NCBI GenBank assembly: GCA_019096065.1
Contig: JAGUCH010000009.1
Location: 3,792,001-3,856,000 of the forward strand
Direction: 5' to 3'
Origin: Paracyclopina nana
Taxonomy: Eukaryota; Arthropoda; Copepoda; Cyclopoida; Cyclopettidae
DNA: 64,000 bases
Under the pieces are notes generated by a model. That model saw only the letters and a program-made list of their open reading frames with translations, was not told where the DNA came from and did no database searches. This document shows positions 1 to 64,000 of the stretch, piece by piece. Positions within the stretch are counted from its first letter, which is position 1. Every line of letters begins with the position of its first letter. A program made the translations under genes and the position numbers.

Positions 1-223
1 ATCTAAAGAAATTTTGGTATGGTTATTTTACTTCATGTACGTTCATTGATTAGGCTTTACATGACAAGTTGTACGTTGATTTAATTGCCTACAGTTGCAT
101 CTAAAATTAACATTAGCTTAGCCACTCCTATTCCGTGCGCTAACTTTCAACGCTTTTCAATATCGAGAGCAGTTCTAGAAACGCTCCATTTCTGTTGAAG
201 CTTCTGAACAGATAGTATCAACT

Positions 224-1357
224 ATGAACTCAACTAGACCAGATTTCGTTAAGTTAAGATTTGAAATTGAAGCCACTCCGGATGACTACTTTCGGCCAAT
301 GTTCTCGAATGAACCAATGATTGTTGGAGCAATCGTTTCTTACATCTGTGGATATGGAGGGATATTCATACTAGGAGTCGTAATTTGGTTTGAGAGATCC
401 GGATTGGCGGGGACCTTTAGAACTCTCCTCAATATCCTGACCACATTCATACTTGAACAGGTAAAATCAAGCGTGCTATCAAAGCATTTAAAAACAACAT
501 CGCATAATGCTTCCGTAGGCCATCTTGTTTCAAGTGATTTGCGGTAGCATTGATGTGGCTCGCCTCGTGATTGGGCCTTTGAACTCGGCTATTTGCACAT
601 TTGGGGTGGTAATGAAAAACCTCATATCGATGAACATCTTCATGATAGGATGTTTGATGACCATCACCAAATACGGTTACATTTGCATTTATAAAGCTCC
701 CGTCTTCGACGACAACTTTTTGGCCACCCTCATACACATCTCCGTCTACTTTTTGAGTACCTTGGCAATTTTCGTCAAATTCTACGGACCCGGAGCTCCC
801 GTTTTAATAGAGGTAAAAAAGATGAAATATTGCGCCAGATTTGAATAGTTCTCTTCTCTAGCTGATTTGCATTGGAGAGTATAATCCCTCATGGAAGTCG
901 GCACAAAAGCCCTTTAAAATTGATGCCTGGATCGGCGCAAACTGCTTCGCCACTCACGCAACATTGACTATCCTTATTTTTAAAAGCAAATACAAAATGA
1001 AGAAGAATGCAGTCTCACCTCAACCACAACAGCCAGCTCATTACCAACAAAATGTGGACTTGGGAACAATACTATACAATGCCATCATTAGCATTTCTGT
1101 TATCTTACAGGCTACTGTCGTGAGCCTTGCTGCAAGGTAATGCAAACAGTTTGTGACGAGCGAAAAAGTTTCAACTTTTATAATTTTGCAGCATTGATCC
1201 AGAGGAAACGGGCAACATGAAGGCAACAATTCTTTACTTTATGACATACTACTACAACCCTCCCCTCACGCTCATAATGATAGGGTGCATTTTCGTTATG
1301 AAAAAGAAGAAAATCAGAGACTGCGTCATGAACGTACTAAGAGGATCTAATATATAA
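224..1357 (+). CDS. Seven-transmembrane receptor-like protein (4 exons)
   Basis: Exons 224-460, 519-812, 862-1136 and 1192-1357 join in frame to 323 residues. The introns are short (58, 49 and 55 nt) with GT-AG ends. I count seven hydrophobic stretches: near residues 30-55, 65-100, 105-140, 150-175, then one at the GANCFATHATLTILIF segment, one at NAIISISVILQATVV and one at NPPLTLIMIGCIF, followed by a lysine-rich cytoplasmic tail. This is the topology of a G-protein-coupled receptor, but I do not recognise a named family. A short RTLLN motif after the first membrane segment recalls the KRTLxNQL motif of the two 7TM genes at 22.8-26.1 kb, so it may be a distant relative. It ends 10 bp before the Suv4-20 exon on the other strand and probably sits in that gene's intron. 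Ligand and role are unknown. Confidence 0.72.
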
Positions 1358-1367
1358 CAAAACTCAC

Positions 1368-1670
1368 GTGTTCTTTCAGTCCACTTTGCCAATCTTTCTT
1401 TTTCCTCTTGACGACAGAGGCAAACCAATCACATCCCATCAAATCTGTATAGGCAGTCTCGTAGTTCTGGTGCTTTTGAAACTTGGTCACCACGCTTTTC
1501 AAGTAGCTTTGGTGGATTTGTCGAGGAGATCGAAATCGAGTGCTCATTTTGTGAGTTCCAAATCCCAAGTAGGGATCTACAATGACTGCGGTGGCAATGT
1601 CATCGAACTCGGACAGCTCTTTTGGAGTCATTGTGGTCGAACCAACTGCAGGGCCTACTTTGTTTGTCAT
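1368..1670 (-). CDS. Suv4-20 histone H4-K20 methyltransferase, N-terminal exon (partial)
   Basis: One coding exon (acceptor after 1691; CDS from ATG at 1670; donor GTGAGT at 1362-1367) encodes 101 residues. The stretch MTPKELSEFDD..ATAVIVDPYLGF.THKM..RFR, then KFQKHQNYETAY and a LKEH end, matches the conserved region just before the SET domain of the SUV420H/KMT5B-C family, which di- and trimethylates histone H4 lysine 20 in chromatin. The SET domain itself is not in the window: the donor leads off the left edge, so the next exon should lie beyond position 1, and the 7TM gene at 224-1357 would then lie in this intron. A 5' untranslated exon is expected upstream (above 1691) but I could not place it. 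An isolated exon fragment is the alternative. Confidence 0.82.
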
Positions 1671-1691
1671 TTTCAAATGCCTTTGCAAGTC

Positions 1692-2445
1692 TGAAATAAA
1701 AATTAACACACTTTTTAACATTGATCTACATTACGCTTAGTTCAAACTCGAAACAGGCAGCATTTAAAATGCTCAATGTAAAGAAATTGGACATGACACT
1801 GCAGTCCCATGCACGCAGTAACGTCACTGGGAGCAAATGTCAAAATCCTACCGGCTTCTTTCAGTGACGAAAAATCCTGAGAAAAAACATTTATATTGAA
1901 ATCCGGAGACGTTCTGTACCTTTTCTGTTTTCATTAAATGGCCTCCAGTCTTCGCTATAAGGACAAAAATGAAGCCACTTTTTTGCCCCTCAGCAGCCCA
2001 AACTTTCTCTCTTTCTTCTTGACGAGCAGTAGTTCGAATTTTGACGAACGTCAACAAACAGTGGAAAAGCTGCGAAATCGCCGTGGTTCAGTCCCAATTA
2101 CCTTGGCGTTTAGAGATTTGACAAATTTTAAGTTGAATCTTGGGATTCGAGTTATTTTCAGAGCAGAGAGATAAAACTATTTTAGAATAGAAGAAACAAA
2201 GATGGCGGAGAGCGGAGGAATCTACCTGCAACGCTATTACGCTAGGCACTTGGTAAGCTGAGCACGAACTTTTTGTTTGGGGCGACAAGAAAATGAGGCA
2301 TTAATTAAAATGACCAAACTCTAATTAACTCTGCATTTTATTTAACTCTAAAAGTTTGAATCTTATATTTTTGACAAAAAGATAAAAGTAAATAAATGAT
2401 TGTTTATTATCTCTTTTCCAGTTTTTCGTTTTCGACAGCTGACGT
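1692..2445. other. Intergenic region between Suv4-20 exon and eS10
   Basis: No conserved coding segment was recognised here. It should hold the promoter and 5' untranslated part of the minus-strand Suv4-20 gene and the upstream region of eS10. A small open stretch from ATG 2202 to a good donor (GTAAGC) at 2253 is listed separately. AATAAA at about 1696 could serve the upstream 7TM gene. Confidence 0.4.
2200..2252 (+). promoter_or_regulatory. AAGATGGCGG box / possible mini-exon
   Basis: The core AAGATGGCGG matches the YY1/Pho-type element often found at the start of housekeeping genes. It also begins an open stretch of 17 codons that runs into a consensus donor GTAAGC. I do not recognise the peptide, and joining to the visible downstream acceptors gives an early stop, so a regulatory element or untranslated first exon is more likely than a coding gene. 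Confidence 0.3.
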
Positions 2446-3350
2446 CCTCCTTTTCCGGTTTACATTACAGCCGTCAGGTAAGAAATTTTCTGTTTTCCAT
2501 CGTAAATCCATGAATTGCGTAGCCATCTGCAGTTCTAAGTGCTCAACAGCATTTGAAATTTATCATTGACACCCTCTCAGCAATTGTTCAAGTCGTTCAA
2601 GACTCGTATCTTCAAGCAATAGTTCTTAAAAGCAAGTGAAACAAAAACTTGTTGTTTTTTCGCGTTTAGTTTGCGTCCATCTAATTTTGCTTCCTCACTC
2701 TTAAAGTAAGCTATTTTTTTTATCGCGAATTATATCAAGAGTAAAGGCCAACTTAGTGAAACGATTCGTTTTGACATTGCTGGAATTAGCATTATTATAA
2801 CGAGTGTTGTCCTTTTTAGGATGTTGATGCCCAAGAAGAACCTTACAGCTATCTATGAGCACCTTTTCAAGGAGGGCGTCATGGTGGCCAAGAAAGACAC
2901 CCATGCTCCCAAGCACCCTGAGCTGGAGTCAGTCCCCAACTTGCACGTGATCAAGGCCTTGACATCCTTGAAGTCTCGCGGCTACGTCAAGGAACAGTTC
3001 GCATGGAGGCACTACTATTGGTACTTGACCAACGAAGGTATTGCCTACCTCCGCAACTACCTTCACTTGCCCCCAGAAATCGTGCCCTCCACCCTCAAGA
3101 GGCAGAGGACCGAGACCCGTGCCAGACCTAGTGCAGGCACTGGCCGATCTTTCGGTGACAAGCCCGCCGATGGAGACAGAGCTGCTTACAGAAGGGCCCC
3201 TGCCAACGGCGATAAGGCCGGAGCCGCTGGACCTGGATCTGCTCCCATGGAATTCGTAAGTTTGAGTTGACGTTAAGCTCAAATGCTTTCATTAACATTT
3301 CTTTCTTGGCTTTGCAGAGAGGAGGCTTTGGACGTGGAAAGACGGAGTAA
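2446..3350 (+). CDS. RpS10: 40S ribosomal protein eS10 (RpS10)
   Basis: A likely untranslated first exon ends at 2477; it starts near a pyrimidine tract (CTCCTTTTCC, a TOP-like motif typical of ribosomal protein genes). After an intron (2478-2819) the coding exons are 2821-3255 and 3318-3350, giving 155 residues. The N-terminal winged-helix region carries the family signatures ([47 protein letters not shown]-like segment, [10 protein letters not shown]) and the C-terminus is the usual disordered Gly/Arg tail ending [10 protein letters not shown]. The protein is part of the small ribosomal subunit head. Splitting off the last ten codons in a separate exon is notable but in phase. AATAAA at 3402-3407. 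Convergent with BRK1. Confidence 0.96.
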
Positions 3351-3572
3351 ATTGCTACAACCGACTTGTCGTTTACCAATTGTTTATGATGAAAAGGGTT
3401 TAATAAAACCACCAAAAAAATTTACATGGCCTCTAGTTTTATTCTTAATTTGTACAACGTCATGAATGAGATAGCATTACATCAGTAGTGTAGTAGTAGT
3501 AGCAAAAATGGGAAAATAACAAATGATCACAGCGAATTGGCAAAATGTTGGCTTTAAGAGGTGACTATCAAT

Positions 3573-3815
3573 TCAGGTCGGGGTTTCGCCACCTCGGCTC
3601 ACTTTGGCCTCAAGGAAGTCGACTTTGCGTTCAAGGGTCGTCAGCTTTTCATTGAGTGTGCTCAATCTGGATCGGCACGACATGTCAAAAGAGTTGAGGA
3701 AATCCGCTATTCTCTTAATAGAGCCGGCGATCAATTCAATGTATTCTCGATTAGCCCAGTCTTGCTGCGTCTGCCTCTGAAGCGCTTCGCGATGAACTTG
3801 GGTCGCGGACTGCAT
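3573..3815 (-). CDS. BRK1: BRICK1 / HSPC300, WAVE complex subunit
   Basis: Single-exon gene of 80 residues. The segment [11 protein letters not shown], then [20 protein letters not shown] and LNEKL..LER is almost the same as BRK1 of other animals, and the length fits the family (about 75 residues). The protein is a small coiled coil that nucleates the WAVE regulatory complex (SCAR/WAVE, Abi, Sra1/PIR121, Nap1, BRK1), which activates Arp2/3 actin branching. The ATG at 3815 is chosen because the codon further upstream in frame is TTG. It converges on eS10; a minus-strand AATAAA (plus-strand TTTATT at 3438-3443) lies beyond the stop, so the two 3' ends nearly meet. Confidence 0.95.
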
Positions 3816-4476
3816 TTTTGGAAGGCTTCGCAATTTTATACGTCAATTTGTGCTTTTGTTTACATTAGCTTCACTGCTATCAGCGGCGACGCCCAGGCTC
3901 TCAGACTCTCAGTTCGCATACGGTGATTTGACGAAAAATAGGTCGCCACTCATTTAAATCAATAGGCTAGCTAAAAGCAAAACATTCGATCATACTTGTT
4001 CAAAGTAAAAAAGAATGTTTTTCTCAATTGTAAGCAAGCTGAATATACGACTCACTAGAGAAAAAAGTTTAATAGTTCTATGCTCAGAATCTTTATTATT
4101 CTGATAAATGCCTGAAATTCATTTGTAAAATACAGCCAAAACCATACAAGTTTTTTAAGGCTTTGTGGTGAACAGTTGTTTACTTTTTTTTTACTCTCTT
4201 TGCTGTTTTCCTTCAATTCGAAAAAATGGATTCTTGAACTAATTTATGATGCCTTCTAAAACCAAAGGAGAAGTAGTTATGCCCTAGTAAATTGGATTTA
4301 TTTGCCTTATCGTCGATTTTGCACTGTAGTCGACACTATTTTCGATCCGTGTACTTCTCAAGTTCAGAAGGTCCCCTACTAAGTGAGTTAGTAAGTTAGG
4401 CTTTCCAGTTTCCAACATTTTAGCAAAAATAACGAAGCGAAGATTTTAAGACTTTAATTGCAACTCATGCATCATT
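3816..4476. other. Divergent intergenic region BRK1 / ADO
   Basis: The 661 bp between the starts of BRK1 (minus) and ADO (plus) contain no coding segment that I recognise. The region probably holds both promoters. No TATA box or repeat stands out. Confidence 0.4.
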
Positions 4477-5529
4477 ATGTCGATGGCCTCTGGATCGGTG
4501 ACAAGTTCTCTCATTCAAACAGTCCTCAAGGTTGCCAAGCGGACGTTTGCTCGACACAGAAACAGCAGTCAAAAGAAATCATTCATTCTGAGCCAAGACG
4601 AGTTCAACTCGAGCCTTAAAGAGCTGAAGAGCTTGATCGACGGGCTGAGGTCGCACGACCTCGGCCTTCAGCATTCCAAGGTGTTGAATTGGCCTCGGGA
4701 GCATCCCACGTCCGAGTCGCCCGTCACCTACATCAAAATCCTCGAGGACCGTGATGTCAGCATAGGTGTCTTTGTGGTCAAATCTGGGTGTCAGATCCCT
4801 CTCCATAATCATCCAAACATGCATGGCCTTCTTAAGGTAACTTTCTATTTTGAAATCTTTCGTCTGTGAGGAAAACTACTGAAAACCAGTGTTCCCTAAG
4901 CGGCTGACATTTGCTTTCCGAGCATTAAATTGGGGCTTAATGTTATGTTTTTCTTCCTTGTAGGTGGTCTATGGAACTGTTGATATTTCGTCTTACAGTC
5001 GGTGGCGACCTTCGGCGACCGGACATAATTTGGAGATCCCTCAGATTTTGCGGGACAAAACTCACCTGATTGACCAAGGCTTCGTCTTCCCCACTGAGAA
5101 GAATCTGCTCAAGGGAGTCACTGACGAACACGAGACTCTTGTCCTAAGTCCTGGTACATACATTTTTTGTATTAATTCCAAATCTTTCCTTATGTATCTA
5201 TTATTACAGATGACAACAACTTTCACGAAATCAAAACAGTTGGTGAGGATCACGCTGCTTTTTTTGACATTCTTGCTCCTCCGTATCATACCGAGTCAGA
5301 CATGGTCGACCATGTGGATGATATACGCGAGTGCCACTTTTTCAGTGAAATCCCAGCTGCGCTTCATCTAAGCAACAATAATATTCATTCTGAAATCCAC
5401 CATCAAATACAGCATAGAGGCCGAGGAAAGCAAGATGGCAGCATATCCTGGCTACGAAGAATCAAGTCACCAGACGAATATTTTTGCGACACCGAGCCTT
5501 ACTTGGGCCCTCAATTCAACTGTCATTAG
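4477..5529 (+). CDS. ADO: Cysteamine (2-aminoethanethiol) dioxygenase, ADO
   Basis: Exons 4477-4836, 4964-5153 and 5210-5529 join to 289 residues, close to the family's usual length (about 270). The PCO/ADO family are cupin iron enzymes that add O2 to the thiol of cysteamine or of N-terminal cysteines, acting as oxygen sensors in the N-degron pathway. Visible family marks: IPLHNHPNMHGLLKV (two metal-binding histidines in HxH), VYGTVDI, the third-histidine region NNFHEI, and AFFDILAPPY. The C-terminal ending EYFCDTEPYLGP also fits. All junctions are GT-AG and keep frame. The middle exon encodes a stretch less conserved than the cupin core. Confidence 0.93.
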
Positions 5530-8500
5530 GTTTTGTCAAAGCGAAAAAGAATTTGAGTTCTTTTATGGATCGAATAGCTGTACATTGTTGGCCTCCTGTG
5601 ATGCGGAATATGAACGACGGATTAACCATGCTTTTCAAAAATTGTCTTATCTTAATTTTCCTCTCTTCTTTTTTTGACTCAGGAAATGGGAGACAAGCCA
5701 ATAATCGATAGCTCTTGGTAATGGTTGGTTGATTTGGAGCATGCAATGACGAAGTGAGTGGAGCAAATGCAATTGTAATAATCATCTTATTTTCCCATAC
5801 ATTTTCCTCATGAGCGTCTCTTTTTCTGTACATTTTCCTCATGAGCATCTTTTCCTTTTTGTCACTCACGTTTGTACTTTTGCAATCCTATTAAAAGCAA
5901 GAGTACGTTCGCATTATGAGCTGTGAAAAAGTACAAAGTCCGGCTAATTCCAGTTTCACTTAATGCATTGAGAAAGCAAAAAAAATTCTTATTGACGACT
6001 TACTTTTTATCATGATTTTACCAAAGTCAATGGAAATGTTGCATGTCGCTCAAATTGGCCAGTGTTTCAAGAAATATTGATTTTGAAACACATTGAGCCA
6101 CAAATATTTGTAATTTTTTACCCACTCATGGCTTGCTCAAAATTGATTATTGTTAAGGAGATTTTTTCCTAAATACGTTGACAACTACCTTAAAATCTTG
6201 CTTTAAAAGTTTGACATTCAAGAAAGAATGCATTTTCTCCTTGAATTATCCTCTAAGAATTTCTCGTGAAATAGATCCCATCTCTTTGACTTTCCGCGTT
6301 TGAAAAAAGGCAGTTTGAATTTAAAAGAGCTGATGCCTGAGGAGAAACTATCGTAAAACTTCACCACTATGTTCCATATATCAAGATTGTATAGAACTTG
6401 CAGCTACGAACATACAAGAATAAGCAAAGTGTGCTCGCTTCTCACGTGGTCTCGTTCAGAGCTTTCTCTTTGCAATTTTTCAGTCTCAACGCTTTGCTAA
6501 GGCAGCTAGCAGAAAAATTTGAAATGCCAGCCAAATTCATCAAATCAGAGGGATCAGAGCCTGATCATGCTCAGCATAGCAAAAGCAGTGGCTAATTTTA
6601 ATCGAGTTCTCGAAAGGAACCCAAGAAAGAAAGCAGATCTTCTGTCTGTCTGTTTTGGCCTCGGCGATCGCGAGTTTGAACACAGAGGCCGTCACGGCCA
6701 CTTCTTTCTATACCAGTGTGTTGTGGAAAGCAGCTGACTACAGAAGGAGTCTTCAATATTTTTTCGGCCTTCATTCTGCGAAAAATCATGAAGAAACAAG
6801 TGCAGATATAGTTGAACTATATTTTTTGTCAAAATCCCAAGAAGAATTTTTTTTGAGGTAAGATTTTTCAAAAACTCAACCTCATCAAAGCAAAAATCGA
6901 GCGGTCATGAACTATTGTCATGCATTTTTACATAGTATAATTGAAGTTTTTTATTAACAGGAGTCATAGCAATATGGCAAAACTAGTTTTTTAGGTAGCA
7001 AAATGTACTAGGAGTAAAACATTCTCAAATTTTCCATTGCATGAATAATATTTGGAAGGCTCTCTATTTTGTGAAGTGCTGTTAATTACATGCAGGTAGT
7101 ACGCCATATTTCACGTTTTTTTAAAGAGCAGAAATCCGGCGAAATCCGGCCTTACGAATTAGAGCAACCGTAAAAAAGTGACCGTAAGTAGTGAAGATCT
7201 GACGATTTTGCGTCAACAATGCGCATGAAAATACCTACAGTTACATCATCACAGCATTGCTATTTCTTTGTCTTTGCAAGCTACAAAAAGAAGCCCAGTG
7301 TCAAAGGATTTTCTGGATCATCTAATAGAGTCTCCCTTTGATAGATTATCACAAGGAGAGACAAAAATATCCCTATATTTCTGGCAAACGGAATTAATTA
7401 GCGCATCAGGTGCAGGATAAATAATTAGGTAAAGCTGAAATTGGGTCTATTTTTTGTGAGGCCTCACCTTAATTATCAAAGTGATTATCCGCTCTGAAAA
7501 ACCTGAGGATAACAACCACTTAAAAGCACTCTAAATTGATGCTTTTTTTGAAAAAAAACGCCTCGTTATCGCATATTATAACAATGCTTCCATTTCTGAT
7601 ACCTTCACGGCTTTCTATTTCATACGACATAGCTTCCATAACTTCCAAGGGAACGTTTACTTTTTATCTAATGGCACCTATGTATGCGATGAACAACTTT
7701 GCAAGACAACTCTGATTAATTGAGACGAATGGTCTCTTTTTGGCTTGGTGTGATGGAAAGACGATTTGGCATTGGTGACCTAGAAATTAGCCTGTGGCTT
7801 TGTAGTTGTGCGTGTGGTTAATTAATATCTGCCTTTTTGGCTCGAGTAGCCAAATAAATCTGAGGCCACTTTTATGCATATCCCACATGCATGTGTAGCA
7901 GCGGGCTTCGATGATTGCATAATTAATGAGTTAGACTATGGCTAGCTTTCTTCTTTATCATCATCAGATTCCAGATCTGGACCACTTGAAGACCACTCCT
8001 CTACATTTACGTACGACCGTGTATATCGAAGAAAAAGACTCGGAAATCTCTGTTTGCTCTTCACCGTAGAAATGGAAAAATCAATAATTTAGTGTGAGCA
8101 TAGCAAAGTTAGCAGCCATAGCTGCCTTCGTATAAGAATATTTTTTATGTGTGCTGCATTCACTTCTTGATTTTTTTAACAAGCATATCAAGATAATTGG
8201 ATGTCTTGTTGAGTTTCACTCTTGAAGCTGAGTTGCAATTTCATCCCTAGATCATCATTATGACTCTGCATGATTTTCAACGATGATGGCAATCTCCCTT
8301 TCGTTACTTTTAAAATGCAGCTGTGCTGTGGTGAAAAATCTTTTTCCAAGAACAAGCCTAAATTCTAAAGGTTTTAGGGGATTTAAAATGCGGACACTAG
8401 GGCAACAGCAACAACACAGCATCTACACAAAAGAATGAATGGCTTTGTAATTTGGATTAGAGTGGCACAAAACTGGAAACTTTGGCCATGCCAAGCCTGT

Positions 8501-9912
8501 ACTACATTTATTTTTGCCTGCCTTTTGTGCACAAAGGAATTGCATTAGGCACCATCTAGTAAATATTTTAGAGACCAGAAACCAAAAAAAAATGGCCTCA
8601 TGAAAGCCAGTGCATCATAAAATATACCTGGCGCATGAAAGCATATCTTCTAAAATCAGCTCCTTTCTTCTTTGTGGCATTACCTAAATACTACACAGTT
8701 TCGTGACTAAAAATCTTGTTTAATAGGGCAAAAGATGGCGTTAGTATAAGGGCGAAACTAGAAGTACCATATTTCTGCTAGCGGATTTTAGTTGAAACCA
8801 TGGAGGGCTGAGAACTGCCTTGTCTAGGTGGACTCCCAATTAAAATTGGCTGGTTCTCTGAATAGAGGTGCAGTATCTTTTGGTTCTCCTTGGTTCTCTA
8901 AACTACTTGTAGTTTAAAAGATTTCCTATGCTAAAGATACCTATTTTCAAAGCCCTAGATTCAAAGATATTATCAAGTTTTTGAGGACTATTTCTAAAAA
9001 TTAGGGACAATTCACTACTTTTGGGCTGGCCTTTTACAATTTTCTTAGCTTTTGCCATGCCAGTACAACAACTATAGCATGGCCATCATGATTACCAGAA
9101 AATACTTTTTCCTCAATTCATTGCAAGAAATGGCTTATTTGTCAAAAAACTGGCTCTTTTTATTGAACCCACACTAGATGAACTTGTTTGTTTTGAACTC
9201 ACACATAGTGGAGCTGCAAAAAGTAAGGCTATTTTTTCTTATTCGATCCTTCATGCTCAGGTCTGGATATGATGTGACTCATGATCCAAAATTTCTTGAC
9301 TTTCATGAATCTTGCTCAAAATGGCACCATTCTGTTCCTTGAATCAATTGTACTGTTACAAGCTCAAAAAGAGAGCTTTCTTTGTGATTTTGTTGCCTAC
9401 AACTCTAAAAAACTTTTTGTTTACTTTTTGTTCGAAGCGCTATTTTTGCCGCAATTGCTACGCACGCTAACTCGTACGCCAAAGAACCAAAAATTCAGCA
9501 CCATCTATTGCATTTTGTCTGTCTTTTGCTCCCTATATAATCATTCTAGTAATGTTAATTGAGCAAGAACTACATTTTACCTTCGTAATGAAATATCCAA
9601 CTTACGAATACAAAAAAGTAATTGGTGTCGATATTAGCCCTAACCTTGTATCATTGAGCCCTCTTGCCCCAGAACAAAGCAACTTTGGAAAATGTTGTAA
9701 ATGATGGCCAAAAATACTAAATTCTACTAGCTTAAAAATTCTAAACTTCCTAAATTGAAAAGCAAAAGATGACACTACTAGTCGCAATTTCTAAAACAAT
9801 CGAAGCGCCCTCTCGCGGTAGAATAAAGAAACTGTCTCTTACAACATTATTAAGTCATGGTTGAATTGGCTTTCAGGTCTTAAGATGGTGAGAAGACTGG
9901 CGAAAGAGGAAA
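5530..9912. other. Intergenic region without recognised genes
   Basis: These 4.4 kb between ADO and TMEM117 are AT-rich. I found only short random open frames, none with a recognisable domain or convincing splice pattern. No RNA gene or clear repeat was seen. Distant exons or enhancers cannot be excluded. Confidence 0.4.
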
Positions 9913-12583
9913 ATGGCCACTGAAGAGGTTCCCCTGAGGTCGGTTGAAAACGATGACAAACGATGCAGGGCCGCTTCAGGGGACGACTCAAGGCTCGGCC
10001 CCGGTCCAAGGCCAGCCATCAGTTGCACCTCGCTCAATGAAGGCCACCACAAACAAGGGCTAGGTGGTAATTTAAAGGCCCGACCTCAGTTTCTGAGGAC
10101 AGCTACGAGGCTGTCTATTCGCCGAGGCCGCAGCAATAGCCGAGCTGTCGTGGGCAGAGGCTACTCCTATAATTTGGCCATTGAGCCTGAAATCCAGGCT
10201 GTGGTATCTAGCCCTGGCCAAGATGCGATGGAAGAGGTCGTGGAGGCCGCCGAGGCCGCGGGTGAACTGGAACAGGTCACTCAAAGGTCGGGACAGGAGA
10301 AAACCGAGAGCTTTTTCACCAAATACAAGCTCGAGCGAGGCTCCCTGACGGCTTTCAAACGCGAGGCCAGAAATATTATTGAACGAGATTTGCCACTGAT
10401 TTTGCATCGTGACAATATCATCAAAGTGTGGACTGACAAAGTAAGCCATATTCTTGTATTTTCGCGTGAACGTGAAATAATAGCTGTACAAAGGCGTGGT
10501 GCAGTTTTCTGCACGCAAACAGTCGACTTGCTAACTTTGGAAAATCCAGCACACACACACAAGTTGAGTGCACAAAAAGCATAATGTCACTCCTTTTCCC
10601 TGCAGGGGCAGCCTCAAATTCGTGCAGCTGCGAGCAAAACGGTCTACGGCCTCGATTCGTTTGGCGAGAAATTCAAATATTGGTTTCAGGTTCGAAATAG
10701 ATCTTCTTTAGTGATGATATGTATATATTTGAAAAATGTGCATTGCGCTGTTCCAGCATCCGTACCTGAGACTCTTTGTCTGCTATTTTGTCATCTTGTG
10801 CAACTTTATGGTGTTTGCTGAGGATCCTGTCTCGCACAGCAAAAGAGGTGAGTGTCTATAGCATTCTATATATTTCCACCAGGGCTGTTCCATAAGAAAG
10901 TTGTGACATTTGCAGAAGCTGATATTCCTGTTGTCGGAAATGTCTTCAGCTTCGTGATAACAAAATATCCACCCGATTGGAGATGGAGGCTGTTGAAGGT
11001 ATCAAAGTTACCTCGATAATGCTAGTATAAAAAATGCTACAAAAATCGCAATCATTGTGCAGGTCACCATGTGGCTATTGGCTGTTGGCTGCGGAATGGT
11101 TGTGGGAAAAACGATAATACACGGCATGATTTTGAGCAGATTTCTCAGGCTCAAAATGTTCCGAGCCGATCAGGTACATTTTTAAATTACGATAACGGCC
11201 GCACGTTTATTCAATGAAATGAAAGTCCGTTTGATTACTTTAAGCAGGAAGAATTATCTCACATTTTTGGCCTTACCGAGCTTTTCAATTTTGCGCTATA
11301 ATAAATTTTTGCAGGGCTCTTGGATGGTGCAGTTTTTGACGGTGATCATCTCGTTGTACCTCTTTTCCCACGCCTACAATGTCGTCCTAGTGCTTACATT
11401 TCCTTCGTCCAAACAATTCACTATTGACTCAAAGCTGGGAGTCTCAAATTCTAGGTAAGCCTTAGTGAAACATCACAATATATTAGGATTGAGCTACTTT
11501 GAGAGTTGTGTATTTTTTGCAGTATTATGAAAGCTGCAGCCTGTGGCACTTGGCTTGGTGATTTGATTACAGCCCTCATCGTGACAGACATGATGCTTCA
11601 GGACAACCTGTATCCAAATTGGGCACCGTCTGTGAGGTATTGTATTTCCCGCGAAAAATACAATGCAGCAATTGTTGAATGAATGTATCGCGTTTGCAGG
11701 AAGTATTGGAAATCCCATACGATCATTCGAATCGGGGTATTTTGGATTGGATCTGCGATCATCACTGCTGTTGTCATTATGGTCATTGCCACAGATTGGA
11801 TCACTTGGGATCGCATCAACCGAGACTTCATTGCCACCTCGGGTATTTCGCCGAATACATTTTGATCATTGTGTAATTATGACCGGCTTTCTAAATTGCA
11901 GAACTGTCTCGCGCCTTCTTATGCTCGTTCGTCCTCGTTATGGATTTGATGATTCTCATGCAAGATTGGGATTTTCCGCATTTCACAAACACTCTTGATG
12001 TCAACTTGCCTGGCCTCCACAAGCACATTTTCAACTTTCAGGCAGCTGAGGTGCAAATCTCTGGCAAGTGGTTCAACTATGGCATCATTTTCCTCGTGAT
12101 GATCTTCGACTTGAACATGTGGAAGAACCAGATTTTCTACTCGCCCGAAAACTACGGCCAGTACACAGGTAATTTACAGCATACGAAATACTTCTCATAC
12201 TGTAGTATGCTACGCCTTTTTCCAGCTACTGAACATCGGGTTTTCACAGTTACCAATGAGTCGATTTTAATGACAGATGATCCGGACCTATGGACTCTCC
12301 AGGCAAGATCCAAGGCCAATCCCGAAACTGGTCTTCCGTTTATGGAGGGTAACTTCCTTTTTCATCCATGATATGAACTGGCTTGATATTGTTCGATATT
12401 TTTTCAGAGGATCTCTACATGAACTCGCGCTATCTGGGATACTCTATGGTCATTAAATCCATGGCATTTATTCCCTGTGTCATTGGATTCATCATATTTT
12501 TTGCCCTTATCGGATTTTACGGCCGAATTCAGAATACCACATCCAACAATGCAGCAGATACCAACAAAACGATCGAATTATAG
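9913..12583 (+). CDS. TMEM117: TMEM117 family multi-pass membrane protein
   Basis: Eleven exons: 9913-10440, 10606-10689, 10757-10847, 10916-10998, 11063-11173, 11315-11454, 11523-11636, 11700-11842, 11902-12168, 12226-12348, 12408-12583. All junctions keep frame and give 619 residues. From exon 2 on it follows TMEM117: FQHPYLRLFVCYFVILCNF-like first membrane segment, FAEDPVSHS, LKMFR.D.GSWM, TDMMLQD..YP.W, TTDWI(T/S)WD, MQDWDFPHF..., GKWFNYGIIFLV and DLNMWKNQIFY. TMEM117 is a plasma-membrane protein linked in mammals to ER-stress signalling. Exon 1 adds about 176 residues, acidic and basic, without a domain I recognise and longer than in vertebrates. The gene converges on Pax6. Confidence 0.94.
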
Positions 12584-12950
12584 GCATTTACCCATTACTT
12601 GTAAACACTTTTAAAGAAGTCATCTGGTATGCTACTGAGTTTCGCGTGTAAAAGAGAAAGCCATTTTTCCCGCAACCTTCACTATAAAATCACCCAACCT
12701 TGATACTCACTAATTTTCTACGAGGAAAAAAGAACGATAATTTTAAAGAGCTCTCTAAAGGGTTTAATTGGTTTGCTCGTTTTGGTTGATATTGGAGCAG
12801 TCGTCACGGCACAAAAATTGAATAATTCCACTATTCATGCTAGAAAAATATATACATGATACTGTCGGTGCTTACTACAGAAAAATGTAATGTCCAATGA
12901 AAAAAAAAGTTGTAATTTTTAGGCTGATTGAAGAAGAGATAAATACATCT
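12584..12950. other. Convergent gap TMEM117 / Pax6
   Basis: 367 bp between two stop codons. It should hold both 3' untranslated ends. A minus-strand ATTAAA near 12765 is the only poly(A)-like signal I noticed for Pax6. No repeat or RNA gene seen. Confidence 0.4.
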
Positions 12951-15900
12951 TTATGTGCTTTCCATGTTACACTCTGTGGTGACGTTGTTGTTGATTTGCG
13001 AATTTTGCATTTTCTCTTGGCGTCGCCATTTTGCTCTCCTGTTGGAAAACCAGACTTGAACGCGAGCTTCCGGTACCCTGATCATGGTGGCCAATCGTTC
13101 ACGCGTATACACATCAGGATAATGGCTCTTTTCGAACTCTGCAAGGGTAAACTCTCCAAATTAAGCAAGAGGAAGATTTCCTCACATCTAGCGATAGCTT
13201 CGATCTATATTACTTTATTTGGCAGTGAAACTTATGGAGATTGATGCATCAACTTTCAAGGCTCAGCAGAAACTCTTGCTTTTCTGCTCTTGTTCTCAGT
13301 TTGCATTTATTTGCACAAGGAAAAGTTCATTGGGATAAGGATTTGCCTCGACGCTTTCGTAATTTGTGAATAAGGTTAAAGGTTAATAATTCACCCACTC
13401 ATACACCTCTCGAAAGTGCTTATTTTTGGAAAGGATAAAATAAGGATTATTTCATTTGAAGAATTATTTTTTCACGTGACTCAGCATATTTTTTGTATAG
13501 CTTTTGTTTGTTTTTGCTCCCAATTAATTAGACTGTCTCTCAAGGACGTCTTCATATTGCAGTTTGGTCGAACTAAAACTAATATTAGTTAAACTAAACT
13601 GATTTTGGGTAAACTAAGCACTAACATAATGCTGACTAAAGTCCGGTCTTTAGTCAGTTTGGTCTAACCAATATCAGTTTTGGTTAACCTAAAAATTCGA
13701 TTTGAGAAAGTCCTTTAAGCTGAGATTTTTCTATAGCATTTTCTCAAGCTATCAAGAGGCTATCAAGAGTCCAAAGTAGTATGGATTGACATTTTTTGCT
13801 GAAATGCCGTGGAAATCAATTTGTCTTGGAAAAAGTCGATCTAGAATTTTTGGAAACAGAAACCATGACCAAAAAGTAACAATAGTACACCATTTAAGGA
13901 TAATCAATTCAAATTGAGGTATGATTGTCTTTTTTTTCCATGGGCTGCAAACAAAATTTAAAGGTGCTACGTCTTTCTCGACTCTTTCGGGATGAGCGTG
14001 AACGCGGCATTCTAAACCACCAGCACTGCTGTGGATGATGCCAAACTAATAGTTCCCTGCCACCTCAGCAAAAGTTAGACCCCAAGAAAAATCCCTGAGA
14101 GGTTGGGGAAAAGGTGGTAGGGATACATTTTTCTCTACCAATAACCGAAAATCCCAAGTTAGTTAAAATTCCAAGAACAACTTGAACAGCAAGTTCGATC
14201 CGTTGTTCAATCGCTGACCTGCTTGCAGCACGAGCTCACGGCTCAGCACTCAGTCTCAGCTCAAGTTGCTTAGTACATTCTGCATAGTTCAACTTTATTA
14301 TAATTCTGCAGTACAGCTAGTCTGCAAGAAAGTAGCCATTTTAAAATGCGTAAAAATTCATTCGAAATTGCACGAGGACATACCGCACCGGCTACGACCC
14401 CTACCGCATGGACTGGTCGCTCAAGATCACGATTGGAAGTTGAGGCTGCTCAAGACTATGAATTGAGGTAACCGCAAATTTAGACCCTGCAAGATGCAAA
14501 TTGAGGCCGCACAAGACTATGAATTGAGGCCGCTTAAGAGTACGAATTGAGACTACTCAAGACTACAAATTGAAGCCTCTATCGAGCATGCAGACTCTAC
14601 CGCAAATTGATATCAAGCTACCAATAAAGCTCGGGCAAATAAATTCACGTGGTGATTTTTTCCTGGGAAAACAAATCCCCTGGTAATTTTTTTTACCACT
14701 GATGTTGTTACATTTCGTTTTTCTTTATGAGAAATAAGCTGATCAGAGCTATTTGGAAATTGAAACCTAACCATGGATTATCGGTCACCAGTAGAGAATT
14801 GACAAAACTGATGAGGCTGTAGATAGAGGCCCTATAGGCTAGCTCAAAAAACTGTTATGGAATTATTCTATACACTAAAAGGTGCTAAGATTTGTTGTAA
14901 TGTTATGTTTTTATAACTTTCACCATTCATGGCGCTAGCGCGTCCTTCAGTAATATAGTAGTATAGTAGCATAGTACAAGCCGCGCTGCCTAACCACACT
15001 TTCACCTAGCAGGATGTACAATGCAATTTCACCTTGACAGTACATTGTATATACAGTGCTTGGTTGAGAAATAAACTCAGTTGTGGCTTTGTACGAGAGA
15101 AGTCAAGGTATTGCTATAGACACCAAAATATACAACAATTGGTGGCAGCCACTTACCTACAGCCCTGGAGGGAATGAAGAGTGAGTGATGCTGTGTTCTA
15201 TTTAAATGGCTGATAGTGAGGACGAATATTTTGAGGAAGAATATTACGAAGAGGCTTCATCGGAAGGAACAATTCAAGCTACTGCTCCACCACAAGACGA
15301 TACTACAGAAACCTCCGCATTTTCCCAACAATTTCTGTTCAATATGGCTCAGCGTAATATCAAGGCAATTGACGTACCCGAATTTAGTGGGGACCCGGCA
15401 GTTGACAAGCTGCAAGCACGAGCATGGGCTAGAAGGATCGACGATTTACGAGCCCTTGCCAACGACAACATACCAGCTGGACAGCCGCAACGGTGGACGG
15501 ACGAAATGACGGCCATGTATGCTGCCATGGCACTCAAAGCCAAGGCAGCACAATGGTATAACACCCTAAAGGAAGAGGGTTTTGCTCCTAAAAAGTGGAG
15601 TGGAGTATCTGGTCTGAAGAAGGAGTTCCTGGATCATTGGCACCATGAGGCCACTTTAGCCGAACAGTCCGCAATCGAGGACAGCCTGGTGCAGGAGGCA
15701 TCAGAATCCGTGCGGGATTTCTATGACCGTGTAAAAACTGGAGTCATGACCCTAATGGAAACTTTCATCGTCCTTGGTGAGGGCGAGTACGCCACAAATG
15801 ACGCTGCCGTAGAAATGTGCAAGAGGAGCGCATATGTGTTCGCATGCCGGCGAAAGTTCATTCAAGGTCTGTTACCTGCCATCAAGAAGCAGGTGATCGT

Positions 15901-18900
15901 GCATGACATCACGGACCTTAAGGAAATCTTTAAGGTGGCTAAGCGTGTAGAGGCCTCATTGTCAAGTGAAAAGAAAGCCACCGTACCAGTCCCTGAAGTC
16001 CATGCTGTGGAGCAAGCCGACAGTGCTCAGGAGAGCAATCCTCACGACCAGCCTCTGACACTAGGAGCACTTGTGAATCTCATCAATGGCAATGGAGCGC
16101 GAGGACAGGACCGAGGACAAGTGCGAGGACAAGCCCGAGGACAAGTGCGGGGTCCAGCAAGTGGACAGTTCCGAGCCAACGTGGTCTGCTGGTATTGCAC
16201 CAAGAAGAATCATATTGAGGCTGAGTGCTTTTCCAGGCAGGCAGATGCTGCTAAGGGCATGTACAACCCAAGGCCTGGCAGTAAGAGAGCAACAGAGCAA
16301 GAGGCAAAGAAGGTCAATGAAGTTCGTGCCTCCTACCATTCCAACCCTTTAAACTGGTAAACGACCAGGGTGGGCTCCGCACCACTGGTCGTCGCAAGGT
16401 CGTTGAACTTTTCACGCAATCACAAGTTTCAGCCTGCTATCCTCGAATGAGAATACCAAACGACCTTTTGTATCAATCCACAGCCTTGGAGCCACCTTTG
16501 AAATGTTGTTTGACACTGGCTCCAATATTTCCCTGTTATCGCGTATGGCATTCAGGAGAATTGCCCCCCAACTAAGACCTCAGAGAATTACAAATGCTCC
16601 GATGTTACGTGCAACATGTGCTTCCGGAAACCCTTTAAGGATCAATGGACTTTATGAAATAGACTGTATGATAGAAGGCCGACAGTTGAAGTGGCCATTT
16701 TATGTGTGCGAGGGACTCGCACTTGATGGGATCGTGGGTATTGACCTGATCCATGCTACCGGCTTGTTTTATGATCCCATATCGATGGAGATCCGCTCTG
16801 CAAATAAGATACAACTTGAGGCGAGAACTCAGAAGAAGACGTACATACCGGCCAGAAGTGTTGCTACAATCTCTGTGCAGCTAAAGAACCAGGACAATGC
16901 GCCAATAGGCCACTTTGAAGGATGTCTCCAAATAAGCGATGCCGCCCAGCTTTGCAAGGAATATTGCCTCATCCGCTCTAATCAACAAGGAATCGCTAAT
17001 ATTAAGGTTACAAATGCAGGATTATTGCCTATTGAGTTAGACAAGGGTTCTTTTGTGGGGCAAATTTTCAGTGTTGATAAGATTGTCCCTGTTCATGATG
17101 TGTTCTTAAATGATAAAAATGTTTTGGGAGGCCTTCTAGGCAGGTGGAGGACTATATTCTAAAGCATGCAAATCTTAATCATCTTCCTCCTAATTTACGT
17201 CAGAGTTACTTGAAGTGTCTACTTCGTAATTCTGACGTTATTTCCACTTCAGAATTTGACTTGGGTGATTGCACCCTGATGAAACACAAAATTGACCTAC
17301 ATGACCACCGACCAGTTCATGCCAGACAATTCCAGATTCCCATGTCACATCTTGATGAAATCAACAAAAGCATTGAAGAATGGCTTAAGATGGGCATTGT
17401 GGAACCCTGCGATTCTCCCTGGAACTCAAGTATTTTCTGTGTGCCGAAGAAACTGCCCGATGGGGGTACTGGTTGGAGACCAGTGGTGGATTATAGAGGC
17501 CTAAATGCAAAAACAGAGCCCTCTAGCTACAGACTCCCTCTTATTTCTGAATGTTTGGATGACATAGGATCATCAGGTACCCGTTTGTTTTCGCAGCTTG
17601 ATCTTCGACACGGATTTCACCAAATGCAATTGGCACCATCTTCAAGACCCTACACAGCTTTCACTATACCTGGAAAGGGCCAATACAGCTATATTCGGGC
17701 ACCCTTTGGCTTAACAGGGATGCCACTTACCTTTCAACGAATGATGATGTGTGCTTTCCAAGGTCTGACGCCTTCCCGTGTATTGATATACCTGGATGAT
17801 GTGCTTGTCAAGGGTAGTGGGCATGAAGACATGTTAGTGGGCCTTGAAGAATGTTTTGCGAGACTTCGGAAGGCCAACCTAAAGTTGAATTTACCCAAAT
17901 GTAGTTTTGGAACAGAATCTTGCACTTACTTGGGTTTCACGTTGACCCCTGAGGGCTACAAGCCAAATCGAAGGAAATTGGATGCTATATCGAATGTGAA
18001 GCCACCCTCTAATGTCAAAGAAATCAGGCAATTTCTGGGTCTAACTAACTTTTTCAGAGCGTGTATTCCTCAATTTAGCAGACATTCAAAGGAATTGTCT
18101 CGTCTTACTTGTAAGGACAGTGGATGGAAGGGCGGCCCTCTTCCTCCAAAAGCAATGAAATCTTTTGAGATTCTGAAGAAGATGCTATGTATGGAACCTG
18201 TGCTAGCCTATCCCAAACCCGGCCTAGATTTTCATCTCTATGTTGATGCCTCTCAAGGTGCTGTTGATGCCGATGATGGAGGCCTTGGAGCAGTACTTAT
18301 CCAATATCAAGATAATAGTCCACGAGTAATTGGTTATGCCTCAAGAGGTCTTCAGAAGCATGAGAAGAACTACACTCCGTATTTGTTAGAACTGCTAGCC
18401 TGCACATGGGCAATTGATCACTTTGCAGTTTATTTAACTGGTAACCCATTTACGTTATACACTGACCATAAGCCATTAGAGAAGTTGAACAAGACACATT
18501 CCAGAACATTGAACCGCTTGCAGCAACAGATGTTAGAACACAATTTTACGATGCAGTATTGTCCAGGAGCAGAGAACCCTGCTGATTATTGTTCGAGGAA
18601 TATTCCTGAACTTTTGCGAGGTGGTGAAACCCACAGTGTCGCTATTGAGGCCATGGAGGACATGGCAGCTATGAAGAAGCTACAATCTACAGATTTGGTA
18701 GTTGCGGCCTTACTTTCCTTTGTCAAACAAGGACTTGTACCCAGACAACCTGAGTTGAAGCGAATTATTAGAAGATACGGCCCTATTTGTGAAGTCAAGA
18801 ATGACTTGTTGTTTGTGAAGAGTGGGCCTTTGGACAAATCAGTGTTGGCAGCACCGGCTGTTTGTCATGCTGACATTATAAGTGCTGCGCATGCCGCCGT

Positions 18901-21900
18901 TGGGCACAAGGGCATCTACAAAACCAGTGAAAGAATTCGCGAGCAGTATTTTTGGCCTAGTTTACTGGCTGATGTTGAGGAATACATCAGTTCATGTTGG
19001 AAATGTGACAGAACCAAACCTAAGCAATCACAGCCAAATGTGGAATTGCTGCCCCACCAGCAACCAAAGGGCCCCCTGGAGCGGGTCCATGCTGACCTCT
19101 TTGGACCTTTGAGGGATTCAGATGGAAAGAAGTATATTTTGGTTATCACTGATTCTTTTAGCAAGTATGCAGAGTTTGTTGCTCTGGAGAACAAACAACC
19201 TGACACTGTTGCTGGGGCCATTTTTAATCGATGGATTGCAAGATTCGGCTCGCCAGCTGTGCTCATTACCGATGGAGGGGCAGAATTCACATCAAAGTTG
19301 AGTCAATCGCTTTATGATCTGCTCCAGAAAGACAAGCGCAAGACCAGCCCTAGCCACCCTCAGTGCAATGCGGCTGCTGAAGTTATTAATAAGCACATTA
19401 TAAGTTACTTGCAGAAGATGCTTGATACATCTTCTCCTTTGGAATGGGAACCCCTTCTCCCTGCGCTTCAACTCTCCTATAACTGTGGTGTGAGTAAGGC
19501 AACGAAAATGAGTCCGTTTTTCCTCCTTTTTGGCGTGCATCCCAGAACACCATTAATGGATCCAAATCTGGTTGACAAAACCTATTATGGGGAAGACTAC
19601 ATCAGTGAAATCGCTAGACGGATGAAGATTGCCCGTCAAGTTGCTATGGAAAGCAACATATCTTATCGTGACTCATACAAGCAGCTCTATGATGCCAAGA
19701 TCAAGCCAGAAGACTTTAGAGAAGGGTTATTGGTTTGGTTGGATCGCCCGGAACTTCTGAAAATCAATCCAAAAATTCGATCAAGGTGGGAGGGACCTTA
19801 TGTTATTGTGAGTCTCCAGGACACAAATGCTTTGATTCAACATCTTTCCACTAGCAAATCCAGATATGTTCATTTAAACAGATTACGTGTCTGTAAATCT
19901 ACTCCTTCTAAGCCACTGGCTCAAGCAACAAATGACTTACCAGAGACCCTGCCTGAAACTTCATCTTCCAGAGATCCTGCCCATCCAGACACAGGCTCAA
20001 AAGGAGGCTACATAACAATTGAAGATGATGACGTTATCATCATGAATCCGCAAGACCCTCCACCAGCACCCATTCCTTTCAAATCAGAGGAACCAGCTGC
20101 CAGTATTGCCTCTCCGATGACGACAACACCTCCACCTATTAAGCAAGAACCGAACTCTCCACCTGCGGAGGAGGTACTCATTCATGACGATGTGCATGAA
20201 CCCCATGCACCCACTGAAGATGATGAACCACCAGACTTACCATCAAGAAGTAACCCTGGCTCTCCTAGGAAACTACTCAACCGTTTCCGTGACAGCTTCC
20301 GAGGGGGACGAGACCCCACAAGCTCATTGACACGCAATCAGGCTAGAGCTCAACGAGTTTTGATAGAAGACCAGCCTTTACCAGCCAGGGCGCCAGAATA
20401 CAAGCCTGGCCGGGGGCGACCTAAGAAAAAATGATGTCTGCCTTAACATGACTTGGTCATAATTATCCTGTTTGACCTGACCTGACAAACCTGAAGTTTG
20501 ACTTTACACTTTCTAACTTTTATGACTTGGTGGTGGTTTTCGTTAATACCTTCATCCCCCTGTTAACAACAGCTTTCTTTAGCTTGGGAGGGATGTTATG
20601 TTTTTATAACTTTCACCATTCATGGCGCTAGCGCGTCCTTCAGTAATATAGTAGTATAGTAGCATAGTACAAGCCGCGCTGCCTAACCACACTTTCACCT
20701 AGCAGGATGTACAATGCAATTTCACCTTGACAGTACATTGTATATACAGTGCTTGGTTGAGAAATAAACTCAGTTGTGGCTTTGTACGAGAGAAGTCAAG
20801 GTATTGCTATAGACACCAAAATATACAACAGTAACTTGTTGGCGGAATTTGCGTAAGCGACCATGCGCTCTAAATATATTTTAGCCATTCGCTCATTCAA
20901 AGCGCCAAAATGTAAGCACAATAAAAATATCAAAGCTTGAAAACACCTTCCCCCCTATGCTGGCGCCATCAAATTGTGTAGTGGCAAAACGCCTGAACTT
21001 AGCCTAGGCTATAAAAAGACTAGACTGCATGCTTCTCAGGTTGTAAATTAGCCAGACAGTAAATGATCTAGGATTGTTTACCTTTTTCAAGTATGGCGAC
21101 CTGAGAGGTCACAAACGAGGTTCTAGAACGTTGGAATTTACGTTTTGATCGAGGCCCAATGCAATCCTCTTCCATGGTTGTGCTGCTTGGAGTGCGATCT
21201 AGAATTAATACGCATCAAATGCATTGAAGCTGCCATAGTAATGCATCCATTCAGGCGTGATTTGTGATTACATTGTGAACCGCATGTTCAGTCATGTCTG
21301 AAGCTGATAAAGAAGAAAATGGGCGCACGCGTTCACATCATCATTTACAAATGTTTCCGCTGCTTTCTAACTCTCATGGGGCTGGCGCCAACCCTATTTT
21401 GCACCTCATCTTACCGAGCTCCGAGGAAATATGATGCTGATTCTCATTTGCGATAAGCGGAATGTTGTGGCCGCCAAAAGGTTGCTGTTGGCACGAATTA
21501 TTCTGGGCTGAAATCTCGTTCAAGGCAATCGTCACGATTTCTCCGTTCGGCTGGAAACGTTGGCTGCTCCTCCATTTGAACTCACTAAAAATACCACAAT
21601 TCAATTCTCCTATTAGAATGACTATTTTAAGACAAGTTGAAAAGTGAAAATAAACAAGTTGAAATGTAAAAATGATTTGAAAGCTTTTTTTGGAATCAAG
21701 TAATTTCCATAATGCACGCCCATCTTACACTAATTAACGTATCATTTGTGGTAATTTGCTTGCAGTTAGACAAATAAATTATGAGCCGAATAATTGAGAT
21801 AAATAGCATGCTTACCTCGCTTCGTCAATCACATGATGATGAAGATGGTGTACATGGCGACCAATCTCAGCCTCTTCAATGCTACCATTTCTTAGAACTC

Positions 21901-22524
21901 TGTTGATTGAGGATACCTAAGAAAAGGCGCGACGAAGAGAGAAAGCAATTCAATGTGGCGCACTTGGCGGCAAGCTAAAAAATGCTTACACTCGGCACAA
22001 TTTCTTGGGAACAAATGCCATCTTGCACGAGCCTATCCCTGATTTCCCAGGCGAAAATTGACGGGCATTCCTGCTTGTACCTTTGCACAGCTTCGACCAC
22101 CGTCGAAGTGGCCACTCGAGGTTTCGAGCCTCCAATCGCTTTCGGCCGAATTGAACCAGTCTCGTAATAGCGGCCCAGAATTTTGGACACGCATCCATTG
22201 GAGACTTGAAGTATCCTTGATATGTCGCACGGCCTCGCTCCCGAATGAGCTAATTCGACGATTTTCTGCCGAGTTGAGTCTGGTAATGGGCGACCAGAGA
22301 CGAAAACTCCACCGAGCTGGTTAATTCCGGAATGCCCTAAATTATTTATTTATACCCTAAGCTTTGATTCTCGCTTGAGCTGACGAGTGGTTCAATTGAA
22401 CTTTTTCCAAGCCTTAGCCTTCATAATCTGTTAGGCCACAATTTTTAAGCGTACCTTTGGTGGAAGGATCTTCAATGGTGACCGAAGCGTTGTGCGAGGC
22501 CCTGGGTATCCAAGTGGCGGTCAT
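12951..22524 (-). CDS. Pax6: Pax6-type transcription factor (paired domain + homeodomain)
   Basis: Exons in transcript order: 22524-22455, 22336-21990, 21916-21816, 21584-21415, 21198-21082, 13138-12951; every phase matches, giving 330 residues. The paired domain (about residues 24-145) starts [13 protein letters not shown] and carries [12 protein letters not shown], whose Ile, Gln and Asn at the recognition helix mark the Pax6 class rather than Pax2/5/8. The homeodomain ([11 protein letters not shown]...[13 protein letters not shown]) has Ser at position 50 as in Pax proteins and is split by an intron after LEK, as in other Pax6 genes. Pax6 directs eye and brain development. Oddities: a His-rich linker (HVHHLHHHV), a short region after the homeodomain (about 20 residues) with no Pro/Ser/Thr activation tail, and a retrotransposon in the last intron. 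It may be a Pax6 paralogue, or further 3' exons may exist. 5' untranslated exons were not located. Confidence 0.93.
13632..13657. repeat. Short perfect hairpin
   Basis: CTGACTAAAG and CTTTAGTCAG form a perfect 10-bp stem around TCCGGT. Flanking sequence (13560-13690) is rich in AGTTTGGT and GGTTAA-type imperfect inverted repeats, so this may be the centre of a decayed foldback element. Confidence 0.5.
14415..14573. repeat. Degenerate 23-bp tandem repeat
   Basis: Units at 14444-14466, 14505-14527, 14528-14550 and 14551-14573 share the pattern GGCYGCNCAAGACTATGAATTGA; a weaker unit lies at 14415-14437 and a truncated one ends at about 14504. Three units are directly adjacent. Confidence 0.7.
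14901..15137 (+). repeat. 5' LTR (237 bp)
   Basis: Starts TGTTATG and ends TACAACA, i.e. the usual TG...CA ends. It repeats without visible difference at 20594-20830. It contains an AATAAA at 15070-15075 and TATA-like motifs (about 15046). Confidence 0.97.
15140..15157 (+). other. Candidate primer binding site
   Basis: TGGTGGCAGCC starts two bases after the LTR, with the TGG expected to pair with a tRNA CCA end. I could not decide which tRNA it matches. Confidence 0.5.
15206..16360 (+). CDS. Retrotransposon Gag polyprotein
   Basis: 384 residues. The N-terminus is acidic ([14 protein letters not shown]), the middle is a capsid-like region ([13 protein letters not shown], then KKEFLDHW and [10 protein letters not shown]), followed by a Gly/Gln/Arg-rich RGQxRGQ repeat and one CCHC zinc knuckle, [14 protein letters not shown] (C-x2-C-x4-H-x4-C), which binds RNA. 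It would form the particle that packages the element's RNA. The ATG at 15206 follows the leader and has an A at -3. The frame ends at TAA 16358-16360, before the protease frame opens. Confidence 0.92.
   Translation: MADSEDEYFEEEYYEEASSEGTIQATAPPQDDTTETSAFSQQFLFNMAQRNIKAIDVPEFSGDPAVDKLQARAWARRIDDLRALANDNIPAGQPQRWTDEMTAMYAAMALKAKAAQWYNTLKEEGFAPKKWSGVSGLKKEFLDHWHHEATLAEQSAIEDSLVQEASESVRDFYDRVKTGVMTLMETFIVLGEGEYATNDAAVEMCKRSAYVFACRRKFIQGLLPAIKKQVIVHDITDLKEIFKVAKRVEASLSSEKKATVPVPEVHAVEQADSAQESNPHDQPLTLGALVNLINGNGARGQDRGQVRGQARGQVRGPASGQFRANVVCWYCTKKNHIEAECFSRQADAAKGMYNPRPGSKRATEQEAKKVNEVRASYHSNPLNW
16407..17162 (+). CDS. Retrotransposon aspartic protease frame (pro)
   Basis: This frame is open from 16407 (after a TGA at 16404-16406); its first ATG is 16503, only two codons before the active-site motif FDTGSN, so the natural N-terminus probably comes from upstream without that ATG. 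DTGS and a later GIVGIDLI segment (flap/ILG-like) identify a retropepsin that cleaves Gag and Pol. The frame differs from gag and lies 46 nt beyond gag's stop, and it overlaps the pol frame at 17117-17162. How it is translated is unclear. Confidence 0.8.
   Translation, partial: TFHAITSFSLLSSNENTKRPFVSIHSLGATFEMLFDTGSNISLLSRMAFRRIAPQLRPQRITNAPMLRATCASGNPLRINGLYEIDCMIEGRQLKWPFYVCEGLALDGIVGIDLIHATGLFYDPISMEIRSANKIQLEARTQKKTYIPARSVATISVQLKNQDNAPIGHFEGCLQISDAAQLCKEYCLIRSNQQGIANIKVTNAGLLPIELDKGSFVGQIFSVDKIVPVHDVFLNDKNVLGGLLGRWRTIF
17117..20434 (+). CDS. Retrotransposon Pol: reverse transcriptase, RNase H, integrase
   Basis: The frame opens at 17117 and the first residues that look like Pol begin near 17144. 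Reverse transcriptase: [49 protein letters not shown] and the catalytic YLDD. RNase H: LYVDAS..., [10 protein letters not shown] and ENPADYCSR. Integrase: HHCC zinc finger (H...H, CWKC), then [16 protein letters not shown] and a glutamate in NAAAEVINK, the DDE triad; then the GPY motif WEGPYV. The C-terminal 150 residues are Pro/Glu-rich and end in basic [12 protein letters not shown]-hook-like. About 1100 residues with no break. Relation to pro is a -1 step; AAAAAT at 17115-17120 is a weak slip candidate. Confidence 0.93.
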   Translation, partial: KCFGRPSRQVEDYILKHANLNHLPPNLRQSYLKCLLRNSDVISTSEFDLGDCTLMKHKIDLHDHRPVHARQFQIPMSHLDEINKSIEEWLKMGIVEPCDSPWNSSIFCVPKKLPDGGTGWRPVVDYRGLNAKTEPSSYRLPLISECLDDIGSSGTRLFSQLDLRHGFHQMQLAPSSRPYTAFTIPGKGQYSYIRAPFGLTGMPLTFQRMMMCAFQGLTPSRVLIYLDDVLVKGSGHEDMLVGLEECFARLRKANLKLNLPKCSFGTESCTYLGFTLTPEGYKPNRRKLDAISNVKPPSNVKEIRQFLGLTNFFRACIPQFSRHSKELSRLTCKDSGWKGGPLPPKAMKSFEILKKMLCMEPVLAYPKPGLDFHLYVDASQGAVDADDGGLGAVLIQYQDNSPRVIGYASRGLQKHEKNYTPYLLELLACTWAIDHFAVYLTGNPFTLYTDHKPLEKLNKTHSRTLNRLQQQMLEHNFTMQYCPGAENPADYCSRNIPELLRGGETHSVAIEAMEDMAAMKKLQSTDLVVAALLSFVKQGLVPRQPELKRIIRRYGPICEVKNDLLFVKSGPLDKSVLAAPAVCHADIISAAHAAVGHKGIYKTSERIREQYFWPSLLADVEEYISSCWKCDRTKPKQSQPNVELLPHQQPKGPLERVHADLFGPLRDSDGKKYILVITDSFSKYAEFVALENKQPDTVAGAIFNRWIARFGSPAVLITDGGAEFTSKLSQSLYDLLQKDKRKTSPSHPQCNAAAEVINKHIISYLQKMLDTSSPLEWEPLLPALQLSYNCGVSKATKMSPFFLLFGVHPRTPLMDPNLVDKTYYGEDYISEIARRMKIARQVAMESNISYRDSYKQLYDAKIKPEDFREGLLVWLDRPELLKINPKIRSRWEGPYVIVSLQDTNALIQHLSTSKSRYVHLNRLRVCKSTPSKPLAQATNDLPETLPETSSSRDPAHPDTGSKGGYITIEDDDVIIMNPQDPPPAPIPFKSEEPAASIASPMTTTPPPIKQEPNSPPAEEVLIHDDVHEPHAPTEDDEPPDLPSRSNPGSPRKLLNRFRDSFRGGRDPTSSLTRNQARAQRVLIEDQPLPARAPEYKPGRGRPKKK
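20585..20593 (+). other. Polypurine tract
   Basis: GGGAGGGA directly before the 3' LTR is the expected plus-strand DNA primer site of an LTR element. Confidence 0.8.
20594..20830 (+). repeat. 3' LTR (237 bp)
   Basis: Same length and, as far as I can read, the same sequence as the 5' LTR. Followed by the GTAA target duplication. Confidence 0.97.
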
Positions 22525-22806
22525 TTTCTTTTTTTTGCTCCACTGATCTAATAATTATTGAAGTGTGAAGCCTTGCTACATCACCTGGAAAAATTCTTGG
22601 CGACAACTTGCTTTTCCAGTCGACCAAGTTTAGTGGTGGAATAATCCGGCCTCAGACTTATGCCACCATACGATATGAGCTATATGTACGCGGCCGCAGC
22701 AGCGCAGCCTCCATTTTATTCTATATACGAGTGGGACGGCCTCCAAATCGTGCAACCAATGAGGTGAGAGCTCCTTACACAACTTTCGCGCTTTCGAACT
22801 TTATAA
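22525..22806. other. Region upstream of Pax6 first coding exon
   Basis: Only 282 bp separate the Pax6 start from the stop of the upstream 7TM gene on the same strand. No exon recognised. The Pax6 promoter may lie here or beyond the 7TM genes. Confidence 0.4.
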
Positions 22807-23888
22807 CTATTGAAAGCCTTCACGCAAAGATCTGAGAAAAAATTTGGGTATTTCATGATTACGTATCCAATAATTGAGCGGTGTGACGATGCCCAGCATG
22901 AAAAGCATGTACGTGTAAATTGAAATGGGGTCCAAATTCTTGGACGAGTCTTTTTGGCCGAAAAACGTGAGGAAAGGAGCCACAAGGGTGACCACACTCA
23001 GAAGGATGACAACGGAGCTGAACATGTCTTGGTTCTTTGATGTGGTGTTGTACCTTGCTGGCGATGTAGACCCTTGCTGAGATGCTGAGACGCCCCTCGT
23101 TTGCCTGAAAAAATGCTTTAACCGACCGAAAAACAGCCTGGATCCTGCAAAGCAATGGATGACCACCGTCAGGCACATCACGCTCTTGTAAATTCTGGAA
23201 ATACAATAACAAAAAATAATTCCGGAAAATTGTCAACTAGTATAATAATTAAATTGCCTTACTTGAAATCAGGAGCAGATGGGTCACATGCGTCAATTTC
23301 GGAAGCTCCAATCATCACCACTCGCAGCCTTTGCTCCTCACTCACATCCAAGTTGCCAAAGGTGCCCAAAACTGTCCCAATGCTCAGGTTGAGAATGAGG
23401 AGGAATTTCCCGAAAAAGTCGTCATTTATCGGGGGCACCCTTTTCCACACATATGTGGCCATGAACCTTGAAGATCACACACTTGTCAGCATCAAAAAGA
23501 ACTTGGGAAAATATGCATATTACCGGAAAATGATCATTTGATTCATGGTGAGATATCCAGCGATGGTTAAGGCTGCTCTGGACACAAAGAATGTGATCTC
23601 CAACAGCCAGTAGTTTAAAGGCTGGCCAATGAGCAATCGCAAGATCAAAATATTGAAGGGGATTAAGTTGTGAGCAAGTTGAGCGAAGCCAAGTGACGAA
23701 ACCAGCTGATTGAGCAGTGTTCGCTTCTGCGGATCTCCGCCGTACCTTTCATACATGATTATTCCAAGCAGCAACGTTGAGCTGACCATTTCTATCAGAA
23801 CGCTGAAGGCAGCCATTGAAAGACGGAAACTGCGGTTCTCCTCATGGTCAAAGTCGAGGCTTTGATTGTAGCTCTGATTGCAAGTCAT
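22807..23888 (-). CDS. 7TM receptor-like protein A (tandem pair)
   Basis: Exons 23888-23524, 23466-23263 and 23194-22807 join in frame to 318 residues. Seven hydrophobic segments are visible. After the first, a cytoplasmic loop reads YERYGGDPQKRTLLNQL, which is nearly the same in its neighbour B; WKRVPPINDDFFG after the third segment is also shared, in the place where a DRY-like motif would be. The last segment ends NYWIRNHEIPKFFL. This is receptor topology, but the family is not one I can name; it looks lineage-specific. The middle exon is exactly 204 nt in both paralogues. The distant plus-strand gene at 224-1357 may belong to the same family. Confidence 0.8.
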
Positions 23889-25009
23889 GATTAGCTCAAA
23901 CTAAAGCTTCCTTACCTTTGGCTGTTTGAAGCTATCTAGATAAAAAAAGGAAAGCGCGCGCCTCCTTTTTCTCTGCCAACCCATCGGATAAGATTAAAGT
24001 AAAAGCTTTTATGTATACATGTGCAATGTCTTGCTCTTATAAAATATCAAGGATTCTAGAAAAAAGGTCACGCGGACAATTAACTTAATTGCTTGCAGCC
24101 AAACGAAAATATATATTGCTCGTAATGTCTCTCAGGCCCGATCCTTGTCAGGTTTCTTCATTTTTACCACGGGAAATGAAAATGTACTTAAATAGCAGCT
24201 ATTTCAATAACTTTTGACTACAAAGGGTATTTAAATACCCGTCACTAGGAAATGACGAAAAAACCTGCTAAGGATCAGGCCTCAGTTTCCAAGTTGAGTT
24301 TACTGCGCGCGCTAATTTGGAATCAATGTGAGCTTAAGGGCCTGTTCACCTGCTTTTTATGGCCGTTATTTTGGCTAAATATTGGAGAGAAATACTGAGA
24401 AACTGAGAATTTTTATAATGGTGTAGGATGGCTTTTGGTACCAATAGACCGATTCCGACGTCAAAATCTGAAAAATGATTTTACAAATACCACATATTTG
24501 CAAACTTCATCATAATATCGCGCGTTATTTTGCTGATAATAATGCAGGTGAACAGGGCCTAAGATTCATTTGAGAGGGTTCAATTGAAATCAGGTTTTCA
24601 TTTATTTTGCTTCTCTCGGCATCTGAAGATGCATACTCATCAAAAAGATGATTAAGATCCAATTCATTTATTGCCAAATTAAGTTCCTCAGGAAATGCCA
24701 AAATAGAGAGCTTGTGAAGCGTTAAAAATTCTGGCATTACTCATTTTATAGCAATAACAGATTCAACAATAATTAGCCATTTGGAATTAAGGGAGATGAA
24801 AAGGAAAGTAGTAGCTCTGAGATTTTGAACTAGGTTTAGAATTTAAAATATTATCCTTACTTCGGGCTTTTTTGAAAATCGGCCCGGGTTGGGCTTTTTG
24901 TGTTGGTATCGGGCGATCGTGAGTTGCGACATCTATAACAAAATCGTGTAGTTCACAATCGAATGTACGCTTCGAACTAAACTTCGAACTCTTTATTGTT
25001 ATACTCGTT
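23889..25009. other. Spacer between the tandem 7TM genes
   Basis: 1.1 kb, with a candidate inverted-repeat element at 24334-24562 (listed) and a minus-strand poly(A) signal (plus TTTATT at 24992-24997) for gene B. It should contain the promoter of gene A. No coding segment recognised. Confidence 0.45.
24334..24562. mobile_element. Candidate MITE with CCTGTTCACCTGC inverted ends
   Basis: Left end TTAAGGGCCTGTTCACCTGC and right end, read on the other strand, TTAGGCCCTGTTCACCTGC share 13 bases exactly (CCTGTTCACCTGC); similarity further in is weak. About 230 bp with no coding capacity. TTAA/CTAA at the borders may be the target duplication. Confidence 0.5.
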
Positions 25010-26118
25010 TCATACAAAATTGTCTCGTATTTGGTTGATAACAAACTTGGGGATTTCCCTATTGCGAATCCACATGTTCAAGGGGATGAAAATGCCGAGG
25101 CAGAAAACGGTGCATAAATAGACAGAGATGGGATTCCAAAATGTTTCACTTTGGGCCTGTGCCAATGCTGGCAAAAAAGGCACTACAAAAATCAAGATTG
25201 AAAAAAGGTTTACAAACAGGCTAAAGAGATCTTTGTTCTTATTAGCGTTGTTATATTTTGATGGCTTTGGTTGATGAGATGGCTGACTTTTGTTCGCTCT
25301 CCATCTTTGGAATTTATAAAATGACAACCTTGATCCTAGCACAATATGGATGAAGAAAGTCAAAAGCATGACACAGCTATAAAGCCTAAAAAAGTATTTT
25401 TTAGGTTACAAAATTTATTTCTTCAAAAATTATAATGGTTAATATACCTGAAAATTGGAGTTTCGGGAGAGCACCTTTCTAATTCTTCTTCGCCCATCAT
25501 CAAGGCCATAAAAGTGGGCTCGATTGTCATCCCCATGGAAACGAAAGAGAATAAAAGCAATCCCAAGAAAACATTGGCCAACCCCAAAAATGCTCCAAAA
25601 ATGTCATCATTTATGGGTGGGACTTTCTTCCAATAAAATACTGCCAAATATCTGTGAATGAAAAGAAGTCAATAAAATCTTGCCAGAGAGGTAGAAATTG
25701 ATATTTTCCACCTGCAAATGATGAGCTCGTCCATATAAAGTAAAGCTGCCATAGCAAATCCTCCCCTTGGGATGAAAAACAGAAGTGTGGCAGCCCAGCA
25801 ACCCAAGGGGCTTCCAAGGAATGCTCGTATGATAAAAGCATTTAAACTCGTGATATTGTGCAAGCCCATGCACAAAGCGAGCCCACTTATCAACTGGTTA
25901 ATCAGTGTTCGCTTTTGGGGGTCTCCACCGTATTTTTCATACAGAATGATGCCCCCGAGCAAAGTCGCACTTACCATTTCCATCAGTAGACAAACGAGTC
26001 CCAATGAAATGCGAAACCTGCTCCATTGAGGCAAATCGAAGTCAAGCTCGGATATGTTGGAAAAATTGCTCTGCACGCAACTCATGCTTACGAAGGATTG
26101 AAGCAAAGCATCAGACAT
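25010..26118 (-). CDS. 7TM receptor-like protein B (tandem pair)
   Basis: Exons 26118-25712, 25651-25448 and 25385-25010. Starting at ATG 26085, which aligns with the MTC start of gene A (here MSC), gives 317 residues; the ATG at 26118 would add eleven. Seven hydrophobic segments, the loop motif YEKYGGDPQKRTLINQL and WKKVPPINDD match gene A, and the exon boundaries and phases are the same (middle exon 204 nt). The tail NMWIRNREIPKFV parallels gene A. Sequence outside the motifs is diverged, so the duplication is not recent. A chemosensory or other receptor role is inference from topology and tandem copies only. Confidence 0.8.
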
Positions 26119-26570
26119 GAGCAATTTAAGAAATTACCAAATTACCTTGGCCTTGGTAGTAATTTGTGAGGCCCCACCATGACTATTTCTAAGCTAAGCA
26201 TTATACGGAAATAGTTAATGCATGCGTCATTCTAACTATGAATGCAAAAATAAGGTCAGCGTCAGATTTACCAAATCTATGTATATGTACGAAAGATTGA
26301 CATGAATGGCCACGCAACCTCGCTCCTATCATTGCTTACTGTTTTTGACCTTCAAAAATTATGACTTACATGAAGGTTTTTATCTAAAGCTTTAAAATTA
26401 GGATATCTCATGGCATCAAACTTGTTAGGTTTTTTCGAGCATATTTTTTTCGTTCTTCTTGTCTCATAGTGCACGTGTGCTTGACCTTAGAAGTTCACGA
26501 GATGCTTTCACTTTTCGCGTCAATTGCCAAGACTCAATTTTCAGTCGTGCCCATGTCATGTCCCTGAAAA
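26119..26570. other. Intergenic 7TM gene B / LRR gene
   Basis: 452 bp between two divergent starts. It probably holds both promoters. Nothing else was recognised. Confidence 0.35.
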
Positions 26571-29500
26571 ATGCGAAAACTCGGTGCACTATCACCTGTC
26601 AGATTGGTGTACCAATCTATAGATAGCATTAATGCATTGATATCTATGCAAATTGTCGAGCATGGATTCTCGAAGACGTTGCTCAATTTCAAGCCTTCAT
26701 TGTCGCAACTCCCAAGGGAGTTGCAGACATTATTAATAAAAAGTGCAGAGAAAAGCCTGGATCAGGTGTACACAGTGCGAACTTTGCTCCTTATTTGGAT
26801 GGCTTGTGTGGAAAATGGGAGTATCAAAGAGATATTAACGCCAAGATATCTCTACAATGATGAAGATGGTCGAAAATTCATTCTGAACAAGCTGGGCCAA
26901 TTTGGACAATTGGCAGCGGACAAAGTGGTCAAGTTGTCATTTTTTATGTACAGCTTCTACAATCATGGCAAAGCTGGCAGCAAAGGGTTCGAGTTCACTT
27001 TGAAAGGTGAGAATCGCCGAAAAAGGAGGAATGATATCCTGTCAAAAAATGAAAGCAGGCTTTCTCCAAGTAGCAAGCCCAAATAACCTCCACAATCTCC
27101 TATAAAGCTCTCAAAAGAATAAAGCTTCACTTCTCTTCGCAGAAGCACCTAAATATGAAAAAATCTCAATTTTCAAAACTGCTACATCAAAAATTACAAA
27201 TTATACCTGAGATCCCTCGCGAAATGAATGAGAGGCCCCAGTAATATTTTGATTGGTTGGTATTGAACTTTGGGGAAATGCTTTCCATTGAGTGGTTCTG
27301 CAATTTGGCTTGAGGCAGCCAAAATCTTTCAACTCAGCTTGAATGTCAGGGCTGTTAAAGGACATGCTAAGAGCTTTGTACCTAGCAAATGTGTCATTGC
27401 CTCTACATAATTCCCGACCTGCTTTTTTTGGCAAATGGAAATTCCAAGGCAAATTGCAATTTAGCTTCATTCCATAATATTCATCTATGCATTCTCCAAG
27501 CTTCATTGAATTATCGTCATGGCAATCATGTTGCGCTTTTTTGAGCCTTTGAGTAGTGATTTGCTGCAGATCTTTGAAAATGAAGGTTTGCCTGTAAACA
27601 AAGGATTCTTCGTCTTTTGTTGGATCTAGGATGTAATGAAACCTGTAATGTCCAGGCTCATGAAGATGAACTAGCAATTGGTGTGCTTTCCAATCCTTAG
27701 AATAAAATTCTAGCTAAAAATGGAGACATCATAAATAAATTTCTAACTAGTTAGTTTGAAATTGAGTTACATCAACCATTTTGTTATTGGGAACTTCTCT
27801 TAAAGGGCTCTTAATTAGGGCACAAATGACTGTCCGGTAGGGCGATGTTGCATCTGTTTTGGGATAAAATGACCAAACATCTTGCATCGTTTTGTTAAAA
27901 GTCTTCTTTAACCCATTAGAATCAGCTAGTAGCACCGCATCCCTAATAAAAGTAAGAATTATGCTATAGTACTGTATATGTCCTTATTATGCATGGTGCC
28001 CTAACAATTTTTTGAATTTTTCTTCCAATAGCAAGTAGCCAAAGTACTCAGACTGAGTGACATTAATTTGAGCCTGTACTTCTTCAAAGGTTGTAATTTC
28101 GGGCTCTTCAGTATACATTGGATTTCTATGAGGCTTTCTGCAGACTGAAATATCAGGAAAATGGACTTGTTCATCAACGTACTCCTCGATAAATGTGGTC
28201 TCTTCTGACAAATACTTATCAATTGATTTGCAAATTATTACAATGCAAGTAATATTTAATATAATCACTAGCAATCTTCGAAACACTACTTGTCTGGACA
28301 TTTTGATGAATACTCTTCACCATTCGATTTTGAGGTATAGGTTTTGTTAGTGAATTAACCCACCCTTTGTTCAAAATGAAAACTCTTGAATAAAGGTAGG
28401 CGTAGCCGAGTTAAGGACAAACAAAAAGATGATTACATCAAGTTTTATTGATCATGTCCATGAAAAAGGCAAATGTGCGTAGTTGTCAGAACATTGGGGA
28501 AATAAACTATTAGGAGAAATCATTTGAAGAAAAAGAAAGCTTTTCTCGAGCCTTGGAATTAAATTACTCCACTGCTCGTTTGCAAATGAAACCATTATCT
28601 TGGTCATTGGCATCATCCTTGGCATCCCAGGCAAACTTCAAGTCATAATTCATATGTGCATAGGGCTGGCTGTTAGGTTGATTTTCCACAAAATCCTTAA
28701 AAGCCATTGGTGCACCTATAAATAGACATTTTCTGAATCAACTTATATCTTTTAAGGAGCTTTTTGAGTACAGTACCAGTGACCCATTGCATAGTCTTGT
28801 CTCGGTTAGCATCGAGTCCTCCTAGCCAATAATCCGTTCCATCCTTGGGGTTGATGACGTTCAAGACAGATTTGATCCAGTCATTCTCCTCTTTGGTGAG
28901 GACATCGGCCAAGTAACCTCCAACCTGATTGCATTCCTCCTCTGCCTTCAAAAATGGAGTGTGGTAGCTGGTGAACATGTAGCAGAATCCTTTGTAGTAC
29001 ACCCATCCAAGTTGTCCCCTGCATTCCGGAGCGGCCGCCCTCATATCTCCGTCCTCTCTCATGAATCCCGTAGAAAAATCATCCAACTCCCGTGGAAGCC
29101 TCTCGATTTTGGCAATTGGAGATGAAGCTCCATATGCCAAGTCAAGGATGGCAAAAATGCCTATAACGATTAAAGCTAGAGCCTTCTTCATGACTTATTG
29201 TAGACTTGAACGAGCTGTGGTGAGGTCAATTTCTGAACTGACTGGAGATGTGAAGCATGTTATCTCTATTTATAGGAGTTGTCATGGGGATTATTGAACA
29301 ATGCGGGCAAGGTGCTAAAAGGATTTTTCCATACAAATCCTGGACTTTACTTAGACAAACATTTTTTAGAGGAACCCAATATCTCTTAAGTCCCAGATCA
29401 TTATGTTTGCAGCTGGATTTTTGTGCTTGTGATCTCATATCGAAAAATTTCATTACAGATGATCAATTGCAAGATCCGAGGCTGATGCTGCGACCTTTGG

Positions 29501-30549
29501 AACAAGACTTGCTTGCGCAAGTTATGTCCAAATTCACCAATGTGGAAACTTTGGTGCTGCCCACAGTGGCCAATTCAGAATTGCTGGAAGTCATCTCAAT
29601 GACATTGAGCCAACTCAAGATCCTGGATATAAGCTGCAGCACTAACGTCACCGATTACTGTGTCATGTCCTTGGCCGGCAACATGTCAGTGGTGAAAATA
29701 TCATTAGAGCAAATATTTTTGGAAGGCACTGGTATTTCCTCAGATGGACTTGTCATGCTGCTAACCAACGTAGCAAAGCTGGAAGTGGTTGAGTCATCTC
29801 TTGTGGAGAGAGCATTAGACGTCATTGATGAAAATCAAAGATTGAACCTGAGGAAAATCACAGTGGGCAGGTTCTGGAGGGGCGACAACGTGCTCAAGAA
29901 ACTGGCCCACTTGTGCCCAAGATTATGCCAACTGGTGTTGCCCAACTTGAGCAATGACCAATGTGGTTTGTTAGACAATTTTTCTCACTTGCCTGAACTG
30001 GCTCACATCCACGTTGGACAGGTGAAATTCGAGTCACTGTTGCCGGCCTTAGTGACACTGGGGCAAAAGCTGAAAACTTTCACCTATTCAAATTTCACCG
30101 AGACCGTGGATGTGATGAGGATCACGAGAACTTGCCCCAATCTTGAATCTTTGGCCTTGAATTGCGGATGCTTAATGGCCAGCACTTCTTCATTGGAAGT
30201 GCCCAAAAAGCTGCAAGACATCAGGCTCAATGTGCATGCATTTATAGCCAAAAGTGTCTGGACGAGGTTACTCCAGGACTGCTCAGACCTGGCTTACTTG
30301 GACATGACACCTGGAGAAGGTTTAAATGACCAAGCTTTGAATGAGATCATGAAAGACAGCCCTGAGGCTATGCTTAAATTAAGGTCTTTCATTGTGCGAG
30401 GCCGCCATACAGGGGGAGACGTGAGCTTGACAGAAAAAACCGTTGAGAATTTGATCATGAGATGTCCTGGCTTAAAATGCATTGGTGATTGCTCCACATG
30501 GTCCATATGCCCCAATTCATTCAGTGAATTCCTGCAATTTTCAGCCTAA
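26571..30549 (+). CDS. Leucine-rich-repeat protein, possibly F-box-like (2 exons)
   Basis: Exon 26571-27006 ends AAAG at a strong donor GTGAGA; exon 29459-30549 follows an ACAG acceptor. Phases fit (G plus AT), giving 508 residues. The start is uncertain: later ATGs in exon 1 are possible. Residues 35-60 contain SLSQLPRELQTLLIK, reminiscent of F-box starts. Exon 2 holds repeated LRR units of the F-box/LRR type (VETLVLP, LKILDISCSTNVTDYCVMSL, LCQLVLPNLSND, LESLALNCG, LAYLDMTPGEGLND). Such proteins usually pick substrates for SCF ubiquitin ligases, but that role is inference here. The 2452-bp intron holds the DEG/ENaC and C-type lectin genes on the other strand, and exon 1 overlaps the last channel exon by 44 nt. 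AATAAA at 30556-30561. Alternatively two separate genes. Confidence 0.7.
26963..28301 (-). CDS. DEG/ENaC-family sodium channel subunit, short form
   Basis: Exons 28301-28006, 27942-27771, 27713-27207 and 27148-26963 give 386 residues. First membrane segment near residues 8-28, followed by VHFPDISVC, the family's FPAVTIC motif. The cysteine-rich ectodomain includes LNCNLPWNF and ends before the second membrane segment, IGDCGGYLGLLLGESLLSFFD, which contains the GxS selectivity filter (GES) and the family pattern GGxLGLxLGxSxLSxFE. Such subunits form trimeric, amiloride-type sodium channels. Odd points: only about seven residues precede the first membrane segment, so the His-Gly gating motif is missing, and the protein is shorter than usual (450-700). 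The gene is nested in the LRR gene's intron, 262 bp from the lectin gene on the same strand. Confidence 0.86.
28564..29191 (-). CDS. Secreted C-type lectin-domain protein
   Basis: Exons 29191-28777 and 28715-28564 give 188 residues. A signal peptide (residues 1-21, hydrophobic ALALIVIGIFAILDLAYG) is followed by a linker with PRELDDF and one C-type lectin domain (about residues 57-187): C.GQLGWVYYKGFCYMF, AEEECNQVGGYLADVLTKEENDWI, DYWLGGLD, then QWVTG, ENQPNSQ and NGFICKR. The QPN triplet takes the place of the EPN/QPD sugar-binding motif and the downstream WND-like site is not clear, so calcium-dependent sugar binding is uncertain. Such proteins act in recognition or immunity. It has a TATA box and initiator upstream and a minus-strand AATAAA (28444-28449) downstream. 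Nested in the LRR gene intron. Confidence 0.93.
29236..29274 (-). promoter_or_regulatory. TATA box and initiator of the lectin gene
   Basis: On the minus strand TATAAATA (29267-29274) is followed by TCAGTT (29236-29241), the arthropod-type initiator, with +1 near 29239, about 48 nt before the ATG. Spacing of roughly 30-35 nt fits a TATA-Inr core promoter. Confidence 0.65.
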
Positions 30550-31563
30550 GCAATGAATAAACCAATCATTATTTATCCAACCATAATACATTTTTAATTG
30601 CTTGGAAAAGTTAAAGATGTAAGGAAAATATGCTTAAAGAGGAGAAAACAAGTTTTCTTAGATTGAAGTGAAAGTTAAATCTTTGATATGAAAATAGAAA
30701 AAAAGAGACAAGAAGAGCAGGTGCCACTTTTTCCTTTGTTAGAGACCACGTGGCTCAAAGCAGTAAATGTCAGGAAAATGGCTACTATTTTGCGGGCAAC
30801 ACAAAGATTTCGCGCCAATTTGCCCGAATGAGCGCTGCCACACTTTTTTTGAGTTGTGCGCTGGTTGGTCAAACACCCGGCATTTTCATTTAAACCCCCC
30901 ATTGTGAAATTGAAATGAGTCGAGCTCATCTCAAAAAGACCGTCTGTTCCTCTTAACTGACATTTCAAGCTTTCTCAATGACCAAAAATGAGCAATTGCA
31001 AATTTGGTTCGTTTACATTTTTAGTATTTACCTTTTGAAGGAGCAAAAAATTCAATTTTGGGGGAAAAAACGCCAAAGCTGATGCCTCATGTTTGTATGC
31101 TCGGTTCATGCCAATATCATTTGACGGAAAATCAGTGGCGCAATCTACTCTCTGCAGCGCCCTCTGACGGCGGCATCATGTCTAGACTTGTTGCTGAAAA
31201 AGTGGCCTAATATCCCATTTTTAGTCTCACTTACCTCAAGCAAATGTGTTTTTGTTTGCGCAAAAAATAAAATAAAGTGTGTAGAGTTTCAGAAAATATA
31301 GCATTTTTTCAATTTGAAAGCGACGCTTCGGCCCTCGGGCCAATAGCGTTGTTGCTTTGATTTGATTGGCTCAAAAATTCCGCCAAATCGGCCGGCGTTT
31401 TGAGCAGCCGCGTGAGATCTTGGTCGTTTCGGGCCGGTTTTTTCGAGTTTTCGCGCTCTCTGCTTCTCTCGCATTCACTTGGAATCCGACGCGAAACTAG
31501 CCGGAATAAAGTTTTCTCTTTCTCTCCAAAAAACCAAACTCCACCGACCTAATCTTCATCAAA
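30550..31563. other. Intergenic LRR gene / acidic protein gene
   Basis: 1 kb. The first part is the LRR gene's 3' end; the last 100 bp before 31564 are pyrimidine-rich (TTTCTCTTTCTCTCC) and likely a 5' untranslated leader. No gene recognised. Confidence 0.4.
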
Positions 31564-32562
31564 ATGGCCGACATCAAGGAAACTACCACGTAAGGCATCT
31601 TTTGGTCAAGGAATTATCTCGCTAATCGGTGTGCTTTCCTCGCAATTTGGTTTCAAAAGTTGGGTTCAAATTGCTTTTGCCGGCATTTGCCGTGTTCACT
31701 CGCGCTCGTTGCTGAAGAAGAGAAGGGCGCGCTTGCACTTCGACTAACGGAGCCTTTTTCCAGTGAAATGAACCTTACCGTAGAATTTTTTTGCTCAATT
31801 TTGGACATGTCTCCTGTGTTTTCATGAGGTCGGCTTATTCAAACTTGTAATTGTGCTCTCATTAAAAATGCATGAGTTGCCAGTGCATACTGGATTTATA
31901 TGTATGTCGCTTAGTATTTACCAAAGAGTTTTAACTTATTTTCATTTGTCTCCATTAAAGACGCTAAAACAGCTATAAGAAAGTGTTTAATTTGTGCGCT
32001 TATGTTCATGATGAAAATATCGTTTTTCTCAACTTCTGCCCACCGTGGTATTGATCCAGTACTTAAAATAGGCTCATTTTCACCTGGCTCGAATTCGGCA
32101 TAGATAATCTATAATTGAGCTAATTTCAGTGCTGAGACCACCCCCGAGGTCGTCGAGACTCCCAAGGAGGCTGTTGCCGAGAAGGAGGCCACCCCTGAGG
32201 TCGTTGAGGTCGAAGAGGCCACCAATGGCCACAAAAATGGCAATGGCAAGGCTGCCAACGGTGACTCCGAGAATGGCCACTCCAACGGCAATGGCAAAGC
32301 TGCCAATGGCGACGCCAAGGAAGAGGAAGCTGAGGAGACCAAGAATGGCAAGAACGGAGATGACACCAATGGTGCTGCAAAGGAGGAGACCAACGGTGAC
32401 GCCACTGAGGACAAGGAGGCCACCAAGAGGAAAGCCGAGGATGACCCCATCGAGGAGATCCCCGTTTCCGCAGAGAAAATTGCCAAGTTGAAGGAATCTG
32501 AAGTGCCCGCAGCTGCTGAGGTCACAGAGACTCCTGCTGAAGCCGCTGAAGCCACTGCTTAA
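31564..32562 (+). CDS. Small acidic disordered protein (prothymosin-like composition)
   Basis: Exon 31564-31589 (eight codons and two bases, MADIKETT) joins exon 32130-32562 in phase, giving 152 residues. Composition is dominated by Glu, Ala, Lys, Thr, Asp, Asn and Gly, with no hydrophobic core. A unit NGNGKAANGD occurs twice. Near the C-terminus KRKAEDDPIEEI could be a nuclear signal, followed by a short amphipathic piece SAEKIAKLKE. A first coding exon of only MADxxE with the rest in acidic exons recalls prothymosin/parathymosin-type nuclear proteins, but I cannot claim homology. The 540-nt intron is long for this window. Strong codon regularity (GCC, GAG, AAG) suggests high expression. Confidence 0.82.
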
Positions 32563-33772
32563 AACATCCAATCTCCAACAGCATCTTTTTGTTCACTCAA
32601 AAAACAAATTGTGTACAAAGTACATTCAGCTATAGAAAACTACTACTACTACTACAATTAAGTGTGGTGTGTGAACGAAATCAAAATTTTTGGATCAAAT
32701 TTTGCTGTGTGTGACAATCGACTTGCCAAAAATATCATGACCACATCTTGAATATCATCATTGTACCTTTTTTGACTAGCAATTCTACAGCAACAAACTT
32801 AGGCTTTTTTTTCTATATAGAGCTTAGCAGCGGCTAATAAATTTCTTCCCTCCATTCTTAAGTTTCTCGAAAACTCGCAAATCAACAGTATTTTTTCTCT
32901 CATTCACTCTCTCTCCCGAACCAAGTAATAAAAATGAACACTACTTTTCGACAACATCAAATTAAACATTCCTCTGACTCGTTGAGAAACTGGTGAAAGT
33001 CACCTTTTGTAAGATCATCTGTAAAACTGCACAATTACCTAAGAAAATGTGAAGGTGTGAGTGGCCGTTTCTTTCTACATATGTCAGAATAAATGTCCCT
33101 TTTTGTAGTTAAACCAAAGCTTACTTCTATTGAACAACGCTCATTGAATTTTCTCATAAAAGAAGTCTAGAATTATCATGGCTTAAGTTTGAAGTAGTTA
33201 AAGCAAGGGGCTAAACTCAAGAAACTAATACTTTTCTAAATAAGGGTAGCTCAGCAGCCTCAGATCTAAGATTTTTTCTTTTTGAAGAGAGCCTTTTTTT
33301 GCTGCCTTAGCAAGTGAAATGCTTATTGACCTAGAAAGCGGTGTGACTCCAATCACCATACGCAGTTTACTAAAAATCCATGGTATCATAGCAATGCATT
33401 GCTGACCAATTTTAATTAAGAAGGTCAAAGGGGCTAAACTCAAGAAACTAATATTTATCTAAATAAGAGTAGCTCAGCAGCCTCAACTCAGGAAAGCTCT
33501 CAGATCTTATATCTTTTCTTTTTGAAGCGCCTTTTTTTCTTGAGTAAAGGCTTCCATGTCCTTAGCAGGTGAAATGCATATTAACCTAGAGAGCGGTATG
33601 ACTCCAATCGCCATACGCAGTTTTCTAAAAATCCATGGTATCATAACATTGCTCACCAATTTTAGTTAGAAGTCTATGCATTAAATTGGTTTTTTGCGCA
33701 TACACTTGAAAGAATTGGACCTTGTGAACTTTTTATTATTTCCTTACAAAAACAGCGATACAAGAAATGCGC
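32563..33772. other. Intergenic region with a local tandem duplication
   Basis: Contains the acidic gene's 3' untranslated part (with a TAC triplet run near 32642) and a two-copy duplication at 33205-33673 (listed). Minus-strand AATAAA (plus TTTATT, 33732-33737) serves Ars2. Confidence 0.45.
33205..33673. repeat. Two-copy tandem duplication (about 220-245 bp units)
   Basis: Copy 1 is about 33205-33423 and copy 2 about 33427-33673. Both begin AAGGGGCTAAACTCAAGAAA and share GTAGCTCAGCAGCCTCA, the ATACGCAGTTT segment and AAAAATCCATGGTATCATA, with many substitutions and a small insertion in copy 2. No coding potential seen. Confidence 0.85.
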
Positions 33773-33851
33773 TCAAAACTCATCGTAGTCCCTTGGTGCA
33801 TCCAAATCTCGGTAAGTTATGATTGGTCGCCCTGCGTAAGGATTATCCATC
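33773..33851 (-). other. Ars2: Ars2 alternative last exon 8b
   Basis: 79 nt after a TTTCAG acceptor, phase 2, encoding 25 residues ending [18 protein letters not shown] and a TGA. This is the conserved Ars2 C-terminal tail (YRDLDAPxDxDxF), which in other animals contacts the cap-binding complex. A minus-strand AATAAA lies about 36 nt beyond. Confidence 0.9.
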
Positions 33852-36800
33852 CTGAAATAAAACAGTAAGATGAGGCCTCAGAATTGAAGAAAATGTGCAT
33901 ACAGCATGATGACTTTAGATACAAAATCATAATAAAGAAAGCAAGTACATTAAAAGAGCTCAAGCCAGATATTACGTCAAGAGTTGAAAGTTATCGAAAG
34001 GAAACTAACCTGGCTTGAAGTCTTTTTACTAAAAATAATCCGCATCATTATTAAAGTCCACATCACTGTAGTCGATTACAGCTCTGGGATCAGCGATTGC
34101 CATAGCTCTGCAACAGACAAAAAATGGAGTGTTTTTTTGTGTGTCCGTTCTTGAATGAAAATACTGATAACACAACAAGTGCCCCCAAAAATGAAAGGTG
34201 ATTGCACACACGACCAGTATACGTATAGTCCCTACCTTGACCTTGCAGGATTGCCAATACGATCATGGAGCCTGCAAATTATCGATTTTTAAACATGGGA
34301 GCACACAATGCTTCAATTTCAGGACACAAAATCATCGCACGTAAACGCTCGCTTTAATATAGTAGGTGAGCAAAAAAGACTGATTACCTGCCACGCCCAT
34401 GGTCGTTGCGGCCTCCACGAGGTCCACCTGATCGGTAGCCACCACCACGATCTTGATTGTACCTTGGCTCGTGATATCCTCTGGATTCGCGGTAGTCATC
34501 GTAAATCGGGTAATTGGTGGCTTCACGAGGCATGCCGCTATATTGATAGCTGCAATGTTATTACTTATTCAATCTTGGGCAAATGGATAACGCGAAAGTA
34601 CTTACGGGTCGCCGCCGTTATTACGGCCAGATCCACCGTCACGGCCGCCTTTTCCCGAGGCTGAGGCCGACTTGGGGTTCTCCGGCAACTGAGGCCTCTT
34701 GGGGTCCTTCAAGTAGTTGTTGTAATACTGGACCTCCTTCTTGACCTCCTCCACTTTTTCCGCATGTTTGTTGAAGATGTGCTTTCGCACGAAGTCCGGC
34801 CCCTTGAACTTCTTGCCTGACAGTGGACAAAGCCACTTGTCCTTGCCCAATTCTTGCGTGTTGGCCTGGACAAATTTCTCCACCTCGTCCTCCTCGTTTT
34901 TCATGCCCAATTTGGAGGCCTCTTCGTCGGTCAAATCGGCGCGAGGCTGCAGAAAGCTTCCCATTTTCTTCTCAAAGTTGGCGCAGTAATCGTCGACTTC
35001 GGTGGCAATGACATTTCCAGTTGGTTGGATGCCACGAGCATGCATTATTCCGCATCTAAGACGACGCAAAGATTATAAGAGGGGGGGACATCACCTTAAA
35101 AAGTCACCATAGCTACCTGTTGGGCATTTCATCTTCGTTGGGATATTCACTATGGTTGTAGAAATCCACGGAGTGAACGATGCGCAAGTAGAAGAGCAAA
35201 TTGTCCAAGACCTTGATCAGCTCCTCGTCACGCACGACTTTGTTGCCCTCCTCACCTTCCTCGCCATCCTCGAGGTCGTTGTTACGACCGAGCAGCTCTT
35301 CCTCCTCCGCTGAGGCTTCCTCAATCAAGTAGTCCGTGATGTTGTTCAGGATTGGGTTGTTGGAAATGATGCCCATGTCCAGGGAAGCCTGAGCTTTGTC
35401 CGCATCCTGAGGCTTGTCTTGAGGCTTCAGCCACAACCCCCAGCGTTTGTCCAAATTGGTAATAACCTGCAAAAACAGATTGAAAAGGAAGTTCTTGATT
35501 CGATAAAGAAATCTACCTTGGCTGCCAGTTTGATGTCATTTCTCACGACTTTGCGGTCAACAGTGATGCCATTGACGGTCCGGATTCGCCTGCTCAAGTC
35601 TCGATTGACAATAGGCCCCAGCTCGAAGTCTCTGAGCCTTATGTTGTTCAGGCTGTAGCAAATCTCCTTGATCTTCACATCCCGCTCGAAGGTGATCCAG
35701 CCTCGGCGAAACCACCTCCTTTCGGGCTGTGGGTCCGCGATGGCAGCCCGTAGGAATCCTGGATAGCGCTTGCACATGGCCTCGACCTCCTGCTTGGTGA
35801 TGGTTGGGGCCAAATTGCGCAAAAAGATGGAGGCCGTCTTGTGGAGTGCTCTTGGCTTTGGCTCGGAGTTGTTTTCATCTGTAGCCATCTTTTCATCCTC
35901 TTCCCCCTCAGCCTCTGTTTTGGGCTCCACTTTCTTTTCTGGCTGCTTCTCATCATCATCATCTTCTTCTGACTTTATTTTCTCCAAGCCTGGAGGGGGC
36001 TCCTCCGGGTTGTCCTCGCCATCATCAGAGCTGTCAGTGCCAGAATCCTCCTCTCCGTCGGATTCCTTGCGTTTGCGCTTCCTCTTGTTGTTCGGCTCCT
36101 CTTTTGCAACTCCGTTGCTTTCCTCTTTCGTGCCCTCCTCTTGCTTTTTCTCAGATTCTGGCTTTTCATCTTGGCCCTCTTCTTCCTTCTTGTCATCGCC
36201 CTCCTTCTTCTCTTCAGCTTGCTTTTCTTCAGGCTCTTGGTCAAGAATCTGAAGGTCCAATTCAGATCCACCTTCGAGGAAAATGACGACAGAGTCCAAA
36301 AGCTTGACCAACGCGTCGGATTGGTCGCCGTCAATGGCAACTCCATTGAATTTTCCTTCCTCGAGGAATTTCGTAAATACTTCAACGCGCTTTTCCAATG
36401 CAGCTTTGCATTCATCTTTGCGTTTCACAGACTCCTCCGGGTGATATTTCAACTTGAACCTAGCAAATGCAAACGCGTTACTAGATGACAACAACTCGAG
36501 TGGAAAAGCAGCTTGCATGGGACAGATGAGAGAGTTCATTTTGAATGCAAGGCCTGCTGCCAAATCAAGCTTTGATTTGAGCAATGTCGCAACAGTGAAA
36601 ATAAGAGTGAAATGGCAGAGGCTTGGTATCCAAAGTTTTATTTTAAGTATTATGGAGTCGTTTTATTACCCTTATCGTAAACGTCGTGAGGGATTTAAAG
36701 CACTTTTGTGTTTTTATTTCAGCCAAGAGAAGGCTGCCTACCTAATGCAAAATGCAAGAGAATCCCATGATGCATAGATGGCAATCATGAGCCTACCTAG

Positions 36801-37700
36801 GTTTTTGATTGATCGAGTGCCACTTGAGCTAATAAAACACTGACTAAGAGAATTGGATTCAAACTGGCTCCTTTTTTTCCCTGTTGGACTGCTGATCCAC
36901 GTGCTCCACTGCTAAGGGAAAAATATTGCATTAACATACAGTAAGCTTAGTGTCATCCGAGGAAAACCGCTTCCAGTGATGAAAAGCCAGAAGCAAATCC
37001 ATCTCTGCAGAGCATCAATTAGGGCAGGAGAAAACAGTGGAGGAAAATGTGCCGGAAAATGTAACCACTAAACTCACCATTCTTCATCTTTGTGAGTGAC
37101 AAAAAACTCGTTTAATTGCTGCCGCTTGAATTCGAGCTTGTACTCGGCATACTTCTTGATGGACTCCTCATCGGAAATCGAGTCATCTTGGGTGGCCAGA
37201 AAGGCCTTGAATGACATCATGACAGGTTGAACTCCATCCATATCATCATTGGCAGCAGCTCCACGGCCTCCGCCGCCTCCACCGCGGCCTCCATGGCCTC
37301 GGGACGGAGGACCTCGGTCATAATCGAACCGCTCATTGTACCTATCAAAGCCACGATCCTCCCTGGAAAATCGAAAGCTTGAAACTTAGGAAACTTTAGT
37401 GGGGAAAAAGGATCAAACTTACCAGTCTCCACCACGCATGCGCTTGTGCGGAGGCGAAAGGTCAGAATGGCGTCGAGGTGGGGAATATCTGTCGCGTCTG
37501 TAACCGCCTCCACCTTCTCCAGGATGTCCACCTTGCCGGCGATATCCTCCGCCGCCTCCGGGAGGTCCTGGTCTGGCTTCTCGGTACTCACGCCTTGGCC
37601 CCGGACTTGCGCCTCGGTCCCCTGGACCGTCGTAGCCTCGACGTTCAGACCTGAACTTGTCACGACGCTTGTAATCGCCATCATCGTCGCTGTCTCCCAT
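33773..37700 (-). CDS. Ars2: Serrate / Ars2, cap-binding-complex cofactor
   Basis: Exons: 37700-37423, 37362-37078, 36459-35517, 35466-35117, 35055-34606, 34549-34388, 34271-34236 (or -34242), then either 34107-34029 or 33851-33773. About 860 residues, the family's usual length. Ars2 binds the nuclear cap-binding complex and links capped RNA to microRNA processing, 3'-end processing, export and decay. Seen: [17 protein letters not shown] start, RG-rich region, DUF3546-type segment ([16 protein letters not shown]...HKDEEWFKLKYHP), long acidic and KRKRKRK stretch, RRM-like part ([14 protein letters not shown]...[12 protein letters not shown]), [18 protein letters not shown], and the C2H2 finger [22 protein letters not shown]. 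The two possible last exons are described separately. Confidence 0.95.
34029..34107 (-). other. Ars2: Ars2 alternative last exon 8a
   Basis: 79 nt after a TTGCAG acceptor, same phase, encoding 25 residues ending [20 protein letters not shown] and a TAG. It aligns without gaps to exon 8b and is closer at the DPRA part but lacks the RDLDAP core. No canonical poly(A) signal is seen before exon 8b. Confidence 0.85.
36460..37077 (-). other. Ars2 intron 2
   Basis: 618 nt, the longest Ars2 intron. I see no nested gene in it. Confidence 0.6.
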
Positions 37701-40497
37701 CTTGGATGAAATGAGGCTTATTCGGTCGCTTGAGAAAATGGCGTGTTTACTTTGCGAAAAGGGAAGCTTTGGAAGAGAGCGGTAATTTCCAGCGGGGCAA
37801 ACAGAGCATCGAAAAACTAAGACGATCTCAAACTTGTCAAAGTTTATGGCAAGCTTACTTAATATTTTTCAATATTCAGCGCACTAAATTGATTTCCTAT
37901 ATAATTTTTATATACTATTTTAGGACATTGATTCGATTGAGAGTAAGTAATTTGGCTTATGTTTACTCATATGATTCCGAGTGTTTGCCTACAAAAATGA
38001 CGCTCAGTTTTCTCCTTTTCGTTTCGCAAGATTATTTCCGAAAACACTAAACCTAGCATACTTTTTCGCGTGAGTTACTGAGCCAAATCTATTACTGCGA
38101 AGAGCTAAAACGCAATTTTCTTCAGTGTTCCTAACTGTTATAGTTTTTACATTTTAAGCTTATTTTCATTAATAATGTGCACTCCCCAAATTAAAACAGT
38201 ACTAGCTTCAAGTTTTAGATCATTTGCTCTGCTGATTAAGTTTATCGTATTTTTGCCACTAATTCAAGGAGCCTTCATCATAAAATTCGTTTTCAATTTA
38301 GTTGTAACGTCATCTTACTTTCATCTAACCATAAAAATGGTGAGTGCATTTGCCGGTGGCTCTAATTAAAGTTTTGTGACATTGGGAAAAAAGGAGGACA
38401 GCTGCTTTTTTCTGCCAGCTAATCCTTTATTCAATGCACTTTGTGGTTCATGAAATAAAGTTCAGCACTTCCGTTCACACAATTGAGCCAAATTGCAGTT
38501 ACAGCTGTAAGAGTTGCATTACGCGGCAGCAATGAAGTATCTTTTTTTTGGCTTAGCTCTCTAACTATGCAAGGAAGCGTAACTTGCACAGTCTTCTAGC
38601 ATGATAAATGTTGTAGCAAATACTAATTAATTTTATAATGCAATACGAAAGGTTCATTTGTATGCCACGCAATAGTTGATATTTTGCTGAAATGTCAAAG
38701 AAAAGAAAGCAAATTCCAATTGTGGAAAGTGCTCTCAATTTTTAAAAAAAATCAACTCATTGCATAGAATTTGCAACTTTTTAACGTGTAAAAGTTGGCC
38801 TAAATATGGCTACTTAAATGTAGCGGGTGAACTGGGCAATACTTTTGCGACTTTTGCTCTCCTTCTGCAAAATTTCGGGCTTTTAGCAAGATGCAGCCTA
38901 TTTAACAAGCCGTGATTGTGTGTCTCTTGCATATGTAGAGCTGTAATTTGTACAAGATTAGAAGTGTTGCCATTAGTGCACGTAGTAAAAAGAAGAGCTG
39001 TTGATTTATTTCATCCGCCATGCAAGCCGACAAATGTCTTTCGCCCTTTTCTTCTCAAAGGCAATTGGTTAAAATAAAGGAGATCCGCATATAAATCCTA
39101 CCGCTGAAAAATGGAGACACTTTTTCAAAATAGTAGGCCAACTTGACTAATTTTCAATGATGGAAAATAATGCTGATTACTACAGCACAAATAACTTTTC
39201 TTTTAAATGGCAACCACCAACAAATATGCTCGAGTGAATGTTGTCTGTTATTACATTCATTATCGTTATACTATTGCAACTGAGAAAAAAATGATGATGA
39301 CTCCAAAGGCAGACATGAAAAATGATAATGAACCCCGTTCAGCCTATGCAATTCAGTGCACCGTGAGTAAAATATAGTTTCTCCAGGCAAAACCATCATC
39401 AAAAATAAAACATCAGTGGAAAATGGCAATTTGTCTCGTGAATGCACTTACTTTTTTGTATAATCTGGCGCAGCTCGAAAGAAATAATGCTTAGCTGAGA
39501 AAGATGTAAAAGGTAAAGCCAACAAGTTTGCATTCTCATCAAAAATTCAAGTGTCGAAAGCAGGCTGCTGCAAAGGGAAACCAAGGTTTTTTCCTCAAGT
39601 CAGCTTTCCTTCTTCCCCTCTTCTGGATGTCCTTCATTTTTTACATCAAAATTGCTTCTCATGCAAGTGCATTTGACACAAGAGAGCTGCCAGCCTCTTA
39701 AAAAACCATCATCATAAAATACCGTGAAATGCTTCTGAATTTAAACGAGCATACATCATGCAATTTACTATAACGTCAGTTTTTCACGTCAAACAAAGCG
39801 AAACGACGCATCGTGATGAAATTACTGCAGTTTGTCAAGCAGAAACGAGCGAGTTGCATTTAAGTGCTAAAAGCCTTCAGCAAAATGGCTATACTACATT
39901 TGGAAGGAAAGCTTCAACGCCATAGAGCTATACACTGCAATGGTGAATTTTTCAGAGCAGATGAAAGGAAAACCTCTCAATAAATGCTGCTGCTACTTCT
40001 GCCTTTCACTTGGCCTCTCAAGTGCACTTGGTGTGCTGGCACTAGAGAAAGCCTCAAAATGCACAAATTATGCTCTATTTTCCACTTTTGTAGCAAGAAA
40101 CAGCTAGGGGGAAGCATGACACGTCCACAAAACACACTTACGTTTTGACAAGTTTTGGATGCTGCCATAATATGCTGCTGATGCATTGAATGGGGGAAAA
40201 TGAATCTTTTATTTGTGCTGATGGGTGAAAAAAACAGGAATGTTTCTCCATGTGTTGTGCAATGCTGCAGCAACAGTTGGGTTGGAAAGGAGTCCATAAA
40301 AAGATTGGCAGACTTGATATTGGATGTGGTGTGGCCAAAAATGTCCACAGCAGCAGCAGCCCAAACCAAAAGGCGTAAACGAGCTGGAGTATTTTTTACC
40401 ATCTAGTTCTTATCAGGAACCCCCTCAAAAAAAACTTGCTTTGTTAGTACTCTGGGGTAAAATGTCACCCAAAATACTGGGTTTGAATTTCAACAAA

Positions 40498-40708
40498 AGG
40501 CCGTTCTCATATTGCCGGAAAAAGCTAAGCTAAGGTAAAATTAGCTAAGCTAAGGTAAAAATTATGCAACGAAAACCGGTTATTTCGCTCAACATTCACA
40601 AAAAGCAGCTACTTTGCTTGAAATGTTGAGCGTTTGCTTAGCTATTTTTACCTTAGCTTAGCTATTTTCACCTTAGCTTAGCTTTTTCCGGCAATATGAG
40701 AACGGCCT
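40498..40708. mobile_element. Hairpin MITE with long inverted ends (211 bp)
   Basis: The ends AGGCCGTTCTCATATTGCCG and its complement, ending GAACGGCCT, extend inwards through AAAAAGCTAAGCTAAGGTAAAA and a second TAGCTAAGCTAAGGTAAAA on both sides. In the middle CGCTCAACATT pairs with AATGTTGAGCG. The whole piece can fold as one hairpin. Non-coding; typical of a non-autonomous DNA transposon. Flanking AAA on both sides may be the target duplication. Confidence 0.85.
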
Positions 40709-43212
40709 AAAGTCACGCAGAGGCGGAATATTTTTTAGCTGCAAGTTCTCCAATGTGAAAAAGGCCAAGAAGATAAAAATCAGTTTGCCTAAAAAATTAA
40801 TTGATTATGAGAGGAAATGTTTAAGGGCTGTAATCGCGATGTCAGCTTTACGGAAGTGTCAGTCAAGATAATGCCACAGCGCAATTGTTTACAGTGCAAA
40901 AAAGCCCGAGTTTTTAGTTTGAGGCCTAATGAGCAGATTTGCTTTACAGATATAATAAATAATTATCAAGAGCCACTTTTCGACAACCGTTTCTTTATCA
41001 TTTACTGAGTACAACGTGAACGCCAAATGATGGCTTTATGAATAAAAATCAATTCCATCTTCTAAAGCTGACATTTGGCAATAATGTAGCAAATTATCTT
41101 TGCTTTTCGTATATGTCAGCCAACATTGAATTGGCTTCGTTTGTTCTCCTCTTTTTCGCTGGAAAGGAAGAAAAAGTTACTGCGTCTCTCTGTCTTCTTC
41201 TGGCCAAAAATGGGTTCCAAGCCCATCTAAGCATGCAATCTGATGGTCTAGACTACTAAAAAGAAGGGATGCATTTGGGTTGCAGTCGACTTCATCATCA
41301 TCATCATGATCTCAAGGTTAAGGACATTAATCATAATTCTGCTGCTTTTGGGAACCCCATTCACCCCTGTCATAAGGCCGCCTAAAATCTTGGCTGAATT
41401 GTTGTCCCAAGAACACTGTAAACAATTTTGGAACGTCGAACTTTTCGTCCTCCATGAACGAAATTGACCGCACATTCAAATGTCAGGTTAAAGCAAGTTA
41501 CGTTGTAAAATGAAAAAAGAGAAATAGTTTACAGTGCTAACCTTCAGCTATTTATGATGGCAACTTTTTTACCCCGCGCGCATCTTTTGATCGTCCAGAC
41601 ATGGTGGAAAAGAGTGCATTTGGCCCTTAGGGGCAGACTAAAAAATAAAGCTGCGTCATGCTATCCACCACAGTGGGTAAAAAAGAAGTAGCATTGAACC
41701 GATTAAAAACAATTTGGGCTCAAAAGTAGCGAACAAAGGGGCATTTTTTGCTCTTGGCCACAACGTACACGAGTCAATTTTTTTAAAACGAGTGAATAAT
41801 TAATCCAGCATGCATGGCTAAAGCGAGCAATTCGTCAAAGTGGAGCCTGAAAAAAGGCCATTTTTCATGGCTCAAGAAAAGCTCTAATTGGACATTTTTC
41901 AGGAATTATTAGTGTCTCCTTATTGGGCATGCTTGATTCAAGCCTATACAGTGTGCAACTGACCCAAGCTCATTTTTTTCACCATCAAATGCAAAGTGAC
42001 ACACCTGCCCTTTTATTTAACCCATGAATCAAACTGGCCGCATATCTTAATTTCGGGAGTTTTGACAAACACAGCTGCGGCGCAACTCACTTATTGAGCG
42101 ATAGTCACGCAACCCTCTAATGCCCTGTTCATGTATTGAATGCCTTTAAAAGGTATGGAAAAAATTGTCATAAGGAAAAGTGAATCAGTTGCTGACTTCC
42201 ACTCCACGAGTTCAGCTTGGGGCCGAGCAGCGTTTTTTATGGCAATTTTTGCTATTTTTTCCCATGGTTATCAGCATACTTCAAAACTAACTATCTGTCA
42301 TCACGTTTCTTTGATTAAAGATGAAATTTAACTTTTGAATTTGCTCAAAAGGACTAAAATTTGGAGCACTTAATTGCCAAAATTATATTTGTTTACTTTC
42401 AAGTTGGCTTAAAGTCGATCTTTTTTTTAGTGTCAGCTGGCGCTTGTCTCAAGACAATTTTTCTCCTTTCCTTGAGGTGTTTTTCGTGCATTTGCCTAAG
42501 GAGTTTGGGGCGTACATGAACAGGACATAAATGAGCACGGTGGTCGGATATGTTGCTTCATAGTATCTTGAAGAAAATCAGAAGAGCGAGGATGCATTTT
42601 CATGCCATGCAGCAAAGCTTCAGTAAATCCTCTCCCCTTGATCCCCCAGACGTCTCGGACCTCGGTTTTTTAAGGCTTAGGTAGGGTTACACACCGAAAT
42701 ACCAGGCAAGGAAATCAATATGCTTTGTACGACTGCGTGCGTACGAAAATTCTTCCTCTTAAGGACATTTTATTTTGCTAGACTTATTTGAGCTAAATAA
42801 AAGTTAAGCTATAGCTTCATTTTGCTCACTTTTGGAGGCCCCGAAACAAGACGCAAGAAAATCCAGTCAATCGTTGCTGCCATTATTCTTGATGTTGACT
42901 AGACACAATTTAGTACGGTTTTTCAGCCTAAAATGATGATGCTCGAGGCGTGCCCCAAAGATGCATCTCCAAGATGTGCCAACAAATTGTAAGGTCTTTT
43001 GTGAAAAGGGTTGCCGACTTGTCAACTCGCATCAAAATCTCAAAGAATGCTCCAAAGTCATAACTCACTATTTTCAGCCTTCTTTTTTGAAAGTTTTCAT
43101 CGGGAACCAAAACATATTAGGCATTTTTGTCAACTTGGCGGTGGGTTCACTACATACGGCAGTGAAGCGAAAATCCTTGTATTTTGCTGAGATTAGGCGT
43201 GCGCTCGCATCT

Positions 43213-43274
43213 ACCGTACAATAATGATCTTTTTTTCATCACATGTGAAGAAATAATATTCATTATTGTACGGT
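43213..43274. repeat. Inverted repeat ACCGTACAATAATGA
   Basis: A 15-bp perfect inverted repeat: 43213-43227 and 43260-43274, with a 32-nt spacer. It lies 36 bp from the tRNA-like relic. Confidence 0.85.
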
Positions 43275-43309
43275 TGGCGACTTGAGAGTTCTTCTTCAAT
43301 TTAAAAAAA

Positions 43310-43383
43310 GACAACACCAGGATTCGAACCTGGGTCTGCTGAGTGAAAGGCCTGCACACTACCACTATGCCACCAGAGCACAT
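43310..43383 (-). pseudogene. tRNA-like relic or SINE head
   Basis: On the minus strand there is an A box (TGGCATAGTGG), a loop CTTTCAC, a perfect T arm with B box GGTTCGAATCC (CCAGG/CCTGG stem) and then a T7 run, a Pol III stop. The two acceptor strands do not pair and the anticodon stem is broken, so it is not a working tRNA. It looks like a decayed tRNA (Glu-like loop) or the head of a tRNA-derived SINE. Confidence 0.65.
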
Positions 43384-43646
43384 CTAAAAACCTTCTCTGC
43401 TATGTGATTTAAAAATGCATGAAAAAGCGCCATCTATTGAAATGACACCGCATTTAGCAGTGACTGATGACTGCTGAGCTCTTGTGTTGCTAACCTCATT
43501 ATAATGCGCGCGCGCGATTGACCGCAAAGTTTTACCTGCAAATGAGCTATCTTTTTTAAGGCCAATTTAATTGATAAATCACTCAATTTTTTGCATTTAA
43601 AAGTACTATTGGGACTTTTAACCCTCACGAAGCTGACAAAAATGTC

Positions 43647-43794
43647 AATACTGTCCTGATGACTCGTCCATATAGGGTTTTTCGCTCATTCGTAGTAAAA
43701 TTCCAGATCACTCGTGGCTTCGCCACTCGGTGATCTTTCATTTGACTACTCATGAGCGAAAAACCCTATATGGACTCGTCATCAGGACAGTATT
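43647..43794. mobile_element. Hairpin element with nested palindromes (148 bp)
   Basis: Arms of 43 bp: AATACTGTCCTGATGA, then a 2-base asymmetry, then GTCCATATAGGGTTTTTCGC, repeated in reverse on the right. Inside lies a second palindrome (43705-43736), AGATCAC...GTGATCT around TGGCTTCGCCA. Non-coding foldback element. Confidence 0.85.
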
Positions 43795-45349
43795 GTTACA
43801 TTCATTGGGTAAAACCGAAAAGCAGATTACTGCAAGTGAAAGAAGCTTTTTTAACATCACTTACTGTTTGACGTGTGCGTCATTTAAAAAACGCGCGTCT
43901 AATTAGAGTCGGGTTTTTTGTGAGTGTGCGTCACTTCCCAGTTTCGGTCTTGTTTTTGCCCGAAAAAAACCTTTGCCGCTCAATTCAAGCTTGATACTTT
44001 ATGTCTGACAAGCTGTCAGACGTGACAAAATCAATGATTGGATTAAGATCTGAGCATTATATGAAAGAGACTGCAGGGACAAAAGCGTTTTCCATGGACT
44101 CCGTCAGATGTCCGGAAATATGAAAAAGAGTTGAAAGCTAGCATAATCATGCTAATTGATGAGCGATCAAAAAATCCCTCTCGAGAATCAATTAGCGATT
44201 ATTCAGTGCCTTTCCCATCTTTGAATTGACGTTGGTTAAAAATGCTGAAAATGAAATGAATTCCGACTGTAGGGAAGCATCCGCTTTGAAAAGCGCAGAC
44301 GCGTTCCAGACTTGAAAGTGCACCGTGGAAAAGGGTTAATGCGTGTCTCTGCATAACAGGTGAATTGTGCACTCACTTTCTCCTCGAAATAGTACTCACA
44401 CACGCTTTTTTGTGCACGCTGTGGCCCTAAAGCCATCAAAATTCCCCATTTAAAACTCTTCATTAAAAAATTAAGATTTTCACCATTTTTACAAAGAAGG
44501 TTCAATGCTCTTTTTTTGGGTTTGTCAGCTGGCCCAGTGTGCCAAAGTTCTTTACGAGCAAATGCATTTGTGGGATGCAAAGACACCCAACGCGACGATA
44601 AGGAAACCAAATTCAACCCTTTTACGGTGCGCACAATTACCCCCGAAATGCGCAAGATACAACATTGAATGCCTTTTTTTAAAGGGTTTCTTTTTCTTTC
44701 CAAATCTCTGTCTGGCATCTGCGCTTAAGAAGGCGTTGATGATTGTTGCATTTTAGTGCATCTAGCTCGAGGAAAATTATCTCACGTTCTAATCTTGGCT
44801 GGCTGAATTTCCAGACGCGCGAGCGAGCCCTTTTTAGCTTGGGACAGGGTAATAATAAGCAGACCCTCGCAACGGCCGCCGAGGCCTCGCTGTATACTTT
44901 TTTAAACGAGTATTTTTTCTCCAAAGTCGCCCCGCATGTCATTAGCCAGATGCGAGCCTTTTTCCACGGCCGCCCACTGTGCAAGAAACTGCAAGCCATA
45001 AAGAAACAAAAATGAACCCGATGATTTATGCGGCATTTTCTCCGGCGCGTCTGGTAACGCTTCGCGCGGTCAAAAACCCCTTTTGGGACCTGAGCTTAAC
45101 TTAGGCACGGTCGATTTACTCGCATAGTTCATCATATCTAGGGCTGGGCCACGACTCGATTCATTTTTGGGTCAGCATGCATGATTGAAAAAAAGATGGC
45201 GAGCAATTGATAGGAAACTCCATTTTTTCGCTCTTTCAATTTTCCCCTGGAAATTGGACAACAGTTGGCCCAACCCTAGTTTAATGCAAGAAGGTTACCT
45301 GGGGTGCATTTTCTTCTATGATTCATGGACAATGTCTGGGTAAAAAATG

Positions 45350-45373
45350 GGCTGCTGCTGCTGCTGCTGCTGC
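45350..45373. repeat. (GCT)n microsatellite
   Basis: About eight GCT/CTG units. No gene frame around it. Confidence 0.9.
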
Positions 45374-48300
45374 ACATTTCAAAATTCTTTTTCCAACGTC
45401 ATCAACCCCCTCTTTGATGGTGCCAAGGAGGGCACAAACGAGGTCAGACGCGTTGATTGCAACAAATCACATTTTTTCAAAGCTCATCTTGGCTTGCGCG
45501 CGCGGTGCACCAACAAAGGATTTTCACTCCCAAAAAGTGTTCCATTTAGCTCATCTCTGGTCATAATTGAGGTCATCATCATCTTAAAAAAGATTTCCCC
45601 TCTAGGCGGGTACGTCGCGCAGTAGCTGCAGCAGATTTGCTTCCATTTTTCTGCAGGGCGTCCCATAAAACTTGGCCATCAGCTCAGGCGTGAGACACTT
45701 TTTATTGGGCTGCAGCAGCAGCTCAAAAATTAAGAACCGTTACCTGGGGAAAAGTTTGCATTTTTGACCAGTAATTCAAGGTATCATTAATTTTATTAGC
45801 TGGTTTTCTTTGCCCGACGGCGTTTTATCCAGACTTGGAGATAATTCAATTGATTTTGTTAAGGCCAGCCACATGCCACAGCGGGGGGAAAAGTGCCCTA
45901 AAAGTGGCTCTAATTTTTTTAAGATGGGTGATGCAGTTTGAGGCGAGATGAAAAAAGAAGCTGCCATTGTTCCATTGTTTCTGTGGTAGATGCATCGCTG
46001 GCATTTCTTCGGTGATGGTGAAATTTTTGCTCTTCACGTTTTTTGGCTCTAATTAAGCCAGTTATACCGCAAAATTAGCAGATGTATTCCAGACGCCGAA
46101 TTCCTTCTTTTCTGGAAAACGGTCAACCCGAGAAAAGGGGTTAACAGTGCATTAAATTTTACAGCGATATTATACACCTAATAGCTCCTAAAGGCCCAAC
46201 AACTCGCTCAGTAGTCGCATGCAGTGACTCGCTGCTTTGAATTTCAGCAGTCAGAAATTTAGGGTCATTGTGCCATAATCGTAAAAAAGGGGAGTACTAT
46301 ACCACACTCCACCCATGGCGTGCATTAATTGCATGTGCAGCCAAAATTGGACAAGTGGGTCAAAAATCGTGGGACAGCCGTATCGATTACTGAGAAAACT
46401 GTGAAAACGAAGCAGCAGCAGAATTGTCAGCTATAAAAATGTCAAGCAGCAGAAAATTCGATTGTCATTCATTTATGTGTGTGAGAAAGTGACGCGATCA
46501 TTACAGGATGACGGCAATTGCGAACAGATCGTTAAAAAACCAAAGATAAATTGGCCAAAAACCATAATTGAGACGCGCATAAAGAAAAAACAAGAAAAAG
46601 GCATTATTGGAGCCATTATAACGATAATCACCCTGATCGCCGCCGTTATTCAATGAAATGCCGTTTCGCTCGGCGGAGACACTGAACCACGTTCATTGGC
46701 AGGTTAAAACGCGCGTGGATTTCTAAAGGAAGCTGAGAAAAACATGGAAGAGATTTGTCTGAAGCCACAATAAAACCTCCAATTAGAGGTTGTCACCATT
46801 TTGCATGCGCGTGATTTTTTTAAACTTGTCTATTTTTTAACCAATGCATTTTGTCGTGAAGGAAACGTCAATCACTTGCACGTCGCGTGACTTCAAAAAA
46901 TAGTATATCATGTGCTGCTGCTGCACAAAAATTGTGCAATCAAGCCAATGCTCTTTTGTGTGAATTCTAATTACTCAAATTGCCTTCAATTTCCACTTCT
47001 GCTGTGAAATTAAAGCTCGTAAGTCTGGCTCTAATTCAGGGGCTTGGTTTTATTTTCGGGGGGTTGTTCTTTTTATCGACAAATGATCAAGCAGTTTGCC
47101 AAGCCATAGGTTGGTGCTGGATGGGGTTTAGCTGCTGAAATATTTTGTGCCAACTCATCCGCTCAATTAAGCCCCTGAAAAAAAGTGCATTGCCCTTCTT
47201 CGAGACAACGCATCTCCCCCTTCCTCGTTGTACGCTTGCTTGCGTCCCGCAACAACTGTCCCTCAGTGCCAAAAGTAGCCAAAACTGGCTGTTTACGCCC
47301 GGCGACCACCGAGCAACGCCGTTTGTTGTTTGTAAACAAAGGACACGTGAGTTAACTCGCGGCGCAGCTGTCAGCTGAAGCTCAACTCAGCTCAAGGGAT
47401 TTTCGGGGCCAAAGTGGAAAAGGGTCACGTTTGGCGAGACCTGAAGTGTCTGAGGTACCTGTCTGAAGTAGGCAGCCCCATTTTTTAGCCGGCTTATCTT
47501 GGTTGCAGTCGCGTCCTATCTTGGCCAAGTGCAGCTATAGCTAAAGGGAGAATTTGAGCGTGCAACCACAACGATAGAGTTAGACCTTGCAACGCAGGTT
47601 GGCCTGCAATGCCAAGGTCCGTAAAAAGAAGGTGGGATCAGCCTCGAAATACGACCTTTATCAAAATGACACCACGTAGCCATGACCGTAAATGCCATGG
47701 CACAGGGGTACCTAAATCATCTATGCACCTTGTTTCAGACATGGCATAGCCAGGTAAAAAAAGAGTTTCGCTTTGTCATGACTCTGCATCGGCCAACGAA
47801 CGCTTTTTGTCTGATGCACTCACATGCACTTTGAACAACCAGCATCAGCCAGGTTCGTGTGTCCAGAGAGAGAGAGAAAAACGCGTTTGAGGCCCCCAAG
47901 TCATCAATAAAAGTCAGCCTGACTGCTGATGCACACTTCATCGTGCAACCCCCATAAAAAAGAACGAGCAGTCTAGACTGAGTGATTTTTTTCCGTTTTG
48001 CGTCAAGTCATGGGAGATGATTGGTTCTCTTGCTGCTGCAAGCAACAAAAGCAATTCTGCATCATGCAGTCACGATTCCACTTCCAACAACTCTAAAGTT
48101 TCAACTCATCAGATCCATTTCCAAAACAACCAAGCAGGTCAATTTCGTTCCATTTTCAGCTACTAGATATTATTATTGAGTTGCAGTTTGTTGACAGCTC
48201 AACTTGTGGATTCTTGATGGTTTGAACAAAAAAAGTAGGTCATATTCCAGTGACCTTAATGAGATGAACAAAAACAGTGGATTACCCTTAGTAGCTATAA

Positions 48301-50620
48301 AAGTGAAAGCTTTCCCCCCAATCTAGCTACTTTTGATGCTCGTCATAATTGTTGAATCCTGTCAATTTCACATGGGGAGCCTCCTCCTCTTCACCTTAAA
48401 TCATCATAACAAGAGGCTTCAAATTTCAATTCACAATCCTCATATCACATGGATGAATTTTTCCCTCTCTCCCTTCTTCTCCTCTACGTGGCTGACATCA
48501 ATTGAGACCCACTTAGAGATAAAAAGGAGGTCAGAAAGGAGGATCTGCATTATTTTCTACGCGTTCAATTGTTAAGGCTCTCAGGTAGACATATCAGACA
48601 GCTTGGGAAATTTACGATCAGCTTCTTTTTTAAATGGCCAAAAGCACCTACTTGCTATAGGGTGTTTTTTTTTGTATGTGGAAATGCAGTCTTTTTTTCA
48701 GATTTATACCTACCTGCACTTGTCTCGCATATCAACTATAAAGGGGTGGTGGTGGTTGTTGCAGCGAGAATTATTGCCTACCCGGCAATTTTATTTTGAA
48801 GCTTCCTACAGCCACTCACATATTTTTACCTACTTTGTTTTTAGTGCGCATTAAACGCAATCTAAATGTGAAGTGCATTTTGATTGAGCTGAGTGCATTT
48901 TTAAATCATGTGCGCTTCTTTCCTATATTTGGCTGGCAGCTTTCACTAATGATAAAAGAGGGCTCTTATTTGAAAGTCCATTTTCAAAAAGTTTTTTACC
49001 TCTGAAAAATTGGATAAAGTAGCAGCCGAGAGCCATTAAAAATGTGAAACTGACGGAAAGGATTAGCTCGAGGCTAAATTCGGCCAATTAGAGTGCCACG
49101 CAATTTCCTGGCTGCACTTTTTTCACCCTCTACATTGTGCAGCTGCTTTCTGCATTTTCAAGTGCATGCAATTTTTTTGGTGGTTCTTCCTTCAGTCAGG
49201 TGGCAATTATGGGCTCTAAAAAAGGAAATCCTCACCGTTTTTGTAATTGGAATTAAGCAGTCCTCTGGTACATCTTCTAGTCAGCTGCATAACTTGCATT
49301 TTCCCCCTAAAATTAAATATCGAATTTTGGCAATATTCATCACACTTTTCCGATAGTCTCAATTAAGTAATGAAATACGAGTGCATTGCATGAAAAAGGG
49401 AAATGCAGTAATTCAGGGGGAGGAGTAAAAAGAACAATTGATCCATTGCCATCATTAGGTAAGATTGGACGTGATTTCCTCCCACCTATTCAAGGAAAAA
49501 TGTAATAGTACATTTACCAAACAATCTTTTCTTTTATCTAAAACTTTGGGAATGAAATCCCAATTGATGCAGCTGAATTGCAGTGCAAATTGAACAACGT
49601 TCAATAGGAAATTGGAGATGGGAGCAAAAAATCCACCCCTTTAGCGTGAACTTTAAAAACAGCCCTTTTTTGCTCTTTCAGCAGGTGATGAAGTGATATT
49701 TCTGGGGATTATTTGGACGGGGGAGAAAGTGACACCGAAAGGGTGGATTTTGGGCTACAATTAGCTTTTCATCAATCACGAAGATAATCAGAGCTTCCAG
49801 TAGCCATATTTTACAGGAACTCATGAACTCATTCAAATCTGCCTTACTCGGTTTCTACAAGCTTGGTAAGTCTAGCACAATTTGTCATTGAAAAAATATG
49901 TACGGTTATTTCAGGGGATTTTTTTACTCTACCAAAAAAAAGAGTTTTATTAGCGCTGTAGTACAACAGTCTAGACTTTTTAAAATATGTCGAAGCTGCT
50001 ATAAAAAGTTGGCAACTTGCCTTCTTGTGCAGTTGTAGCTCGCAGACAAAAAGTTGCATGCTTAAGCAGCAACATTTTTTACTGCTGCCACAGGTGCATG
50101 TTGTCAAAAAGATTACTGATCTAGCGAAACCTGATGCCCCTGGGTGCTTAGAAAAGCTTTTTTTTGGTGAAACCTAATCCTTCCTGAATTTGCAGAGGTA
50201 TGTACGCCATGCATTTCAACAAGGAAAAACTCCTTTTCCGGACTTTTCCTCTTGATGGTGACTTGCAAATACGAGACTTGTTTGACTTTGTAAAGTGGAC
50301 ACTACTGTGTAGCCTAAAATTGAGGCTAATTCACGCACAAAATAATGAGGAAAGTGAAAGTAAAGGTTAGGAGTTACTCCTAAAACACAGAAAAATCCAG
50401 GGTTAAATGATTGCATTGAACCTTTTTGTTCACAAATAAATTATCTGGCCAAACATGCTAGGTATTTTCGGTCTTGTCGTTTTTGAGCTGGGCTTGCATT
50501 TTGGGATGCAGCTTGAGACTTATTCGTGGAATTTTTACCCTTTTGCTGATGCTTATCTCTGTCTGAAAATCTCTTCTCACTCTCTTTTCCAGCTTTTTTC
50601 CACTCTTTGTTTGAGCAATA

Positions 50621-50638
50621 CACACACACACACACACG
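50621..50638. repeat. (AC)n microsatellite
   Basis: About nine AC units in non-coding DNA. Confidence 0.85.
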
Positions 50639-51761
50639 ATGGCCAAATTAATGATGTTCATTGATTGACGGAAAATTGGAAAATTGCATCGATGATCCTT
50701 TGTCTCGATAATGTTAATGAGGTCAAAGTCCATTTTTTAAACAAAACACCCTTTAGTACTTACCTGCTTTTTGATTATTCCATCATTAATCATTTTTACC
50801 TTTTTTGCCCCCTGGGGCCGTCTAGATGATAAAGGGATGCTGTTTCTTCAGCCGAGTCCACATTGAAAAAAAGCTTTGCACTCACACCCAAAAACAAGAC
50901 TGAAAACAGCGTCAAGGAAAGGTCAACTTTTGAATTTAAGTTCCACGATTCCGTTTATTACAATATGCTGTCATGAAGTTATGAGAAAGCAGGAAAACAG
51001 TCAGAATTGACTTGTGCAACAAAAAATAGCTCATGTTAGACCCGCGTCCACCTTTGAGCAGATTTAAGCCAAGCCATGTGCATTTTGCTGCAGGTACATT
51101 TTTTATGAATGCAGCCCTTCACAGTGGGTAAATTCAGCCTCAAAGCTTTGAACTGACCTGGTTGAAGTGGATGATTTATAGGCAGGTTATACAAGCTCTG
51201 CTGTAGGAATTTTTAGGCCTGCATCCCCCTACAGTGCCACAATTGAGGTGCTCAAAAAGTTGAGAGCCCAACCATGACCACGACTTAGCCCCTCTATGCA
51301 CCACCCTTCAACTCTCTAATGCTACATGTGAGCCATTTAGGGTCGAATTCATGCAGTATTTTTTTATCAGCTCACGAAATCACCATGTGCATTTTCCATT
51401 TAAAAAACAAATTCCATGGGTCAACCTCTTGTTTGATGGAGGTTTTTGCAAAGAAGCCCGTGGGTTCAAAATTTTTTTAAAAATGCGAAATGAAACGGCT
51501 TCCTATTCAATGGCAACAGCAGGGAGTGCAAATGCATCTCGATCTCGTGCAAGTGAAATAACCTGCTCAGTTTTTATGCCACTCCCTAGGAGCTCAAAAT
51601 ACAATCATTACACAACATTTTTATGAAGGAATGCAGCAACCCCATAGCTTCAAAGGATTGTTGCATGATGCAGCATAAAAAATGGACAAGCAATTTTGTA
51701 AGAATGCAGTTCCCAAATAGTTTTAGATTTATTTCAGTTTATTATATTTGTGAACAGCGAG

Positions 51762-51833
51762 GGTTCCATGGTGTAATGGTTAGCACTCTGGACTCTGAAT
51801 CCAGCGATCCGAGTTCAAATCTCGGTGGAACCT
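51762..51833 (+). tRNA. tRNA-Gln (CUG anticodon)
   Basis: 72 nt with complete cloverleaf: acceptor GGTTCCA/TGGAACC, D arm with TGGTTAGCA, anticodon stem CTGGA/TCCAG with loop CTCTGAA (anticodon CTG), T arm with GTTCAAATC. This is the standard animal nuclear tRNA-Gln sequence as far as I know it. A run of T at about 51842 ends transcription. No intron; CCA is not encoded. Confidence 0.97.
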
Positions 51834-52114
51834 ACACTAATATTTTTTAACTTTTTTTTTCATGTTTTGTTAAGTGGTTCCTAAAGAATAAGCACTATCG
51901 AAATCCTATCTTTTTGGCTCATCAATTTTCAGTGCGCAGAAACAGAATTATTCTTTTCACTCAATCTATTGTGTCAGTGACCGTTCCAGACTTTGCTTAC
52001 GCTCAAAATGTCAGGCCTAAAGTCACAGACGAGAACTTCATGCAATGTCTGGGCAAAATTTTACCTGGTCCACTTTTTGAATCGCTTTTTGTAGACGGAG
52101 AAAAAAGTATATGT

Positions 52115-52186
52115 AGGTTCCACCGAGATTTGAACTCGGATCGCTGGATTCAGAGTCCAAAGTGCTAACCATTACACCATGGAACC
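52115..52186 (-). tRNA. tRNA-Gln (CUG anticodon), second copy
   Basis: Same as the copy at 51762-51833 on the other strand, except for one change that turns the first anticodon-stem pair C-G into a T-G wobble. Structure intact; a T6 run follows on the minus strand (plus AAAAAA near 52101). The two genes face each other, 281 bp apart. Confidence 0.96.
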
Positions 52187-55100
52187 CGCCCTGCAAATTC
52201 ACTATCTAATCTGGATTTGATACTAGCTTGTGTAGACAAATAGCCGAGAAATCAAGTATCAAGTTTCCTTCAGTTTGCAGGGAGCTTCTTTATTTTTTTT
52301 CTCTGTCTGTAGCTGTTGTTGCAAAGAACCGGAGAAGTGTTAGAACACACAAAGACATTATGAATGTGCTACTGTTATGCTAGTAGTTGCTGGGCTAGCT
52401 TCTGCACTTAATCGTTTTGACCTCAAACTGCACAATGTGCAAAGCTTTTCCAAACAAGAAATGCAGACGTACGTCTCCTCCGTCTTCACTCGCATTATTT
52501 GAGGCCAATTTTTCGAGTGTTTCCATGTCTGGTCAAAAAACATGCTTCAGCAATATTAGATCATCTGTTGTGATATCTGGGCCAATTTCTTTATTATTAT
52601 TATACTACCATCATCTCTGGGGGTTCCAGACGCACACTACACACACATTTTTTGCCATTGCATGTCATCTATCAGACTAGACCTGACCCTATGATTTCCC
52701 AAGGTAATTATACTGAAAGAAAAAAAGAACCAAAATTACGACGACTCCTTGGCCATTTTTTGAGACTCGCGACGGAAGTCTGAAGCCTTTATTTCTGTCT
52801 CCTCAAAATCCAGGTTTGGTCCCACTTGTGCAATTGAGCTCTGCAGTCGTGACCTAGAAGCTACAAAAATGCCTAGGCCCGTTTATGACCCAGCAATAAT
52901 CTAGTTAGCATGTTTTCTTCGCAATACCATTAGTACTCCAGCCGAATCCAGAATCGATATATGGTACCAAGGCCTCCTCCACCATGGAAGTTTCCAATGC
53001 AATGCACAGTTGGTCTTGATTAGCTGTAGCATTGTAAACGAGGCAGATCGTAGTCTGCTTGTTGTCTAGCCTAGTAATAAAGCATCGATTAAAGGTATGA
53101 AGCCTAAATAAGCTGTAGTCTTTAGAATGAGGAAATTATTCAACAAAGAGTTGCTGGTGATGCTACTATTTTCTCCAGCAATATCATCCAGGATAGAACA
53201 TAATGGAGTCTTAATAATTGATTGTGTTGTGTCTGACTTTTCTTAGGCCCCCCGAAAAAGTCTGAAAACTTGTGTGCATTCTTTTAGTAGCTTCTCCCAT
53301 TTTCCTTGGCAATTATTTATTCCCCTCACACAATTAAAGTGCAGCTAAGCCTTGAAATGCTTTCTTTTTTATCCCCATTTTTATGCCATGTTGACTGCCA
53401 ATTGTTTGCTTTTTCTCGACATTGCTGCGCCATTTTCATTGACGTCGACCTCATCATTACTTGGATATATTTTATGGCAAGTTGGCTTGCTTGTGTGAAA
53501 GATGGTGAGCTGGTCTTGCGCATCGCCAGTCAGAAGAGGCCTTGCCATCTACCCAGAAGTAGGTCACATGGGCCTCGAAGCCTCATCTACCGTCGCAGAA
53601 ATTTACTCTAAGAAAAGCTTTCGCAAGCAGAAAGCAATTTATCAAAATATAATTTAGACTTCAAAAGAAGGGCCTATATAAGATGTGCGTCACGAATCAT
53701 TTCTCTATTTTTGCTTTTGAGGGACGTCAGGTTTGCTTTTATTGAGTGCTTTGCTGTATGTAGACTGGAAACAATTGGTGGTGAGACTGAACAAATGCAA
53801 TAGCCAATAGTGTAGTCTGCAGTGCATTGCAATGCTGCAGGGCCTTCTTCTGCTTGGAAAGTCCCAGTATTACTGCAACCGAGCTGAGTTTCCTATCCTT
53901 TGCTCATTTCCATAAAGACTATTTTGAGCTCGAACAGAAAAAGAGGCTCGAGCGGCTTATTTACCTATTGAAATTCCTTTTCTTACATACTCCAGGATTC
54001 TAGAATTATTTGATCGCTCATCAGGGCAAAACTGAGCAACTGCGAGAATTGTAAATGTGCCAACATGCAGTGGTAGGTGCATTTTTATAGTCTTCTTCTT
54101 AACAAAGTTCTGGATGCCAGACGTGTCAATTAAGCTGCACACGAGTTGAAAAAAGCCGTTGGGATGAAAGATGATCAAAGGCATAAAATACTTGTCTGAT
54201 GCAACTGCAACTCTGAGATGGGATTGAGCCACACTGGGCCATTAGCTGAAAAAACAGAATTAGCCCCAAAAACAGATTTGAACAAATAAGAGAGAATTAA
54301 TGACTAGCCTACACCGACTTTTTTAAAAGAATCGCGGTTTTTTTAGCATTTGCCCATTGTGTCAGCCAAGAAGGAGTAAAAAATCCGTTGACTTCTTCAC
54401 CTACCAGGGTTGTTTAGGGCTTCTTCTTCTTCTCTACCTGGATAGAGTAAAATGCATTATTTGATATAAAAAAGTGATAATCCACTGGCTTCAACACTCG
54501 ATAAAAATCGGTGGAAAAATTGCTCGTTACATTTGCTATATGAAAATGCATGAAAAGGCATTGATTTTTTGGTGCACACATATTACAAAGTCTCATTTTG
54601 TTAAGAATGTCCTCGGTAGAAAGAATATTCTACAATCGATAATATGTTATAAAAATATACTCTAAAATTCACTAATTGTCCATTTCGATGAAAACGCTGA
54701 ATTTTGAAAATTGGTCGAGCAATCAAAAAATGCTGGAATTACAAAATGCTATAGATTATTGAAGTGCGAGGCTGCTGATGCTGCATGGTAGCATCGGGTT
54801 AATTAATCAATGGTCAATGTCGACCAGATTTATTTCTAGAATCAAACAACAATGTAAGAAATTCAGGGGGCCAAACTCTTGGCAAGCCTCAAGGAAAAAC
54901 TTGTCTTTGCCTTGAGCATTTTTTGTGTGGGGCTCGCAAAGCATCATTTTGCTACAAAAGTAAAATTATACGGCTATTTTGCGAATGTAGACCGGTAAAA
55001 AATCCCCTTTTGTTCGCAACTTGAAATAAGCTTGAGGGCTTTTTGTTTTAGGGGAAGCCAGGTCGGTAAATTAATCTTAGTCAAGCTATATACACACACA

Positions 55101-55415
55101 TAGCAAATTCGTGGCCAAATTCGTGGCAATGCCTCACAGTTTTCGAGCCATATCTCATAACCAGCTCTAATTATTTCGCTAATTAATCGAGTCGCTGAAG
55201 GCTAGGTACCATAAACATTTGACCATGTATTTTTTGTCCACCTCGGCCATTTTTGTTGATTTACTATTGATTACCACACGTTTTGTGCGTGGTACCAGCT
55301 GCCGCATGCAGCGGAATAAATGAACTTGAACTTGTTTCGTTACCCCCAAAAGCAATGACATTTACTTTATTTTCAACACACAGAGTTGATATAGTGATAT
55401 TTTTTTGCCAATAAT

Positions 55416-58074
55416 CTACATATTTCTTGCAAGCCTTATGGTAAAGAAATATACAATTTCAACTGCAGAAATGAAGCTGAAGCCAAGGCAGAGACCAAGC
55501 AGTCCTCCAATTTGGGAAATGTATTGAATGAAAGTCATCCTGAGCTCCCTGGAAAACTCAAAAACTGTTGTGGTTTCAAAAAAGAATGTTACCATTGCAA
55601 TGTCTTTGTCATATGCATTGTATGTTTGGGGCTCATTCTTATACGCAGTGAAAACTTCTGTGCCAGATGCAGCAGGGTCGGCAAATTTCCTCAGATTGGT
55701 CTCCACAAGCTGGCTTATTTTGTCTGGAACTTGGTCCACTTCTTTTTGATATTGATCCAATACTTGTTGACCCCAAATGGGAGGCTTGATGAATTTATTG
55801 AAGTCGCACAAGTAACTTGTTCCCAAGTTTTTGTAATCACACCTCCTGAAAGGGGCTGCAGTCACAGATGCTGAATATATTGTATAACTGCAGTCTGGTA
55901 AGCAATATGAGCATTCAGCTTCAGAAATATTGCTCATATGCTCCTTAAAAGTTTTTGCCTCCCATGGGTCACATATGCGAGCCAATGATGAGCTGTTCTT
56001 TGGAAAATACCAAGGGATGCAGGGATCAGAAGAATTCATCTGAGTCAAGATAAACTCATGTTAAGTTTTAACATTGATAAAAATATGGCTTGAAAGCCTT
56101 ACCTCCTTCATGGCAAACAACATGGAGCATTCCAGCATGCAATTTGCTTGAGTATAGTTTTTGTGTACTTCAAGCCTCTTTTCTTGTGGGAACAAGCAAT
56201 ATCTTTTGCCACTCTCTACGCTTGAAATGTCGGGTGAAGCAGTTACTTTGGTTGCACTCATGGATACAATGTTATTATGCCCAGGCCTCAGCAAAATGGT
56301 TTTTCTTGTAGTTGTGGGATATTGGTTATTTGCATCAATGATAGCATAGAACCCATCAAAATCTTCAGACACTGTGCCACCAGATAAAAAGTTTGTGTGA
56401 GCATCCAAAATGACTGTTAATCCCTTGGCTCTTCCTGCCTCAGGCGTTGGATTCTTTTCTAAATCTAGCTTGAATCCTTGAGGAAAGTCCGCTTTTTCAT
56501 AACTCATATTTTTGTCGCGTTCTTGCATGCTTTTCACAATGTCTTGGTATTGTCCATCTTTGAACATGCTCTCTGCTGCTTCCATGTTGAAAGTGCAGCA
56601 CATTCCTTTGTCAGTTGGAAAGGTGGTGAAAATCCTTGAACAAGGAACTCTCACCCCTTTCCAAAAGCAATACTTTAACAGGCCGTACTGAGAGGGACTG
56701 GAAGAGGTAACTCCTTGTACATCAAAGCATGGCAGTTGGGTATACCATAGAATTTCAAAGAGGCTCTTGTAGCTAGTTTGCAAATTCATGTTTCTAAAAT
56801 TTGCTGAGTAAGTGGCCTTTGCCATTGCAGCTTGTTGCTCTAATTTTTGCTTTTTGGACTTATCAAATACTACATCAAGTGTTGGGTCACCTAATGCTCG
56901 TTTTTTTCTCTTTCCAGCTGGGACTACTTGGCTAGCATCCTCAGAACAGTTGACTGGAACTCTGTAGCATAAATAATTGGCCTCTGCCTCGCACTCAACT
57001 ACTTCATATTCAAATTTGCCATATTTTGAGCTGGATTGCCAGGCTTTCACGCAATATTCATCATTGAGACCAGTAATGTTTGGGTGGTTAAAGCCATCAA
57101 ACTCATACATTTCGAAAAAGTTATAGCCTGTATATCCATAGATCATATCATATTCTGGGTCCAAAAATGAGCCAAGCCAAAAGCTGCTGCCATTTACTGA
57201 GCTAAATATCCCTGTAGCTGCAATAAAAGCTGTGCAAAATATTCAAAAGGCTGTAAAATATAGCTTACATTTGAATAATGCGTCATATAGCAAATTTCCG
57301 TACTCTCCGAAACCCCCAAAAGTTACCTTGGAGCCCCCATAGTAGTCACAAAGTTCTTCAGTTCCTTTGCCTTTTCCAAGGTTAAGAAAGCAAGGAGGTG
57401 GGTCGCTAATGAACCAAGCATCTTTATCAGACACCCAAGGACTCTCACAAGTAGCCGGTACATCGATGCAAGATGTGCTTGGATCCGTGATGATCTGAGA
57501 TTTTAATGTCTCGGTTGGGCTGTCTGATGAGAATACATTCACCATACTAGCAGGGGAGGCTGTTGCCCCGGGATACAATGTACTAGTGTAGTTATCTTTG
57601 AATTGGTCTTTTTCCCAATCAGTCATTGCTGAAACATCCTTTCCAATTTGTGTAAGATAATCATCAAATTGCTTTTCCAATGCCTTATTAATAACATCTT
57701 GAATGAGTCCTTGGCTGCAAATTGTAATAGCAGGATATCTGATCTTGCTCAATGGTAGGCCTAGTCAATTTTTCCGAAAATACTTCAAAGCTGCCACACT
57801 AAGAAAAAATACTATTATCACCAGTAGTTGAAACAGATGTCAAGATGGGACTATCCTTCCAATGAGTGTATGCCTCTACAGACCAAAATATGCCAAGACC
57901 TGTGAAAAAGAGAACCACCAAGAACCATAATACTCTTTCTATGATGGTGATTGCCTTGTCAAAAATATAGCCAAAACCATTGATAGTGGTAGAGGCTGCA
58001 AATTGATAGGTCGTTTCTTTGCAAGCATTTAGGGGTTGGCATGCTTTCCTGCGAGGCTTTGTATGTCCGACCAT
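55416..58074 (-). CDS. DEG/ENaC channel subunit with inserted C-type-lectin-like domain (copy 1)
   Basis: Exons 58074-57822, 57760-57269, 57217-56103 and 56039-55416 join to 827 residues. First membrane segment at about 48-67; after it LSKIRYPAITICSQG (FPAVTIC motif). Between about 195 and 340 lies a lectin-like domain: LCDYYGGS.V, EYGNLLYDAL, SSFWLGSFLD, YCVKAW, VVECE....NYLCYR. Then KRKKR (about 351-355), a furin-type site, followed by the usual ectodomain: SLFEILWYTQLPC, GMCCTFN, GLTVILDAHT, RPGHNN, ANCMLECS, and the second membrane segment GGLLGLCLGFSFISAVEI with selectivity filter GFS. Such subunits form sodium-selective trimers. The N-terminal His-Gly gating motif is Asn-Gly (INGFG). 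Poly(A) signal at 55366-55371 (minus). Tandem with copy 2. Confidence 0.92.
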
Positions 58075-58334
58075 GGTTAGGCCTCAACTATCAACTAATT
58101 ACTTCAGTGAGTTTGAAAACTACCACAGCATATGGTCAAATGTCAGTTTTACTGCTGTTATATTGCTCCATTAATAAGGTGGAAGACTCGTTCAAATAAA
58201 TGTATTTGCAAAGAGTGTTAAGGGTGCATAGTGAATAAATGGGGGACAGCTCAATTGATTAATATAATGTAGATGTATAATGAATTAATGATTTGTTCCA
58301 GTCATCAAAAGCCAAATGTTACGATGGGCATCAT

Positions 58335-61026
58335 TCAAATACTTTTGAAGAGCTTAAAAGTGAGATAGTAGAATATTTCCAGGAATGAAATGAAGCTAAA
58401 TCCCATGCAGAGACCGAGCAGCCCTCCCATTTGTGAGATGTATTGAATTGTGGTCATTCGAACCTCCCTTGAATACTCGAAAACAGTAGTGGTGTCGAAA
58501 AAGAAAGTCACCAGTGCTATGTCTTTTTTGTATGCATCATACTGAGGGGACTCTTCATTTTCAGCAGTAAAAACCTCTTTGCCAGCGGCTCTGCTGTCAG
58601 CATAATTACGGAAATTGGATTTAATGGTGCTACTTATTCTTGATGGTGTGTCTCCCAATTCTTTCTTATATTGCTTCAATACTTGTTGTCCCCATATGGG
58701 AGGATCTGTATTATCATCAAAATTGCAGAGTTGGCTTGTTCCCAGGTTTTTGTAGTCACACCTTCTAAAAGGCGCTGCTGTTACAGATGCTGAGTAGAGT
58801 GTAATGCTACAATCAGGCAAGCAATGTTTGCATTCATCATCAGAAGTGCTGCTCATGTATGATTTAAATTCCTTCGCTTCCCAAGGGTCACACAAACGAC
58901 TAGTCGCTGTGCTGTTGATAGGAAAATACCAAGGAACGCATGGATCACTAACATTCATCTGAAAAATAAAGCTCTTAAACTTCTGATTAATTCTTGACTG
59001 CAGTTTTACCATTGAGATGGCAAACCTCATGGCACATTCCAAAATGCAATTAGCTTGAGTGTACTTTTCATGAACCTCTAGCTTCATTTCATTATGGAAC
59101 AAGCAAAATCTGGCGCTTGGGTCAATGCTTGAAATGTCGGTTGAGGCAGTTACTTTTGAGGCACTTAAAGACACAGTGTTAGTGTGACCAGGCCTTATGA
59201 GGACCGATTTTCGAGCAGTTGCTGGGTATTGATCATTTGAATCAATGATGGCATGAAAGCCATCAAAATCTTCCACCACTGAGCCACCTGACAAAACATC
59301 TGTGTGAGCATCAAGAAGTAAAGTTAACCCTTTTGATCTTCCTGGTTCAGGTTTTAGATTGGGTTCAACAAATTTTCCATATTCTGGACCAAATGCCATC
59401 TTGTCCAAACTCATATTTTTGTCACGAATTTGCATTTTCTTAATTATGTCTTGATAAGGACCAGACTTGAACATCTCCTCGGCTGCCTTCATATTGAATG
59501 TACAGCACATTCCTCTGTCAGTTGGGAAAGTGGTGAACAGTTTTGAGCAAGGCATATTTATACCTTTCCAATTGCACTGCTTAAGCAGAGAATACTCATT
59601 GAATGTCTTGGATGTAACCCCTTCAACATCAAAGCATGGGAGCTGGGTATACCACAAAATTTCAAATAAGCTCTTGTAGCTTTTTTGAAGGTTCATTTTT
59701 CTAAAATTAGCTGCATAGGTGGCCCTGGAACGTTTGGCACTTTGTTGCAACTCCTGCTGTCTAGCCTTAACAAAAACGGAATCTAAACTGGCATCAGCAA
59801 CTTGTCTTTTTCTTCTTGCTCCAGAAGGAGGAGCAGGAGAACTGCCACAGCTTTGAGGGAGTCGAAAGCAAAGGTACAGAACATCAGTGGTATTCTCACA
59901 GGAAACCACAGCATATCCAAACTTAGCATACTGAGGCAATTTCCAAGCTTTTACACAGTATGACGTGTACGGATCCAAGGCAGATACATTTGGCTGAACG
60001 TTTAAGCTGAATTCAGGAATATCAGAAAATGCTTCATAAGCATAAGGAGTTGTGCTGTAGATTTTGTTCTCCTTTATGTCAATGTATGCAGAAAACCAAA
60101 ATTCAGAACTATTGATGTTGCTGAAAATTCCTAAAGATTCAAGAATAAAAGCAGTGAAAGAGGAAAATACCCCAAAATGTGATAGCTTCCATTTACCTCC
60201 ACTAAGGAGATTGTAAAAATCAGTGCCCTCTCCCCCTTTGGCGGTGAAAGCAATTTTCGAACCACCATTTTCATTGCATAGCAAAGCAGAACCAGCAGCC
60301 GTTCCCAAATTTGCAAAACAGGGTAAAGGTCCATTTGTTGAGTTGGAGCTTGGCCTAATCCATGGGTTCTCGCACGTATCAGGTACAGAAATGCATGTGG
60401 CATTTGGATCAGTCAGTATCTTGGATTTCAAAGTTTCTGTAGGATTGTCTGATGAGAGCACACTGACCATGCTGTAAGGAGTAGCTGTGGCTCCTGGATA
60501 CAGCTTTTCTGTATAGTTTGCCATGAGCTTATCTATCTCCTGAGCTGAAAGTGATGGCCCATTATTGATTCCAATGCTTGAGAGGTATTCCACGAATTGG
60601 TAGGTTAATGCAGCATCAATGACATTTTGAATAACGCCTTGGCTACAAATAGTTATAGCAGGAAACTTGATGTTGCTGATGGGCAATCCTAAGATTTATT
60701 TGTTGAAAATAAGCAAGGTTTTAATTTAGCTCAAATTAGCTCTTACCTGTGGTCTTGATGGATGTAAGCACTGGGCTATCCTGCCATTGAGTATAGGACT
60801 CATAGGACCAGTAGATGGCCAAAGAGGTGAAAAATATCACTGCCAAAAGCCACAGGAATCTTTCGAAGCCATGAATGCTGTCACTAACTGTGTAAGATAC
60901 CCCATGGATGGTTGTGTTCTCTCCAAATTCATGAACTGTGCTTGAGCAGCCCTTACAAATTGAAGAGCAGCCGCCTTTTCTTTTAGGAATTTTGTACATT
61001 GCACTAGACGGTACGGTCGAAGTCAT
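58335..61026 (-). CDS. DEG/ENaC channel subunit with inserted C-type-lectin-like domain (copy 2)
   Basis: Exons 61026-60747, 60688-60197, 60130-59010 and 58958-58335 give 838 residues; exons 2 and 4 (492 and 624 nt) have the same lengths as in copy 1. His-Gly motif present (IHG, residues 41-42); first membrane segment about 57-75; NIKFPAITICSQG; lectin-like domain about 205-347 (LCNENGGSKI, SSEFWFSAY, YCVKAW, VVSCEN, LYLCFR); furin-type site RRKR (about 363-366) and a second basic site KRSR; GMCCTFN; GLTLLLDAHT; ANCILECAM; second membrane segment GGLLGLCMGFSFISFLEI with GFS. The 66-nt and 51-nt introns (60131-60196 and 58959-59009) are multiples of three without stops, so the gene can be read through as one frame, but paralogue alignment and splice sites support splicing. 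Confidence 0.92.
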
Positions 61027-64000
61027 GATTGTGGCTCAACTAGGCTTAGTAACTCATTTCACAGTACATATTCGGCTCATTCTTTAGACCTGTCCTAATA
61101 GTAATGGTATTTAAATAATGAATATGTATTTAAGTGGCAACTGAACAAAATACATTTAAGAGGCAGATACTTACGTTTCGTAGTATGAGCTATTTGAAAT
61201 TGGCGTGACTTTAATAACTGGTCGCAAGACTGAGCCGAAAGAAGTGTCCTAATTCCTCATTTTATGATGATTAATTCAAAATTAATGGTCAAAGGTTGAC
61301 CATTATGGGTCCAAAAAAATTAGTGTCAAAAAAGGCCACCGGGCCATGGCATGGACAATTTGCCTACATAATAGATCATGATCTCATTAAATAAATATGC
61401 ATTCTAGAGGCCGTGTCACGTGAGTGAAAAAATTAGGGCGTGAAACGCAATAAAAATTGTTGAGTACCCAAAAATTCTGTATCATAATTGGTTCGTAGAT
61501 TTTATTCATACCTGCATTGAAGTATCTGATATTAGCCACTTTCCCTTCCTCTTCAGTCTTTTTGTACTTGGCAAATCACTTCTCGTTTAGATGCAATTCA
61601 CTTCTATTTCAAATAGTTATTTTTTAGTCTTCATTGTTCAACTTTTTTAAAAATATCTTTAAATTCTAATTCTTAGACACTTGAAAATACTAAGTTGAAA
61701 GTAGGATAATAAGAGGCTGAAATGAAGTGAAGCAATTAATTGTCAACCATCTATCAAAAATGAGCGGAATCCGCTCAAATTGAGGAGACCTTCCGTTAAT
61801 TTCACTTTTTCTTCATCACGACCCAAACGACGATCTCAAATTGGGATCAATCTTAGTAAATGTCCCACTGGTTTCCCCTTAATTGCAAAACACAAATCCA
61901 AGCCACTTGTTAGCCAGTTTGAGCCAACTCTTGCAATTGTTTGTTTTGAATTGTGTGCGAGTTGAGCGTTACTAGGGATGGTCACAAGAAAAGGACCAAG
62001 AGAGATCAAATAAAGCCACAAATCTGATCAGTTTGTTGTAACACATGGTAACTAATGGCAATTAGTGTTTTAAAACAGTGGGATGTCATTAAGTCGAGAT
62101 TGCATGTGAAATTAGTGATTTTATGAGCTCTGCGGTCGGCGCAATCCTGGAACTGCATGTAATGCAGTGAAATAATGCAATTGGTGATATCACGAAAGAA
62201 GGGGAATTCGTGTGACGTGCATTTTCCTGCCTCTCCATTCAACTAACCTACAACCTCAGCAACTTCTCGGTTGAAAGTCCGCTTAGCTTTTGTTTTCCAC
62301 CAAATGGCATGGCACACATTTCACACGTTCTAATTCCTCCACTTGTCTTTTACATAGTGGTAATGTATAGCGTGTTTCCTTTTTTAAAGCCCCCTCTAGC
62401 AAATGCAATTGTCTGCAGTAGTAGGTAAATGTATATATGGCTCATTAGCTCAAAAACCAGGGATCATCGTGGTTAAAGAAGAGTAAGGATTTCCTTTAGG
62501 ATCAGAAGGGAAAACCTTATTCTTGACTTGATGGCTTTGACTTTTTTCAAGGGTGGCTTGTTGTTCTATTGCTTGATGTGATCATTTTCAACGCAATTTT
62601 GTCGAGGGAGGAGCTGAGTGCGGATCGAGATGATTTTAGCCATCTAAAACTCCCTTTTTTGTGTCGGAGTGATTTTTCAAAGTACACAGTCAAAACCGCA
62701 AGTGTAGTAAGCATTGCTAAAACAACCACGTACACATTTTGCAAATGTGGCAAACGTGTTCTTAAATGTCTGCACACATTTTTAGCACTCAAAGTATGTT
62801 GCTGCTGATTTACAATCAGCCTTGACACGATATGTACATGATTTACGCTCGTAAATTGACGTCGTATGCGCAAAATTCCCCAACTCGTTGTACGTTTATG
62901 TAGTAGAAGTGTTGCTACTTTGCTGGCTTAAGATGGTGACCTTGGCTGCAAGGAATCGTTAATTTTCATTCTTGTTTCGACCCGAGCTCATGCGAACTCT
63001 TTGCAAAGATTTATGGCTGTAGCCCATAATTCTCTTTTCGGGTTCAAATTATTCGCTAACAACAATCGCCTCCCATTGAGCTGAAAATACCGAGAACGAG
63101 CAAGAATCGAGGCAGGTCACAACCCTCTATGTCAAATGCGGCTTTGAACTCGCGGGTGTAGAGCTACGTAGTAACTTTTGCGCAAATAATGGCTATCGAG
63201 AAGGTCGTAAAAGTCCAAAAATCCCAAATCCAATCTCAACTCTGCGGGCAAAAACGAGATCGAATTTTGCAAGCGGATTTCAACGTTTCACAAAAACAGC
63301 TTTTTTCACAACAATATATCAGCAGCTTCTACACGCGCGCACACACACACAAAAATAAGGTATCTTTTTCCAGAATCTCAACTGGGACCCGGTTGTGTAG
63401 TATGCATGTTTTCCGAAATTGTCGTAATTCATTTTGATTTTATGAAGTCGTAAAATTGCAGATTTCGGAAAGAATGAAGCTTAGCTGCTTGAGTAGCATA
63501 TATCCCAATTTAGTGGAAACTGTTTCCCTTTGTGCGCGCAATGAAGGCAATGAATATGCGCCATTTGCGAATAGCTCGCATAACTTTGGTCCATGATGAT
63601 CTCCTCCAACTGCAAAATAGTTGGTGGGAGATTTGGAGCCAAGAAGATTTTGTAGCATTGCCTGCGTTGTCATAAAACTGTCCCATACGTTTCACTTTGC
63701 GCTCTCGTATTACACAGCAATACGCTCGCACTTTGACATTTTTGCCAACATTCAAAGTCTCAAACTGGAGCTATAAAATAGCAGGTTTGGAATTGTTGTC
63801 AAATTGACGCTGAATCACAATCAGAGCTTTTTCGCTGGAACACAGATTGATATCAGCTGGCATTCCACTTCACAAACCCTTTTTCCCAAAGAGCTGATGT
63901 CATTCCTGATTACTTTTTTGACATGCAGTTTTCATTTCAAGGAATCCATTTGATAATCTGCTACCATGTATTTTCGAAGAACTAACAATTTGTTCATTAG
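61027..64000. other. Intergenic region, right end of the window
   Basis: 3 kb, including the upstream region of the DEG/ENaC copy 2 gene. Only short open frames without recognisable content, and a short AC-rich run near 63337. I see no gene, tRNA or clear repeat. Confidence 0.4.

Follow-up and report, generated by a model that had tools for sequence, protein, structure and literature searches.

The window, i.e., the whole stretch of 64,000 nucleotides that was analysed, carries on its minus strand two tandem genes, A and B, which encode pickpocket-type subunits of the DEG/ENaC channels. Both occur at the place where the original prediction had located them, as full channel subunits with ASC matches, and an additional segment, assigned to the C-type-lectin-like domains (CTLDs), is inserted in each. 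The features of gene A and of its paralogue B are distributed as follows:

58335-61026, minus strand: gene A, an 838-aa DEG/ENaC subunit with a probable CTLD (GT-AG introns, one frame, ASC match)
61026-60747, 60688-60197, 60130-59010, 58958-58335, minus strand: the four exons of gene A
60808-60858, minus strand: TM1 of gene A (aa 57-73), a hydrophobic stretch judged by eye
59838-60383, minus strand: probable CTLD of gene A (aa 196-355), split by the intron 60196-60131 and recognized from its cysteines, FW, hhalign, fold order and weak VIA-align rows
60131-60196, minus strand: intron within the CTLD of gene A, 66 bp, in frame and stop-free
59805-59816, minus strand: RRKR (aa 363-366), the furin-type motif of gene A, which precedes LPCFDV by 58 aa
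59493-59642, minus strand: start of the channel core of gene A, LPCFDV to GMCCTFN
58395-58427, minus strand: beginning of TM2 in gene A, including GFS, the TM2 region being aligned to Pickpocket 26
55416-58074, minus strand: gene B, an 825-aa tandem paralogue of gene A, DEG/ENaC subunit with a probable CTLD (GT-AG introns, one frame, ASC match)
58074-57822, 57760-57269, 57211-56103, 56039-55416, minus strand: the four exons of gene B
57883-57933, minus strand: TM1 of gene B (aa 48-64), a hydrophobic stretch judged by eye
56937-57458, minus strand: probable CTLD of gene B (aa 186-340), split by the intron 57268-57212, with the same cysteine pattern and included in the A/B-type profile
56898-56909, minus strand: RKKR (aa 350-353), the furin-type motif of gene B, which precedes LPCFDV by 58 aa
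56586-56735, minus strand: start of the channel core of gene B, LPCFDV to GMCCTFN
55476-55508, minus strand: beginning of TM2 in gene B, including GFS

Gene structure and channel part

All six introns delimited by the predicted exons are of the GT-AG type, measure 51-66 bp and occupy matching positions in the two genes. Gene A reads as a single open frame of 786 codons from FPAITIC to its end, with introns 2 and 3 in frame. Its 66-bp intron is devoid of any stop codon, so that a retained-intron form lengthened by 22 aa is possible; the corresponding sequence is missing from seven aligned relatives and the counterpart in gene B contains a stop. The insert and the channel core also occur within one database protein in P0011 (938 aa, from TM1 to TM2) and in P0008. 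Simple exon shuffling is not indicated as the origin of the CTLD, since an intron splits the domain and none is located at its ends.

The channel core was recognized by computation from the ASC profile (PF00858), with an E of 3.6e-77 and 260.8 bits for gene A and an E of 3.1e-73 and 247.8 bits for gene B, against a curated cut-off of 23.6. The ectodomain and TM2 show an ASIC-like fold, and the nearest solved sequence match of the family profile is Pickpocket 26 (PDB 9pzn; E 2.3e-41). We take the GFS at the start of TM2 to be the GxS selectivity-filter triplet. Most of the motifs quoted in the original prediction (LPCFDV, GMCCTFN, FWFS/FWLG, CVKAW and YLC) are present in the two genes, but FPAITIC is restricted to gene A and reads YPAITIC in gene B. 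Homologues were gathered in two alignments, A1 made of 60 of 79 homologues together with genes A and B, and A2 made of 55 of the 79 together with the window frame; the ASC loci of the genome were sampled in part.

The C-type-lectin-like insert

In both genes the insert follows the post-TM1 strand and precedes the cysteine-rich core, as originally claimed, but it comprises about 160 residues instead of about 140. Its position within the ectodomain, presumably in the finger, was derived partly from the anatomy of ASIC. The spacing of its cysteines in genes A and B is that of a long-form CTLD, and six cysteines and the FW pair are invariant in all 12 inserts chosen by eye as complete.

Direct searches with inserts A and B returned no Pfam match at E<=1, hence no Lectin_C, and nothing relevant in the PDB sequences at E<=10. 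Among the 62 A1 members, two matched Lectin_C at a threshold of E<=0.1, the better one with 0.002; with E<=5 admitted, the profile was matched by three of the 12 inserts that make up the wider set (best 8e-5). The second homologue set provided clearer lectin evidence than A1. Compared directly with 20 ordinary CTLDs encoded in the same genome, the profile of nine A/B-type inserts scores 24.4 (E 0.0013, probability 18%) versus 15.2 for the best of 200 column shuffles, and the 12-member set scores 36.2 versus 15.6 for its best shuffle. Judged on profiles, the similarity of the inserts to CTLDs is above chance in this column-shuffle comparison. The assignment to the CTLDs depends on relatives. 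In hhalign, the A/B-type profile matches inserts carried by channels of the P0079 branch from metagenomes (E 5e-8), and these inserts in turn match ordinary CTLDs of the genome that contains genes A and B (1.3e-9). For this branch profile 16 inserts were tried, of which P0099 and P0101 were dropped upon failure of the cutting rule, P0083 and P0087 were shortened, and P0086 and P0093 probably have wrongly placed ends. Finally, P0080 combines a Lectin_C match above the curated cut-off with ASC in one protein, an association that the original prediction had proposed to look for elsewhere, and the inserts of genes A and B share the slot and the cysteines of the P0079/P0080 inserts. The expected lectin domain is thus recovered via relatives but not by any direct Pfam match for A or B; on these sequence grounds, the identification of the insert as a CTLD and the resulting architecture are well supported. 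When the CTLD region of P0011 served as a query for homologues, P0011 itself was the only protein returned, and a scan of prokaryote genomes yielded 16 pattern matches, none of which was confirmed as a relative.

A template-free model displays the strand/helix order of a CTLD, which supports the lectin fold. Run on the domain alone, Foldseek found nothing that reached E<=0.001; of the 50 rows listed, the first is rhodocetin (a CTLD), the second a chain of a thrombomodulin-containing complex, and the remaining 48 are unrelated. VIA-align gave weak CTLD rows for the domain of gene A. With the whole model, its listed rows consist of channel-type chains only and are therefore uninformative about the CTLD. 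Among selected protein pairs, in which a segment of fixed extent centred on FW represented the CTLD, this domain diverges faster than the channel.

Cleavage motifs, slot contents and possible functions

A furin-type motif R-X-K/R-R separates the CTLD from the channel core in nine of nine A/B-type members, two of the 81 proteins, devoid of a recognizable core, being uncounted. Genes A and B each possess one such motif upstream of the core, a feature that the original prediction did not mention. In the P0079-type branch, furin-type motifs flank the CTLD on both sides in 10 of 20 proteins, the other 32 of 52 having been left out because no core was found or fewer than 200 residues precede it. The same slot is occupied by a PAN domain in P0054 and by a ricin-B-type domain in P0104, two types of domains often involved in adhesion or binding.

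The reading that we favour, with confidence and doubt in about equal measure, is that of protease-primed, partner-tuned pickpocket-type channels, in which a CTLD of the finger is followed by a furin-type motif. The A/B subunits would assemble as ordinary trimeric cation channels, and a furin-like protease would cleave them downstream of the CTLD and ahead of the channel core en route to the surface. On the upstream side of the cut, the CTLD would stay attached and occupy a position at the ectodomain's edge, corresponding to that of the GRIP domain in ENaC. The opening could then change through a shift of the finger with respect to the thumb, caused either by a protein, peptide or surface partner that binds the CTLD or by the release of this domain. 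Gating by a partner or a peptide is thereby conceivable.

Several other readings have to be weighed against these protease-primed, partner-tuned channels. That the insert is a fast-evolving, cysteine-rich elaboration of the finger or GRIP type merely resembling a CTLD agrees with the missing Pfam match for A and B and with the modest direct score of the A/B-type profile, but the slot and cysteines shared with inserts such as that of P0080, the topology of the model and the column shuffles make it very improbable. A comparably slight chance is left to classical calcium-dependent sugar-binding lectins, hence to the sugar-gated channel envisaged in the original prediction. The CTLD fold favours it, as do the triplets preceding the long-loop cysteine at the other half-site, QPN, kept by gene A alone, and HPN in gene B; however, the calcium/sugar motif WND is missing from all 12 inserts, as opposed to 10 of the 20 ordinary CTLDs of this genome that fit a somewhat looser WND-type pattern (11 fit the EPN/QPD type). 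The EPD triplet of P0003 lies near the second helix, off the site. As a class, the inserts do not combine EPN/QPD with WND, and their assignment to the calcium-dependent sugar-binding C-type lectins was rejected.

A passive role of the CTLD, as an adhesive or assembly module anchoring the channel to the extracellular matrix or cuticle without any ligand sensing, deserves more credit while remaining doubtful. It accords with the PAN and ricin-B-type domains of the relatives and with Pickpocket 26 as the nearest solved relative, a channel type acting in mechanosensation; a mechanosensory tether has been proposed for degenerins. Against it stands the cleavage motif between tether and channel, since the mechanical link would be lost upon cleavage if neither disulphides nor contacts maintained it. 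Alternatively, the motifs could serve to cut off the CTLD, subsequently released or lost during maturation. Motifs on both sides, as in half of the counted P0079-type proteins, would permit an excision resembling that of the inhibitory tract of ENaC, but the single motif of genes A and B renders this removal unlikely.

Beyond genes A and B, the finger could more broadly be a cassette slot exchanging a CTLD, two CTLDs in tandem, PAN and ricin-B-type domains, often bounded by furin-type sites, in a protease-primed family with changeable receptors. Such channels would form a new class, either directly gated chemoreceptors or self/partner-recognition channels, in which the CTLDs, as the fastest diverging part, would set the ligand specificity; this broader proposal is put forward tentatively. 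In a channel family for which protons, peptides, force and proteolysis are known means of opening, a finger CTLD beside a furin-type site would allow a direct test of the way in which the binding of a partner or the cleavage of a module displaces finger and thumb and thereby opens the pore. The other domains found suggest that the slot accepts various contents, which bears on the origin of new ligand-gated channels.

Comparison with known systems

No CTLD-in-channel layout was described in the titles and abstract starts retrieved by a full-text search combining a channel term with C-type lectin, subscription papers and preprints being excluded. In the polycystin-1 family, a CTLD occurs in a channel-related membrane protein belonging to another channel family and topology than DEG/ENaC. 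Pickpocket 26 (PDB 9pzn) resembles genes A and B by its channel core, its two TM segments and its post-TM1 FPA motif, the FPA piece being aligned at a non-significant score, but only about 90 residues separate FPA from CxW versus about 340 in the A/B-type proteins, so that the solved chain has no room for the insert. Compared with C-type-lectin-like domains (Lectin_C; CLEC9A, LOX-1, CD23, rhodocetin), the inserts display the cysteine pattern, the strand/helix order and weak profile and fold matches, but differ by the missing WND calcium/sugar motif and by being embedded in a channel. EGAS, another DEG/ENaC protein, owes its name to an added EGF domain, in contrast to the CTLD of genes A and B, and its currents did not exceed the control (PMC10424705). 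Vertebrate ENaC, as presented in PMC6197857, possesses in the finger domain a protease-sensitive GRIP segment with furin sites, whose small core of β-strands is unlike a CTLD. Genes A and B share with ENaC an extra finger segment accompanied by a furin-type motif, and the placement of this motif resembles, in a comparison of position alone, that of the protease-sensitive GRIP domain.

The C-type-lectin-like insert and its predicted fold

In the DEG/ENaC subunit of 838 residues encoded by gene A, about 340 residues (after splicing) separate the FPA and CxW motifs, as against about 90 in Pickpocket 26, the FPA piece being aligned at a non-significant score. The C-type-lectin-like domain (CTLD) of gene A and that of its 825-residue tandem paralogue, gene B, both occupy the middle of this interval.

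CTLD-like stretches with the long-form CTLD cysteine order
Gene A (58335-61026, minus strand): residues 196-355
Gene B (55416-58074, minus strand): residues 186-340

In both inserts, an N-terminal hairpin contributes two cysteines, the first helix and the long loop one each, and the last strands two. These six cysteines and the FW pair are unchanged in 12/12 inserts of a set chosen as complete, and the C-type lectin pattern originally described for the insert is present in both genes. As to the structure prediction proposed for comparison with lectin folds, a template-free model with the intron read through (own numbering) predicts a strand (126-132), two helices (133-142 and 156-165), a strand (198-206) and three further strands (246-253, 258-265 and 273-278), which is the order of secondary-structure elements expected for a CTLD. 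Averaged over blocks of ten residues, pLDDT ranges from 70 to 85 over most of the insert stretch, drops to 47-62 in and beside the read-through intron, and is 63 at the end of the stretch.

Among open-access journal papers searched in full text and judged by titles and the beginnings of abstracts, none describes a C-type lectin domain within a DEG/ENaC protein. The original remark was that no standard family was known to have this layout.

Other features were observed in the window. Ahead of TM1, gene A possesses a His-Gly pair (TTIHG) and gene B an Asn-Gly pair (TTING); the HG motif matters for gating in ENaC. An ordinary Lectin_C match (28760-28957, minus strand, E 2.5e-8), some 26 kb away from genes A and B, adjoins an open frame (29254-30549) which by eye looks rich in leucine repeats. 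Open frames at 15206-20434 (plus strand) resemble, by eye, a Ty3/gypsy-type LTR retrotransposon.

Furin-type motifs and other modules before the channel core

A furin-type motif overlooked in the original prediction directly follows the CTLD, RRKR in gene A and RKKR in gene B, 58 residues ahead of LPCFDV in both. Of 81 proteins scanned (79 homologues plus A and B), 49 have 110 or more residues upstream of the core, and 22 of these carry such a motif somewhere in that part. All nine A/B-type members have it, 58-78 residues ahead of the core. The regions downstream of the core contain five motifs in 32,678 residues. In a second set of 52 homologues, 20 proteins have 200 or more residues ahead of the core; 19 of these carry at least one motif, and 10 carry motifs on both sides of the CTLD. 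The metagenome homologue P0088 contains two successive CTLD-like inserts with furin-type motifs on either side of each, and neither insert matches Lectin_C (Pfam) at E<=0.1.

Two further metagenome homologues have other modules before the same core, in the place taken by the CTLD in genes A and B. P0054 contains a PAN domain (29.0 bits, Pfam cut-off 21.4). The module of P0104 is a lectin domain of the ricin-B type (29.7 bits against a cut-off of 25.6), separated from the core by RKRR. P0104 also exceeds the cut-off of PF03498, another family of ricin-B-type fold. The question may be posed whether this slot is exchangeable between modules.

A protein search of this genome with gene A yielded three further subfamily loci, each showing 43-48% identity over a channel segment (E<=1e-45).

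Further subfamily loci
Contig C1, about 11.44 Mb
Contig C3, about 6.63 Mb
Contig C7, about 5.05 Mb

The C1 gene contains an insert which is CTLD-like by cysteine pattern, without Pfam match at E<=0.1, followed by RKKR. In the C3 gene, RRKKR lies in a stretch rich in Thr and Pro, and no CTLD is recognisable.

Other DEG/ENaC genes form a cluster on contig C4, around 9.0-9.2 Mb (L013:5492-6208, L008:1420-2100, L012:2704-3390), with a short cysteine-rich LNR/Notch-like motif before the core: L013 and L008 have GDGFCDDYTN...DGGDCC, and L012 has the second half of it. Pfam Notch matches one of the three pieces (E 0.0045, under its cut-off). The ASC gene with the top single Pfam score in this genome (L011:2308-4650), which lies on contig C9 some 200 kb away from A and B, has a long stretch from the post-TM1 strand to the core.

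Ligand, divergence and proposed function

Classical C-type lectins use WND as one calcium/sugar half-site. This pattern was looked for in the inserts and is absent from 12/12. Of 20 ordinary CTLDs encoded in this genome, 10 match a WND-type pattern and 11 an EPN/QPD-type one. On these sequence grounds, calcium-dependent sugar binding by the inserts is unlikely, which weakens the sugar-gated channel originally suggested, and a protein or peptide partner is more likely. The other half-site keeps QPN in gene A and HPN in gene B; P0003, another homologue, has an EPD triplet located elsewhere.

The CTLD is the fastest-diverging part: identity between A and B is 41.6% in the CTLD versus 65.5% in the core, and in 7/7 other close pairs 62-84% versus 82-94%. 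Such rapid divergence is compatible with changing partners and also with weak constraint.

Our preferred reading of genes A and B is a sodium channel which protease cleavage would prime and whose gating a CTLD partner would tune; we infer the cleavage, the partner and the effect on gating. The slot, between the first finger helices and those before the core, probably matches the position of the GRIP domain of ENaC, under a helix numbering drawn partly from ASIC anatomy. This protease-sensitive domain sits in the finger of ENaC, between helices a1 and a2 (PMC6197857).
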